A DNA stretch of 64,000 bases from Ypsolopha sequella. Taxonomy: Eukaryota; Arthropoda; Insecta; Lepidoptera; Ypsolophidae. Below the pieces are notes generated by a model that was not told the DNA's origin, ran no database searches, and worked only from the letters and a program-made list of their open reading frames with translations. The position numbers and the translations under genes are program-made. The stretch lies in NCBI GenBank assembly GCA_934047225.1, contig OW204012.1, forward strand, positions 2,666,001-2,730,000, read 5' to 3'. How positions within the stretch are numbered: position 1 is the first letter of the stretch; the number at the start of each line of letters is the position of its first letter. Shown piece by piece: positions 1-64,000 of the stretch.

Positions 1-257
1 GAGTTAGGTAAAATAAATATAATATGTTAAAATGTCATAAAATGGAGTGGATGATTGACAGACAAATGAAATAAAAGACAAAAAAAAATGAAAAAATAGT
101 GTATATGTAATGTATTAACTATTAAGTAGGTAGGTTTTTAAATAGAAGTGTGGAGATGGGTAGATGATTATTTATCTTTGTCTGTTAAGACCCGGACCGT
201 AATGGGCACCAAGCGACCAAATATACGACTCCTCCCATGTTCTGTATTATTATTATA

Positions 258-556
258 TATAAGGTCATTCAAGGTTCATTCATTCATTCATTCATTCATT
301 CATTCAGTCTTTCACTTTAAATTGAGAGTAATTTAGGAGGTGATTCAGTATCGTTAATACATCACATTCCTATGCAAAGTACTTTTTTTTGCGCGAACTT
401 GTCCATACAAACTGAGTCAGCTGATCGGACCACTTTGTACTGAGAAGTGAACAAAAAGTTCGCGCAAAAAAAAGTGCTTTGCAGTGGAATGTGATGTGTT
501 AACGATACTGAATCACCTCCTAAATTACTTTCCATTTAAATTGAAAGACCTTATAT
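258..556. mobile_element. Palindromic MITE, family A, copy 1
   Basis: The ends are inverted copies (tataaggt... and ...accttata). An inner arm reading taatttaggaggtgattcag returns inverted near 485-530. The left arm is interrupted by an ATTC microsatellite. There is no coding capacity. Related copies lie at 2794-3059 and, degenerate, at 5150-5361. TA is the likely target site, but the superfamily is not assigned. Confidence 0.75.
268..306. repeat. (ATTC)n microsatellite
   Basis: Seven to eight ATTC units lie inside the left arm of MITE A copy 1. The related copy at 2794 lacks them, so the expansion or insertion happened after transposition. Confidence 0.85.
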
Positions 557-582
557 TATGTATTCATGTAAATAAGTAAATA

Positions 583-984
583 TTGATAACTATTATGTTG
601 CATGCAACACTAAAACCAGCACAAATTCTAAAACAAAAGCTCATCACATTGGCACCAAAACCATCGCCAAGGAAACACCGCTCCTTTCACTTCCACCGCT
701 GGCTCCCCACACAAGTCAACACCGGTATGAGTGAGCAAGATGTCAATGTATGGTGCATTAACTTGACAAGTCGGACGTGCGCGAGGTCGTCGACTTCGGA
801 TGAAAGTGAAATCACAAGCGATTGTGATATTTCTATGTCCATCGTGGACTTGGATTGTTTATTAGTTTTTGCTCGCTTTTTAGGGTTCCGTGCCCAAAGG
901 GTTACCAACAGGACCCTATTACTAAGACTCCGCTGTCCGTCTGTCTGTCGGTCTGTCCGTCTGTCACCAGGCTGTATCTCATGA
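583..984 (+). pseudogene. Possible coding fragment running into a dispersed repeat
   Basis: A 133-codon open frame. Its first ~100 codons lie outside recognised repeats, look less AT-rich than the surroundings, and contain an acidic serine-rich stretch (SSTSDESEITSDCD). The last ~35 codons are the dispersed repeat that begins at 882. It could be a remnant of a host exon truncated by the repeat, or a chance frame. No domain is recognised, and no convincing splice acceptor was identified. Confidence 0.25.
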
Positions 985-1182
985 ACCGTGATAGTTAGAC
1001 AGTTGAAATTTTCACAGATGATGTATTTCTGTTGCCGCTATAACAACAAATACTAAAAAACAGAATAAAATAAATATTTAATGGGGCTCCCATACAACAG
1101 ACATGTTTTTTTTTGCCGTTTTTATAAATAATGGTACGGAACCCTTCGTGTGCGAGTCCGACTCGCACTTGGCTGGTTTTAT
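882..1182 (-). repeat. Dispersed lepidopteran repeat R, inverted copy
   Basis: Runs from 'tagggttccgtgcccaaagg' through the 'ccgtctgtctgt' tract and 'tatctcatgaaccgtgatag' to 'gagtccgactcgcacttggc'. The same units recur, whole or in pieces, near 3966, 14107, 14470, 16584, 18235, 35845, 44526, 51664 and 56170. It is non-coding and its mobilisation mechanism is not evident from sequence. Confidence 0.85.
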
Positions 1183-1504
1183 TATCTACCTACTCTTATA
1201 TACTAGGTGTAAACAGACTGCTACCTTTAAATGAAAGCACATATTCTACTGATCACACTGAACCACTTTTCCCAACAAACATACCGCGTGAACCATTACT
1301 TTAGGTTATATTTGAGTTTCAAACAAAAATGCGTGAACCCTAACGCACCGAGATACGGACGTTTTTTGAGTCAGCATCGTCCGTGAAACAGCTGTTCACG
1401 CACAGCGTTCTAAAATAGACCTTCCTCCTGTGAGATAAAGTCTTGAATATCTTCTCTGAAGGTTAGCGCGGTTCTTCCGAGAATTATTATTGTGCAATAT
1501 GATC

Positions 1505-1832
1505 TGGTCCTCTAAAAAAGCCGCTTTGAATGAATCATATTATGATTCCGTTCTAATGCCGTCTCATTTGCACGCGTGAAAAAACTCTGCCTCTGTCCTA
1601 CTTTCAAATCATTTTATGATTCACCCAAGTCAGCCTCTTTAGATCCCCTGAATCATAATGTGATTCACACAAAACGGCCTTTTTAGCTGGTCCTCTTAAA
1701 AGGCCGACTTGGGTGAACCATAAAGTGATTTTAAAGTACGACAGAGTCAGAGCTTTTTCACGCGTGCAAAAGAGACGGCATTAGAACAGAATCATAATGT
1801 GATTCATGCAAAACGGCCTTTTTAGAGGACCA
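1505..1832. mobile_element. Palindromic MITE, family B
   Basis: The ends are inverted copies: tggtcctctaaaaa-(a)-gccg at the left and cggcctttttagaggacca at the right. Inner blocks (attatgattc, cacgcgtgaaaaa) are mirrored. The centre repeats the 'ggtcctct...aaaggccga' block, suggesting one copy inserted in or rearranged with another. A truncated copy lies at 8132-8283. Confidence 0.75.
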
Positions 1833-2096
1833 GGTACAGTATTTGGTGTTATTTAAAGGTCGCACAGTCTATTTACATGCTGGATAATAATTATCATATG
1901 AGAAACATAAAATGTACAAAAATTTCGAGTCTCGCAACGCAATCCTTCCACCGTAAAAAGTTGTAAGATCTTATTTAAAGCAAGTCTGTTGTTTTAGTCT
2001 GTATGGAAGCACCTTTTCATTTTAGTTAGTATGGGAGCACCTATTCAACAAATTTATCATTAATTGTTTCCTAATTAGTTACCTACCAACATTTAG

Positions 2097-2323
2097 CCCC
2101 CGGTTTCTGAAAGGCCAATCAAAGTTAACAGTAGATTAAAAAAACCTTAACCGCAAATAACGGTGAAAATAAAGCATATATGAAGTCTGAACAGTGATGA
2201 ATCAATAACTAACTTAGTTAATTTTTGATTTCAATGTATAATTCCCACTTTTTCTGGCTTAATCCGCAGATAATTATTTTTTAATCTACTGTTAACATTG
2301 ATTGGCCTTTCAGAAACCGGGGG
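2097..2323. mobile_element. Palindromic MITE, family C
   Basis: Left end cccccggtttctgaaaggcc and right end ggcctttcagaaaccggggg are reverse complements. Complementarity continues inward through the ttaacagtagatt block. No ORF; superfamily not assigned. Confidence 0.8.
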
Positions 2324-2550
2324 TGACTGTATTAATATTAGTCATCTTTAATTCTATAACAATATATAGTGACTTCGAAATTGCACAGCAACATAATAAC
2401 TTATCTACCTAATAACAATTTATTAGCAATCTGAGAAGATATTTCTACGGAGCGGCGCTTTATTTATATTAATCATAGAAATAAATATTTAACTAATATT
2501 AATACAGTCACTAAATATTACACCTCTACATCCAGGGTACACCATTTCGC

Positions 2551-2588
2551 GTCTTCCACATCCATCAATCTAGTCATACAAGCTCTTC
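2551..2588 (+). repeat. SINE-like repeat fragment S2
   Basis: The block gtcttccacatccatcaatc and the following bases match 12708-12745, where the longer repeat (starting 'cgcctgtctcccagaagggt') is readable. This is a short relic. Confidence 0.6.
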
Positions 2589-2793
2589 TATTCCAGGTAC
2601 TTTTGACATGGCCCTTCTTCAATATGTCGCCAATTCGTGCAAAAAAATATAACTTTAGGTTCAATATTTTGAAAGCTCGATTTACCTATGACCGTCATTT
2701 TTACCATAATACCAATGGCTTAATTTTTAAGTTTTTTTTTTTTCAGTGAATTTACGTAATTTTAGGACATAGTTTTCATTATTTTAGTATAGG

Positions 2794-3059
2794 TATAAGG
2801 CCTTTGAATTTAAATTGAAAGTAATTTAGGAGGTGATTCAGTATCGTTAATACATCACATTCCACTGCAAAGTACTTTTTTTTGCGCGAACTTTTTCTTC
2901 ACCTGTCCATACAAAGTGAGTCAGCTGATCGGACCACTTTGTACTGAGAAGTGAAAAAAAAGTTCGCGCAAAAAAAAGTGCTTTGCAGTGGAATGTGATG
3001 TATTAACGATACTGAATCGCCTCCTAAATTACTTTCAATTTAAATTGAAAGACCTTATA
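2794..3059. mobile_element. Palindromic MITE, family A, copy 2
   Basis: TIRs tataagg... and ...gaccttata, with long mirrored arms (aggaggtgattcagtatcgt / cgatactgaatcgcctcct). The two halves are about 110 bp each, so the transcript would form a near-perfect hairpin. Confidence 0.8.
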
Positions 3060-3299
3060 TACATTAACCATTATTTAAAGAATTGTCCGATATGACGTCA
3101 CTTGAGAATTTTAGACATTACACTGATTTTGATGTGTGCCTGCTTATAAAAAAAATGGTCCGTCTGTGTCTGTCTACTCATCTGTCATCCAGATGTCAAA
3201 TTAGTAGGAAGGAAGCGAATTATTATAAATTTATCTTGATAGCAACGGACACATTGCTAAACAGCCATTTCTCAAGTGACGTCACACGAAGGTAAATGG

Positions 3300-3965
3300 A
3301 AGATGCAGCATTTTCGTAAAAATATTCATCATCATGTCTTTTAGACCACAGGTTCTAAAATACGGCAAATAAACCTAAGTCTCGAAATGGTTTTCGAATT
3401 AACGGGACACCTGACGCTAGAACACCAACAACGCCAGGTTTTTAAGGATTCATTGGAAGAAACTAGGTCTCTCCTCATATTGAAGAAAATATATTTGAGT
3501 TATCGATTTTTTATCTAGGGATTCCACCTATAAACAATGTATTAAGATTTATACTTAATTGTCAAAAAAAAAATGTTTTCTACCCTCTTTTTTTGGTTTT
3601 CAAACGTTCGTTTCAAAAACGCGGTTAAGACTTGTTTTTTTTTATAAAATAGGCAGTAGAAATATGAAGGGATTTTACAAAAACACACCAATTTGTTGTT
3701 TCGCTGCGCGATCACTAGTATTACGCGTCCAAGAAAAAGAGGCCAACACATAATCGCCTCTACGAAAAGCAAATAAGGTCTTTGCGATCACACTTATTGT
3801 GCTGGACGGGTAACAAAAAAAGTTGCTAGGGTATGCCATCCTCTTAACACACCTTAACATAATTTAATCTAAGCGAATTATAACAGCGGTCGTTACATTT
3901 GTCAGTATTTTCACGGTTCAAAAGTTATGAAGTAACGTACATAATGAGAAAGGAACGACCGCAGA
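3300..3965. other. No feature recognised
   Basis: AT-rich sequence with short runs of A and T. Open frames here are short, overlap on both strands and show no protein motif. Nothing is supported. Confidence 0.5.
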
Positions 3966-4670
3966 ACTTTTTAGGGTTCCGTAGTCAACAACAAGGAACC
4001 CTTCTAGTTTCGCTATGTCCGTCTGTCTGTCTGTCTGTCTGTCCGCGGCTTAGCTTAGAGACTATTAGTACTAGAAAGCTGTAATTTGGCATGAGTATAC
4101 ATATTACCACTCCGATAAAGTGGTACAGTAAAATTTTGAAAAATATTTTTTTTAGGTTTCCTCCTGCACGTAAAGTGGGGACGGGGATTTTTTTCTCCTC
4201 TATCCCCTAGTGTGGGGTGTCGTTAGATAGGTAATTTAAAAATATTGGGGGTGTAAGAAGACCATTTTTCGATCCAGGGTTCTGTTTGCGAAATATTAAA
4301 CTTAAAAGTGTTAATTTTTGTTAGAGTCAAGTGTCCCGTCCCCCTGCCCCCCTGAAAAAATCACGGCATTAGTATATAACGAAATTAAAAGGAAAACTAT
4401 CACAACTAAGTAGGCCTTACAAGTTAACGAGTACAGATCGCGCCAAACTTTTAGTCCCCTCTAAACACGGGGCGATTCGCATCAGCAGGAACAAAATGTA
4501 TGGGCCGTTCTTAGGAAGAGCAACCTCCGAGCGTACTAGAAGTTTGGCGCAATCTGTATTAGTCAACAAACTTATAAAATGTACTTGGAGAAGAAGTACG
4601 CATATTGTGTAGGGCAACTACGGAACTCTACACTGCGCGTGGCCCGACACGCACTTGGCCGGTTTTTTTT
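3966..4670 (-). repeat. Dispersed repeat R, longer subtype
   Basis: Begins 'ttagggttccgtagtcaaca', has the (gtct)n tract at 4019-4041, and ends 'cacgcacttggccggttttt'. The interior (constant T-rich and 'cccctgcccccct' segments) differs from the copy at 882, so it represents another subfamily. Confidence 0.75.
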
Positions 4671-5149
4671 GTTATCATTCCAAGCTTGTATAAAACGAGT
4701 CCAAGCACAACGGTTTATTTTTCGACTGAATTGAACCCTAAAAATAATAATTTGGGAAGTCTGAAGGTATCAAATTGATCATTGTAAATTTTTCACCGTA
4801 GTTCCTGTGGATTTGCGGTCACCATTTTTTACGCGTGGATAAATAGCGGTAAACTCAGCAAAATGTTGTAATATTTTGAATTCAATTTCAAAGGCAAAAA
4901 GAGTGTTATTTGTGACTGTGCAGATTTTTCGTGTTAGTGCCCGAGTATTTTATTTTTTGGCAGTAGCTTACAAACTACACAAAGGAGTTTTTATGTAAAA
5001 AGCTTTCTTCTTTTAAAACGTTTGTTACGTTACGATTTCTTATAAACTCCGGCCGTTCATTCGAGAGAATGGTGACGTTTGCAAATGTCAGGGGATAAAA
5101 CCTTTTTTTTACTGTTTTGCATTTCAATATTTTATATTTATCATGATGA

Positions 5150-5361
5150 TTTTAGGGTAGATTGTATATCGTTAAAAGGTCCCATTTGTTAATAAAAAGT
5201 ATTTTAGTCGTATATATTTTCCACTTCCTAGTACAAAACTTAATGAATCAGCTGACTCAATTTCTACGTAAAAGTTAAAAAAAAAGCGCAAAAAATATTA
5301 TTTTTGGCGAAAAGTTGTCTATTAGCGATACTGTGTTCACTTGAATTTAAGAACCTTATAT
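5150..5361. mobile_element. MITE family A, degenerate copy 3
   Basis: Keeps 'atatcgtta', 'atcagctgactca', the A-rich 'gcgcaaaaaa' block, 'gcgatactg' and a terminal 'gaaccttata' in the family A order, with many substitutions. Older than copies 1 and 2. Confidence 0.45.
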
Positions 5362-6117
5362 AGAGGTTGTCATTTTATTTATGTAGCGGAAATCATATTG
5401 AATTAAGACTCTGTATCTAAGTGATCAATGTTCTATTACCCTTTTTGTGAAACTCGTTAATTTGTTTTTATCGTTTTCCCGAGTCCAGTTCCGAGTCAGT
5501 TACTATAGGAAGTCAACATTTTATTTGGCAAAATTAGCAAAAAGTATTACGATCCGTGTTGCTGATTTATTATTATTACTTGCCAATATGGTAGTTTGGC
5601 TGTATAAATAAATGTCACCTTTCAAAGACCTCGTGCTATAACTAAAATTTCCTTCTGCTCATTATTTCTGTCAAATCAGCAATCATAATGCCTGCAGTAT
5701 GAATCCTCGACTTTTTGAATCGACATTTCAGAAAAAGGTTTATAATATCTGCGGTGTAAGGCAGTGTTGTCGTATTATAAAACTGATATACCTTACCAAA
5801 TAATAAGATCGTATATATATTCTATTCCAGGGTTTTAATTTATAAAAAAAGTTTAAATAATCATGATTTGGATTTATTTCGTCCCATTTGTTGTACCGTT
5901 GATATTTTTTTAACGTGCCTTTATTTATTTTTGTCGTGAAGAAGCTCTTGTTGACTTGTAGTATTTTTTCGAGATATCGCCACACTCCATCTGTCATCAT
6001 TCTCTCGAATTAACGGCAGCAGTATAGATAATTTAATTTTTAAATTGTTGCCGCAAAAAATTATGAGAATCTTTTTTAGTACCTTTTCTTTCGTTAGAAA
6101 CGATCATTTTAAGAGCG
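5362..6117. other. No feature recognised
   Basis: AT-rich intergenic or intronic sequence. The 86-codon minus-strand frame at 5740-6000 has no recognisable motif and looks accidental. Confidence 0.45.
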
Positions 6118-6139
6118 GTTTCGCAGCCGGATTGTGAAA

Positions 6140-6530
6140 AACCCATCCATCCATCAGCCTAGTTCGTCCACTGCTAGACATAAGCCTTTCCAGGACTTTG
6201 CCACTCCCGGCGGTCATCCTGGAAAAATTCCCCATACTCACACACGCTGGGCAGGCGGGTTGGAGAGCGCGGTGCCGGAACCCTCGCACCAGTGACGCCG
6301 CTGCCCGTCAACAGTCTGTTCCATATAAGGCCCGGCTATTAGGGATGGATATACCGCCATCCATCGGTCCCAGGTATGGTGGGCCTCCTAGTTTTTTTGC
6401 CTGTAAGCTGTCCCCTTACTCTCCCCCGAATTACTTCGAGGGGTCTCCAAGTAAGATGGTGGTACCTCCACACAAGGTGGTAGAGCTGATGCCGGGCTCG
6501 ACTGTGAAAAACCCGCCATTTTCTAATTAA
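6140..6530 (+). repeat. RTE-LINE-related dispersed repeat, copy 1
   Basis: Contains 'catcagcctagttcgtcca', 'agcctttccaggactttgcc', 'cacacgctgggcaggcgggt' and 'gctgtccccttactctcccc'. The same order recurs at 27597-27890, and the opening motif recurs at 52597 and 33171. At 33171 it is the antisense of an RTE reverse-transcriptase C-terminus, which suggests the family origin. Confidence 0.6.
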
Positions 6531-6599
6531 TCGACACAGAACACTTAAATTCAAAATTCACTCAATAGTTATTCAACAAAACCTTACTACTTATGTATT

Positions 6600-6724
6600 G
6601 TGTATGCTGCCATCGCAAAGGTTCTATTCGTTTCTGTAAATTAGAATGTCAAAAATGTTAAATTAAAAAAAATTGAAATTCTAATTTGCAGAAACCAATG
6701 GAAACTACGATGGCAGCATACACA
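6600..6724. mobile_element. Short palindromic MITE
   Basis: gtgtatgctgccatcg at the left and cgatggcagcatacac at the right are exact reverse complements. Complementarity extends into tctgtaaattagaat / attctaatttgcaga. About 125 bp, non-coding. Confidence 0.8.
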
Positions 6725-7847
6725 TTTTTTTAGAAGAAAAACAAACAAATCTACGGCGGTTGAAAAAACATTTTTTTTTTATTTTACGTTGGCAATATTT
6801 AATTTAACATTGGTACAATTTTTTTTTTATTTACTTTCCTTCATGTGTTATCTTCTACGGGAAATTTGTTCAGTATGAATTTAAAAAAAAAAGCAATCCA
6901 TTTAGTACAAACTGTATATACCTATGTGTATAAATAGTATTGATATAGGTAACATAATGTGCACTATAGTCACTAAAAGCAGTTTCTTACTGTCAACATT
7001 TAAGGTGATACATCGTCCGTGCAAAGCTCACCGTTACACCAGGCAGAAAGACCCGCAGTGCGAGAGGGACAAACTCGGGGAACATTATCAAAAAGGCGGT
7101 TTTAAATTAATTAGCTACGAAAATTTCCATAACCAGTAATTTAGGTATTGTTAAAACCCATTTAACTAAATATTTTTGCAATCAGAATATCAAAAAAAGT
7201 GTAAATTTAGACCTCATTTCAATAATTATTTCTATCTAGTGAAATTCTTCCAATCGCGTTTCTGATAGTCCAAAATTTAGGATAGGTTCCAAAATTGTTA
7301 TACTAATTTATTTAACTTAGGACATCTTTTGAACAGCAGATAAATAACTTCAAAAAGTGTCAATTTTGACGATGTGCCCCCTTAACACATAGGTGGTACC
7401 AACACCTACTGTCAGTGTACATAGAGGTGTTGGTGGTACCCAGAAACTAGCGGCCCCAATAAAATATACAAGTTTGTGCAGATTAGATGAGGGCACCAGA
7501 AAACCGAAGCTATTTACGAAGTCACAAAACAAAAAGAGAAAGAAGATAGCTGACAACATAATAATTAAATAAGTTACAAAGAAACGGAACCGAAATTAGG
7601 TTACCAAACAAAACAAAAAGAAATAGCACATCATCATGTACATACTTATGTAAGTAACATGTACATATACAATGAGATACTAAACTTACTGAGATTTTCG
7701 CTCTTATTTCAACTAAAATAGAGTCATTTTTCGACAACAGACTCTACCTTAATCCTAGGAAACTGGCAGAATTCCAAAGAGGGGGAAAGTATAACTTGTG
7801 AATATAAATTACATGAATGCTGTAGCGAAATATTGTTTAGGTCATCT
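6725..7847. other. No gene recognised; one small hairpin
   Basis: AT-rich sequence. An inverted pair aggtggtaccaacacct / aggtgttggtggtacc lies at 7391-7437. Open frames are short and unremarkable. Confidence 0.45.
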
Positions 7848-8131
7848 GCAGCGAACGAAAAAACATGGAAGTCTGACTAGAGCTGAAAAATTACCCCACG
7901 ATAAAGTGTGTTGAACACAATGCAGCGAACGAAAAAACATGGAAGTCTGACTAGAGCTGAAAAATTACCCCACGATAAAGTGCGTTGAACACAATGCAGC
8001 GAACAAAAAAACATGGAATTCTGACTAGAGCTGAAAAATTACCCCACGATAAAGTGTGTTGAACACAATGCAGCGAACGAAAAAACATGGAAGTCTGACT
8101 AGAGCTGAAAAATTACCCCACGATAAAGTGT
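7848..8131 (+). repeat. 74-bp tandem repeat, about 3.8 units
   Basis: Units start at 7848, 7922, 7996 and 8070 with 'gcagcgaac' and contain 'tctgactagagctgaaaa' and 'ttaccccacgataaagtg'. Only a handful of substitutions separate units, so the array is young. The last unit ends where MITE family B begins (ggtcctct). Confidence 0.95.
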
Positions 8132-8283
8132 GCTGGTCCTCTAAAAAGGCCGCTTTAGATGAATCATATTATGATTCTGTTTTAATGCTATCTCTTTTGC
8201 ACGCATGAAGAAACTCTGACTTTATCCTACTTTCAAATCATTTCATGATTCACCCAAGTTGGCCCTTTTAGGTCCCCTGAACA
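8132..8283. mobile_element. MITE family B, truncated copy
   Basis: Matches the left half of 1505-1832 (ggtcctctaaaaaggccgct, 'gattctgtt', 'ttttgcacgcatgaagaaac') and stops at 'ggtcccctga'. The right arm is missing. Confidence 0.65.
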
Positions 8284-8682
8284 CAATTTTGTAAGGCGAC
8301 GGCTCCAATAGCGTTCACTGTGTCTTTGAGCGACTGTGATCTAGTGTCGCATGACCACAGTACAAACCAATCATGAGCCTTGTGCCCTTTTCAATCTTTG
8401 GTGCCATTTTCGAATGACACTTTGTGCGAATTGAGTTTTCTATGTTTTTTTCATTCGCCGGTCATCTGAGAAATATTAATTCGGATTCCCGAAAATTACC
8501 GAATCATAAATTGTAAGAGCCCTTAACATTGCACTAGCTCTCCATATAGACTTATTAAGGAGAAAAGTTTAAACTTGGAAACACCCATGGCACCCTTTCG
8601 GGGATTTATGTCGTGACGATTTTATCGGCATTTTTACTGTACGCTCTCAATTCACGTAAAATGGGGGTAAATTGGACTTTAA

Positions 8683-9105
8683 GGCGCTTTTATCCCAGAA
8701 GAGTGACTCTCTATCTTTTTCTTTACGTGTAAGGAGTAAAGAAAATAACCACACTTTTGTACTTTTCCGTTGTTTTTATCGGTTTTTAAATTGTTTAAAA
8801 ATAAGGGATATGTTTATTAAAACCCACTTACGTGGTCGACCTAGAAAATTTAAAGAGCAATATTACCAGATATGTTTTTTTAATAAAAATGTGGAATTAT
8901 GGAAATGGCATGATTTGAAAGGTCTTATTACATGCTGTGTTCGTGAATTATTTCTATCGAGCAAAGTTTATTTGATCATGTAACACATGCGTGTAAGACC
9001 TAGATAAAGGTTCGAACTATATTGCGTATTTTTTTTTGGAAGTTTTAGACGATATTTGAAAGTTCTATTTGACTTTGAAATTACTGATTTTGGGATAAGA
9101 GCGCC
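8683..9105. mobile_element. TTAA-flanked MITE (piggyBac- or Kolobok-like target)
   Basis: TIR ggcgcttttatccca at the left and tgggataagagcgcc at the right (one mismatch), flanked on both sides by TTAA (8679-8682, 9106-9109). The sequence 'ggactttaaatagtcaccat' just downstream at 9150-9169 is the uninterrupted form of the flanks and acts as a paralogous empty site. The interior 103-codon frame is not a recognisable transposase. Confidence 0.8.
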
Positions 9106-9490
9106 TTAAATAGTCACCATACTGCATGCAGAAGCTTAAAGGGTAACTTGGACTTTAAATAGTCACCATACCTTACAGAAACAAAGTTATGGCTTCGACT
9201 ATATTTTTAAAGAAACCTTTTGAAAATGGGTCAAGTTATGATAATCTAGTATAGTCTGTTTTAAAAAAGAGTAGAAATTTTTTCGAGTGCAACTTCGTTC
9301 CAACCGGGTGTACCAACCACGACATCTCTCGTCTTCTTTTTTGTATGCATTTGTTGAGCAATATTGTGTTTCTGGTTTACAAAAACTGTCAAGTTTTCAT
9401 GTATTCTTGTTTCAATGTATCGGAATCAAATTGTACAATTATTACATTTCTACTCTTTTTTGACAGACTGTTAGTCCTAAAAGCAACAAG

Positions 9491-9775
9491 CGGCGGTAGC
9501 TCAGGGGTAGGACGCTGGCCTCTCAATATTGAGATCCAGGACCGATCTCATCCACCAATGAGTTTTTCGGAATTTACGTGCATAGTATTTGTAGTACCTA
9601 ATACTTATCACTAGCTGAACGGTGAAGGAAAACATCGTGAGGAAACCTGCATGCCCTAAAACGCGTGTATTTGTGCCCGAACTGGAATCACGGCGATAGG
9701 GCTCAGCCATCACGTTGTGACGTAATAATCGTCTTTAACACCTTCCCGGGAATTCATGTCGTGACGATATATTAA
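9491..9775 (+). repeat. tRNA-headed SINE, copy 1
   Basis: The head 'ggtagctcaggggtaggacg' resembles a pol III A box, and 'gatccaggaccgatctc' is a damaged B box. The conserved body follows ('gagtttttcggaatttacgt', 'gaaggaaaacatcgtgagga', 'cggcgatagggctca'), then the tail 'tcatgtcgtgacgatata'. A better-preserved copy is at 18563. Confidence 0.8.
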
Positions 9776-9824
9776 AAAAAATGTAAGTAACTAGTGTGCA
9801 ACCTATTTGCAATTTGACGTTAAA

Positions 9825-10177
9825 GTTAAACGTTAAAGACGCTTAGCGAAATTAGCTTAAAAGTTTGTTTTTTTTTGGAAGATAAATATTTGAAAACCCT
9901 TTAGTATGTGGCAATTGACGCCAATAGTTCAGTATTAGTGAGGTTTATAAAGCATGAGTTTGAAATTTAATGCACAATTAGTTATGATCTTGTCCAAACA
10001 ATGTTAAAACAGCATTTTAAGTTAATTAAGTATTTCAAACTCTTGCTTTATTAACCTCACTAATACTGGATTATTGACGTCAATTGCCATATACCAAAAT
10101 GCTTTTAAATTTTTTATTTCTTAACAAGAAAAACAAACTTAAGTTATGCACTTTGCGCTAATTGACCGACGTTTAAT
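9825..10177. mobile_element. Palindromic MITE, family D, copy 1
   Basis: Mirrored arms: 'gcaattgacgccaatagttc' / 'ggattattgacgtcaattgc', 'cagtattagtgaggtt' / 'aacctcactaatactg', 'gtttgaaat' / 'atttcaaac', and outer 'cttagcgaaattagc' / 'gcactttgcgctaat'. Further copies at 61150 (split by a Penelope-like element) and 63880. Confidence 0.75.
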
Positions 10178-10195
10178 CTAAAATTAGCGGCGCTC

Positions 10196-10360
10196 AGCAC
10201 CCGTAGCACAGTATTGAATCGCTCGCGACGCGACTTAGTTGAATCACAAGTGCGAGGAGCGTGACATACTGTTTAATCACAAAAACCCCGTGTCACTCCT
10301 CGCACTTATGATTCAACTCAGTCGCGTTGTGTGCGATTAAAAACTGTGCTACGGGTGCTG
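10196..10360. mobile_element. Foldback MITE, family E, copy 1
   Basis: cagcacccgtagcacag opens and ctgtgctacgggtgctg closes. Inside, 'gacttagttgaatcacaagt' faces 'cttatgattcaactcagtcg'. The hairpin is nearly complete over ~165 bp. Two more copies lie head to tail at 17090 and 17257. Confidence 0.85.
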
Positions 10361-10614
10361 GTGGCTTTTGGCGCCGAAATCACTCTTGCACGCCCAAATA
10401 AAGCCTTTAGTTCAGTACCACGTATGTATGACCAAATGTGGTCACAAACTGCGTATAAAGGGACGCCATGACTATAGCAGTGGAGGCCGCCAACCCACTC
10501 GACAGTCTCCACCTACATCATTGCCTTTGCCGATGAAATGTAAACGTGGTATATATTATTTTATCTACGTCGGTATATAAAACGCCCGCCTGTTTGTCTG
10601 TACAAGAGTATTAA

Positions 10615-10930
10615 TAGTAGTTTAAGCTACAAGGGCAATGTAATTTATTGCTCTAACGCCCGTTTATCATACTACGTTTTTCAATGTATAGTGTGAGGAA
10701 ATAAAACAAATATAATCTTGTAAATAAATATTAAATACTGACTTTTTTGTCGCTATAAATGATAAGAATAACATAAAACAACTTAAAATAAAATTTTAGT
10801 GAAATATATAATCTTGTGAACTTTAAATTATGATTGGCTCAAAAGGACTGTATCCAAAGCCGTTAAACAGTGGGGAAAAAAGTATAACATTTATGGTACA
10901 CAGGAAAGGCTGCAGGTTAGCCAACCATTG
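10615..10930 (+). repeat. Partial copy of long-TIR element F
   Basis: Shares 'atcatactacgtttttcaat', 'gtgtgaggaaataaaacaaa', 'attggctcaaaaggactgta' and 'ctgcaggttagccaaccatt' with both arms of the element at 58601-60294. It represents one arm only and lacks the 'ggaataaattaagaggacg' segment. Confidence 0.75.
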
Positions 10931-11474
10931 TGAAAGAATAATAATAATAAAGCCCTAAGGCAAAATAATCAACTTTCTGTTCGGTTTTGATGCATAAAAA
11001 GTGGGCCTTTTAAAAAAAATTATAACTATTACTAAATCTATGGATTTTAATGATTTGAAATAAAATTTATTCTTTTCTATTTTATCATATTCTATACGTC
11101 AATAGAGCGGTCATATTGTTTCCTAAAGTAAGGTAAGAATATCCCTGACACACATTATATACAAAACATTGTACACGTTTGTTTTTCTAGATTTCACGCC
11201 CCATTTTACGGTATTTTAAATTTTTTACTTCACTATAACATTACTTCACAGTTCACACAACTTATGTGCATAGTATTTGCACAAAATAACCACTTACAGA
11301 AGGTTCACTCCCCCATAACTAGCGAAAACAGGCGCACGCACACATGGACGCGTACGTACGACGACCTCGGATGAAGTCGGTCGAATGTCAATACGAAATT
11401 CTGCCGATATCATCATACGCACGCGTCTATGCATGTGTGCGTCTGTTTTCGCTCCGTCGTAGAGTCTGCCTTCA
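10931..11474. other. No feature recognised
   Basis: AT-rich sequence without an identified repeat or gene. The 138-codon frame at 11344-11760 runs through a MITE (11475-11636) and is discounted. Confidence 0.4.
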
Positions 11475-11636
11475 GGGGCTCTACCGCGTAATTCTCATTT
11501 GTATCAACTTCAAGCAAATGCATGCGAAATTCAACGCGTGCAAAAGAGATGGCATGTTAGGCGGGCGTCGTCACACGCACGTCAAATTTCAATCTCAAGT
11601 TGATGTTGATGAAAATGAGAATTACGCGGTAGACCC
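11475..11636. mobile_element. MITE family G, copy 1 (162 bp)
   Basis: Left 'ggggctctaccgcgtaattc' and right 'gaattacgcggtagaccc' are inverted. The second arm block 'catttgtatcaacttcaagc' is also mirrored. It has the same length as the copy at 60535-60696, which supports these ends. Confidence 0.75.
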
Positions 11637-12343
11637 ACTGGTTGTATCTATTTTGTGGTATTTGTATCTACAATACTTATTTACAGATAGTATATCTCAC
11701 GAAGTACGTTTGGCTATGGTTGTAGTAGTGCGTACACATTACGTAGTAACTACTATATAATCTGTGCTTCAGGTTTCAGGACCTAACACCTCTGACACCA
11801 CCTGCAGCTGCCATTGTGGAAGCATTTAATTTTCAAATGAATTCGTTGCTACTAAAAAAACTAGATGGCGCTACTTGAATATTACATCGCGATATCGTTT
11901 GATTTTCTTCAAAATACATACACACAAACATGTAGGTTAGATTTTAAATGCAGAGCTGATATGATAATAACAGTTATATTTTTAGAAGGATTTCTCCATT
12001 AAGAGGATCCTGGTGTCAGATTTAGTAATGATTATCAGGTTATCAGGTTACTTAAAAGGTACAAAAGGAAAACCTTTAGGATATGGTGAGACTCCGTTGT
12101 TCGTCCGTCCGTCATAAACTCATAACCACCGTTCATTTGAAATTTGAAATGCCAGATGCCAAAATATCTGAGCAAAATTTCAAAAGTCGGGATTTTGGGA
12201 TTATGGTCGGGACAAATAAATATTACAAACCAAAAAAAAAATGTTTAATTAAAATTAAAGTAAATACAACAAAATACTTAATAGTTATTTGTTATTTTGT
12301 CGGGACAATTTGTGTTTTGTCGGGACTAAGTACATAATATGAA
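11637..12343. other. Unassigned, with a degenerate repeat R piece
   Basis: 12055-12130 ('aaggaaaacctttaggatat', 'gtgagactccgttgttcgtc') is a fragment of dispersed repeat R. 12209-12330 contains three 'gtcgggac' words like those repeated in the element at 18938. No gene is supported. Confidence 0.4.
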
Positions 12344-12745
12344 ATGTTTACATACATACATATATTCACGCCTGTCTCCCAGAAGGGTAGGCAAAGACTA
12401 CACATTTCCATCTGCTACGATCCAGACACACCTCTTTCGAGCAGTGGCGTGCATAGAACTTTTTTTCGGAAAAACAATCAGAAGGTCAAGTTTTACAATA
12501 AAAACAATTTGAAAAAATTTAAATAACACTTTGAAAAAAGAAAGTTTGTATGACGCTAGGGTAGACACTGCCTACCCTAGAGTGAACATTTTCATACCAA
12601 GTTTTTTTTTTGAAAGTGTTATTTAAATTTTTTCATATTGTTTTCACCGTCAAACTTGACCTTCTGATTGCTTTTCCGGAAAAAAGTTCTATGCACGCCA
12701 CTGCTTTCGAGTCTTCCACATCCATCAATCTAGTCATACAAGCTC
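12344..12745 (+). repeat. SINE-like repeat S2, split by a hAT MITE
   Basis: 'cgcctgtctcccagaagggt', 'aggcaaagactacacatttc' and 'gatccagacacacctctttc' precede the MITE at 12442-12703, and 'gtcttccacatccatcaatc' follows it. The sequence reads continuously once the MITE and one TSD copy are removed. The same 3' block is at 2551. Confidence 0.7.
12442..12703. mobile_element. hAT-type MITE, 262 bp, copy 1
   Basis: TIR cagtggcgtgcatagaact / agttctatgcacgccactg, exactly inverted. The 8-bp TSD ctttcgag is perfect (12434-12441 and 12704-12711). Both halves are mirrored around 'gtagacactgcctac'. TIR form and 8-bp TSD identify the hAT superfamily. Confidence 0.92.
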
Positions 12746-12871
12746 TAATCATCTAGTTTAACAGATGATAATTTTGTTTGAACACGTAACGGGACTATCA
12801 TTCTTAACACAATCGTTCGGTTTTTCACAATAAAACTGTTTTCGCCACCATAAGTCTGCAAACAAGTTATT

Positions 12872-13161
12872 CAAAATTCAAAAAGTTTATTTTGCAAAGT
12901 AGGTATATATAATACACGTTTCACAAGTCAAATTTTAATCTTATAAAAATATATGTAATAAAATAATAAATGTACATGAACTACTTAGATTAAATGTTTA
13001 TTTAATTTATGTAGCAATATATATACGATTAAAATTATAGGTAAAATATTATTATTATACAAGGTGAAATCCAATCAACAGCTCAAACCCATACCGGAGA
13101 CCCGGCCAGGGACCAGGAACAAGGTTCAATGATCACCAACCGAGCCCCCAGCACGATTCAT
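12872..13161 (-). repeat. 5'-truncated LINE 3' end
   Basis: The reverse complement matches 26270-26570, the 3' UTR of the LINE at 24822: 'gtgctgggggctyggttgg', 'tgatcattgaaccttgttcc', 'acttgtgaaacgtgtatt'. This is a dead-on-arrival insertion of the same family. Confidence 0.8.
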
Positions 13162-13312
13162 GTAGAAGTTTTGGTGGTATGAAAAAGAAAACTGTTGCAT
13201 ATGTTGTCTAAGAGTTGATTATTCATAATACATTTTTTCATTATTTTTGGTTTGGCCATAAACGAGGAGTAGGCTTTAGAAAGTACCCATTTGGCAATAG
13301 TAAGGCCCTTAA

Positions 13313-13863
13313 GGGGCTGCACAATGCTAAAATTCAGCCCTGCTCTAACGCATTTGTTTTTTAACTGTCTATCCTGCTCTAATCAGATGCCGCGGATGCA
13401 AAACTTCAGTTATTTTGAAATCGCAGCTACATTAGGACATTAACTATAATGTATTTGTAGTGCTCTATGGCCTTAAGCCATAGAGACATTCCTCATAACT
13501 TCACTTTGACTTTGACTGGGATTTTGGAAAATAAACAATAATGCTAAAAGGTATTTTATCTTCGTAATTAACTGTTTCCACAGTATTTATGTAATAAAGA
13601 TGTTTTTTTCTAGTTATTATCTGCGTGTATTACTTTCGTTTCAATCGGTTTTGAAATATGGAAACTGAATCGCATTTTTCGTGAAATTCATGCTATCCTA
13701 AAAGTATTGTAATTAAAGGAAGATTGAAAATATTTCTATTTATAAAGTGTCATTAATAATATTCTTGAGACAAAAAATACGCCATATTTTTTTCAAATTT
13801 TTACCATCTACATTGACGGAACTGAATCCAATGCAAAACTGATGTTTAGCATTGTAGAGCCTC
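13313..13863. mobile_element. TTAA-flanked MITE, family H, copy 1
   Basis: Ends ggggctgcacaatgctaaa and tttagcattgtagagcctc are inverted, with TTAA at 13309-13312 and 13864-13867. The second copy (60461-61047) has the same interior and TTAA flanks. The TTAA target points to piggyBac- or Kolobok-type mobilisation. Confidence 0.8.
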
Positions 13864-14106
13864 TTAAATAAAATATTCATCGCTTGAAAGTTTCCAATTT
13901 CAGTCCGGGATCGATATCTTTGTTTTTTGATAGCGCCCTCCAAGGTTAACTAACAAATAAATATAACTAAACTGTGAATAGAAACAACTTGAAATATAAT
14001 CGACTATTATGTTTGGCGAATGAAGCGTGGCCGCAGCGTTTGTTGTTGGTTCACAGTTGGGCCAACCAAGAAGGCGTGTGAAGTTAGCTGCCAATGCACA
14101 GTGACA

Positions 14107-14280
14107 AAAAAAACGACCAAGTGCGAGTCGGACTCGCGCACGAAGGGTTCCGTACCATTACCTATAAAAATGACAAAAAACAGTGACAAAAAAAAACGGC
14201 CAAGTGCGAGTCAGACTCGCGCACGAAGGGTTCCATACCATTATCTATAAAAATGGCAAAAAGTATATCTCACAAAAATT
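14107..14280 (+). repeat. Repeat R, two partial heads in tandem
   Basis: 'aagtgcgagtcggactcgcg' at 14118 and 'aagtgcgagtcagactcgcg' at 14202 each begin the repeat. The first is broken off after about 80 bp. Confidence 0.75.
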
Positions 14281-14364
14281 TCTGTTTTTCTATGTAATTA
14301 TAAGTCAATTTTCAATATTTATTTACATAATACGCAAAAAAAGAAAAAGTAGTCCAAACTCGGG

Positions 14365-14406
14365 AATACCTCTGACACCCTCTCGGGGATTCATGTCGTG
14401 ACGATG
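14365..14406 (+). repeat. SINE tail fragment
   Basis: 'cctctgacaccctctcgggg' followed by 'attcatgtcgtgacgat' is the 3' end shared with the SINEs at 9491 and 18563. A similar piece is at 8585-8622. Confidence 0.6.
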
Positions 14407-14469
14407 TTATATATCTAAAAGCATCTGGCAAAGAGAACGTGCTTTATGAATTGGGAATACAAACTCATA

Positions 14470-15048
14470 CAAAAAAACGGCCAAGTGCGAGCCATTATCT
14501 AAAAAAATTGCAAAAAAAAAACATGTCTGTTGTAGCCCCCTTAAATATTTATTTTATTCTGTTTTTTCAAAGATTTCAAAAGTAAAGATAAGCCCTTACC
14601 GTACTATGACAGCCAAAATGTTTCCACCTTTAAATGGGTGACGCTCACACGTTTGGTATCAGTCCTCATCTGAACACAGTGATAGTTGGACGCCTTCACT
14701 TAAAGTTAATCATTTTAACAACTTTAGTAGTCTGATCAGTTTGCTGACCGTAGGTAGACAGATTGCGCACTCATAAGTTTGCGCGCGTCGGCATTATGTT
14801 AACGCACAAATTCAAAAACAATGCAATAGATTTTAGGTGCCAGGGCTCATCTAAACTTTTGAAATCTTTGTGTTTTTTAGTATTTTTTGTTATAGCGGCA
14901 ACAGAAATACAACATCTGTAAAAATTTCAACTGTCTAACTATCACGGTTCATGAGATACAGCCTGGTGACAGACGGGCAGGCAGACGGACAGCGGAGTCT
15001 TAGTAATAGGGTCCCGTTGGTTACCCTTTGGTTACGGAACCCTAAAAA
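14470..15048 (+). repeat. Repeat R with internal insertion
   Basis: Starts 'aaaacggccaagtgcgagcc' and ends 'ttacggaaccctaaaaa' after the 'cagcctggtgacagacgg' block. About 280 bp (near 14575-14855) unrelated to other copies is inserted between 'ttattctgttttt' and 'tgttttttagtattttttg'. Confidence 0.7.
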
Positions 15049-15486
15049 GACTTTGCGAATTTTATTTTTGCCACTATCACTCCAAGCCAAAAAACGCGCA
15101 GTGCGAGAGGGGCGGATTGATGAAAAAAGTTAGATTTATATTTTTATGTAGAATAAAAAATTTAACAGCTAGCAACATTTCCAAAATCAAAACTTAAAAC
15201 TTTGGAAAGTCAAAACTTATCCGACGATAACTCGAGTATCGTTGATCGGAACGTCATGAAATTTGGTAGGAGAGTGAATGAGACAAAAATAATGAAATAT
15301 ATATATTTATGCAATGTAGGTATAACAGATACACTTATTACAGGTTAGTTTTATTGTAATATAAGTAATTAGAATAGAATATGCTTTTATTTATCTAAAT
15401 AACAGAATAGCATTACCTTGACGCCTACAAGGGTGTATGTACCGGTGATATAGGCTAATTAAATAATATATGTGTATAGGTAATAG

Positions 15487-15748
15487 CAGTAGCGTGCACA
15501 GAACTTTTTGCTGGAAAAGCAAACAATTGGTCAAGAACAACAATAAAAAAAATATAAAAAAATTTAAATATCACTTTGAAAAAAAAAAGTTTGTGTAGGA
15601 AATTTTCACTCTAGGGTAGACATCGTCTACCCTGGCGTCATACAATTTTTTTTTTTCGAAGTGTTATTTAAATTTTTTCATATTTTTTTTATTGTTTTTC
15701 TTGACCAATTGTTTGCTTTTCCAGCAAAAAGTTCTGTGCACGCCACTG
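15487..15748. mobile_element. hAT-type MITE, 262 bp, copy 2
   Basis: Ends cagtagcgtgcacagaact / agttctgtgcacgccactg. The 8-bp TSD ggtaatag is perfect at 15479-15486 and 15749-15756. Same length and central 'gtagac..gtctac' hairpin as copy 1. Confidence 0.92.
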
Positions 15749-15879
15749 GGTAATAGTTTTATGTCATAAATAATAATATGGGGAAATATGCAGGGGAATA
15801 ATAAAGGTTGGGTTTACCTAAATTTAATAATAAAATACACTTGAATAAAATAAAAATATAGGAATAAGGAATAAATTAT

Positions 15880-16087
15880 ATTATAAATATACTGATAGAT
15901 ATGATAATACTAATATAAATACTGTAAAAATAATCTCAAGATATATTTCGGGTCCGATCTGGACCCCGCATCAGTTGTATCTTAATTTTTCTCAACTGAT
16001 GCGGGGTCCAGATCGGACCCAAATATATCTTGAGATTATTTAACAGTATGTATATTTGTATTTTCATATCTATCAGTATATTTATAT
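15880..16087. mobile_element. Palindromic MITE
   Basis: 'gggtccgatctggaccccgc' plus 'atcagttg' at the left is mirrored by 'caactgatgc' plus 'ggggtccagatcggaccc'. Outer arms 'ataatctcaagatatattt' and 'tatactgatagatatga' are also mirrored. Roughly 95-bp arms around a short loop. Confidence 0.8.
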
Positions 16088-16214
16088 TAAAAAAAAAAAC
16101 AAAAAACATTAAAAGCTTTTGCAGTGTATTTAATTTTAAAACATTATAAATATATGCAATACATATAATAAATGTATAATCATGTTTATTTTGCGAAATC
16201 CATCGCTATGAATA

Positions 16215-16476
16215 CTCTAAATATTATTAGAGTGCATCAAACTAGAAAATATCAATCAGAAACAAATCCAAAGACACGAATTTGAAAAAATTCCCCGGGC
16301 CAGGATTTTCGCCGGTCTAGGTAGGAACCTCGGTGGGGCAATTTGGTAACGCGCTTGTCTTGATAACAAGAGGTCGCAGGTTCGAATCCTGGCCCGGGGA
16401 ATTTTTTCAAATTCGTGTCTTTGGATTTGTTTCTGATTGATATTTTCTAGTTTATAATGCACTCTAATAATATTTA
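16215..16476 (+). repeat. Snap-back tRNA-derived SINE
   Basis: A tRNA-like core (16330-16399) is preceded by an inverted copy of its own 3' half plus body. The left arm ends 'ccccgggccaggatt' and the right arm begins 'aatcctggcccgggg'. Arms match for about 85 bp out to 'agagtgcat' / 'atgcactct'. The element at 55520-55801 has the same design with a different sequence. Confidence 0.7.
16330..16399 (+). tRNA. tRNA-like core of the snap-back SINE (pseudo-tRNA)
   Basis: D-arm-like 'ggggcaatttggtaacgc', a perfect 5-bp anticodon stem cttgt/acaag with loop cttgata (a UGA triplet at the anticodon position), and a T arm caggttcgaatcctg. The acceptor stem does not pair well, and a U follows the anticodon. 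A working tRNA is unlikely; a SINE promoter is the better reading. Confidence 0.45.
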
Positions 16477-16583
16477 AATGTATAATTTATGTTCGAACAT
16501 GAGCCAAATCGGTCAAGGGGTTGCCGAGATATGGGGTTGTGGGTCCGCAAGTTCATATTTCGGGGAACTACTAGTAGTTAATT

Positions 16584-16745
16584 TGTTTTTAGGGTTCCAT
16601 ACCCAAAGGGTAACCAACGGGACCCTATTACTAAAACTCCGCTGTCCGTCTGTCTATCAGAATAAAATAAATATTTAAGGGGGCTTCCATACAACAGACA
16701 GGTTTTTATGCCGTTTTTATAGATAATCGCACGTGGCCGGTTTTT
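16584..16745 (-). repeat. Repeat R, internally deleted copy
   Basis: 'tttttagggttccatacccaa' through the gtctgtctatc tract jumps directly to 'cagaataaaataaatattta' and then 'atcgcacgtggccggttttt'. The middle of the repeat is missing. Confidence 0.75.
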
Positions 16746-17089
16746 TTTAACGCCAATGTGCAATTTTGTCTTCTTTTTTTTGGAATAAATACACCAATTT
16801 GGGTATGTAACTTCATTAATACATTATTTTCGTGCTTTTAAACCGATTTTATAAGTATTTAAGTGTTTACAGGAAGTGACGTAATTAGGTTGAATGGTCG
16901 AATCCTTGTGAAACTTAAAGATGCGTTCAAGAAATATATTTTTTCGTATTGAAATGTGCGATGACAAAGTCACTGAAGATCGAATGAAAGACAACACGGT
17001 TTTCGAATCGTAAATATTGACGAAAAAAGAAGATATTTACGATTCGATAACCGTTTCGAGGAATAGCTTTCCTTAACCGTTTCTGCAGC

Positions 17090-17243
17090 CGTATAGCATA
17101 GTGTTTAATCGCGCTCGACGCCACTTAGTTGAATCACAAGTGCGAGGAGCTTGACACGATGTATTTGCGATTAAACAGTATTTCACGCTCCTTGCACTTG
17201 TGATTCAACTAATGGCGTCGCGCGCGATTAAACACTATGCTAC
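17090..17243. mobile_element. Foldback MITE, family E, copy 2
   Basis: 'tagcatagtgtttaatcgcg' opens and 'cgcgattaaacactatgcta' closes. 'cacttagttgaatcacaagt' faces 'cacttgtgattcaacta'. Adjacent to copy 3 with only ~13 bp between them. Confidence 0.85.
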
Positions 17244-17256
17244 AGGCCCTGTCCCG

Positions 17257-17409
17257 GTAGCATAGTGTTTAATCGCACGCGACGCGGCTTCGTTGAATCA
17301 CAGGTGCGAGGAGCGTGACATACTGTTTAATCGCAAAAACATGGTGTCACACTCCTCGCACTTGTGATTCAACTAAGTGGCGTCGCACGCGATTAAACAC
17401 TATGCTACG
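17257..17409. mobile_element. Foldback MITE, family E, copy 3
   Basis: 'gtagcatagtgtttaatcgc' opens and 'gcgattaaacactatgctac' closes, with 'tgcgaggagcgtgacatact' inside as in copy 1. Direct tandem arrangement with copy 2. Confidence 0.85.
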
Positions 17410-18234
17410 AGTGCTGGTATGTCAGATATTAAAATAAGCATACATATTCTTTATTAAATGAAAAAAAGTGATGTCTTTCATTCGAACTTCAATGACGTCA
17501 TCATCACACATGTCGGCGATGCTGGCCATTATGTTTTGTATATATTTATGGTTGTATTCTAGACCAAGCAAATTCAAAATTACTTCACTCATCGTTTGAA
17601 ATTCTGTTAATTTTAATTATCCTTGTCAGGCTTAAAGATGCGTTCAAGAAATATATTTTTTCGTATTGAAATGTGTTGTTGCCGACGATAATAAAGTTAT
17701 TGGTTTAAAAAGGATGAAAATATATTAAAATTCTAAAAAAACAGTTTTCATATGTTTTAAACACTATTTTTTCGAATTTTAATATATTTTTATCTTTTTT
17801 AAACTTCAAAAACCTGCCTTTACTACCGTATATTTCTTGAACGCATCTGTATGTCTGACAAGGATTCGTAAACCTACCATGATGACGTCACTTCCTGTAA
17901 AACTGTCACAATTTACCGAGGTCATCATCCGATACTGTATTTACGCAATTGTCTCCAGTTGTAAATGGGATTCGGTTAATTTAGTTCCTTAAGTGATGCA
18001 GAGGTCAATGCCGCAAGATGAGTCAGGTTGTGTCATAAATCGGATACCATTGGGAAACTTCGGCTGGGCCGATTGTGCCGTTTTACATTCGACCACAGAC
18101 CTTATCCATGTATTAGACGGAGAATTATGTCGAACATTTAAAGTTATTAAAAATTATTAATTATTTAGAAAATCCGCCTAGTGCGGCGATAGGTGAAACG
18201 TGGGTGTTCGAGCATGGGCGAATATATACTTGTT

Positions 18235-18514
18235 AGGGTTCCGTACCCAAAGGGACCCTATTACTAAGACTCCGCTATCCGTCCGTCTGTCCTTCTGTCA
18301 CCAGGCTGTATCTCATGAACCATGATAGACAGTTGAAATAATTTTTCACAGATGATGTATTTCTGTTGCCGCTATAACAACAAATACTAAAAAACAGAAT
18401 AAATTAAATATTTAAGGGGGCTTCTACACAACAAACGTGATTTTTTTGCAGTTTTTATAGATATAGGTACGGAACCCTTCGTGCGCGAGTCCGACTCGCA
18501 CTTGGCTGGTTTTA
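18235..18514 (-). repeat. Repeat R, near-complete copy
   Basis: From 'tagggttccgtacccaaagg' to 'gagtccgactcgcacttggc', including 'caggctgtatctcatgaacc' and 'ttctgttgccgctataacaa'. Best colinear match to the copy at 882. Confidence 0.85.
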
Positions 18515-18562
18515 TTTTATTCCATTCCGGTTTTTTGTAATTTTGAGAAATATTAATTTTAA

Positions 18563-18893
18563 GCAGCGGTAGCTCAAGGGTAGAACGCTGGCCTCTGCAT
18601 CTAGAGATCCAGGTTCGATCCCTGGTCGGGCACGCACCAACGAGTTTTTCGGAATTTATGTGCATTGCTGAACGATGAAGGAAAACATCGTAAGGAAACC
18701 TGCATGCCTTGAAAAGCGTGTTACTAGTGCCCGAAGCACGGCGATAGGGCTCACCATCCATCACGTTGGGACGTAATATTCGTCGGTGAAACGCGGGTGT
18801 ACCGAGTGTGGACTGCGACTTGCATTCCACAGTTCACACTCGGAACACCTCTGACACCCCCTCGGGGATTCCTGTCGTGACGATATATTAACG
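18563..18893 (+). repeat. tRNA-headed SINE, copy 2
   Basis: A box 'ggtagctcaagggtagaacg' and B box 'aggttcgatccctgg' are intact. The body 'aacgagtttttcggaattta' and 'ggaaaacatcgtaaggaaac' and tail 'gattcctgtcgtgacgatat' follow. This is the clearest copy in the window and could be used as the family reference. Confidence 0.88.
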
Positions 18894-18937
18894 ATACGAA
18901 GACGGCGCGACTACGGCCGGCGTTGCTTCAAATAAGA

Positions 18938-20185
18938 GGGTCATTCCATGGTGGCGGTCGGGACAGTTTTACTCCATTTTTCGACATACTTATATCTGTA
19001 GATCTGTAATTATACTCTTTTTACATAATATAAATATACAGAATTATAAATAAATATTAGTGTATGGACATCATTTACTAAAATACTAACATTTTGGCAT
19101 TTTATCATATTAAATCCGTCCTTGAAAAAACGCGGCGTACGGGACAGGCACGCGCCCACCCTTTTCAAATTTGTGCAAACAACTGTTATACTCAGCCTTT
19201 CTGGTCATGGTACAGCTTTGTACATTTTTTTATAGATGCCTAGATAGTTGGTCTTAATAACTCGATAAAACATACAGTAATTTGTAAAAGGAATGTCTAG
19301 ATATAAATTTTTGAAAAGTGCGGCGGTTGGGACAAGGATTCGTGGCGGTCGGGACGAGTACCAAAATCATGATATTTTACAAGATCAAATAATTGTTTTA
19401 TTACTCAAGCAACATAATTAAGTAATAACAATCACAACATAATAAGAGATCAACATTAAAAAGGTATTAATTGGACTTTTTATGGACAGAACCAAACCTG
19501 TAAATTTGTTATAAGATTCATGGTGTTAAAAAACGATGTCATGAATATTATTTATATTTTCTCAAAAACGTCAATGTTCTCATTAAATTCGTACTATATA
19601 CGATTTACGTATTATTTACCATTAATTTTTCACCTCTCATACTGGTGGCGGTCGGGACCAAACTTTGATTCCCCACAAAATATTTTAACTAACGCCTTGC
19701 TGCTGGCAAATATGCCTGAAGGGTAGCTGCCCAGTCCCTTCTTACTTCTACAAGTTATTTACGTTACAGTTCTAATACTTTTAGGTTAGGAAAACTAAAC
19801 GTCTATTTTTCCTTGGCGGTCGGGACATAAGGCATACCTAACCTTGAGGCGTCATATATTCGTAATTTACCTACATATTGCAATTTTCTGTTCGCCAAGT
19901 AAAAGCATAAACCCTTCCGTGAAATCTCGTTCCCAAAACACGCCGTGTCGTAAACAAAATAGACGCAAACAGTATTGCTAATTTATCGGCAAAAATCGTA
20001 CCACTTGAAGATACGTGAAAGTCAATGTTTCAGTTCGATAAAAACGAAGAAAATTATAAGATTTTTTTAGAATTTTTTGCTATTTCATTAAACATGGGGT
20101 TTTTACTAAACAATGTGATTCAAATTAATAGTATTTAATTAATTTATTTTTTTCGCTCGTGGTTTCAATTAGCGTGGAATGACCC
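18938..20185. mobile_element. DNA transposon relic with GTGGCGGTCGGGAC subterminal words
   Basis: TIR gggtcattcca / tggaatgaccc with a possible 4-bp TSD aaga (18934-18937, 20186-20189). The 14-bp word gtggcggtcgggac occurs at 18951, 19342 and 19645, with variants at 19321 and 19813, all in one orientation. Such repeated words are usual transposase-binding sites. No transposase is encoded. A 4-bp TSD would fit Sola-like elements, but this assignment is a guess. Confidence 0.65.
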
Positions 20186-20541
20186 AAGAGCTTTAATTAC
20201 CTTTCTCACACCTGAAATAAGTCCAACTAGTTGTCCCTAACACCTACAATAAATCAATAAAGTTGATTGTTGAGGTTGTTGGCATTTGGTGCAACTTATC
20301 ATACATTGTTGTGAACACAGACCACATGTTGTGAACATCTTGTTTACGATTTACTCAGCCCAACCGGTTTCGCAATAAGCGTTATCAAAGACACGTACAC
20401 CTACCAATGTAAACATTTTTTTATAAAATATATATTTACGATAAAAAAAAAACAAAAATTCAAAATTATTTATTTATATAACATTTAGTTACAGACATCT
20501 AAGAGGCTCTGCAAATGTTATTTTTGTCACTACAGTGCGTT
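20186..20541. other. No gene; one recurring motif
   Basis: 'tttactcagcccaaccggtttcgc' (20350) recurs as 'tttactctgcccaaccggtttcgc' at 20621, and in part at 21620. This suggests an unlisted old repeat. Confidence 0.35.
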
Positions 20542-21118
20542 CAGGGCGAAAGGGAAAAGAGTTAGTTTTATGGTTTTATAAAAATAACAAAATTAAAACC
20601 TTTTGTACATGTTTTACAATTTACTCTGCCCAACCGGTTTCGCTATATAGCCAAGCGGCTTACAGTACTCCCAAAGTAATAATGCGCATACAAATCTATA
20701 GCCGAGCGACCGGACGTACCATGTGACCGTATTGATTGTATAGAAATTGTAAGGAAATACGAACTTTGCCGAACAGTGGCGAAGATTTGAATGCGCATTA
20801 TTACTTTTGGAGTACTTTACCGCAGTATTTTAAAGTTACCCTTGTGGTATATGTATTTTTACTACATAATCTAAGGTTTTGTTTTAGGAAAACATGTTTG
20901 GATAAATTTTCCTCGATAGAAATAATTGTTGAAATGAGGTCTTTAGACACACCTTTTCTCCTCGTTTGACGTATAGGAACCATATACAGAACTCAAACAT
21001 ATTTTATTATATGCATTTTAACAATATGTAGATGTTTTTATTAAGGAAATTTTGCTAGCTACCTGTTTTAGTCATTATTTATAAAAATAAAAAACATACT
21101 TTTTTCTCTTTCGCCCTG
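20542..21118. mobile_element. MITE with nested hairpin
   Basis: TIR cagggcgaaagggaaaagag / tttttctctttcgccctg. An inner inverted pair, 'actcccaaagtaataatgcgcat' (20668-20690) and its complement at 20792-20814, suggests a second palindrome nested in the first. Confidence 0.65.
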
Positions 21119-21729
21119 CATCCGCCCCTCTCGAACTGCGCGTAAGATACAAAATTTATTTACCTATCTATACATACCTAGCCTCTTAATAAAATTGCAA
21201 TGAGTAGTGGGCAAGTTATTGATTCATGACTTCCGCTCAGCATCGACGTCGATGCATTGCTAATTTGTTTTACATGACCGTCGTTTATTGCAGGGGCTGT
21301 CAACATGTCGATCGATCGATCGCGATATTATTGGACGAAACTGCAGTAATTAACCTATTTCTAATGGTCCGTTACCACAGCCAAGAAGAAATCAAGCCAA
21401 CAAAAGAAAATTATTTTCGAATTAGTAGGAATACCACGTAAAAAAAATTCTGACGTGTATAAATTAAACAACAATTTTAGTCCGAAAGGATCCGCAACAT
21501 TAAGCTAACAGCAACATTCATTTAATTTTTGCTAAGTGTCAGCTATAAAAAATTATTACGAATCTCATCTTGAATTAAAACACTTGTACTTGTAGTTTCA
21601 CTTTATTTGTAGATTAACTCCCAACCGGTTTCGGATTTTACTCCATTTTCAAGGGAAGATGTTAATTAAAATATTTTACATGACTCCAGGCACTAGCTCT
21701 GAGCAATGTAAACAATGATAATGTTATCA

Positions 21730-21800
21730 TCGCCCGTGTATCATACTACGTTTTTCAATGCATAGTGTGAGGAAATAAAACAAATGTAATTTTGTGAACT
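21730..21800 (+). repeat. Fragment of long-TIR element F
   Basis: 'cgcccgtgtatcatactacg', 'tttttcaatgcatagtgtga' and 'ttttgtgaactttaaatt' match the arms of 58601-60294. Confidence 0.75.
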
Positions 21801-23254
21801 TTAAATTTCAATTTAAACAGATGGCATTTAGGACGAAAAGCTTTTGAAAATTTAATTTTGGTTATCACACTGACAATAAAAACAAAATTTAATATGTAGA
21901 TGTACAACCTTGAAATCAACTTTGAAACAAAAAACAAATAAAATTTCATATGTAAAGACCTATTATACTATCCTACATGCGCTCTCACGTCAATGTGCGA
22001 GAGAGCAAGTATGATGATAAGACGGTCTATTGACGGCGCATGCTAGTCCCCTGGTCAACATTATACTTATTATGAATTTTTTTCTGACATTAGTTATTAT
22101 TGTAGTATTTAATTTGAAACAAATGGCATGTAAGCAAATATGGATCTTTGTTATCCGAAATAAATGAAATTTATTATTTATTATTATTATTATAAACTCT
22201 TGTCATTGTTTTTCAAAAGTCGACCACAATCACAAACAAGTTGGCAGCCCCTGGTAGTGGTGTACATCGTATATGGTCAGTGAACAACACCCACTTAATA
22301 TGACTCAACTTAGTAAATTACTTGTAGGAGTTGTTTTATTGCTTATTGTGCATTTAACAAGTATGTTTTGTGAATAACTACTTACTAGCGTTTTATAAGG
22401 AGCAATACTTCCCTTTATGGAGGGCTTTCCCTTTATTTATTTTTTTGTTTATTTTTCAATGACACAATTTAATATAGTTTAAATGCAGTATGGCGAGATC
22501 GCAAATGTATGCTAAACAAACATAATATATTACATCTACACGTAGCCACAGGCTCCTGATGTTCAAGAAAATAATGCTTAATTGCAATTCTACACTTTTT
22601 GTTATTTTTAAAGTTTTTAGGGCTATCTAATGTAATGGTAGGTAATTCATTTAATAAAAAAGGAAGGAAGCATGTATTCCCGGGTTATTTTCAAGTTCCT
22701 CCATTCTTTTGTCATACCATAGGTATTATTATAGGTAGGTAGTTCATAAGTAGTTAGTTTTGTTAGTTCATAAGTGGGTAGGTACTTTGTTTGCTATGTT
22801 TTGTTAGTTCTTAAGACTTAGTTATCTTAATAAGTTTATTCTCATTGTCATATTCTTCACAAATAATTGCCATTTTTATTTTACCATAGATATTTATGAC
22901 TTTAGAGTGGTCAAATAATCCTTTTTTCTCGTCATTGTATTTGTTTTTGATATTGTTAACTCAGACTAATATCTGAGATTGTTAGGCACAATGACTTTTA
23001 ATATTCTTAGTTGGAGTCTATGAAAGTGGGTCCCCAGAGCCTGGGGAATTTTTTTTTAGTTCTTAACTTTCCACCAGATGTCGGTGTCCACGTTACCATA
23101 GATAAAATATGTTCCGTAGCAATCAATGTCAAAGTGGTTTTTGGTTTGTTTGAAATCTGTGCAAATTTTGTCTTGGATTCTGTTGCAAAAGTATACGACA
23201 GTGCCATCTAGAAATCTTATTCAATACTAAATTTGACACAAGAAAAAATGCTCA
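21801..23254. other. No feature recognised
   Basis: Mostly AT-rich sequence. The opposed 66-codon frames at 23007-23211 mirror one another and show no motif. An (att)n run lies near 22170-22190. Confidence 0.4.
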
Positions 23255-23415
23255 TTAAACTCTGATTTTTCATTCCGTAGAATTCTGACATTTCAGGGAA
23301 AGGGATGGCGCTGTGCTAGTAAAGGAGAAATTATACAGTTCATCTCGCTTACTTGCACAGTTCCATCCCTTTCCTTGAACTGTCAGAATTCTACAGAATG
23401 AAAAAGCAGAGTTTA
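23255..23415. mobile_element. Palindromic MITE
   Basis: 'taaactctgatttttcattc', 'gtagaattctgacatttcag' and 'ggaaagggatgg' are mirrored by 'ccatccctttcc', 'ctgtcagaattctac' and 'gaatgaaaaagcagagttta'. About 70-bp arms and a short loop. Confidence 0.8.
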
Positions 23416-23987
23416 GGAAAATATCAATTTTGGTTGGGGTGTAGATAAGGGGACACTATGGGAAAAGAGATTTAGAAAATCTGTTGGATGGAACTCATTT
23501 GTGTTGTTTATTATTTTTATGACTTTAAGTGACAGGATTTTTTATTATTTTTTTTTTTCGTTTAAGCAGATGTCAAGAATATAATTTCTTGTAGATCATA
23601 GCAATAACCACAAGGATTTACCGAATTCCTCGAAATTATTTTTCATTAATACAGTGCTTTGGTTTATGACGTGACATTGGTGTGAGTGGTTGTGGTATGG
23701 GTGACAGTTAATTTTTCCTTTACCCTGGAGTTTAGGAATGCTACCTTAGTAAATATTTTTTAATAATCTTGAATGTCTTCTTTGCAGCTTCACAAAATCT
23801 TTTTTGCACCCATGTATCGTGTCTTCTAGACCATTCTTACAGAATTAGACCTAAACAAATTAAAGTGCACCGAAGATCACGGTAATCAGCATGGTTCTTA
23901 CTAAAGAGGTGAATGCACGCAAATCGAACCGCCTTGCCGTCACGACCGAAGAAAATTGGCTTACAGCCTTACAGTAGTAAGACTCAC

Positions 23988-24067
23988 CAGCAATTTAGCT
24001 TCTTTACCGATGAAAGATCTGACTGTTTCGAGCGGGCGATTACCATCTCTTCCGTGAGGCGAGCCAT
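23988..24067 (-). CDS. CFAP410: CFAP410 (C21orf2) first coding exon
   Basis: Reading the minus strand from the ATG at 24067, 26 codons plus two bases end at a consensus donor (G|GTGAGT; intron starts at 23987). The peptide opens MARLTEEMVIARSKQSDL and ends SSVKKLNC(W). This matches the conserved start of CFAP410, whose human form reads MxLTxxMVLxRxKxSxLxSVxKLNCWG ahead of its leucine-rich repeats. CFAP410 is a basal-body and cilium protein that works with NEK1 and, in people, is linked to retinal and skeletal disease. The start has a good context (gaccATGG). The tryptophan codon is split tg|g (phase 2). I could not find the following LRR exons further left on the minus strand, so the gene is partial here, or its next intron is very long. 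The identification rests on one exon, but the match is specific. Confidence 0.75.
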
Positions 24068-24270
24068 GGTCACTTCACAAAAACACACTGCTTGTTTCCA
24101 CTGAATTAAAATGATACACAATTAGACTGGTATCGCGGCCCTTTGAAGGTTCATCGTACCACAGCATAAAACACGGCCAAACGTTGTGAACACGAAGGAA
24201 AAAACTGAGGAAAAAAAATTCATTCGAAAGGAATGGGAGGGGAGACAGACAAGTGAATGACAACTATGAC
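24068..24270 (-). promoter_or_regulatory. Presumed 5' UTR and promoter of CFAP410
   Basis: Sequence immediately upstream of the start codon on the minus strand. It looks less AT-rich than the surroundings and shows no identified repeat. No TATA box or initiator can be assigned with confidence. A hAT MITE begins at 24278. Confidence 0.35.
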
Positions 24271-24277
24271 AAGCATA

Positions 24278-24719
24278 CAGGGCTGCCACCTCCAATCGAG
24301 TATTGCGCGCTAACTCCGATGTAAAAAAGCGCTAGATTCCGCTAAACATAAATTTTTATAAAAAGCGCCAGAAGAAGCGCTATTTATATGTTGTATATTG
24401 GTGGCCTTATTGATTAGCTGATTGCATTTGATTGGCTTTTCAGTAAAATACGTCATTTATAGAACCGTAAAGAATTATAAAAAGAAGATATTGAAATTTT
24501 GTATCAAATTAAATGAATTATCATCACTGAAACAAAATACATTCCAAAATAGCACTAGATTTCCCAAAATTATTCCGAAAAAGCGCCAAAAATAATTAAA
24601 CAAAGCTCATTTCGAAATAGCGCTAGATTTTCCGCTAGGCACTAAAAACGAATTTTGAGCGTTAAGTGGTCAAAAAAAGCGCTAGATCTGGCGCGAAATG
24701 CGCTGATCTGGCAGCACTG
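24278..24719. mobile_element. hAT-type MITE with internal gcgctag repeats
   Basis: Ends cagggctgccacctcc / gatctggcagcactg with a perfect 8-bp TSD caagcata (24270-24277, 24720-24727). 'agcgctaga' and close variants occur at least five times, along with 'aaaagcgcca', in both subterminal regions. 442 bp, non-coding. Confidence 0.88.
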
Positions 24720-24821
24720 CAAGCATAGCATATGACAAGCAACAAGCCCTGCGGTCCGAAATAGAAATACAAAGGATCATAAGCCATTCACTTCATACTT
24801 TCGTAATCGATTTTAGCAATC

Positions 24822-25923
24822 TTATGTAAATTGGATAACTACGGAGTGAGGGGCAAATCTTTGGCGTTATTGAAATCATATCTTAGTGATCGTATTCAAA
24901 AGGAAGACATTAATGGGGTAAAATCATTTGGAGCATTAGTTAAAATGGGTGTCCCGCAGGGTTCCATATTGGGGCCCTTGCTGTTTTTAATTTACATAAA
25001 TGACCTTCCCTATTTAATTAAAGACTTAACTAAGATAGTACTCTTCGCAGACGACACGTCACTTATTTTTAAAGTTAATAGACGTAAAGAAATCCTTGAT
25101 GACGCGAATACAACTTTATCACTGGTGCTTGATTGGTTTACTGTAAATACTCGTAATTTAGTTTTAAATGCAAGAAAGACAAAATGTATACTTAAAATTT
25201 ACGTTACCAAATGTAATTCAAGTAGATGGTAATTTGCTTTTGCAGGGGTCCAAGCTGGAGTTAGTTAACGAAACTAAGTTTTTGGGCATTACGGTAGACT
25301 CTCGTCTTCAGTGGGGTCCCCATATTGAAGCCCTATGTGGTACACTTAGTTCGGCCGCATACGCTGTTAGACGCATAAGGCAAATTACTGATGTAGATAC
25401 TGCTAGACTAGTCTATTTTAGTTACTTTCACAGCATTATGTCATACGGCATGCTGTTGTAGGGTAGAGCCGCGGATACAGACGCAGTCTTTTTTTTGCAG
25501 AAGAGAGCAATTCGGGCTATTTATAATATTAAGCACCGGGATTCATTAAGAGAAAAGTTCAAAGAAATTAATATATTAACTGTTCCTTGTGAATATATTT
25601 ACCAAGTCCTTAGATATGTCAGAAAAAATGTTGAGTCTTTCCCAAGGCTTGGTGAGCAACATTGTAAGGAAACCAGAAATAAGTATAAACTGGCTTTTCC
25701 AAAAATCAGACTCGCCAAAGTGAGTACCTCTTTCGTAGGACATGGTATAAGATTTTACAATAAACTTCCAAAGGAGGTCCTTACTTTGTCAGAGAATAAG
25801 TTTAAAAAGTATATTAAGCAGCGCCTACTGAAAAAGGCATATTATAAAATAAATGAATACTTGGATGATGGTGAAGCATGGTGTTACAGTGATAATGATA
25901 TTTATCGTGGTGGTAGGTTATAA
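24822..25923 (+). pseudogene. Non-LTR retrotransposon reverse transcriptase (CR1/jockey-like), broken
   Basis: 5'-truncated. Codes the C-terminal half of a reverse transcriptase: the GVPQGSILGPLLFLIYINDL motif at about residues 43-62 of the open frame, the catalytic box VLFADDTSLI (FADD), then the thumb and connection region (KFLGITVDSRLQWGPHIE, YGMLLxGRAAD). A frameshift near 25195 and a TAG at 25459-25461 (where relatives have Trp) break it. The same frame resumes to 25923 (QKRAIRAIYNIKHRDSLREK). The 3' UTR runs on to about 26568. Not functional. Confidence 0.88.
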
Positions 25924-26568
25924 TTTAATTAATTAGTATAATTACCTAACTTGTGATTCCTCTAAGAGTTAAAATTAATTAATTACAGACTGTAAAAGGA
26001 AATAGACTATATGAGACAGGTAGGCAAAGATATATATGTTTTTCTTTTTTTTCATTAACCTGAATTCCTGCTGTCTTGTATTTTCTTATCCCTTGGTTAA
26101 AGTAGATATAAGTCTTTTGATGTTTAGTATAAGTTTTATGATAAAAAAATGACATGATCTTGCTAAGTTTCTTGCCCGTTCTTCTTAGCAAGACTAATCG
26201 AATGGGCGGAGGTAGGCATGTATTTATATATGTAACCTTATAAGTATGTAGTATATAGGATGGGATTTGGTCGGCCGCCTGGATTCGTGCTGGGGGCTTG
26301 GTTGGTGATCATTGAACCTTGTTCCTGGTCCCCGGCCGGGTCTCCGGTGTGGGTTCGGGCGGTTGATTGGATTTCACCTTGTATAATATATATTTTACCT
26401 ATAATTTTAATCGTATATATATTGCTACATAAATTAAATAAACCTTTAATCTAGTTCATGTACATTTATTATTTTATTACATATAAATTTTTATACGATT
26501 AAATTTTGACTTGTGAAACGTGTATTTTATATACCTACTTTGCAACATAAACTATTTGAATTTTGAAT
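25924..26568 (+). repeat. 3' UTR of the broken LINE
   Basis: Follows the ORF directly. 26270-26568 is homologous to the inverted fragment at 12872-13161, which supports this as the family 3' end. It ends inside the split MITE. Confidence 0.75.
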
Positions 26569-26592
26569 TTAATTCTATTTCGGACCGCAGGG

Positions 26593-27596
26593 AAGACAAC
26601 AGACATCTGACCAGGAGGAGGACTGTTTAATACTAGCCGAAATTTGACAAACGAGGTTTTTAGACCAATCAACAGATAGCAGCACTTGTATCGTACATAG
26701 TGTGTGATCATTAGATTAAACAGAATAAACACGCTCAGCTATCGTGGGTTAGTCGGTTATGTAAATAAGCAGAATAAATCAAATAAACCAACCACCACAG
26801 TTATACCATGGTGGTTTATAGTGAGTGGCCTGAAGTGCGCTACACAATCACGTTTGACAACCAATTTCCCCCACGAATTTTAACGTTTTTGGAGGGTTAT
26901 GCCAAATCCCAGGTGTTTATAGTGGAAAAAAATGGTTTATTGTGATCAGATAACCGTACCCCCATGTGTGAGTCTCGCTTAAGTGCACATAATTGAATTT
27001 TGAATAAAATGAATTTCGAATAAAATTAATTTGAATAAAATGAATTTTTTGAACAAACAAAATCTAAAAGAAAAATATTGTTGTAATAGACCTTTTTATT
27101 TTGCTATCAGCAACTGAGGACCCTTTGTAAAGGAAAGGTTGTGATAATACTAATTTATTATAATAATTTCTATTTAGTAGAAATTATAATGTATTTGCAC
27201 TATTCGATCGGATTTCATGTTCATAAACATACATTTTTATAGGTAAGAAAAATTCAGTGGAATTTTCGACGAAAATATTACAATAGAGTTGGCAACAAAT
27301 GGTCAACGTTTTCAATGCAATCTGTTGGTTTATTTTAAAACGTTGCTTTAGGAGTATTATGACTATAGCCAACTATTGGCTTAACGTTGGATGAATAATG
27401 GTTTAGGTAGATGCCCGCGTAGATAGTCGAAAATTATTTCATTTTCTGTTTAGATTTTCTTCTTCGAAAAGTTCGAATATCTACGACCAAAAAAAAAAGA
27501 CGACGATTTCATGTGAATTTTATTTGTACCATTGCAATTCATCGAATAAATTTGATGATTTTGTCATATTCCATGTGTTAATTAATCAGCAGCAGT
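26593..27596. other. No feature recognised
   Basis: AT-rich sequence between the split MITE and the RTE-related repeat. No ORF with a motif, no convincing palindrome. Confidence 0.4.
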
Positions 27597-27890
27597 CCAT
27601 CAGCCTGTCTTTTTACACTGCTGGACATAGGCCTTTCCAAGATTTCGCCTCTCTTGGTGGTCCTCTTGGAAGTGATGTCGATCATATCCACACACGCTGG
27701 GCAGGCGGGTCGGTGAGCATGGTGCCAAAACTCTCACATCAGTGACACCACTGCCCGTCACCAGTCTGTTTGGTTTAACGCCCGGCTATAAGTCTTAAAC
27801 ATTGATGGCTACCTGGTTGTGCCTGTTTCAGAGCTGTCCCCTTACTCTCCCTGAATAACTTAACTGGGGTGGGTTTGCCAGTAAGATAGT
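27597..27890 (+). repeat. RTE-LINE-related repeat, copy 2 (hAT target)
   Basis: 'catcagcctgtctttttaca', 'ggacataggcctttccaaga', 'cacacgctgggcaggcgggt' and 'gctgtccccttactctccct' follow the order of 6140-6530. Its continuation 'ggtaaagtcgagccgcagga' resumes at 31412 after the hAT element. Confidence 0.7.
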
Positions 27891-27898
27891 GGTAAAGT

Positions 27899-30800
27899 CA
27901 GTGGCGTAGCGTGCCTTGTCGGGGCCCCGTATAAAAATTTTTTTGGAGGCCCTTATATGGAGGTAAAGATTTTTCACAAAAGAAAAAAAATATTGTGAGA
28001 AGTAATATTTATTTATCACATAATTTACCCATTTTACAAATAAAAATCGAATTTTAAATATTCACTCTCCTTGCCTTTTTATCGGCAAACTGATTTATTA
28101 AATCATTTATGGCTGATGATGATTTTAGTTTTTCTGAAGTTTCTGCCTCTATGGACAATAGTGAGATGTCTGACAGCCGTTCTTGTCCCATCGAAGTTCT
28201 TAAGTAATTTTTTATTAGTTTTAATTTTGAAAAACTTCTTTCTGCCGTTGCGGTTGTAACTGGAAGGGTCAAGAATAAAAAGCATGCTGTGATTACCTCG
28301 GGAAAACTGGATGCAAGACTATTGAATTTTACTAGCAATAATTCAATGAGTTCTTTAATGGAATAAATTTTTTTAATTTCAGAATTTAAGCATGTTTTTA
28401 GAGCCTTTAATTGGTCACAAAGATTAAGTGAGATGTCTTTACTGTATTTAGCAGACAGTTTTCCGGAAGCGTTTAATATCTCTTCGCTTGAAGAAGATAG
28501 GAGTTTCTCCGGTTGTAATATTTCGAATATACTACTCAGGTTGCAAAGGCTCTGAAATCTTTCTTTAGTTTGAGAAATTAATATATCTAAACAGCAATAG
28601 TATACATTGACTTTGAAATAGGATTCCGGGTCGGAAATTCTCTCATCTTGTGATAACTCATCAAAAAAACGCTTTGTTATCTTTCGCCTACTGTTTTTAA
28701 AAACAGTTGTTACCCCCCACTTTTTTGCTAAATCTTTGGATTCATTTAGCAAACTATTAAATGAATTCTGATTTCTTAATTGGCACAGTCTATTTAAAAG
28801 ATTACTTAATAAAATACTAGATTTCTGTAAGTCATTATTTTCATGCTGTAGAGCTTTAGAAACAGGATTAATAATTTCAAATAGTGAAGAAAAAAATGTA
28901 ACGAGCACTAAGAAATCAAAACTCTCTAAAATATTAATTATACTTTTACATTCTTCACGTTCATCTTTTTTATTTGAAATTAAATTTAGTTGGTACAAAG
29001 TTTTCATGATTAGTAAAAAATTTTTCTTTACTGCTAATAAAGCGTCGTTCCTAGAAGACCATCTGGTAGGACATACCTTTTTAAGGGTAATCAAATATTT
29101 TTCAGATGAATCGTCACTTAGCATAGCCCAGCGTTTTATACTATTGCCAAAAAAAGTATATATTTTTTCTAAATTATCGAAAAAAGTCGATACTTCACGA
29201 ACATGTCTCGCAGCATCGTTCAAAACCAAGTTTAAAGCGTGCGCAGCACAATGAACATAATCGGCATTTGGAGCATGCTCTTTTATTAGGGTTTGTAATC
29301 CTCCATACACACCCGACATAACATTTGCTCCATCGTATCCCTGTCCTCTACATTTAGTCAAATCAATTCCATATTCTTTAGTCAAATTTAAAATGACAGT
29401 TTTCAGACCTGCAGCACTGCAATCGGTTACTGCTATGAATCCTAAAAAGGACTCACAGATTTTTATTTCTTTAGGCACATTATCATTATTTTCTGTAACC
29501 GAGATATATCGAAAAACTACAGATAGTTGGTCAATTTTTGACAAGTCTTGTGTTGTATCCAGAATTATTGTCAGAAATGGAGCTTTTTTAATTTCTGAGA
29601 TAATACTGTTCCTAACGTTAGTACCAAGCAAACTAATAATTTCGTTTTGAATCGTAGGGCTTAAATAATTTATTTCACCTTTCGGTTTTAAAAAAAGTTC
29701 TTTTAAAGTTGCATCATAGTTAGATAGCAGACGTGAAATTGCCATAAAATTGCCAGAATCAGAATCATGCCCCCTCAAAGGTAGATTACAAGATACTAAA
29801 GTAATTATAACATTAATTATACGATGCAGTACATCTCTCCAGAATGTAATTTTACTATCGATTTCACTTTTCAATAGAGTATCGATGGTATTTCCTTGCA
29901 ACCAATTATTATAAGAGAGTGAGGCACTAATATGCTGCTGTGACTTTTCATGGTCAAGAATAGTTTGTGTGAAATTGCTTCTAACCGAAACACCGTTAAC
30001 CCAAGCAGAGGAGTACGATTTGTTTTGACGATCTGCTAATAACCAACAGAAGTGACAGTACGGTTTGTTTAAAACGTTAGAATAACATAACCATGGTCTT
30101 ATAATTTTTATGCCTGCCTGATTGAAATATGAATAATAATAAGCTGAAAAAGGTCGGTTATTTTCTGAAACTTTTGGAAATGGTCCTTGTGGTTTAAATG
30201 AACCCAATTTAAAAATTATTTTTCGTTCGCATTCAGTTAAATTGTCACCAAAATTTCCTCTATCTGATGAAATTATATTACAATCTGCATTATCTGCAGA
30301 TATATCAGAATCGTTGACTTGGGGTTCCTCGATTTCTGGATGGACATCCGATAAAGTATGTGCTTGGCTTTCTTCTATTTCCGGATGGATATGTGACGAA
30401 GAACATGCTTCAGAAGAATCTAAAAATAAACGAGTAATTGTTAAAAAATAAATACGAATGCTTTGATACTAAACTAAAAAGAGTTATATATAAATAAATA
30501 ACGTTACTAAGGGTCACAGTTAGAGAGTGTTCAGTTCAGACGCACACAGATTCTACGCGGATTGTGCTCGTACCTATTAGTAGATACAAAATCACCTGCA
30601 GCCCGTCCGTGCATTACTATACACCTGCGTGCTATTTAAACGCAGCGCGTAGTGTAGTGGCCATACAAAACGAGAACCCGAAAGCGAGTCTGCACATCTG
30701 AAGTTCTCAACACGCAATTAACGATACGATACGGACTGATAAACAAACAACAAAACAAATCGATCCTATAGATAAGTTAGAATTTTGTTTTTTTTAATCA

Positions 30801-31411
30801 AGGCACGGAACCCTAAAAACAGTATAATTGTGAAAATCGAGGGGGGAGACAACTTTTTGTGACGGACAGATGGACAGACCGAAATTAAAAGATTTCCTTG
30901 TTTATCACTACGGGCCCCTAATAAATGGGTTGGGTAGTAGTGTAGTACTTACCTTTCCAATCTAAATCACTCACAGTATCTTGTCTCTGAAAAAATGAAG
31001 AAATTTTGGGCACTTTTTTTATAACCTCGTCCCTTTTCTGTTTAATTTTTCTTTTCTCAGCGCCGCTGGGATAATCTCTTTTCCTTTCACTCATTTCTTT
31101 TACAAATCGTTACTAATACTGCTAAACCAGAAGAACAATATTGTTTGTACTGAATTACAATGTAATGCACATTTATATAAAGCGCGTAAATAAACAGTGC
31201 ACTGCACTCCGCCATAACGATGTAGTGTTGCCAACTTTTGAACGCACGCTTAAGGCGGGAAAAAAAGGAATTGCTTTATAGAATTTTGTCATTTGTAAAA
31301 TAAAATAAATTAGAAAGTTTTTATTCTTTTTCCTTACACACTTTGGGGGCCCCCGTGGCCCGGGGGCCCCGTATAATTGATACGGCAAATACGGCGGTAG
31401 CTACGCCCCTG
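27899..31411 (-). mobile_element. hAT transposon, apparently complete
   Basis: 3,513 bp bounded by cagtggcgtagc at the left and gctacgcccctg at the right (inverted, one mismatch in 12). A perfect 8-bp TSD ggtaaagt lies at 27891-27898 and 31412-31419. It encodes an unbroken two-exon transposase on the minus strand. A shared gggccccgtata block lies just inside each end. Intact ends, a perfect TSD and an open gene indicate a recent insertion. Confidence 0.95.
28054..31094 (-). CDS. hAT transposase (DUF4371/TTF-type zinc finger), two exons
   Basis: Join of exon 1 (31094 to 30953, ATG, 47 codons plus one base) and exon 2 (30419 to 28054). The intron has GTAAGT at 30952-30947 and ends TTTTTAG; the joined codon is G|AT (Asp). 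This gives about 835 aa, usual for this hAT group (relatives are often annotated ZMYM1-like or 52-kDa-repressor-like). In order: a basic lysine-rich N-terminus; an acidic linker; a TTF-type finger near residues 155-210 (LCYSNVLNKPYCHFCWLL, then H-x-H); the RNase H-like core with first catalytic Asp in ILDTTQDLSKIDQL (about 335), DGANVMSGVYGG (about 412), catalytic Glu in TATAERSFSK; and the C-terminal dimerisation segment rich in L and F. No frameshift or internal stop was seen. It acts in the nucleus, cutting and joining its own element ends. A start at 30207 would lose 118 residues, so the spliced start is preferred. Confidence 0.9.
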
Positions 31412-31823
31412 GGTAAAGTCGAGCCGCAGGAGTAAATAATATAAAAGGGAAAGTTTTTATATTTATTATCATGTTACAAAATAATACATTGTATTTCTTA
31501 TTCTTGTTCTTTATTGTACATACTTACACAGAAAAAGGTAAAAAAACAAGCATTGCAATTTAGAGTTGAATACAGCGGCGACCTTATCTCTAAGATTGTT
31601 TAGAATGAATCAGTAATCTTAAGTGTACTTACTTATCTCATAACTATTATACGTAAAGATAGCACTAAAAAAAATATTCTACATAAATAGAAATTATTTA
31701 TTCTTACAAATTATATATTAAACTGTAGCCTTCCGCCCATTGACTTGGCTTATGTCCCTTATGCAAGCGCAGGCGGGGACAGGGCAATTTCCACGGGCTC
31801 TGTTAAGGGTGCTTGGTCAAGGT

Positions 31824-31929
31824 CTAGATCTGGTTAGGAATAGGCATCCAGGGGTCCTCAGGTAGAGTAGGTAGAATAAGAGTGGGCTGGTCAGGCCAGG
31901 CATAGAGACTCCACCACCCTTTGGCATCT
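31824..31929 (-). CDS. Candidate terminal exon of an unknown host gene
   Basis: On the minus strand a polypyrimidine acceptor (ttttttcag, 31930-31938) opens a frame of one base plus 34 codons and TAG. The peptide starts DAKGWWSLYAWPDQPTLI and ends EDPWMPIPNQI. The stop is followed by ~120 nt of non-repeat sequence and an AATAAA on the minus strand near 31690-31700. Rich in W and P with no recognised family. The intron phase is 2. No exon with a matching donor was established upstream, so this may be chance. Confidence 0.35.
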
Positions 31930-32109
31930 CTGAAAAAATTTAATAATATCACTTAACACAACTATTACAGAAAGAAAAACAAATAATTTCACTACACCAT
32001 GAAGTAATGGGATCTTGAACTAGTGTCATCCATCATGTAAACCACATGTACCAGTGTTTTTGTCCCAGCTCATGTGTCCCAGCAGTAGATGGGATAACTG
32101 AACTGTATG

Positions 32110-32427
32110 TTATTCAGACATAACTTTGAAATATAGGCCTAATCGATAGCTGCTACAATATATTTTAAGTTTGCCAGTAAAGTCTTGACTAGAGAACCCG
32201 TTAATTGCTGCCTGACCAGTTATTTCTATTACATATCTTCCGCTCTGGCTCTGTAATGTCTTCCTGGCCACTCCCCTTTTCTGGCATGTACATTTTGGTA
32301 GGTATTACATATTTTTTGCGAAAAATCAAGCTAATTTACTTACGTTTCGCTCGTCACCAACACAATAGCAACATAGAGCCGCTCCTCTCTTTTGTACATT
32401 CTGTTGTTTTGTTAATTTGAACATCAT
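32110..32427 (-). CDS. Candidate two-exon small gene
   Basis: The minus-strand ATG at 32427 opens 28 codons (MMFKLTKQQNVQKRGAALCC...) ending at a consensus donor AAC|GTAAGT (32343). A possible acceptor GCCAG at 32281-32285 leads in phase 0 to 56 codons plus TAA (KRGVARKTLQ...SGRYVIEITGQAA...). The intron would be 63 nt. No domain is recognised. Two short frames meeting at consensus sites is weak evidence, and a chance arrangement is quite possible. Confidence 0.22.
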
Positions 32428-33165
32428 CAGTCTGCGCTTACACACAAAATATTTTGTAGGTTATCCAAAAATGCATAGACAATAGACAAACGTCATGAGG
32501 TGTACATAGCAATAACCTCAGAATATTATTCTGAGGCTCGGACGTCCGAGTTCTGAGGCAATAACAATCGCTCCAGCTGTTTTTGACATGAGGTGGGCAG
32601 TCCGCCATATTGAAAAAAAAAAAGTCATTAGGTGGATTTAGCCAGTGCGAAAACTTTCGTCAGGTTCCAGCTGACACCAGGATAGCGTATACAATTTTTA
32701 ACGCGTGCGATTGAGGTGGCATTAGAAATGATGACGCGCGCGAATTTAAGCAGGGCTGCCTGCCAGATTGGGCGATAAGTCGCGAATTTGGCTACTTGAG
32801 AGCCTTTCGTGGCGACCAATATTCTGATTTTGCGAGTTATCGCGAATTGTTCTACCTGAAAATTTTGTTGGGCGATACGTTGGCACAGAAAAAAAATCTG
32901 TTTATGTAAAAAAAACTGCATGAAACACTGTGTGGATGTGTTTCACTCCGTAATACTCGCATCATTTATGGCATAATTTCAATATAAATATACCGTAGCG
33001 TAGAGTACTGTATAACCGGGTCTCCTGCGCTTGTTTTGTCCTACACTGCCTACACACTACACAGATCCAACTACACAAAACGTTGTTTCACTACACATTC
33101 TTGTTGGTAGGCAGGGTCGGGTCTCCGGCAACAAAACTAAATAGCAAAACAAAATATCCAATCCA
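32428..33165. other. No gene recognised
   Basis: 32700-32740 resembles an inner block of MITE B ('acgcgtgcg' then 'ggtggcattagaa'). 32754 'cagggctgcctgccagattg' looks like a hAT-type end, but no partner with matching TSD was found. Confidence 0.4.
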
Positions 33166-33570
33166 TCAGCCAATATCGGTCCATTGCTGGACATATGCCT
33201 CTCCAAGGGCACTCCACATTTTTCTATCCTCGGCCATCCTCATCCAGGCATTACCGGCTGTCTTTTTTAGATCGTCAGTCCAGCGAGCTGGCGGGCGTCC
33301 TACACTGCGTCTGCCGGTTCGTGTTCTCCACTCGAGAACCTTTCTCCCCCATCGGTTATCGGTTCTTCGGCTGATGTGGCCAGCCCACTGCCACTTTAGC
33401 TTGCTTATCTTCACCTCATTTCTGATATGATCCATCAAAGAAACTCCAAGCATAGCCCGCTCCATAGCTCGCTGAGCGACTTTGAATCGATGAACTAGTC
33501 CAACCGTCAGTGTCCACGTTTCGGCACCGTAAGTCATGACCGGCAGAACGCACTGGTTGAAGACTTTTGT
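33166..33570 (-). pseudogene. RTE-clade LINE, reverse transcriptase C-terminus
   Basis: Minus-strand frame with KVFNQCVLPVMTYGAETWTL, then RAMERAMLGVSL, KWQWAGHISRRTDNRWGRKV and SVGRPPARWTDDLKKTAG, ending AYVQQWTDIG and stop. These are hallmarks of lepidopteran 'endonuclease-reverse transcriptase' RTE elements. Its upstream part continues at 34112-34280, separated by another inserted LINE tail. Confidence 0.88.
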
Positions 33571-34111
33571 CAAAAGAAACAACACTAAATTACATGCACA
33601 AATTTTCAAAACATAAATCTTAATAAATACTACATGCCTAGTGTTAAGTATAAATAACAGCGGACCCCACACTAAGTCAAACTTGTCCGGTGGGACCCAG
33701 GAATGATTGCCAGGTATGATAATGAATTTTAAACAAACAAGCAATTAAAAACTTTGGGCAAATATGAAAAGTAGCTGGTTTACAAAATAATTAGTTAAAA
33801 AATAATATCTAAATAACTTACAAACAATTATTCTAAGATTTTATAAAATATAAGAATTAAAAACACATATGTAATATTTATATTACTAACTTAATTTAAA
33901 TTAAATTTTATGAAGGCTAAACTACGATACAGTTTTCAGCAAGGCTTCTATTTGGTCATAATCTAGGGTTTGTAACCAATTGTTTAAGATACTTTTTGCT
34001 TTTTTGTTATTCAAAGTTTTAATAGCATTATGTTTACATGCAGTGTTATATACAGAAGGAAACGAATAAGAAGAAAAGCGTTTTGCAAATTCTGTCTTAA
34101 TCACTGGATTA
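33571..34111 (-). mobile_element. LINE 3' end inserted in the RTE element
   Basis: A minus-strand 60-codon tail (IKTEFAKRFSSYSFPSVYNT...LDYDQIEALLKTVS, stop at 33922) followed by ~350 nt of AT-rich 3' UTR. It interrupts the RTE frame between VILIQ and KVFNQ. The clade is uncertain. Confidence 0.5.
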
Positions 34112-34280
34112 AAATCACATATTCCTGGACACCTTCGAGGGTCGCCTCACCGACAGTAACTGGTCCCGGTACGATTCGATCGTTGAACATGACCTTAGTC
34201 TTGTCCAAATTCATACCGAGTCCCATTCGTCTAGAGGCAGTGTTGAGGTCCCACTGAGATCCTGCAGTGGGATGCTCCAC
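34112..34280 (-). pseudogene. RTE-clade LINE, upstream RT segment
   Basis: Codes DLNTASRRMGLGMNLDKTKV and then VTVGEATLEGVQEYVILIQ, the post-catalytic region of RTE reverse transcriptases (NxxKTKVM motif). Belongs with 33166-33570. Confidence 0.8.
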
Positions 34281-35389
34281 TATGTACTATGTAAGTACCT
34301 ACATAGGGCAATAAAGTAATTGACTGTAATTCAATGTATTTTATCTACTCCCATTGTACAATAAAGTTAAAAAATCATCAAAAGCAAATATAATATGTTA
34401 TAATATTACATTATCACACCGCAACTCCGCGCTGCGATTCGCCCAATTTAAGTTTTATAACACCGCTAGGGAACCAACCAACATGGACGATGACAAAATA
34501 AACCCGCCCTTATTTCTCTTCTTTTCTACTGATTGGTCGCAGGTAGCAATACCGTATCATATACCAAAATACTACGGTCCGTGCCATATCATGACTATTC
34601 ATGACGAATATCAGGACGTATGTTCTTCATCACATTTTTCGTGAAATTGTTAGTTGAATATATTATAATAAGTAATATCATGCAGAGACCATATTCTGGA
34701 TGGTTATAGATTAAAGTAGATAACCAAGAAACGCACATCGTTGTTAAAATAATAAAACTACTAAAATAAATACGGGTAAGTACAAAAAATATTTTGTCAA
34801 TAAATATTGCCTAGGTATCTATTGTGAAAACAAAAAAAAATTACAGACTAAGGTAATTTCCTGATTTTACATATTATTTGGGCTACTTGAGCGCCCTGAA
34901 TCGGCAACTTGCGGACTTAAAACATCTGGCAACCCTAGTACGCGGCACTGTGTTGTTGGCTCAAAAGGACTTGCATCCTGAGCGTAAAGTAAAACCCATG
35001 TAAAACCATAAGGAGAGCACTTCAGCACTCCATCCACTGTTCCGTGGACCAAAGACAATATAACCACTTCGTTTTAAGACGCGGCACTTCTATACAAAAC
35101 GTCGATTGAAGTTTTTACTTTTTAATTGTAAACCAGGAGAGTTTAACTACCAACCTGAGAATCAAAATTACATTTGGCGGGCAGGTTTGCCAATATGATA
35201 AAATACGTAGTGAGGAATTAGTGGTTCCTTATCGATATCGATATATAGATTTTATCGATGTCGATAGATTTTTGCTATCGATATTATCAAATCCACTGGT
35301 CCTGGCATTTAAATTTTTGAATTAGTGTCTATTCTCAGTTTCTGTTAGAAAATATTAAGAAATAATTATAACGTCAAAAATACAAATTT
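34281..35389. other. No gene recognised
   Basis: A 96-codon plus-strand frame at 34354-34644 contains a well-placed ATG (34482) followed by MDDDKINPPLFLFF and a possible donor (cag|gtagca), but nothing supports a gene. 35225-35285 is rich in TATCGAT words. Confidence 0.35.
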
Positions 35390-35592
35390 TAACTAAAAAT
35401 TGTTTACTATATGTATAAACATATGTTTAATGATATTATGGTAGCTTTAAAACAATTAGATTTTCCATAAACGTGGTAGCCGATTATTTTAAGAATTCAC
35501 GGCTTTTACCACGACTATGGAAAAGCCAATTGTTTTATAGCTATTGAAATATCATTAAACATATGTTTATGCATATAGCAAAATTTTAACAA
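35390..35592. mobile_element. Palindromic MITE
   Basis: 'ataaacatatgtttaatgat' at the left faces 'atcattaaacatatgtttat' at the right, and 'acaattagattttccataa' with 'cgtggta' faces 'taccacg' with 'atggaaaagccaattgt'. Close to a full hairpin. Confidence 0.8.
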
Positions 35593-35844
35593 CGAGGTTT
35601 TTTTTGCCAAAAGTTGTATTTTGGCCGTTACAATTATTTCTTCATATTTTGTTACAAATCCGGAGAAACGAACCCTAAAACCAATAAGAACCAAATGAGT
35701 AAGTATGACAATAATTATTGGTAATAATTAGCAAAATAAATTAAGAAAATGAACACATAATTTTATTATTTTTGCTCACAACTATTTTATTATCACAAGC
35801 ATAACCTAAATATTCAATTACTTATGTTAATTTTCATTTTAAGG

Positions 35845-36075
35845 ATTCCGTAGTACCTAAAAGGTACAAAAGGAACCTTTATGGTGAGACTCCGTTGCCC
35901 GTCCGTCCGTATGTACAGCTTCATACCGTTAGCACCATACGCACCATTAACGCATTACCATGCCAATTTGACTTAGAAGACAAGTTTTTAGAAGAATGTC
36001 TCCATTTTCGTGCTCACTGCAATATAAAAAAAACTGGTCAAGTGCGAGTTAGTCTTGCATACCTAGGGTTCCGTA
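35845..36075. repeat. Repeat R pieces, two orientations
   Basis: 35845-35930 ('attccgtagtacctaaaagg', 'gtgagactccgttgcccgtc') is the inverted end. 36028-36075 ('ctggtcaagtgcgagttagt', 'ctagggttccgtaat') is the direct head. The middle is deleted, or two copies abut. Confidence 0.65.
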
Positions 36076-37371
36076 ATACGAGTTTTGGAAAAAGAAAATT
36101 TTATCTTGTCTTTTTGATTTCGGAAATTTCTCAAACGCTATATTTTTCCTGTAATCTTTACTGACTTATATTCTGTTCACGCACGACATAAACATAACTA
36201 AACTGAATCTATAAAAGTTGACAAGAAAGTAAATTCATATGTAGTACAGTACCTAAATGATGGGAGCTAATAAAGGGGCGGCTTGTACTACATGGCCTAG
36301 GGCGACCAAGAAAGCAAATCCACCACCGTGTATGAATCTTGAGAAAAATCCAGGTGTAATGGGGCCTCTTAAGGTCAACATGGCTCCCCTTCGTTAAATA
36401 GTCTGAGGGTTCAGAGGATTCACTCTGCCAAAGGAAATATTTTTATCATCAAACGCCGTATCATTGCATTTTTATGTTGTGAGCACCAGCAACTATATAA
36501 AAACGGCAATTTCATAGTTAATGACCTACAAATTTCTTCTTGCTAAGAAACTCAGTACCTACATGGTAACCAAGTTGTTTTTTTAGATGGATTTCGCAAC
36601 CGAAATTTGCCCAAGGTAAAAAAGTACCTAGCCCCATTTTCCTAACTTGAACCAAACTCTGGGAAAGTCTTAAATTAGTAAGCGATATGTCCCTACCCTT
36701 CGAAGTATCTCAAACAAACAATTTTTCATATCTGCGAAGATACGAAAGTATTTGTAGAGATTTATTTGCTTACCGTTCCAGGTGAAGAGAGAATCTGAAG
36801 AATATTTTGTCGCTAGTTCCTTTCTTTGTGCCACAGACTTCACATGTTTTATATCTACTTTAACTCATTTTAACAATAAATTCAATTTGTACATAAAAAT
36901 TATTGCAGAAGAATTCAAATTTTTCCACCATTGACAATTTTATTTTAATTGCTGCCACCATGGCAACCAAATACAGAGTAATAAAAAACCTCAATCACGA
37001 TGTGATCACAGAACACATTACATAAATCTGTTACGTTGGTAGCAAGTTTTCCTCTCGTCCATACAAAATGAAGATTTATTAGGAGTGTCGAGGGCTGCCG
37101 TGGACATGGCCCTATAATTTGTGGGAGCACTGTGCTTACATACACTTCACTGTAGAGCGTAAAATTAAATAAATTTAACTCGGAAAAGCTATGTATATAC
37201 GTATACTGGACTACGACTTTCGTTTCAGTTTCAATCGTCAATTCTCCTCAAGGTCTATCTATCGATTGCGTAGGTATCTAAAACATCGGTGCGAAAGTAA
37301 AAAAATTAAAATAATGCGATGTCGGCCTATACTCGTCGAAAAGCCAAGTCAAAATAAAGAGATAGTTTAAG
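36076..37371. other. No gene supported
   Basis: A strong Kozak context (gccaccATGG, 36958) opens only 22 codons. The antisense 98-codon frame at 36945-37241 has no motif. The rest is AT-rich. Confidence 0.4.
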
Positions 37372-37461
37372 GTTGGAAAGGGCTTCTCTTCTCAAGAGCA
37401 ATCCATTGATACCCATAAAACACCATATAACAGAGTGAAGCGGTGCCGGGAACTTAAAAGA

Positions 37462-37534
37462 ATGAAGGCGTCGGAGCTGATCAACGATGGCCCCAGTACA
37501 TCGGCCGAGCCTATGCAAGTGGAGTTACGTACAC
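37462..37534 (+). CDS. Candidate 5' exon of the cassette gene
   Basis: ATG at 37462 opens MKASELINDGPSTSAEPM...QVELRT and stops at a good donor, ACAC|GTATGT (37535). Phase 1 matches the acceptor phase of exon A (40260), and the joined codon C|GT would be Arg, giving ...LRT-R-IKQEILDT. The frame is open ~90 nt further upstream (KTPYNRVKRCRELKRMKA), resembling the basic Q/N-R-C-x-E-Y-R start common in lepidopteran nuclear proteins, so the real exon may be longer. The assignment depends on phase fit and position only. Confidence 0.35.
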
Positions 37535-37781
37535 GTATGTATTCACGACATGGTTACATCCCGATTTTTACCTTATAAATGTTCTAAATTACTTTAATTT
37601 GCAAGTTTCGCTAAAGCCATGCTAAAGCTGACAAAAAGTAAGACAATGAAGTGTTTTCCCAGTAAGTAATAGTAAGTGATCCCAAACAACCGAGTTTTTG
37701 TCAAAACAAATACTTGGAGCCCTTTCTAGTATGTGGTGGAGTGCCCATCCCTATTCCCAAAAACTGCTCTACAACATCCTC

Positions 37782-39171
37782 TTCTTCTTCTTCTTCTTCT
37801 TGGTGGGCTCGGTTTCCGCACCTAGTCTCTTACTTGGACCTTTGTGCGTGGAAAGTGTGGAGCTGGCTATTCCATCCAGCCCAGCTCTCGCCAGAATCCC
37901 AAGAGGCGGCCTAGGTCGCCACAGGATTGGCGAAGCGTCCCCGGTTCACCGAGGATCTTAGCCCGTTGTGTGCTGATGCCTACGCAGTCTATCGTCACGT
38001 GGGTCGGCGTTTCTTCGGTCTCCATACAAGCTCTGCATAGAGGACTGTCCGTCAGACCTATATTATAGAAATGTCTGTTGAGGTTACTATGTCCCGTAAT
38101 TAGCCCTACCATCATGCGAAGGTTCAGCCTATTGAGACGAAGTAGTTTCTTTGTCAGGCGACGGTCCACGGTTGGTAGAACCGCTTTCGTCTGTCTGCAA
38201 GTTGTCATACTTGCCCATTGCTCAGCATGTTGAGAGCTGGTTCTCTCACGCAGCCAGGTTCGTATCTGGTTAAAGGGCAAGGGAACCAGTGGCTCAGCAC
38301 CTACCGGTTCCATTTTTGCACCTTCCTTTGCCAGTTCATCTGCCGCGTCATTGCCCAGCGATCCGCTGTGTCCTTTTATCCACTGGAGGGTGACTTTATT
38401 GTGTCGACTTACCTCTTCCAGTTGATTTAGACACTGTAGTATTAGCCCAGAGTAAACAATAGTCTTGCTTAGGGCTCGTAGTACCGCCGTGCTGTCAGAA
38501 AGTATACTAATGTTGAGGCCTTTAACTTGCCTTCTGAGCACCGCGCTTGTGGCCAGGATAATTCCTACGCATTCCGCTTGGAAAATCGTGTTGTGCTTAC
38601 CCAAGGCTGTTGACCTGTGAATGTTAAGTTCAGCTGAGTACGCTCCGGCCCCAGTACCCACCTTTGTTTTCGATCCATCCGTATATATCCTTACCTCATG
38701 GATATTAGAGTGATCTGCTGTTTCCTCAAATAGTTGGACGTTGTACTGTCTATTAAAGACATGCTTTTTAGGTATTCTGTCACACGGTGCGTCCATCATG
38801 GGTTGGTGGGACACGGCCAACTCAAGAATGCGCGTGTGTGGTGCCCTGTCATCGCTTTTCCACTGTCCAGCCGCCCTGAGTCTGAACGCTGCAACCGCCG
38901 CCTCCTGTTGTATAAACAGGTGTAGCGGTGGGACGTCCAAGATGGCCTCAAGGGCCGCGGATGCCGTGGTTCGCATGCAGCTTGTGGTAAGCATGCAAGC
39001 ATGCCTTTGAAATTTTTCCAGTTCCTTCTGTACATAGCCGGCGTCTGTCCTAGGCCACCAGACGACGGCACCGTACGAGACCATTGGTCTTATCACTGCT
39101 TTGTATAGCCATAGCATTATGTTTGGGCGTAGTCCCCATTTTTTGCCCATCATGCGTTTGCAACATCCTCA
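37782..39171 (-). mobile_element. I-clade LINE, 5'-truncated
   Basis: Inserted on the minus strand with TSD caacatcctc (37772-37781 and 39172-39181). The 3' end is an AAG-repeat tail (ctt/tct run on the plus strand at 37780-37801). Carries the ORF described next. Confidence 0.85.
37867..39153 (-). CDS. I-clade LINE ORF2 C-terminus with RNase H
   Basis: 428 uninterrupted codons. N-terminal part is the RT thumb and connection region (KWGLRPNIMLWLYKAVIRPM). Residues ~150-280 are an RNase H domain with the four acidic positions visible: VRIYTDGSKTKVGTGAGAYS (Asp), FQAECVGI (Glu), ILSDSTAVLRAL (Asp) and WIKGHSGSLGNDAADELAKE (Asp plus His). A C-terminal cysteine-rich tail (CRACMETEETPTHVTIDC) follows. 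The catalytic RT core is missing by 5' truncation, so the element is dead although the frame is open. Having RNase H places it in the I group rather than in jockey. Confidence 0.9.
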   Translation of the reverse strand: MMGKKWGLRPNIMLWLYKAVIRPMVSYGAVVWWPRTDAGYVQKELEKFQRHACMLTTSCMRTTASAALEAILDVPPLHLFIQQEAAVAAFRLRAAGQWKSDDRAPHTRILELAVSHQPMMDAPCDRIPKKHVFNRQYNVQLFEETADHSNIHEVRIYTDGSKTKVGTGAGAYSAELNIHRSTALGKHNTIFQAECVGIILATSAVLRRQVKGLNISILSDSTAVLRALSKTIVYSGLILQCLNQLEEVSRHNKVTLQWIKGHSGSLGNDAADELAKEGAKMEPVGAEPLVPLPFNQIRTWLRERTSSQHAEQWASMTTCRQTKAVLPTVDRRLTKKLLRLNRLNLRMMVGLITGHSNLNRHFYNIGLTDSPLCRACMETEETPTHVTIDCVGISTQRAKILGEPGTLRQSCGDLGRLLGFWRELGWME

Positions 39172-39951
39172 TTGGTCTCACTTAAATTTGGCCACATTTG
39201 TTGTAGAGCCTTGTAGCAAGACATGGTTTAAAAAGTTGGATTCCATCCAAGCTAAAGCCTTACAGGTTATTCTTGGTGCATCTATACATGCAATGCAAGT
39301 TGAAGCTCATGATCCGTCGTTACTTAAGAAGGCAATATCGGATCGGTATTTGTATTGAATAGCTCAATTAGAGTCTCCTTGCCTCATTAGTTTCATCTAA
39401 ACGATACCGGCAAGATAAAGACATACCATGTTTGATTCAAAATTTCAGTAAACTGCAAGATATTTCTGCTCCAATATTTCGGACAGATAAACGCCCCATT
39501 TATAACGCAGCATATGAGTCTATTTGTTTTTCTCCTAAGGTTGCATATTCTGGAATTGACAAAGAGTCCCTCCATGTCAATGTTACTTCCAATATGATTA
39601 TTGTTACTGATTGGTTTGGCTGGAATCAGGTCTTCACCAATGCCTCCAAATTGGAGGAGGGTGGAGAGATTGGTGGAGCTTTTATCCATTCATCTTAATG
39701 CTATAGAAGAACATTGTTTACCTCCCACTACGACTGTAGAATGTCCAGAGTATGTGTTCCTAGTTTTAATTTAATTTTAATTAATAACTAAAGTAGATGT
39801 ATTATGAGACTATGGAAATGAAAGATATTATGAACTGAACTCAAACATATTTTATTAGATGGGTTTCAACAATTTATCTTGTTGTAAGTTTTTGGAAATG
39901 TTGGTTGCTATTTTAGTTTTTTTTTATAGATAAATAATATACTTTTAGGTT

Positions 39952-40102
39952 GCATTCCTAAACGCAGGGGTAAATGTAAAATTTTACTGTCAACCATTCC
40001 ACAACTACTCGAGTAAAAACGTACAGTACATAAACCTTGTCAGAAACGTAAAATTCACTTTGACAGTTTAAATTTTACATTTACCCAGGCGTTTAGGAAT
40101 GC
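39952..40102. mobile_element. Palindromic MITE
   Basis: gcattcctaaacgc / gcgtttaggaatgc ends with inner 'ggtaaatgtaaaatttta' / 'taaattttacatttacc'. A half-copy is visible at 23705-23747 ('accctggagtttaggaatgc'). Confidence 0.82.
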
Positions 40103-40259
40103 TTCTCACTCGGTCTGCCCAAGTCAAGTAAATATTTTATGAAAAACGTGTACTAAGATGCACAAATATGGACTTCTGTGTGTGAAATGTATTGAAGAGC
40201 TGATGGAGACTGCGTTGATATAACCTTCTATATACTTTAATTAAAGTTTTTTTTTACAG

Positions 40260-40393
40260 GTATAAAACAGGAAATTCTGGACACAGATGAAAATCGACCA
40301 ATGTCAGTAAAGCAAGAGCCAAATCAGGAACAGACAGAAACATTGAAGTCCATTCCTATAAAAATTAAATGTGAAGAAGCCCCTATAACTTCT
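40260..40393 (+). CDS. Cassette gene, exon A
   Basis: 134 nt between tttttacag (ends 40259) and GTAAGT (40394). Phase 1 in, phase 0 out: two bases then 44 codons, IKQEILDTDENRPMSVKQEP...IKIKCEEAPITS. Acidic; carries psi-K-x-E motifs IKQE and VKQE, typical of SUMO acceptor sites in transcription factors. 28 of 44 residues are identical to exon A' at 55919, and the upstream intron also matches ('gtgaaatgtattga', 'gctgatggagactgc', 'ttgatataacctt'). Unknown family. The exon is followed at once by a 9-kb transposon in the intron. Splicing is inferred, not shown. Confidence 0.8.
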
Positions 40394-40960
40394 GTAAGTC
40401 ATTGTTTTAGTGTACGCCATTTGCTACTGAAGAGAAGCCATACCCAACTAACACACAAGCTGCTTAAATAGCCTTTGACCAGCCTGAATGTTGTATAATA
40501 GCTGTACAAGGGCTTTATTGTTATCCTTAAGCTGTAAAGCAGCGTATTTAAAAGTTCTTCAACAGGCAGGTCATACAGTAGCCATAAAAAGGTAACTTTT
40601 ATGCCCAAGGAGATACAAAGGCGTGTTATAGAGCTATTGCATCGGCCTAAGAAGTAAAGCAGTGCTATAAATACCTATTATAACACTCTATGATCTAAAA
40701 GAGATCTTTTATAGGTAAAAGTGTTTGAATGGAGTTATAAGCTTCTTTTAAAACGCTTTAGAGTATATAGAGTATTATTTTAAAGCCTTCAGCTCTCAAA
40801 TAGAGTTTATAAGAGCCTTTGTAGGGCTATATCTACAATAGAGTAGTATAACTCCGTAGTAGCGTAAAAACCTCTATATTTGCTGCTTTTACAGCCACTA
40901 TATGGTAAATAGCTGGACATAGAGGTTTTATCCAGCAAAAAGAGAGCCATTTTGTTCAAG

Positions 40961-41221
40961 TATTCAGCGAATCTACCATGGAGAGGAAAAAATCATAAAA
41001 ATTAAGAAAAAAATGTGGTAGTGTGAAAAAAAAAATTGCACAGAATACCAAAATATAATTAATAATCATCCAACTCAATGTCAAGGCCAAAGATTTGAAG
41101 GAGTGAACAGTCAAGTCCAAAAACAAAATAGTGAGGGTTCTGTCGTTTCAAATTTTGAGTCTAGTAGCAATAGTGTATCCTGTAGCAATGTTGTAGCTGA
41201 CAATATTACCTGTGATTTTTA
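40961..41221 (+). pseudogene. Decayed ORF near the left end of the 9-kb element
   Basis: An ATG (40979) opens MERKKS, stop, KLRKKCGSVKKKIAQNTKI. A shift leads into CTEYQNIINNHPTQCQGQRF...NSEGSVVSNFESSSNSVSC...DNITCDF and stop at 41221. Basic start, then polar low-complexity. Probably the N-terminus of an element protein; no domain recognised. Confidence 0.45.
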
Positions 41222-41760
41222 AGAAGTTGTGTCAGAAGTGATTAAGGCGAGAATTATTAACGTATTAACGTGAGAAGACGAAATTTGACGCTCTTCACCC
41301 CGCGTAAATCCTTATCCCTCTCGTTGCTTTTGCAACGCGCTTTTTCGCGCGGCACGCTCTATATTTCATAGATAACTTGTCTAAAAAATATGATTGCGGA
41401 CGAGTTGCGATATACATAGGTATTATTAAATATATAGGTACATACGAGTATTGTTAATACTTGCTATGTGACATGTTCGGGGAAAAAATTGTAGTTGTCA
41501 AAATTCGAATATAGTAATTATCCATTATAGCTAGACAATGTCCATAATAAATATACCTACAATAATTTCGATGACCTACAAGCATTTTTAAATATTTGTT
41601 ATGTGATTATTATACGTCCGGTAAAAATGCTTGTTGTAGGCAAAGTCGGAATAGAGTTATTATTCATAATGGCAATGTGCAAAATAACTGACAGGTACCT
41701 GACTTATTGTTTTTCAGTCTCTGCAATAGTTTTTCTAGTGTTGGATAGATCAAATTGATA

Positions 41761-41916
41761 ATGGCTTCGGAAAAAATAAAACTGAAACTGATTGTAATGG
41801 ATTTATTTGATGTTTTTAGAGAAATGAATTGGTATACCAAAAAAAAATTGTCTGAAACTGTTGAACCGAAAAATATGAAAGAATTATCAATTACAGAGTA
41901 TTACGTAAATATTTAA
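41761..41916 (+). CDS. Short ORF in the 9-kb element
   Basis: ATG to TAA, 51 codons: MASEKIKLKLIVMDLFDVFR...KKKLSETVEPKNMKELSI... A second open stretch without ATG (about 41967-42164: SEYVYKVISTPKTDVILTPQ, DIACKLVCITYKGEM) follows in another frame. Both look protein-like but are unidentified. Confidence 0.35.
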   Translation: MASEKIKLKLIVMDLFDVFREMNWYTKKKLSETVEPKNMKELSITEYYVNI

Positions 41917-42749
41917 GGAAAACTATAACGATTAAAAAACAATAATAAATCTTGAAAATAAAGAAAATATAAAAAATTCTAATTATTACAAACTCGAATG
42001 AAATCATCATTTCTGAATATGTATATAAAGTGATTTCCACACCAAAAACGGATGTTATTTTAACTCCCCAGGATATTGCGTGTAAATTGGTGTGTATCAC
42101 ATATAAAGGAGAAATGTATGTTTTACTCTTGTTACATACATTTTTAAATAATAAAACAATGTAAATAAATCTAACTAAGTTTAACTTAGTTTCAACTCGG
42201 TAGATAACCTTGGCAATTATCAGAGATTGTTTTTAAGCCACCAACCAGATCTTTTGCAACGATGGTGCTCTTTAACGTTATTCATTTTGTTTCCTTGAAA
42301 TTGATTTTTTCTGAGCGGTTAAGCCCATTTCTCAACGCATTATATTGTAGCACTACATACATAGTAGTTAATAAAATATTTTAATTAATAACTTAAGAGC
42401 TTTAACTTTTAATTAGTACTTAATTAAATTACTCTTGAGATCTAAATTTAAATTTTTGATAAAGTAAATAACATAATTAAATCTCTAAATAGAATTTGAG
42501 ATAACCCTAGCAGACAATTATAAATTAAATAAGATGATGTCTACAAATTATACATACAATTATATATAGGAAAGAAAAAATAAACTTGTAAACTTTGTTG
42601 TTTGAATACGTTTTTATTTTTCTTATAAAAAATCGGTATTTAAACTGACATTCTCGGCAAGAGTATTTAAATTCACTGGTTCTCGGTATTGTGCAGGACG
42701 CCGAAAGGTCATCTATTTGTCTTCATGTTCAGTGTCGGTATTTTCTAGT

Positions 42750-42900
42750 ATTACTTAAAGTTCGTCATTGGCCAATCCATAAGAAAGAAGATGATTTATT
42801 TTAAGCGAGCAATTTATTCGCAGTCGTTCGGGTGCAGGAATTGAGTTCTGGTCTTTAACAAATCCTTTGGCACCTTTTTTGGGCCATTTAAGTATGCCAC
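42750..42900 (-). pseudogene. Coding-like scrap, minus strand
   Basis: Reads GGILKWPKKGAKGFVKDQNS then PAPERLRINCSLKINHLL and YGLANDEL stop. No family recognised. It may be the end of a second, oppositely transcribed ORF of the 9-kb element. Confidence 0.3.
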
Positions 42901-43037
42901 CATTTTCTCATTGAGATGGCAAAATGCTTAGTTGTAATTTCTCCTTTCAATCATCTTCACAATTTTGAAGGGGATTCTGAAAAGTAAAACATAGTTTAAA
43001 CATTGAACATAGATGGGTACATACGTAGATATCGGTG

Positions 43038-43280
43038 CATCATCACGAAATGAATCCCCGAGGGGATTTCAGAGGTTTTTCCGAGTGTGGACTGTGAAAT
43101 GGTAGTCACAGTCCACATTCGTATATACCTAGGTTTCACTGATTACGTCCTAGCAGGACGGGTAGTTACTGAGCCCTATCGCCGTACTTCGGACACAAAC
43201 AAACCGAACACAAATGTGCCCCTACGGGATTACATTTACTCCAAAGTATTAGTCAAGTAATTAATCACTAGGCCACAGGG
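43038..43280 (-). repeat. SINE, inverted, partial
   Basis: 'atcacgaaatgaatccccga', 'tccgagtgtggactgtgaaa' and 'gagccctatcgccgtacttc' are the reverse complement of the 3' half of the SINE at 18563. The tRNA-like head is not evident. Confidence 0.75.
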
Positions 43281-44525
43281 ATGATCAACATAGCTATAAC
43301 TTTTATTAATAAATAACCTACCCGAATGCTAAAAGATTGAAATACAAATAATTCTTGTTATTGTGTTAGTATAAATGTAAATCTATACCTATAAAATATT
43401 TTAAGCTCGTGTCTCATTCCGTCAACTGAACAACTGAACACTAATTCTTAGAATCGTAGTTATCGTAGACGAACAAAGACAACACAGGTGCAAGCGATGA
43501 CGCTCAGCGCTAACACACCCCGCGCGTCTCTCCACTCTCACTCCACCCACTTAAATAAGGATGCAGTTGTGCAAAAGAATAAGAAGAAAAATACTTCGTA
43601 CAGACAAAGTTCTGATGCTTATGCTTTTAAATAAAAGAACTTTAGTTTATTATTAAACTTCACCAATAATTGTTGCATTTAAAAGTTAAATTGTTTTTAA
43701 ACAAAATATGTAAGCAATGAATCATGTGCAAAGAGTACATTCAGTGTGGGAATAAAAAGCGAACAGTGGTGGAGGGAAAGAACCTTAAATATTATGGATA
43801 TAAAAAATACTTTATTACAATAATTAAGAAAAGGGTTTTTAATCCTAGTTTACTCAAAAAAAAACTTACATGAGGAATGAGAAAGTGTAAAAAACAATTT
43901 ATAGGTGTTTTTAGAATTCAACGACGGACTCCTAATACGTTAAGGGGGGCTTATCCCAATTTTGTCTGTTTTCAAACTCATTTTAAAGCATCAAATAGTT
44001 ATTTTTAAAATCTGAAAAAAATATATGTTTTAGATACATCTTTTGTGCAGTGTTTTTTGTGGTTCAATTTGCGAGACGTTACACTTTGCTCGATCGAAAA
44101 AAAATCCGAAACTATGTCGATTTTTAAGATTTTTTTCGTTTTATGTAACGTGTACTTAACCAAATTGCATGAAAATTGCAGATAATTAAAGTAAAACTAT
44201 TGTACTAATAACTTTTGTGGTTACTTTTTTTTTAATGAAAATCGTTTTTTTTCCCTTAATTTAAAAAGAAAAATTGATTCGCGACTACTCGGCGAGCGGC
44301 CGCCAGTTGCCCGCCAGCGGCTGTCGAGGCAAGACCTATGTCAGTTTTCTGAGCCCTCGTTCCCCCTCACTCGCCTCGAAGCTCTAATAGAGTGTACTAT
44401 CATTATTTAAATAATCGTGTAAATATACATCAAACTATCAGTTGTGTGTACATGTAAATAAAAATCATTTAGTTGTATCTTGCTTGGATGTTTAAAAATA
44501 AAAATGGAAACTAGAAATAAGAAGA

Positions 44526-45005
44526 AAAAAACCGGCCAAGTGCGAGTCAGACTCGCGGACCTAGGGTTCCGTATTGTGGATGATAAATTTAATTTACTAT
44601 TTTTTTCGTGAATTTCTCAACTGCTTTATTTTTCCTGTAATCTTTACGTAAACACCATTATCATGATTTTTTTCATAATGCTCGGTCTACCAGTTTTGGA
44701 GATAAAGACATACATTTTTTTATATCAATGTATTTTTACAATCAGCTTTTTGATATCTATAATTTGATACCCATATTGTATTTTTAGGATAACATTTTTT
44801 AGTTTTGTTTTGGAAATATTTTAAAAAATTTCAATCATTTTTTACATTGTGATATGTGGGCAAATAAATGCTATTTTTGTGCCAAATTTCATGTCTTTAT
44901 CTTTAAAGGTGCTAAAGTTATGAGGCTGTGACATACGGACGGATGGACAACGGAGTCTCACCATAAAGGTTCCTTTTGTACCTTTTAGGTACTACGGAAC
45001 CATAC
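44526..45005 (+). repeat. Repeat R, subtype with 'ctagggttccgta'
   Basis: 'accggccaagtgcgagtcag' to 'gtaccttttaggtactacgg'. The interior ('ttcctgtaatctttacgtaa', 'atgaggctgtgacatacgga') matches 51664-52408 and 56170-56432 rather than 882, so it is a separate subfamily. Confidence 0.8.
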
Positions 45006-45344
45006 AAATCATCAAATTTGAAAGTGCTGAAGATAAGAAAACAATTCTTTGAAACTGTAACGAGATGTTTTATTGATCGTACAGAACAACCAACTTTTGA
45101 AATTATGCAAAAAATGTAAACAACTCTTGAGTCCGAGTATAACTGTACAACAGTAAAATGTAACAGTACTTACTCTTGCAGTCAGACAGAATGTATAGAT
45201 ATATAATGTACATATTATGTAAATATATAATATATATATATATATATAAAATAATGCGATTGTATCTACGTATTATTATTTTTTGTAAGCGTAAGTATGA
45301 ATCGTATGTAACTAAGTGATTAAATAAAATTTCTTAACTTCAGT

Positions 45345-45638
45345 TTATCAAATCTTCGTACTGAGCAGGGCACCTTCGCATCGAGACAATGTATAGAGGC
45401 AACAAGTACGACAAAACTCGATAAAAACAGTAATTGGTATTACCAGGTACAAGGACAGCTTTACGTGACAGAACGGCGATTATGTCTCTTTGGCATTTGG
45501 GTAGGAGATAATAAACTTGTACATATTGAACGCATTACAAGAGATGATGATTTTTGGATGACGAAGATGGAGAGGAAGCTAATACAATTTTATATAAAAT
45601 GTGTAATACCAGAGATAGTGAAAGTGATAGTGAAATGA
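45345..45638 (+). pseudogene. YqaJ-type exonuclease fragment
   Basis: A 97-codon open frame without ATG. Contains NSNWYYQVQGQLYVTERRLC, LFGIWVGDNKLVHIERITRD and DDFWMTKMERKLIQFYIKCV, followed by IPEIVK. The YYQVQGQLxVTxRxxCLFxIW core is the C-terminal signature of YqaJ-family (lambda-exonuclease-like) nucleases found in animal mobile elements. The N-terminal catalytic D-(x)n-ExK part is not readable upstream, where repeat R and stops intervene. Just after PE the reading shifts: another frame runs NTRDSESDSEMSLFATEH... to 45733. Non-functional as it stands. Confidence 0.75.
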
Positions 45639-45977
45639 GTTTATTTGCCACAGAACATATAAAAAAAGAAGACACAGTACAACACAAAACAAAATTGCAA
45701 AAAGGAGCAAGCTTATCAAATGCTACACGTTGAAGTAACTTGCAGCTCTGATTTTCAGTTTGCCACATATGAACAAAACACAATAGCAAATAGAAGTAAA
45801 ACATAATAATTAATAATTAAGAATTTTAACTAGTACAATTATACTATTGACTAAGAAAATAATGAATAATAATAATTTATTCATAAAAATAATATTGAAT
45901 AATTGAAATAATATTGAAAACACACAAAAAAAATTATTAATTTGACAAAGAATTACAAATTACAAATAAAATAATTA

Positions 45978-47020
45978 CAGTCTATTCCATTTACGAGGTT
46001 ACATTTGACACTTCTGAGAACGTAACTCTGCACGTTTCACATAAATTGATAAAATAAATAGTCTTTGTTTATGACAGTAAATCACCGTTTGAAAAAACCA
46101 CAATCAATCCAAAACATTATACAATTAATTCACAAACATAATCAACGTATTTTTTTTAGATATCGTGCTCAAAATAAGTATAACTTTAAAATAAAATAAT
46201 ATTTTACTGAAAATACGCGTTTACGTTCTATGGTTTATTTTTTACTTTTAAACATAGTGACGTAGGTCAAAAAATCTCATAAAATCGGTTAGTTAATCGA
46301 GTATTCTCTTGTGTACCGAGGTCGTAGGAAATAAAAATCTACTAAAAATATGGTCCACCTCGCAATCACCATGGTTACCATGGCAATCACGATCAGCCAT
46401 ATTGTTTGTCTGTTCAGTACGGTGCAGAAGCCTTGTATACGTTGCGTGCGTGTGTTTTCTTCTTGCTTGACCACTAAAAGAACAGTGTTGGGCAGTCAAG
46501 CGCGGGAGTTTGTGGTACGCCTACAACATTAATTTGAATGTGAGTTTCAGAATGGTAGTCCACTCTTTCGTTACCAGTCGAAAAACTGTTTCCCAAATAA
46601 GTAAGGAAAAGCATGGTAAAGATATACCAGAAGATAATAAATTAAAATCGCCACTTAAGAAAAAAGTTAGAAGGTCGATAGTCACACAAACAAGATGCTG
46701 TCGTTGTTGCAAGAAGCATGCTATAACGTTACTGCTGCGAATTGGAATAGTGTGGTTTTACGAACATTAAATCTAAATTTCGCTGATTGGGACCGAGATG
46801 TGGATATCGATGCCCTAATAGATAACCAAATTATAATAAATACGGTGGATCCTACAGATGATGGTGAGGGTGATGACGACGATGGTGACAATGAATATGA
46901 TGCAACGATTTTGAATAGCGAGCACGCATAAGTCGCATGCTGATAAAATTTAAAATAATAGTATTTAATCAAATTAAAAAACTTGACTAAGTAACTTTAC
47001 ATCGTAAATGGAATAGACTG
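45978..47020 (+). mobile_element. Tc1/mariner-like element, internally deleted
   Basis: TIR cagtctattccatttacga / tcgtaaatggaatagactg exact, flanked by TA (45976-45977, 47021-47022). It has short N- and C-terminal transposase pieces but no catalytic core: an internal-deletion derivative of about 1.04 kb. Confidence 0.88.
46549..46931 (+). pseudogene. Transposase remnant (Tc1/IS630-like), core deleted
   Basis: The upstream frame (RMVVHSFVTSRKTVSQISKE...KSPLKKKVRRSIVT) resembles the helix-turn-helix start of insect IS630-type transposases (TVSxISKE...PxKKxxR). From 46695, in another frame, it reads LLQEACYNVTAANWNSVVLR...DIDALIDNQIIINTVD with an acidic end, like their C-terminus (xLIDxxIINxxD). 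Everything between, including the DDE/D core, is gone. Confidence 0.6.
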
Positions 47021-47207
47021 TAATGGATGTCATGCAAAAAAAAATTAGAGAGAAAAGACATGTTCAGAAATGGAATGAATAAAAATAGAAATTTACAAAT
47101 AAAATAATAAAATAAAACAACAACATGGTATAGTAAACCCACGGTATACACGCGGGATGCCTATAAGAACTCTGACTTTGCATGATAATAAAAATAATAT
47201 TTAATAA

Positions 47208-47369
47208 GAAAACGTGGATCCTTCACCTATCTCAGAGCAACAATCAAGCTATGACACCTCGCAACCGGGTCCTAGCACTAGCACACATACAACTGAACAA
47301 ATCGTGCGACTAAAAATACCGAATTTAAAGTATGAAATCGAAAATACTTCACCAAAAATAAAAAAATAG
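47208..47369 (+). pseudogene. Ser/Pro-rich ORF tail in the 9-kb element
   Basis: 53 codons without ATG: ENVDPSPISEQQSSYDTSQP, then GPSTSTHTTEQIVRLKIPNL and KYEIENTSPKIKK stop. The style (PGPSTS linker, basic end) suits a transposon protein terminus. No family recognised. Confidence 0.35.
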
Positions 47370-48639
47370 GTGCGACGAAGAGCGAAGCAAGAAGGAGCGA
47401 GTTAGGTTTACATGTAATATAAAATAAGGAGCCGAGCGAAGCGGAAAAAAATTGGGTTTTTTCGAATCCATTTACTCCACTATAACATCATCTGCGTATT
47501 TCATTTTTTGGTAAATGTTTATTGAGTATTTGATTAAAATTCTCACTGAAGGAAAATGCGATTGGATGAAATTTTCTTGATAGAATTAAATTCCAAAAAT
47601 ACCTCTAAATTGTTTTATTTTTTCATGTTATTCTGAAATTCTAACTAATTTCATTGTCAAATTGCATTCAAAATGTGGATATTATGTATTTGTAAAGTCT
47701 CCTTGAAAAACTTTTTGACAAAATTGCTTAGTACATTTTATATTAATAAAAAACTGACTTTTTTACTACTTTTCCACGAATCCGTCCCACTCGCACTGAG
47801 GGTTTTTTCGCATATGGAGTAACAGGGACGCTAAAACTTTTACGTAGGGCCTTAAAATGAAATTGACACTAAAATTGAAAATTGTTCGCCTGAGAATTAA
47901 ACTCAACTCAAATTTACAGTTTACAGTTTAGTTTACAACATTTTTATTCGCTCACAATCTTTCGCTCACTTAGTATTTTAGTACGCTATATTCAGTATTT
48001 TTGACACCATATATTTGAATTTATATTCGCTCATTTAAATACTACGCCTATAATTTTAGTTTTAGTGCCGTCGAAACCTAAATTATTCCAAAGTAATTTA
48101 GCTTCTATTTTTAATACTTATGAACTATTTTGTAATAAACAAAATTTAGTTTTGACAGCTCCTAGATTACAATGAAAGCCTTCAGAGTCAGCTTTGTTGG
48201 CTTATATGGTTACCAAGTGTATTAAATATTTTTAGCTGTACTTCCAAATGTTTTACAAGAGCGTGCTTAGATATTACTCATATGATCCAATGTAATAAAC
48301 TCCCCTATTTGTACTAACTCGGTTTTTTAGTAGGAATATTTTATGTTGGTTCATTTATCGGAATCAATTCTTATTAGTACGAAGTGCAGTTACTGGCCCC
48401 GAACCTATTTTAATGTACGGCGGTCGGTGTCGAGTCACGTGAGGTCACGATTATAGCCGCTCAGTTGCATCGTAAATAAATACGTCGCGGTGAACTGGCG
48501 GGGGCTGAGGTAGCGATAAATACCTACAGGTCCCGGATAACCTGCCCTTAATATAATAGGATATATAATACTCCTTTTTATACACTTGGGCTCTTAAAAG
48601 GAGACGTAAAGTGCTGGTGTACGTCCAAAAGAGTACAAT
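47370..48639. other. Interior of the 9-kb element, nothing recognised
   Basis: AT-rich sequence with short purine-rich runs (gcgaagcaagaaggagcgag). No ORF or palindrome stands out. Confidence 0.4.
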
Positions 48640-49512
48640 TATGCGCCAATACACCAACTGTAGGACCCAAAGGTTTACAACAGCGAATACTAGCGCCTTC
48701 GTACGGTTTAAGCCGATAGAGCGGACATAGTAAAGCTCTGAAAGCTGTTGTAATAAGACGCCATTAATATTTTGATTAATGCTTATCCTCATTGTTATTG
48801 CAACATTTTATCATCATAAATATGTAAGAATTCTGCACTTTACACCACCATTTCTTACCTACGACCCTAATAAAACGACCAACAAGTCTGAAATATCTTG
48901 AAAAAATTAAACGTAGTTTATAACCCTAAATATAAATGTATTTTTTATATTAAAAACTGCATATATTGTGAGCGCGTAAGTTTTTTAGCTAAAATATATG
49001 CATATTTTTACAATAAAATGATACTGGCACTAACATTTCACGTAAATAAAAGGATAAACCAGTATTAAAACTTACCTGTGTATTTATTTTTATTATATCT
49101 TCTGCTGTGCTGTCACTTCTTTACCATGCAAATATGATCCACTTTGTTGAAAATAATAATATCACTTCTATAGAATCAATATAGAGCCATGAAATATATT
49201 TCAGAGATAGAGTCGCGCTGAAATACGCTGAGAGCTCTATAGTCGCGCTACAAGAACTTATTTAAGATCTCTAGGCACATACTATTGCTCTTGCAGAACC
49301 TCTGTATCGCCGTACTAACACACATATACGGCCACTGTAGGGCGATTGTAGGACCGATAGCTCTACAAAGAGGGGCCTCTTTTGGGGTTAAAGCGGCGCT
49401 ATAGCCGCTTGTAGAACCACTGTAGGGCTTCTCTATGGAGCCTATGCCGTAATGTATGACGCCTCACCGGCTTCTGTACGGCTACTTATAGAGCTTGGGT
49501 GCTACTTGGGTA

Positions 49513-49960
49513 GATAAACACGGTGAGATTCTTGGCGGGTCTGCTGACATTTCGAAGGCTTTTGACAGGGTTTGGCATGAGCACATAACAGCCTGGTCTA
49601 CTAAGTAAGCTTCCTTCTTACAGGGTTCCTCTTGGCCTGTGCACTTGGATTGCTGATTGCTCAAAAACTCGACACAAATATTAAATTAACATTAATAAAA
49701 TGTTATGGATATGGATATTAATGTTGGAGTTCCTCAGGGGTCTGTTCTCTCTGCAATTCTTTTTTTGCAGGACCTAAACAATCTACTGCAATCAAATATA
49801 TTCAGTTATGCAGAAGACATCACTGTTATGGAGATATAGATAGACTGATTGACAGTGTAAATAAACTGCTATCTTTAAAAAAAACACATCTAATGATCAT
49901 ACTAAACAACTTTCTCAAAGAATCATACATGGGCAAATGAAAAATGTTCTCTCCATACTA
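49513..49960 (+). pseudogene. LINE reverse transcriptase remnant
   Basis: Codes SADISKAFDRVWHEHIT, a gap with stops, then DINVGVPQGSVLSAILFLQD and LLQSNIFSYAEDIT (YAED where active enzymes have YADD). These are the RT palm motifs of a jockey/R1-like element, badly decayed and compressed. It begins exactly at the right end of the 9-kb transposon. Confidence 0.75.
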
Positions 49961-50142
49961 TTTATAAATAAATTTGGGGAGCAAGGCGAGCCCCCAAGTT
50001 TTATCAGAAATATGATATGCGGAGGAGTTTATGCCAGTGAAATGAGTGGTATAAAATGTGGAGACATGGAAAAGGAATGTAGGACTGGCCTTATCCAAAA
50101 ATAAAAGTATGTAATTTTTATCTACATGTATTTTTTTTTCAG

Positions 50143-50220
50143 AATGTGGTGTTTGGTGATGATGGCTTGGCACATAATAGTTGCAGTATAATAAAAACTG
50201 AAGAAGAACCCGAATACATT
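50143..50220 (+). CDS. Cassette gene, exon B
   Basis: 78 nt between ttttttttcag and GTGAGT, phase 0 in and out: NVVFGDDGLAHNSCSIIKTE then EEPEYI. Acidic, with the psi-K-x-E motif IKTE. Exon B' at 60323 has the same plan (DIVVCDD..., MKTEDEPEYI) and an identical gaacccgaatacatt|gtgagta end. Function unknown. Confidence 0.78.
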
Positions 50221-50640
50221 GTGAGTAAACGTGTGGTTTATTTATAAAATTTTAAGCATTTTGAATTGTTTTGCTTATATTGCCCCTAGAGAACGCGCGT
50301 GACTTCGTCCGTGTAGATTTGGGATAAAACAGTTTAGTACCTGTTGGGAATGCATATTTGACAAAAAGCCATCATGTTGAACTTAGTTGTGGGCATGGCC
50401 AAATGTCATGCTGTTGCATTTCGCTATAAGGTGCACGCTCCATGAAATTTGCGAGGACAATACAATCGTGCCGATTTCGTCGCGGGTGCAAAATTGAAAA
50501 CTTGTTTCAGGAGAAACGACCTTTTGGCAAGACTGTGGACGTATTCAAACATTATTTTTGGTTATTATTAATCTATATAACTATTAATCTTTTAGATGTT
50601 TGACTCGTATTCCTTTTTTGATTTTATCTAAAACGACCAC

Positions 50641-50734
50641 TGCGGTCCGAAATAGAATTACAATGGATGATAAGCCATTCACTTCATACTTTTGTAATCG
50701 ATTTTAGCGATATAATTCTATTTCGGAACGCAGG
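50641..50734. mobile_element. MITE family I, intact copy
   Basis: 'ctgcggtccgaaatagaatt' to 'aattctatttcggaacgcag', about 95 bp. Gives the uninterrupted form of 24747-26592. A further inverted end follows at 50763 (ccctgcgttccgaaaaaaaa). Confidence 0.82.
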
Positions 50735-50879
50735 GAATAAAAGCACACTCGACTACACTTATACCCTGCGTTCCGAAAAAAAAATCGAAAAAAAAAATCT
50801 AAATCGAATTAAAAATCTAAAATCGATTACGAATGAATGAGGTGAATGGCTAATAATCCATGAGTGAAGCAAATACGTT

Positions 50880-51125
50880 CATTCATTCGTATGACTTTCG
50901 TGGCTCATGCGACGGAGGTGAGGCGATGAATGAATGAATGAATACACACTTTATTGTACACGGTCAAATAAAAAAATTGAGTACAGAGTTTTGAACACAC
51001 ATGTTGTACAAGGGCGGACTTATCACTTAAAGCGATTTGTTCCAGCCAACCTTTGGGTGGTGAAGAAAGTATTATTTTACGTAATGTGGAGGGGGATAAA
51101 AGAAGAATCAAAACCAATAAAGTGA
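50880..51125 (-). repeat. LINE/SINE 3' tail with (ATTC)n
   Basis: Minus strand: 'cacccaaaggttggctggaa', 'aaatcgctttaagtgataag', then 'acaataaagtgtgtattcat' and ATTC repeats. The same 3' end, plus strand, abuts exon C at 53870-54011. Confidence 0.7.
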
Positions 51126-51282
51126 ATATACATAATGCCTAATATATAATATACTCCTATCCAACAAAACTTACAAAAATCGTTAAGTTTATGTAGTTAA
51201 GGGGTTTGTTGGTAAGATATTACTCAAATTTCACCGTTTCTAATCCTACTAATATTATAAATGCGAAAGTTTGGATGGATGT

Positions 51283-51600
51283 TTGTTACTCCTTCACGCC
51301 GTAACTACAGAACCGATTGGTCTGAAAATTTGCACAAATGTAGTTCTGGACCTGGAATAGCACACAGGCTACTTTTTATCCCATAAATCAGTTCCCATGG
51401 GATGGCAATGGGGTGTCAAATTTCTTTAGGAAAGTGATGTTTTGCTCCTTCACGCCCCGTACCTACCGATTGGGCTGAAACTTGGCACAAATGTAGTTCT
51501 AGACCTGAAATAGGACATAGGCTACTTTTTATCCCATATATCAGTTCCCATGGGATGGCAATGGGGTGACAAATTTCTTTAGAAAAGTGAAGTGTTTTAC
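51283..51600 (+). repeat. Direct duplication inside the Helitron, two ~155-bp units
   Basis: 'ctccttcacgcc', 'cacaaatgtagttctggacc', 'ctactttttatcccataaat' and 'cagttcccatgggatggcaa' occur twice in order. Confidence 0.88.
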
Positions 51601-51663
51601 ACAAGCTCAAGCACAAGCTCCTTTAAATTTGCACAAGCTCAAAGTACAAAAAAATGATACCAA

Positions 51664-52408
51664 ATAAAAAGAAAAACGGTCAAGTGCGAGTCAGGCTCGC
51701 AAGTCGTCCGTAATTCGACAGTTTTGCGAATAGAAAATTTAATTTTGACATTTTTGGAACTTTAACGGTGAGATTCCGTTGTCCATCCATCCGTATGTCA
51801 CAGCCTCATAACTTTAGCACTGTTAAAGACAAAGACTTAGAATTTTGCACAAAAAGGAAAAATTCCTAAAACCACAATATGGGTATCAAATTATAAGTAT
51901 TAAGGAGCTGATTATAAAATTATATAATTTGGCTATATTAACTTGCACCTTTTTCAAGAAATCGTCGAAATACCACAAAAAAAATTTATGTACCCACCCC
52001 GATTATAGGTCATAACTGGCCAATTACAGGATAATTATAGCGTTTTTTTTTTAATACAAATGAAAAATAAAAATAAAGTTAAATAAATTTATACATATTT
52101 TTTTAATACAATATAGGTATTAAAAAGTCGATTGTAAAAATATATAGTTTTGATAATTTACTTGCATCTATTTCGATAAATCCTTAGAAAACCACAAAAA
52201 AAGTATGTCCCTTCCCTTATCTCCAAAACTGGTGAAACGAAAAATGTAAAAAAAAAAAACCACGGCAATAAGTGCTTACGTAAAGATAACAGAAAAAAAA
52301 ATTGAGAAATTCACGAAAAAAAAGACCAAATAAAATTTTCTGTTCCCAAAACTGTCGAATTACGAAACCTAGGTACGCGAGTCTGATTCGCACTTGACCG
52401 GTTTTTCG
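51664..52408. repeat. Repeat R copies in inverted arrangement
   Basis: 'aacggtcaagtgcgagtcag' at the left and 'gattcgcacttgaccggttt' at the right face each other, each followed by 'aattcgacag' / 'ctgtcgaatt'. Two opposed copies form a long hairpin inside the Helitron. Confidence 0.7.
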
Positions 52409-52596
52409 TCAAATATAACAGGAATAATTAGCGTACTTACGGCTACAATCTACTACGCTGACTCAATGCGGAACTTATTGAAAATCATTTTTGAATTAGT
52501 AAACGTGCGACAACAAATTTTATAAGCAATCGTGCTTTTTCCGTTCAGAAACGCTGATACGCCTTCGACCTTGCCAAAGACACTTTATCTGGGGAT

Positions 52597-52890
52597 AAAA
52601 CATCTAGCCATCCATCAGCCTGTGTTCGTTTACTGCTGGAAATAGGCCTTTCTAAAATTTTGCCACTCTTGGCGCTCCTCCGTCATGCTCATCCAGCCGC
52701 TACCCGCGAAGTCCGCCGGGCCAGCAGGCACGAGGTCGGTCTAGGCTACGCTTTGCTGCACGTGGTGTCCATTCTAGGCCTTTTGGCTCCAACGGCAATC
52801 ACGTCGGCGACAAATATGGGCCTACCCACTGCCACTTCAACTTACTGATTCGGCAGATTATGTCGATGACTTTCCGCAGTGCTTAAAGGC
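52597..52890 (+). repeat. RTE-related repeat, copy 3
   Basis: Opens 'catccatcagcctgtgttcg' and 'ctgctggaaataggcctttc', as at 6140 and 27597, then diverges. Confidence 0.6.
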
Positions 52891-53839
52891 AAAAGTATTT
52901 AACTGATAAGTTATCTCTTATCAAGGGCTTGATCCACCGACTTAAGGTCGCTTAAGGAGCTATGGAGCGAGCTTTGCGTGGGATATCTCTAATGAATAAA
53001 ATCGAATCAAATAAAAGTAAAAAATAATTTCGTTCGGAAACGCGGCTCGGCCTACGGCCTGAACATAACCAATTTAGCAAAGGACATTTCAAAGAACAAA
53101 AAATAGTTTCGTTTGGAAAAGGACTTCGGCCTCGCCAAAGACCACCAAAGATACTTTACAAATTATGATGACATTTTTCAGGGTATTCGGAAAATCATTC
53201 CATAAGGACAAGAATATTTTTCGAAATACAGTTGCTTTGAAGTTATAGAGCTGAAATTTTGCTTCTGTTACTAGGGTTGGGTTTAAGGATTTAATATATT
53301 TAAGAAAAAAATATTGTGTTTCGAAGTGTTAACACACTAACCGAAGTTTAATTCAGAGAAAACAATTATAATTTCGTTCAGAATTTACCTAAATTTTCAA
53401 TTATGAATTTACAAATTTTACCTGGGAATCAAATAAGTGATCGAAAAATTATTTCGTGAGGAAACGTAGCTCGGCCTTCGGCCTCGTCAAAGCCTGAGAA
53501 TCAAACAAGAGATCAAGAAATAATTTTAAACTACAAAAAACTAAATCCACGCGGGCGAAGCCGCGGGCAAAAGCTAGTAGATAATATTAATGGACTCAGC
53601 CTAAAATATTATACTTACATTCCATTGACACCCCACAATGTGTTGACAGCGTTTGTGTGGAGGTTTGCCCATGTTCATCACACGGGTGATAAACTTTTTT
53701 TCACTTCTCAGTACAAAGTGGTTCGATCAGCTGACTCAGTTGTGACTGATGCCGGACCCAGGAAAGGGCCCGAAATATACCTCACATTAACTTGCATTTT
53801 ATTATATATCTATATACACTTAATAACATAAAATTCAAG

Positions 53840-54011
53840 TATATTTCTTACACCATCTTCGCCTTATCCTCTATTTTACATTATCTTCCACCCAAAGGTT
53901 GTCTGGAAGAAATCGCTTAAGCGATAAAACCGCCTATTGTACCCTCTCTGTTAAAATAACTTCTTGTTTTGGTGCACAATAAAGTGTATTTATGTTATGT
54001 TATGTTTATGT
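53840..54011 (+). repeat. LINE/SINE 3' tail abutting exon C
   Basis: 'cacccaaaggttgtctggaa', 'aaatcgcttaagcgataaaa', then 'cacaataaagtgtatttatg' and (TTATG)n. Same family as 50880-51125 in the other orientation. The T-rich (ttatg)n end runs directly into the exon C acceptor tttcag. Confidence 0.7.
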
Positions 54012-54017
54012 TTTCAG

Positions 54018-54099
54018 AACAAACGAGACTATCTAGAAATAGGATCGGAACGATCCACTGAACCAACTATATCAAACCCAGCATCTGTATCATTATCAG
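54018..54099 (+). CDS. Cassette gene, exon C (shortest form)
   Basis: 82 nt between gttttcag (54017) and GTAGGA (54100). Phase 0 in, phase 1 out: NKRDYLEIGSERSTEPTISN then PASVSLS plus one base. The joined codon with A' (G|AT) is Asp, giving ...SLS-D-IKREVLDT. Serine-rich, with SExxTEP. The frame remains open through the following repeat array, so the exon can extend by 25 codons for each later donor used, up to 54774. Function unknown. Confidence 0.65.
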
Positions 54100-54794
54100 G
54101 TAGGAACTATTTACATATATCGGAACGATTCACTGAACCAACTATATCAAACCCAGCATCTGTGTCATTATCAGGTAGGAACTATTTACATATATCGGAA
54201 CGATTCACTGAACCAACTATATCAAACCCAGCATCTGTGTCATTATCAGGTAGGAACTATTTACATATATCGGAACGATTCACTGAACCAACTATATCAA
54301 ACCCAGCATCTGTGTCATTATCAGGTAGGAACTATTTACATATATCGGAACGATTCACTGAACCAACTATATCAAACCCAGCATCTGTATCATTATCAGG
54401 TAGGAACTATTTACATATATCGGAACGATTCACTGAACCAACTATATCAAACCCAGCATCTGTGTCATTATCAGGTAGGAACTATTTACATATATCGGAA
54501 CGATTCACTGAACCAACTATATCAAACCCAGCATCTGTATCATTATCAGGTAGGAACTATTTACATATATCGGAACGATTCACTGAACCAACTATATCAA
54601 ACCCAGCATCTGTATCATTATCAGGTAGGAACTATTTACATATATCGGAACGATTCACTGAACCAACTATATCAAACCCAGCATCTGTGTCATTATCAGG
54701 TAGGAACTATTTACATATATCGGAACGATTCACTGAACCAACTATATCAAACCCAGCATCTGTGTCATTATCAGGTAGGAACTATTTACATATC
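54045..54794 (+). repeat. 75-bp tandem array, 10 units, each with a splice donor
   Basis: Units start every 75 bases from 54045 (tcggaacgattcactgaacc). Each carries the end of exon C, the donor tcag|gtagga and 'actatttacata' of the intron. Units differ only by a synonymous A/G at one site (gtA/gtG), plus a C/T in unit 1 (Ser/Phe). The length is a multiple of three, so every unit keeps the frame. Very recent expansion. The 3' side meets an inverted SINE. Confidence 0.97.
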
Positions 54795-54950
54795 GTCACG
54801 AAATGAATCCCCGAGGGGGTGCCAGAGGTGTTCACAAGTGTGAACTGTGACATTCAAGTACACCAACTTTTCACCGAAGAATGTTACGTCCCAAACGTGA
54901 TGATTGGTGAGCCTTATAGCCGTAGGTTTTTCGGGCACAAATGGACACAT
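54795..54950 (-). repeat. SINE, inverted, partial
   Basis: 'tcgtcacgaaatgaatcccc' is the complement of the SINE tail, and 'cccaaacgtgatgattggtg' with 'gagccttatagccgta' matches the body of 18563. It is inserted at the last unit of the 75-bp array. Confidence 0.75.
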
Positions 54951-55060
54951 TCGTCCTTCGTCTTTTACCGACTTTCGTAGATTTGTCCTGTCCCTGGATA
55001 GACTGATTAACGCTTCGCCTGCTTTAACTCTCCCACTTTCTGGGCGAGTGCTCTTCATCC

Positions 55061-55519
55061 TTCACCGACGCTTCACCGGCGCGGCAGAGGCTAAGCGCAA
55101 GTTTTTTGTTTATACAACCTATATATGAATAGTTATTTGTTATGCAAGGCTGTTATTTGGCTGTTATTTGTTATTTGGCGCGAGTAGGTACTTGTATTGA
55201 AACCTGAAGAAGCGAAGGATTCTAGGATTGAACCACGAGCGAAGCGCGTGCTTCGAAAGGTACTTGACGCAAAATAACTTTTTCTCACTTTGTTAATTGC
55301 TATTTTTATTCTGGTCTCTTGCTTTCTAGCAAAGTGCCACCACATAAATTATACTTGTGTTCTTCATTTCACAATATTCTAAATAATGAAATTTGTTTAA
55401 ATTCCGATTCTATGTTCAAAAAGCCATCTGCCAGGACAAGTTAATCTTTTATTAAATAAATACAAATGACAGAAATAAATTTCTATGTTTGAACACTTGG
55501 CGATTTAGGAGATATAAAT
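55061..55519. other. No feature recognised
   Basis: Intron sequence between the SINE and the snap-back tRNA repeat. AT-rich, with no motif-bearing frame. Confidence 0.4.
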
Positions 55520-55801
55520 TAACATTATATCATTGCAGTATAGAAACGCAGAAAGAAAAGTAAATCTGGATGTGAGGAGCTCTGAACCGGGAATCGAACC
55601 CGGGATCTCTCGCTTGCCGGGCGATTGCTCTAACCTCTGCGCTATCCAGGTCTCAACACAACTCGTGAATTTACCGATGTGCTTTCCTATACTGCAATCG
55701 CCCAGTAAGTGAGAAGTCCCGGGTTCGATTCCCGGTTCAGAGCTCCTCACATCCAGATTTACTTTTCTTTCTGCGTTTCTATACTGCAATGATATAATGT
55801 T
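55520..55801 (-). repeat. Snap-back tRNA-derived SINE, second type
   Basis: Arms 55520-55605 and 55717-55801 are near-perfect inverted copies (taacattatatcattgcagt...gaaccgggaatcgaacccgg). The tRNA-like unit lies on the minus strand at 55580-55652. As at 16215, an inverted copy of the T arm plus body lies 5' of the tRNA-like head. Confidence 0.75.
55580..55652 (-). tRNA. tRNA-like head of the snap-back SINE (pseudo-tRNA)
   Basis: Minus strand: A box 'tagcgcagaggttagagc', anticodon-arm-like 'cgcccggcaagcg' and a strong T arm 'cccgggttcgattcccggt'. The acceptor ends (gacctgg / ttcagag) do not pair. Treated as a pol III promoter of a SINE, not as a functional tRNA. Confidence 0.45.
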
Positions 55802-55918
55802 AAGTTAAATACAACTAAGATGTAGGAATACAAACATTTTTCCGTGTGAAATGTATTGATGCTGATGGAGACTGCATTGATATAACCTTGTACATACTTT
55901 GCACCATTTCTGTTACAG

Positions 55919-56052
55919 ATATTAAAAGAGAAGTTCTGGATACAGATGACAATTGTCCAATGCCAGTAAAGCAAGAGCTAGATCAGGTTCAGACTGAAGC
56001 ATTGGAATCAGTTCCTATGAAAACAGAATGTGGAGAAGCCCCTACGACTTCT
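55919..56052 (+). CDS. Cassette gene, exon A'
   Basis: 134 nt, the same length and phases as exon A: ttctgttacag before, GTAAGT after. Two bases then IKREVLDTDDNCPMPVKQEL...VPMKTECGEAPTTS. psi-K-x-E motifs IKRE, VKQE and MKTE. Diverged tandem duplicate of 40260-40393, including flanking intron. With B' it forms a second cassette downstream of exon C. Confidence 0.8.
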
Positions 56053-56169
56053 GTAAGTCAATGTTTAGTTCATGCCCAAGAAGTTTATAACCAGAGTGCT
56101 TGCTTACCTCTATAGAAAACCACACGCTAAAATAACGAAACTATATTTTCATTTTATTTCAAAACAAAA

Positions 56170-56432
56170 GTGAGAAAAATGACAAATATAAATAGTAGAT
56201 ATTAAAAAGCTGATTGTAAAAATAAGTAATTTTACTATATTTACCATATTTTTTTTTTTTTATAGACCCAAAAATATGAAAAAAATCATGGGAATATAAG
56301 TTTACGTAAAGATTACAGGAAAAACATAGCGGTTGAGAAATTCACGAAAAAGAATGTCAAAATTTAATTCATTATTCACGACACGGAACCTTAGGTACGC
56401 GAGTCTGACTCGCACTTGGCTAGTTTTTTTAT
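56170..56432 (-). repeat. Repeat R, subtype as at 44526
   Basis: Ends 'cgcgagtctgactcgcactt' after 'aagtttacgtaaagattaca' and 'ttgagaaattcacgaaaaag'. Only the head half is present, inverted. Confidence 0.75.
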
Positions 56433-56631
56433 CTTTAAATCTGATGCGATATTGATCAAAATGGTTTATCTTGAACTAAATAAATAATACATATGTAGGA
56501 GGAGACTCAGGCATATCAAAAGACAGCAAGTAACGTTGAAACCGTATATTCTTCAGTCACAGTAACGAGAGTATCTTAGGAACTATACCGCATGCGCAGC
56601 GGTTCGCGCTCAGACTTAGAATCAATCATTC

Positions 56632-56633
<2 letters not shown>

Positions 56634-56675
<42 letters not shown>

Positions 56676-58129
56676 AAGTGACTTACTATGCTATTGGCCG
56701 TCTGGCCTTAACAGCTTTACCCGGACAAAAGGAGGGAACGCCGAGAACGTTCACCTCCTGTGATTTTTAATCAACAATCGCTGAGGGCCCCCAGCTGGGG
56801 GACCTCGGCTCAGGACGTTGATGGTGTGTGCTCTATTGGAGAGAAGCGACCAGGTATATACCTGTATCGCGTGTCAAGTTGTCTGAGGTAGAGGCGTCGT
56901 TGACGCAAAGCGTTTGCTGAAAGCTTAGTGGTTGTAGTGACCGGGGCGGAGGGCCTCGTGTCTAATGGGGATGAAATGGTGTTTGAAGTGTTACGTCTCC
57001 TACGTCGGGGACGGTGAATGAAAACAGGGGCAGTCGCTGAGGTATTATCGTCGGGGTTGTTGGGGGGGTCGGATGCTATAATCCGGGCTGTAATGTCGTC
57101 GTCAGGATCTAATAATACGTGACGCGGGCGTCGTTTGCAATATTTGAATGAAGGATCCGCCACATACTCTGAAGCTCTCCTAATCAGTGGATTCCTATGG
57201 TTTGATGAGGTATCGAAGAATTTCCTAGATGCCTCCCTCATATAGTGACGAACAGTAGGGACACGAAGGTCCTTGTGAAGATTATAGTTGCGGACGAACC
57301 ACGGAGCACCTGTAGCCCTACGCAAAAACCTATTTTGAATAACCTGTAGTTTGTTAATATGATATTTGGAAGCGTGGGCAAATGCCACACTAGCATAAGT
57401 GAAGACTGGTCTGATGCAAGTGAGATATAGCCTTATTTTGCTGCGAAGGGACAATTTACTTCGAGCATTTACTAGTGGGAATAGCCTACTCAAGAAGAAG
57501 GCTGCTCGGTCTCTGACAATTTTGATGTGAGGGCCAAAGGTGAGCCGACTATCAAGTGTTACCCCTAAGTATTTGGCTTGTTTGGACCATGGAACTGGCC
57601 GGCCAAAGAGCGAGAGACTTGGTAGTGAATTATTACCACCAAGCCACCGTTTGAAATATATCGCTTGACTTTTCTCAGGATTGACCTCTATCCTCCATTT
57701 CCTAAACCAATCACCTAGTTTGGATGCTGCGCTCTGCATGCGGGACCCTATGATCTTCATACTATTGCTCCTCAAGTAGAGAGCTGTGTCATCTGCGAAA
57801 AGGGCAAGTCGAACGAATTTATCACGAGGAATGTCACTCGTGTATAACGAAAATAGCAACGGAGACAAGACTGACCCCTGCGGGACTCCTGCATGTATCG
57901 GATGCGACGTAGAGTGGACTCCTTCGACACGATACCTAAATTTACGATTCGAAAGGAAGTCACGAACAGTTAAGACTAGCCTATCAGGAAAGCCGAGGCT
58001 GAAAAGTTTGTATGTCAGTCCGTTGTGCCAGACTTTGTCAAATGCTTTAGCGACGTCGAAGAATAGCGCTGCCGTACCCGCCTGCTTGCGGCGAGTGAAG
58101 CCAGAAAGGACGTATTCTGTGATGCGATG
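56634..58129 (-). mobile_element. Jockey-like LINE, 5'-truncated, copy 1
   Basis: Perfect 12-bp TSD tcaatcattcga (56622-56633, 58130-58141). The poly-A tail appears as ~40 T at the left edge. The long pure tail and clean TSD mark a recent insertion. Copy 2 at 61635 shows no difference I could see over ~1.2 kb. Confidence 0.95.
56810..58127 (-). CDS. Jockey-like reverse transcriptase, C-terminal ~440 residues
   Basis: Open from the truncation point to the stop at 56810. Palm motif A LFFDVAKAFDKVWHNGLTYK with the first catalytic Asp; motif B HAGVPQGSVLSPLLFSLYTS; motif C ALFADDTALYL with the Asp pair; then YLGVTLDSRLTFGPHIK, the thumb and connection (RPVFTYASVAFAHASKYH) and a basic tail (HRPRRRRRNTSNT). 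The endonuclease domain and N-terminal RT fingers are missing, so it cannot retrotranspose, although no frame damage is visible. No RNase H, as usual for jockey. Confidence 0.9.
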
Positions 58130-58600
58130 TCAATCATTCGAACCGGTGCGCCGCCTTTTTATAGGACGGCCTAGTCGACAGGTGGGGGGGCGGCGCGATG
58201 CGCTTGAACCACGTGCGGTTTATGACAGGACGATGACGCCACCCGTCACATACATTAATAATGTATGTATTTGTATCTCTATTACTCATAAAAAAAATCT
58301 CTATTCCACGCTATCGATTACTATTTGGCCTTATCCAAAAACACAAGTAATCACTTATTATTTAAAATATAATAGAATAGAATATCTTTATTTGGTATTT
58401 CCATATTTTTACTTAAAACTAACAACTAACGACTAATAATAATACCAAATAGGTCTCCACCCAGCATGTGTCATGAGCATGGCTAGCGACATGACGCTGA
58501 TTTTCAACGTGTAACAGAAAGGTGTAACCATATTTGAACAGCTTATTCAGTCAATGGTTTAGAACGACTTTTAAAAATGGAACAAATCCTGTATATCGAA

Positions 58601-60294
58601 AATAGTAGGTTATGCTACAAGGGCGCAAAGGAATAAATTAAGAGGACGATTTAAAATACGAGTGTAGCGAGTATTTTAAACGTAACCGAGTAATTTATTG
58701 CTTTTACGCCCGTGTATCATACTACGTTTTTCAATGCATAGTGTGAGGAAATAAAGCAAATATAATTTTGTGAACTTTAAATTGTAATTGGCTCAAAAGG
58801 ACTGTATCCAGAGCCGTTAAACAGTGGAAAAAAATGTATGACATTTATGGTACACAGGAAAAGCTGCAGGTTAGCCAACCATTGTAAATAAATAAAAAAA
58901 AAATTATAATAATAATGCCCTAGGGCAAAATAATCGACTTTCTGTTCGGTTTTGATGCATAAAAAGTGGGCCTTTACGAGCACATGCATTGAAATAGTAC
59001 ATTGTTCACCGAGGGAAGAAAGAGGAAGATTACCAACGAGGGTGTAGTTTGAGCCCCGAGGCGAAGCCAAGGGCCTCAATACACACGGGTTGGGAATCGC
59101 ACTTTTTCCCGAGTGATACATAGTTTATACTACACCTGCGAGGAAATAGTATAATTTTACTTTTAATCAAGATACAATAAAAGAAACCGACTGACTCGCG
59201 TGCGATTGTCACTTTTTATTTCCTTCTTATTTTTTATTATGCACAGGAAAAGCAAGTGGCCAGTATCATTTTTCTAGTTTTATGTACGAGTTCGCAAAAT
59301 AATACTGGCCACTTGGCCACTTGCTCATTCTTTATGTTATTTAAAAAAAAACTGGCACGTTAACAATAGATTTGCATATACTTTTTCTGCCCGCTCAAGC
59401 ACGTTAACAATGAATTTTCATACACTTTTTCTACCCGCATATACAATGCATGACAGTAATGACGTATTTTCTGCATCGTTTTCAAAAAAGTAAGAAGGTA
59501 CTTTCCGAGCAGGTGTAGTATAAAGAATATTACTTGCTTCATAGGAAAATACAACGCCGCTCGGCGGAAATGTATGGAAGGGCAGATTTCCTTTTTGAGA
59601 TTTCAAGTTTGGCTCCATAGTAAAAGTTGTTCTATACCATTGACCGAATAAGCTCTTAAAATATGGTTACACCTTTCTGTTACACGTTGTATATATATGT
59701 CATAAGTATACCTATATTTAAAATAAAAGAATAAGTAAAATTTTCAATTATAAGTTTGACAGAACACAACTAATCACATCTAAACTATTTGACAATTAAA
59801 TAAGCTTATTTGCTGCCCGTAAAATAAAGACAATTTCAGTATCCCTAAACCAACAAATAACAAACACCGAAAACAAATTCCAAACGAATCCCTTTATTAT
59901 TTTTCAATGCATGTGCTCGTAAAGGCCCACTTTTTATGCATCAAAACCGAACAGAAAGTCGATTATTTTGCCCTAGGGCTTTATTATTATTTATTTTTTT
60001 ATTTATTTACAATGGTTGGCTAACCTGCAGCCTTTCCTGTGTACCATACATGTCATATTTTTTTTTCCACAGTTTAACGGCTCTGGATACAGTCCTTTTG
60101 AGCCAATTACAATTTAAAGTTCACAAAATTATATTTGTTTTATTTCCTCACACTATGCATTGAAAAACGTAGTATGATACACGGGCGTAAGAGCAATAAA
60201 TTACTCGGTTACGTTTAAAACACTCGCTACGCTCGTGTCTTAAATCGTCCTCGTAATTTATTCCTTTTCGCCCTTGTGACATAAACTACTATTA
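58601..60294. mobile_element. Long-TIR foldback element F, complete
   Basis: Arms of ~390 bp (58601-58995 and 59905-60294) are inverted copies: aatagtaggttatgctacaa / its complement near 60280, 'caatgcatagtgtgaggaaa', 'ggctcaaaaggactgtatcc', 'ctgcaggttagccaaccatt' and 'ccgaacagaaagtcgatta'. Between them is ~0.9 kb without a clear gene, holding a small hairpin on 'aagtggccagtat'. The right end stops ~27 bp before exon B'. Partial copies at 10615 and 21730. Confidence 0.85.
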
Positions 60295-60322
60295 TTATTT
60301 ACCTTCAGGACCTTTTTTTCAG

Positions 60323-60397
60323 GATATAGTGGTTTGTGATGACTTGGTACAAAACAAGTGCGACGTAATGAAAACAGAAGATGAACCCGAATACATT
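60323..60397 (+). CDS. Cassette gene, exon B'
   Basis: 75 nt between ccttttttttcag and GTGAGT, phase 0/0: DIVVCDDLVQNKCDVMKTED then EPEYI. One codon shorter than exon B. The psi-K-x-E motif MKTE is kept. No exon C' was found in the remaining 3.6 kb, which is filled by nested transposons, so the gene should continue past the window. Confidence 0.78.
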
Positions 60398-60460
60398 GTG
60401 AGTAAATTAAAATATAATAAATTAAACCATATGAGAAAGATTAGGTATAAATCATATTAA

Positions 60461-61047
60461 GGGGCTGCACAATGCTAAAATTCAGTCCTGCTCTAACGCG
60501 TTTGTTTTTTAACTCTCTATCCTGCTCTAATCAGGGGGTCTACCGCGTAATTCTCATTTTCATCAACATCAACTTGATATTGAAATTTGTCGTGCGTGCG
60601 ACGACGCCCGCCTAACATGCCATCTCTTTTGCACGCGTTGAATTTCGCATGCATTTGCTTGAAGTTGATACAAATGAGAATTACGCGGTACAGCCCCAGA
60701 TGCCGCGCACGTAAAACTTCAGTTATTTTGAAATCGTGGCTACATTAGGACATTAACCATAATTTCTTTATGTAATAAAAATGTTTTTTTTTTCTAGTTA
60801 GTATCTGCGTGTGTTGGTTTCGTTTCAATCTGTTTTGAAACACGGAAACTGAATCGCTTTTTTCGTGAAATTCATGCTTTTTTTAAAGTAATGCAATTAA
60901 TAGAATATTGAAAGTATGTTTATTTTTAAAGTGTAATTAATAATTGTCTTGAGTCAAAAAACACGCCATATTTTTTTCAAATTTTTACAATCTACATTGA
61001 CGGAATTGAATCCAATACAAAACTGATGTTTAGCATTGTGGAGCCCC
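60461..61047. mobile_element. TTAA-flanked MITE, family H, copy 2
   Basis: ggggctgcacaatgctaaa / tttagcattgtggagcccc, with TTAA at 60457-60460 and 61048-61051. Interior as at 13313, except for the family G MITE at 60535-60696. Confidence 0.88.
60535..60696. mobile_element. MITE family G, copy 2, nested
   Basis: 162 bp, ggggtctaccgcgtaattct to agaattacgcggtacagccc, with a 3-bp TSD cag. The empty form 'gctctaatcagatgccgcgg' is present at 13375, which fixes the ends. Confidence 0.88.
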
Positions 61048-61549
61048 TTAAATAAAGGAATCGAGGAACGAGTGGTTTAATTATTTATAAAGGATTTCGA
61101 ACATTTTAATATGGAGCTTGGCCGTTGGTCGGCCATGTTTTTTCATCAATATTTTGAAATGAAATGCACAATTAGTCTCGATTTTGTCGAAATAAGCTTA
61201 AAATGCTATTCTAAGTTTATTTCGACCAAATAATGGCTAATTGTTCATTAGATTTTCAAGCTGTTGATTTATAAACCTAACTTATATTGAATTATTGGCG
61301 TGAATTGTCATAGACCAATATCTTTTAAACATTAAACTTTTTAAAATTTATTGAAAAAGGCGTTACTTTGCGGAAGTCCATCATAAATTTGTAGATATAT
61401 TAATAATTTGCAATATTCCGCTAAACACTCTTACCATGCTATTCAAAATGCAGACTCAAGCACCGCCCGCCCTCCCGCATAAAACATGCACAAGCAAAGC
61501 AAGCAGTACGAGCACAAAATAAAGCAATCTTAAATAACAAGCAAGAAAA

Positions 61550-61596
61550 CTTATCGACACGTGTTTCGCCTCTAAACGAGGCATCCTCGGGATGTG
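61550..61596 (-). ncRNA. Candidate hammerhead ribozyme, left arm
   Basis: Reverse complement of the motif at 63588-63634, preserved in the inverted arm. See that entry for the structure. Confidence 0.4.
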
Positions 61597-61634
61597 TAGT
61601 CCGCCCGACCGCTCGACAGCAAATGAAGAGCTGC

Positions 61635-62856
61635 TTTTTTTTTTGAAGTGACTTACTATGCTATTGGCCGTCTGGCCTTAACAGCTTTACCCGGACAAAA
61701 GGAGGGAACGCCGAGAACGTTCACCTCCTGTGATTTTTAATCAACAATCGCTGAGGGCCCCCAGCTGGGGGACCTCGGCTCAGGACGTTGATGGTGTGTG
61801 CTCTATTGGAGAGAAGCGACCAGGTATATACCTGTATCGCGTGTCAAGTTGTCTGAGGTAGAGGCGTCGTTGACGCAAAGCGTTTGCTGAAAGCTTAGTG
61901 GTTGTAGTGACCGGGGCGGAGGGCCTCGTGTCTAATGGGGATGAAATGGTGTTTGAAGTGTTACGTCTCCTACGTCGGGGACGGTGAATGAAAACAGGGG
62001 CAGTCGCTGAGGTATTATCGTCGGGGTTGTTGGGGGGGTCGGATGCTATAATCCGGGCTGTAATGTCGTCGTCAGGATCTAATAATACGTGACGCGGGCG
62101 TCGTTTGCAATATTTGAATGAAGGATCCGCCACATACTCTGAAGCTCTCCTAATCAGTGGATTCCTATGGTTTGATGAGGTATCGAAGAATTTCCTAGAT
62201 GCCTCCCTCATATAGTGACGAACAGTAGGGACACGAAGGTCCTTGTGAAGATTATAGTTGCGGACGAACCACGGAGCACCTGTAGCCCTACGCAAAAACC
62301 TATTTTGAATAACCTGTAGTTTGTTAATATGATATTTGGAAGCGTGGGCAAATGCCACACTAGCATAAGTGAAGACTGGTCTGATGCAAGTGAGATATAG
62401 CCTTATTTTGCTGCGAAGGGACAATTTACTTCGAGCATTTACTAGTGGGAATAGCCTACTCAAGAAGAAGGCTGCTCGGTCTCTGACAATTTTGATGTGA
62501 GGGCCAAAGGTGAGCCGACTATCAAGTGTTACCCCTAAGTATTTGGCTTGTTTGGACCATGGAACTGGCCGGCCAAAGAGCGAGAGACTTGGTAGTGAAT
62601 TATTACCACCAAGCCACCGTTTGAAATATATCGCTTGACTTTTCTCAGGATTGACCTCTATCCTCCATTTCCTAAACCAATCACCTAGTTTGGATGCTGC
62701 GCTCTGCATGCGGGACCCTATGATCTTCATACTATTGCTCCTCAAGTAGAGAGCTGTGTCATCTGCGAAAAGGGCAAGTCGAACGAATTTATCACGAGGA
62801 ATGTCACTCGTGTATAACGAAAATAGCAACGGAGACAAGACTGACCCCTGCGGGTG
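61635..62856 (-). mobile_element. Jockey-like LINE, 5'-truncated, copy 2
   Basis: TSD atgaagagctgc (61623-61634, 62857-62868), with two extra bases at the 5' junction and a short poly-A (10 T at the left). Truncated further than copy 1, at the GVPQGS motif. Confidence 0.93.
61780..62838 (-). CDS. Jockey-like reverse transcriptase, C-terminus, copy 2
   Basis: 352 residues identical to those of copy 1 (FADDTALYL catalytic box, YLGVTLDSRLTFGP, basic tail). Motif A is lost by truncation. Dead as an element. Confidence 0.9.
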   Translation of the reverse strand: MSPLLFSLYTSDIPRDKFVRLALFADDTALYLRSNSMKIIGSRMQSAASKLGDWFRKWRIEVNPEKSQAIYFKRWLGGNNSLPSLSLFGRPVPWSKQAKYLGVTLDSRLTFGPHIKIVRDRAAFFLSRLFPLVNARSKLSLRSKIRLYLTCIRPVFTYASVAFAHASKYHINKLQVIQNRFLRRATGAPWFVRNYNLHKDLRVPTVRHYMREASRKFFDTSSNHRNPLIRRASEYVADPSFKYCKRRPRHVLLDPDDDITARIIASDPPNNPDDNTSATAPVFIHRPRRRRRNTSNTISSPLDTRPSAPVTTTTKLSANALRQRRLYLRQLDTRYRYIPGRFSPIEHTPSTS

Positions 62857-62885
62857 ATGAAGAGCTGCCGCCCGGAGCTCACCTT

Positions 62886-63036
62886 TTATACACCGGCCTG
62901 GCTAGTTGTTTGGTGGGAATAAATGGATGACGAAAACATACGTAAAAGGGGGGTACTTATAAAATTAGTTTGTTCGTTCAGTAAATCAGAGTTATTCTTG
63001 TTTTTCAATATCTTTTTTTTATTTTTTTTTATTTTT
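62886..63036 (-). pseudogene. Penelope protein C-terminus, left arm
   Basis: Minus strand: ILKNKNNSDLLNEQTNFIST then PLLRMFSSSIYSHQTTSQAG and stop. It reads PLL where the right arm is frameshifted in a run of C, so this arm keeps the better version. Confidence 0.7.
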
Positions 63037-63299
63037 TTTATTTTCAACACATCATAGGTAGTTACAAATAGTAATCTTCGCCAAACTACTGAGTAGTTTG
63101 TTGGCGACAACGCTCTTCCACTTTTACTATAAACCTACCACAATATCTTATATTTTATATATCTTATCTAACTATTACTCTAACATGCATTGTTTAATTT
63201 TTTGTTTTAGAAGTAGCAAGGTAGTAGGTAAAGAAGTAGTAGGTATAAAGAACACATCTCAGCCTATAGAAATAATCATCCCGAAAAATCGCATTTTGC

Positions 63300-63516
63300 G
63301 AAACATATTTTAGAGTCCGGTCATAGTTTGCCTAACAATCATTCATTTGATATAAAACATATTTGTAAGAAAGGTTTAAGAATGTGTGTGCTAGAACAGT
63401 TAGAGATATTGAAAAACAAGAATAACTCTGATTTACTGAACGAACAAACTAATTTTATAAGTACCCCCCCTTTTACGTATGTTTTCGTCATCCATTTATT
63501 CCCACCAAACAACTAG
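63300..63516 (+). pseudogene. Penelope protein C-terminus (GIY-YIG side), right arm
   Basis: HSFDIKHICKKGLRMCVLEQ then LEILKNKNNSDLLNEQTNFI. The HSxDxxxIxxxxKKGxRxxxLEQLEI...LLNEQ pattern is the C-terminal end of Penelope reverse transcriptases, after their GIY-YIG endonuclease. Upstream, in another frame, NTSQPIEIIIPKNRILRNIF ends in a stop. 5' truncated; no RT core. Confidence 0.7.
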
Positions 63517-63587
63517 CCAGGCCGGTGTATAAAAGGTGAGCTCCGGGCGGCAGCTCGTCATTTGCTGTCGAGCGGTCGGGCGGACTA

Positions 63588-63634
63588 CACATCCCGAGGA
63601 TGCCTCGTTTAGAGGCGAAACACGTGTCGATAAG
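63588..63634 (+). ncRNA. Candidate Penelope-type hammerhead ribozyme, right arm
   Basis: atcC-CGAGGA-t-gcctc-gttta-gaggc-GAAAC-acgtGTC-gat. Stem II gcctc/gaggc is perfect; GAAAC and GTC are canonical; stem I atc/gat and a very short stem III fit the minimal hammerheads known from Penelope-like elements. The CUGANGA box reads CCGAGGA (U4 to C), which may weaken cleavage. Established: Penelope-like elements carry such ribozymes. Inference: this one. Confidence 0.5.
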
Positions 63635-63879
63635 TTTTCTTGCTTTTTATTTAAGATTGCTTTATTTTGTGCTCGTACTGCTTGCTTTGCTTGTGCATGT
63701 TTTATGCGGGAGGGCGGGCGGTGCTTGAGTCTGCATTTTGAATAGCATGGTAAGAGTGTTTAGCGGAATATTGCAAATTATTAATATATCTACAAATTTA
63801 TTAAACTTTTTAACAACAATAAAAAAACAATGTTAAGTATGCACTTTGTACCGAGCTAATGACGTTTAACCTTGTTAAA

Positions 63880-64000
63880 AAAGTTCCTTAAGGTTAAACG
63901 TCAGTCGCTTAGCGCAAAGTGCATGACTTAACTTTGTATTTATTGTTTATATATTTAAAATTTAAATGTATTTTGGTCTGTGGCATTTGAAGCCAGTAGC
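63880..64000. mobile_element. MITE family D, further copy running off the window
   Basis: 'aaggttaaacgtcagtcgct', 'tagcgcaaagtgcatgactt' and, at the edge, 'tctgtggcatttgaagccag' match the left arm of 9825-10177. Confidence 0.7.

Follow-up and report, generated by a model that had tools for sequence, protein, structure and literature searches.

The end of one exon of a predicted C2H2 zinc-finger gene in the moth Ypsolopha sequella is present ten times in tandem, together with its splice donor, in a 75-bp minisatellite that keeps the reading frame open. We suggest a model, held with about even confidence and built by analogy with the human F7 gene, whose repeat also includes the end of an exon, in which the array arose by recent duplication and expansion, the first donor is used and the array is mostly silent. 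In this model, a recent tandem duplication would have taken in the last 56 nt of the exon, here called exon C, and the first 19 nt of its intron, the two parts that make up each 75-bp unit in the unit listing. Unequal exchange or slippage would then have expanded the duplicated unit to ten copies. By inference from the F7 repeats, the spliceosome would mainly choose the first donor or another among the first few, and the remaining array would be removed with the intron; the protein would keep its ancestral length and the copy number would be largely silent.

The window, i.e. the whole stretch of DNA that was analysed, comprises 64,000 nt and corresponds to positions 2,666,001 to 2,730,000 of its contig; features beyond its end are given in window-equivalent positions. 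Exons A, B, A' and B' were identified through paralogy, and a slash marks a splice boundary or the edge of a repeat.

40260-40393, plus strand: exon A of triplet 1, entered in phase 1 and left in phase 0; IKQEILDTDENRPMSVKQEPNQEQTETLKSIPIKIKCEEAPITS; paralogue of A'
50143-50220, plus strand: exon B of triplet 1, entered and left in phase 0; NVVFGDDGLAHNSCSIIKTEEEPEYI; paralogue of B'
53877-53987, no strand assigned: 3' part of a putatively LINE-like dispersed repeat, matching 51071-50946 at 70.9%
54018-54043, plus strand: unrepeated head of exon C, from the unit listing
54018-54099, plus strand: exon C at its one-unit length, 82 nt, entered in phase 0 and left in phase 1; NKRDYLEIGSERSTEPTISNPASVSLS; paralogue of C'
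54044-54793, plus strand: ten 75-bp units, head to tail, each with CAG/GTAGGA, in frame and open
54100-54174, plus strand: first of nine candidate 75-nt introns, GTAGGA...TTATCAG, between adjacent units
54794-54941, no strand assigned: dispersed repeat whose conserved edge, AT/CGTCACGAAATGAATCCCCGAGGGGG, falls precisely where the array stops; further copies at 18882, 14403 and 8618
55919-56052, plus strand: exon A' of triplet 2, the next exon after C, entered in phase 1 and left in phase 0
60323-60397, plus strand: exon B' of triplet 2, entered and left in phase 0
Window-equivalent 66869-66950, 2.87 kb past the window: exon C' of triplet 2, one unit, unexpanded
Window-equivalent 85772-86640: C2H2 zinc-finger exon, entered from C' in phase 1

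Exon C is well supported as a plausible coding exon within a C2H2 zinc-finger gene, the support coming from its paralogue C', from the matching phases and from the in-phase zinc-finger exon downstream. The exons follow each other in the order A-B-C, A'-B'-C' and zinc-finger exon with compatible phases at each join, and the last of them, with Pfam matches to zf-H2C2_2 (1e-66) and zf-C2H2 (1.2e-29), places the C2H2 domains downstream and in phase. Exon C starts at 54018, directly after TTTATGTTTTCAG, and its first donor, TCAG/GTAGGA, follows 54099. All splice scores given here come from general matrices that were not trained on this genome; on these matrices, the exon C acceptor scores 8.49 (38th of the 3316 AG sites in the window) and the donor 9.40 (17th of 3598 GT sites, ties included, with all ten array donors tying). 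When the open segments of 50-249 nt that run from phase 0 to phase 1 were compared over the two strands of the window, none that starts elsewhere than at 54018 reached both splice scores of exon C. A possible further exon upstream, at 37390-37534 (HKTPYNRVKRCRELKRMKASELINDGPSTSAEPMQVELRT), would end in phase 1 before exon A; no AG precedes its assumed start (acceptor score -20.02). No further copies of exon A or B were found at E 0.05 in the 20 kb before and the 40 kb after the window. A 97-aa query joining C, A' and B' matched the genome at four places, each within this locus; it missed C' and is thus weak on single exons. About 7 kb beyond the zinc-finger exon, but on the minus strand and so opposite to it, another open frame with C2H2 zinc fingers (483 aa) is located at window-equivalent 93724.

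Tandem Repeats Finder reports the array at 54044-54793 with a period of 75, 10.0 copies and 99% matches, and its score of 1465 is the highest in the window. With 75-bp units in ten copies, the array falls in the minisatellite class (tandem units of 10-100 bp in several copies) in the single assembly analysed. A preliminary description had placed it at 54018-54794; the array is indeed there, but the units cover only 54044-54793, and 54018-54043 is the unrepeated head of the exon. The unit listing bears out the description of ten near-identical units that each contain the end of exon C, the donor and the start of the intron, with donors after 54099, 54174 and so on to 54774, one per unit. By contrast, the units do not differ at one synonymous site, as had been stated, but at two sites. 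At the first, around position 45 of the unit, GTA (units 1, 5, 7 and 8) and GTG (the other six) both encode Val; at the second, TCC in unit 1 and TTC in units 2-10 encode Ser and Phe, a non-synonymous difference. Three distinct sequences are found among the ten units, 18 of the 45 pairs are identical and the mean pairwise difference is 0.98% per site. Judging by these differences, the array is young or homogenised: the few variants and the low mean difference agree with the very young expansion that had been proposed, while homogenisation would fit them too.

The genome comprises 866.8 Mb in 151 contigs, of which those sampled reach up to 34 Mb. A search of it with the array gave two matches, both scored, namely the array itself and the single-unit exon C', these counts being lower bounds with very common words skipped. 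This search, within the same limits, does not support the unit as a dispersed satellite. Exact stretches of 41 and 35 nt of the unit had no match in viral or prokaryote contigs. We also considered the head of exon C as a decayed extra unit and rejected this reading, its likeness to the intron part of the unit being equalled by 303 of 2000 shuffled heads. The Pfam families IGPD, bpMoxR and LVIVD exceeded whole-protein cut-offs in the repeat open reading frame, but no single stretch passed, and we read these hits as products of repetition.

Comparison with C' indicates the state from which the array expanded. Exons C and C' have the same length and the same splice sites, differ at 9 of 82 nt and C' contains no stop; the last 13 bases before the exon (TTTATGTTTTCAG), the donor GTAGGA and the first 14 intron bases are identical, while the likeness upstream is limited to those 13 nt. 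One unit is likely the ancestral exon length, since C' stops after a single unit, at the corresponding donor; and because C' is in this single-unit state with TTC and GTA at the two sites that vary in the array, the expansion probably followed the duplication of the triplet. With C' as the single other copy to judge from, TCC in unit 1 and GTG are probably derived. The differences between C and C' are distributed 2, 5 and 2 over the three codon positions and thus give no sign of purifying selection on the exon C peptide. Exons B and B' have a Ka of 0.28 and a Ks of 0.31. For A and A', which share 63.6% amino acid identity, Ka is 0.19 and Ks 0.45, and the exon (105 of 132 positions identical) is little more alike than the upstream intron flank (64 of 85). 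Coding constraint thus appears weak in the three pairs in which it could be measured.

Repeats adjoin the exon and its array on both sides. The TTATG-rich tail of the upstream element, whose LINE-like type, like the names of the flanking repeats, is putative, runs by eye to about 54004, i.e. to about 13 nt before exon C. On the other side, the repeat at 54794-54941 has the same edge at 18882, 14403 and 8618, each time preceded by AT, and the copy at 43043 starts two bases later. The junction between the array and this repeat reads ATCG, the four letters with which the unit also begins. Such microhomology may have given rise to the first duplication, although a clean jump would give a 73-bp unit and not one of 75 bp. 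Candidate target-site duplications of 7 nt, one match in each search of the two flanking repeats, were set aside. The repeat families have a lepidopteran look. Other elements in the window include an inverted repeat at 55512-55810, possibly a tRNA-derived element, whose ends (55512-55560 and 55810-55762) are 95.9% alike, and an 804-aa hAT-type transposase-like open frame at 28054-30468 on the minus strand (DUF4371, Dimer_Tnp_hAT). A 1220-bp piece of a reverse-transcriptase element occurs at 56665-57884, where it has an RVT_1 match in Pfam, and with 100% identity at 61635-62854, one copy in each of the introns that flank exon B'; judging by this identity, the two copies are very young or homogenised.

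Whichever of the ten donors is taken, exon C ends in phase 1, the phase in which exon A' begins. The preliminary description was thus right that 75-bp units without a stop give the same phase from any donor. It was also right that 0 to 9 blocks of 25 residues can be added in frame: in our gene model each of the ten choices is open to the single terminal stop in the zinc-finger exon, giving 483 to 708 residues. However, this openness could arise by chance. Of 485 stretches of 19 nt that start with GT, taken from 41001-50000 of the window, 309 leave the frame open; since one period in three is a multiple of three, the chance of an in-frame open array comes to about 0.21. Besides the frame of exon C, another forward frame is free of stops throughout the array (266 aa, 54043-54843), so that two of the three forward frames are open. 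Taken alone, an in-frame, stop-free array is therefore weak evidence. Arrays of comparable grade (period of at least 15, at least 3 copies, at least 95% matches and a Tandem Repeats Finder score of at least 100) number six in 200 kb made up of 20 arbitrary stretches and seven in the 124-kb locus, this array included. Minisatellites of this grade are thus common, and no special reason is needed for one of them to have landed on a donor; together with the chance of about 0.21, this means that selection need not be invoked for the array or for its frame. Three further near-perfect minisatellites lie in the intron that separates C' from the zinc-finger exon, at window-equivalent 68398-68869 (39 bp x 12.1), 81788-82016 (32 bp x 7.2) and 83108-83573 (21 bp x 22.2).

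Which donor is used decides between the model of a mostly silent array and its main rival. In human F7, a donor lies in the first of several 37-bp repeats in intron 7 and only the most upstream donor is normally used, as described in PMC6627357. This precedent is the reason why we favor the mostly silent array. The likeness is that the repeat units carry the donor of an exon: every unit here holds CAG/GTAGGA, ten in all, and C' and the phases back the exon to which this donor belongs. We claim no kinship in sequence; the rule comes from mammals and would be transferred to the moth array by analogy, and splicing of F7 has been studied while the present array is described from its genomic sequence. 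The first 251 nt of the RNA of exon and array fold less well than all 200 of 200 shuffles (z +3.45), and the donors there should thus be accessible. Against use of the first donor, the ten donors score equally. Duplicated equal donors often favor the intron-proximal, i.e. last, donor. Use of the last donor in the array would add up to 225 residues. Moreover, 37 is not a multiple of three, and later donors in F7 would shift the frame, whereas 75 preserves it; the alternatives with later donors are real ones because this array carries no such frame penalty. Appreciable use of later donors would insert 1 to 9 extra blocks of 25 residues (SGRNYLHISERFTEPTISNPASVSL) between the linker exons and the zinc fingers and make a length-variable protein repeat. 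We consider this outcome doubtful. The ten open choices and the identical, strong donors speak for it, but its frame would arise by chance about as often as estimated above, the F7 precedent favors the first donor, and the last donor would give an internal exon of 757 nt, compared with 75-134 nt for the other mapped internal exons of the gene.

The preliminary description overlooked that the AG of the boundary TTATCAG/GTAGGA also scores as an acceptor, so that units could be spliced out as 75-nt introns. Unit-by-unit removal with regeneration of the donor, as at ratchet points, would yield a one-unit exon at any copy number, and splicing from a unit to any later unit would take out 75 nt or a multiple of it, with the junction unchanged. 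The first candidate intron contains a yUnAy match, TTCAC, with its A 42 nt before the end. On the general matrices, the unit AGs score 7.74 (GTG units) and 8.05 (GTA units) as acceptors, near the weakest (A', 7.81) of the seven mapped acceptors from A to the zinc-finger exon, which range up to 9.92. The plus strand of the 124-kb locus has 391 AG/GT sites, and only 12 of them exceed the acceptor and the donor threshold, namely the ten in the array, the end of C' and 87477; the thresholds were set on the array unit itself, and this count is therefore descriptive. According to PMC4974935, new introns can arise when AGGT segments are duplicated in tandem, and 24-nt repeats in fission yeast offer a precedent, although a soft one: PMC3629103 writes the repeated site as AGGC, and one of its two introns disagrees with an EST. 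In addition, 75 nt is short for an intron and, without intermediates, the outcome would be hard to tell from use of the first donor. We judge unit-by-unit removal distinctly unlikely. A combination of equal in-frame donors with removal of units at putatively dual AG/GT boundaries is unlikely in our assessment; the array would then act as a length dial, and the zinc-finger proteins would form a ladder in which each carries from 0 to 9 additional Ser/Thr-rich blocks of 25 residues. That exon C has been damaged and is usually skipped we hold to be very unlikely. The putative LINE-like tail ends only about 13 nt before its acceptor, the likeness to C' stops at the same distance and a second repeat adjoins the array; yet the acceptor still ranks 38th in the window, the donor and the first 14 intron nt match C' exactly, and skipping of the 82-nt exon would shift the frame at the join of B to A'. 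An assembly artefact is extremely improbable: repeats can be misassembled, but the array is only 750 bp long in a contig of 16.43 Mb, and the variants at the synonymous site follow the aperiodic order A G G G A G A A G G, unlike simple stutter.

The elements of this arrangement, i.e. donor-bearing repeats, AGGT duplications, repeats at exon boundaries and ratchet points, are already known. In intron gain from AGGT duplication (the Rogers model, with ATP2A1, potato RdRp and fission yeast as examples; PMC4974935, PMC3629103), tandem AG/GT boundaries could supply both ends of a new intron. That process acts within the interior of an exon, whereas the duplicated AG/GT here is the existing end of an exon and the introns are candidates. 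Variable internal tandem repeats in human duplicated genes include boundary minisatellites that alter splicing or form introns (PMC2812944); these have transcript support and sit in primate segmental duplications, while the present array is read from genomic DNA. Recursive-splicing ratchet points in Drosophila juxtapose acceptor and donor as AG/GT (PMC8605326), but are described as lying mostly inside long introns and as needing a cryptic exon, whereas here ten candidate sites stand in tandem at the end of an exon. Among the matches listed in the open-licence literature, we found no in-frame, ten-fold donor array beside an unexpanded paralogous exon.

Ten identical in-frame donors and an unexpanded paralogous exon in the same gene constitute a natural test of donor choice, which would separate use of the first donor, use of the last donor, preference for the shortest exon and unit-by-unit removal. 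The periods of the six arrays in 200 kb sum to 270 bp, i.e. 0.135% of the sequence, and, assuming 100,000 donors and that selection spares them, roughly a hundred donors would be expected in founding units genome-wide; thus, a survey should find more donor-bearing arrays. If the array were a length dial, the number of blocks would be set by a fast-mutating copy number together with splicing conditions, with C' as a built-in control. More generally, the arrangement shows how a minisatellite could either add to the length of a protein or remain silent, in both cases at no cost to the reading frame.
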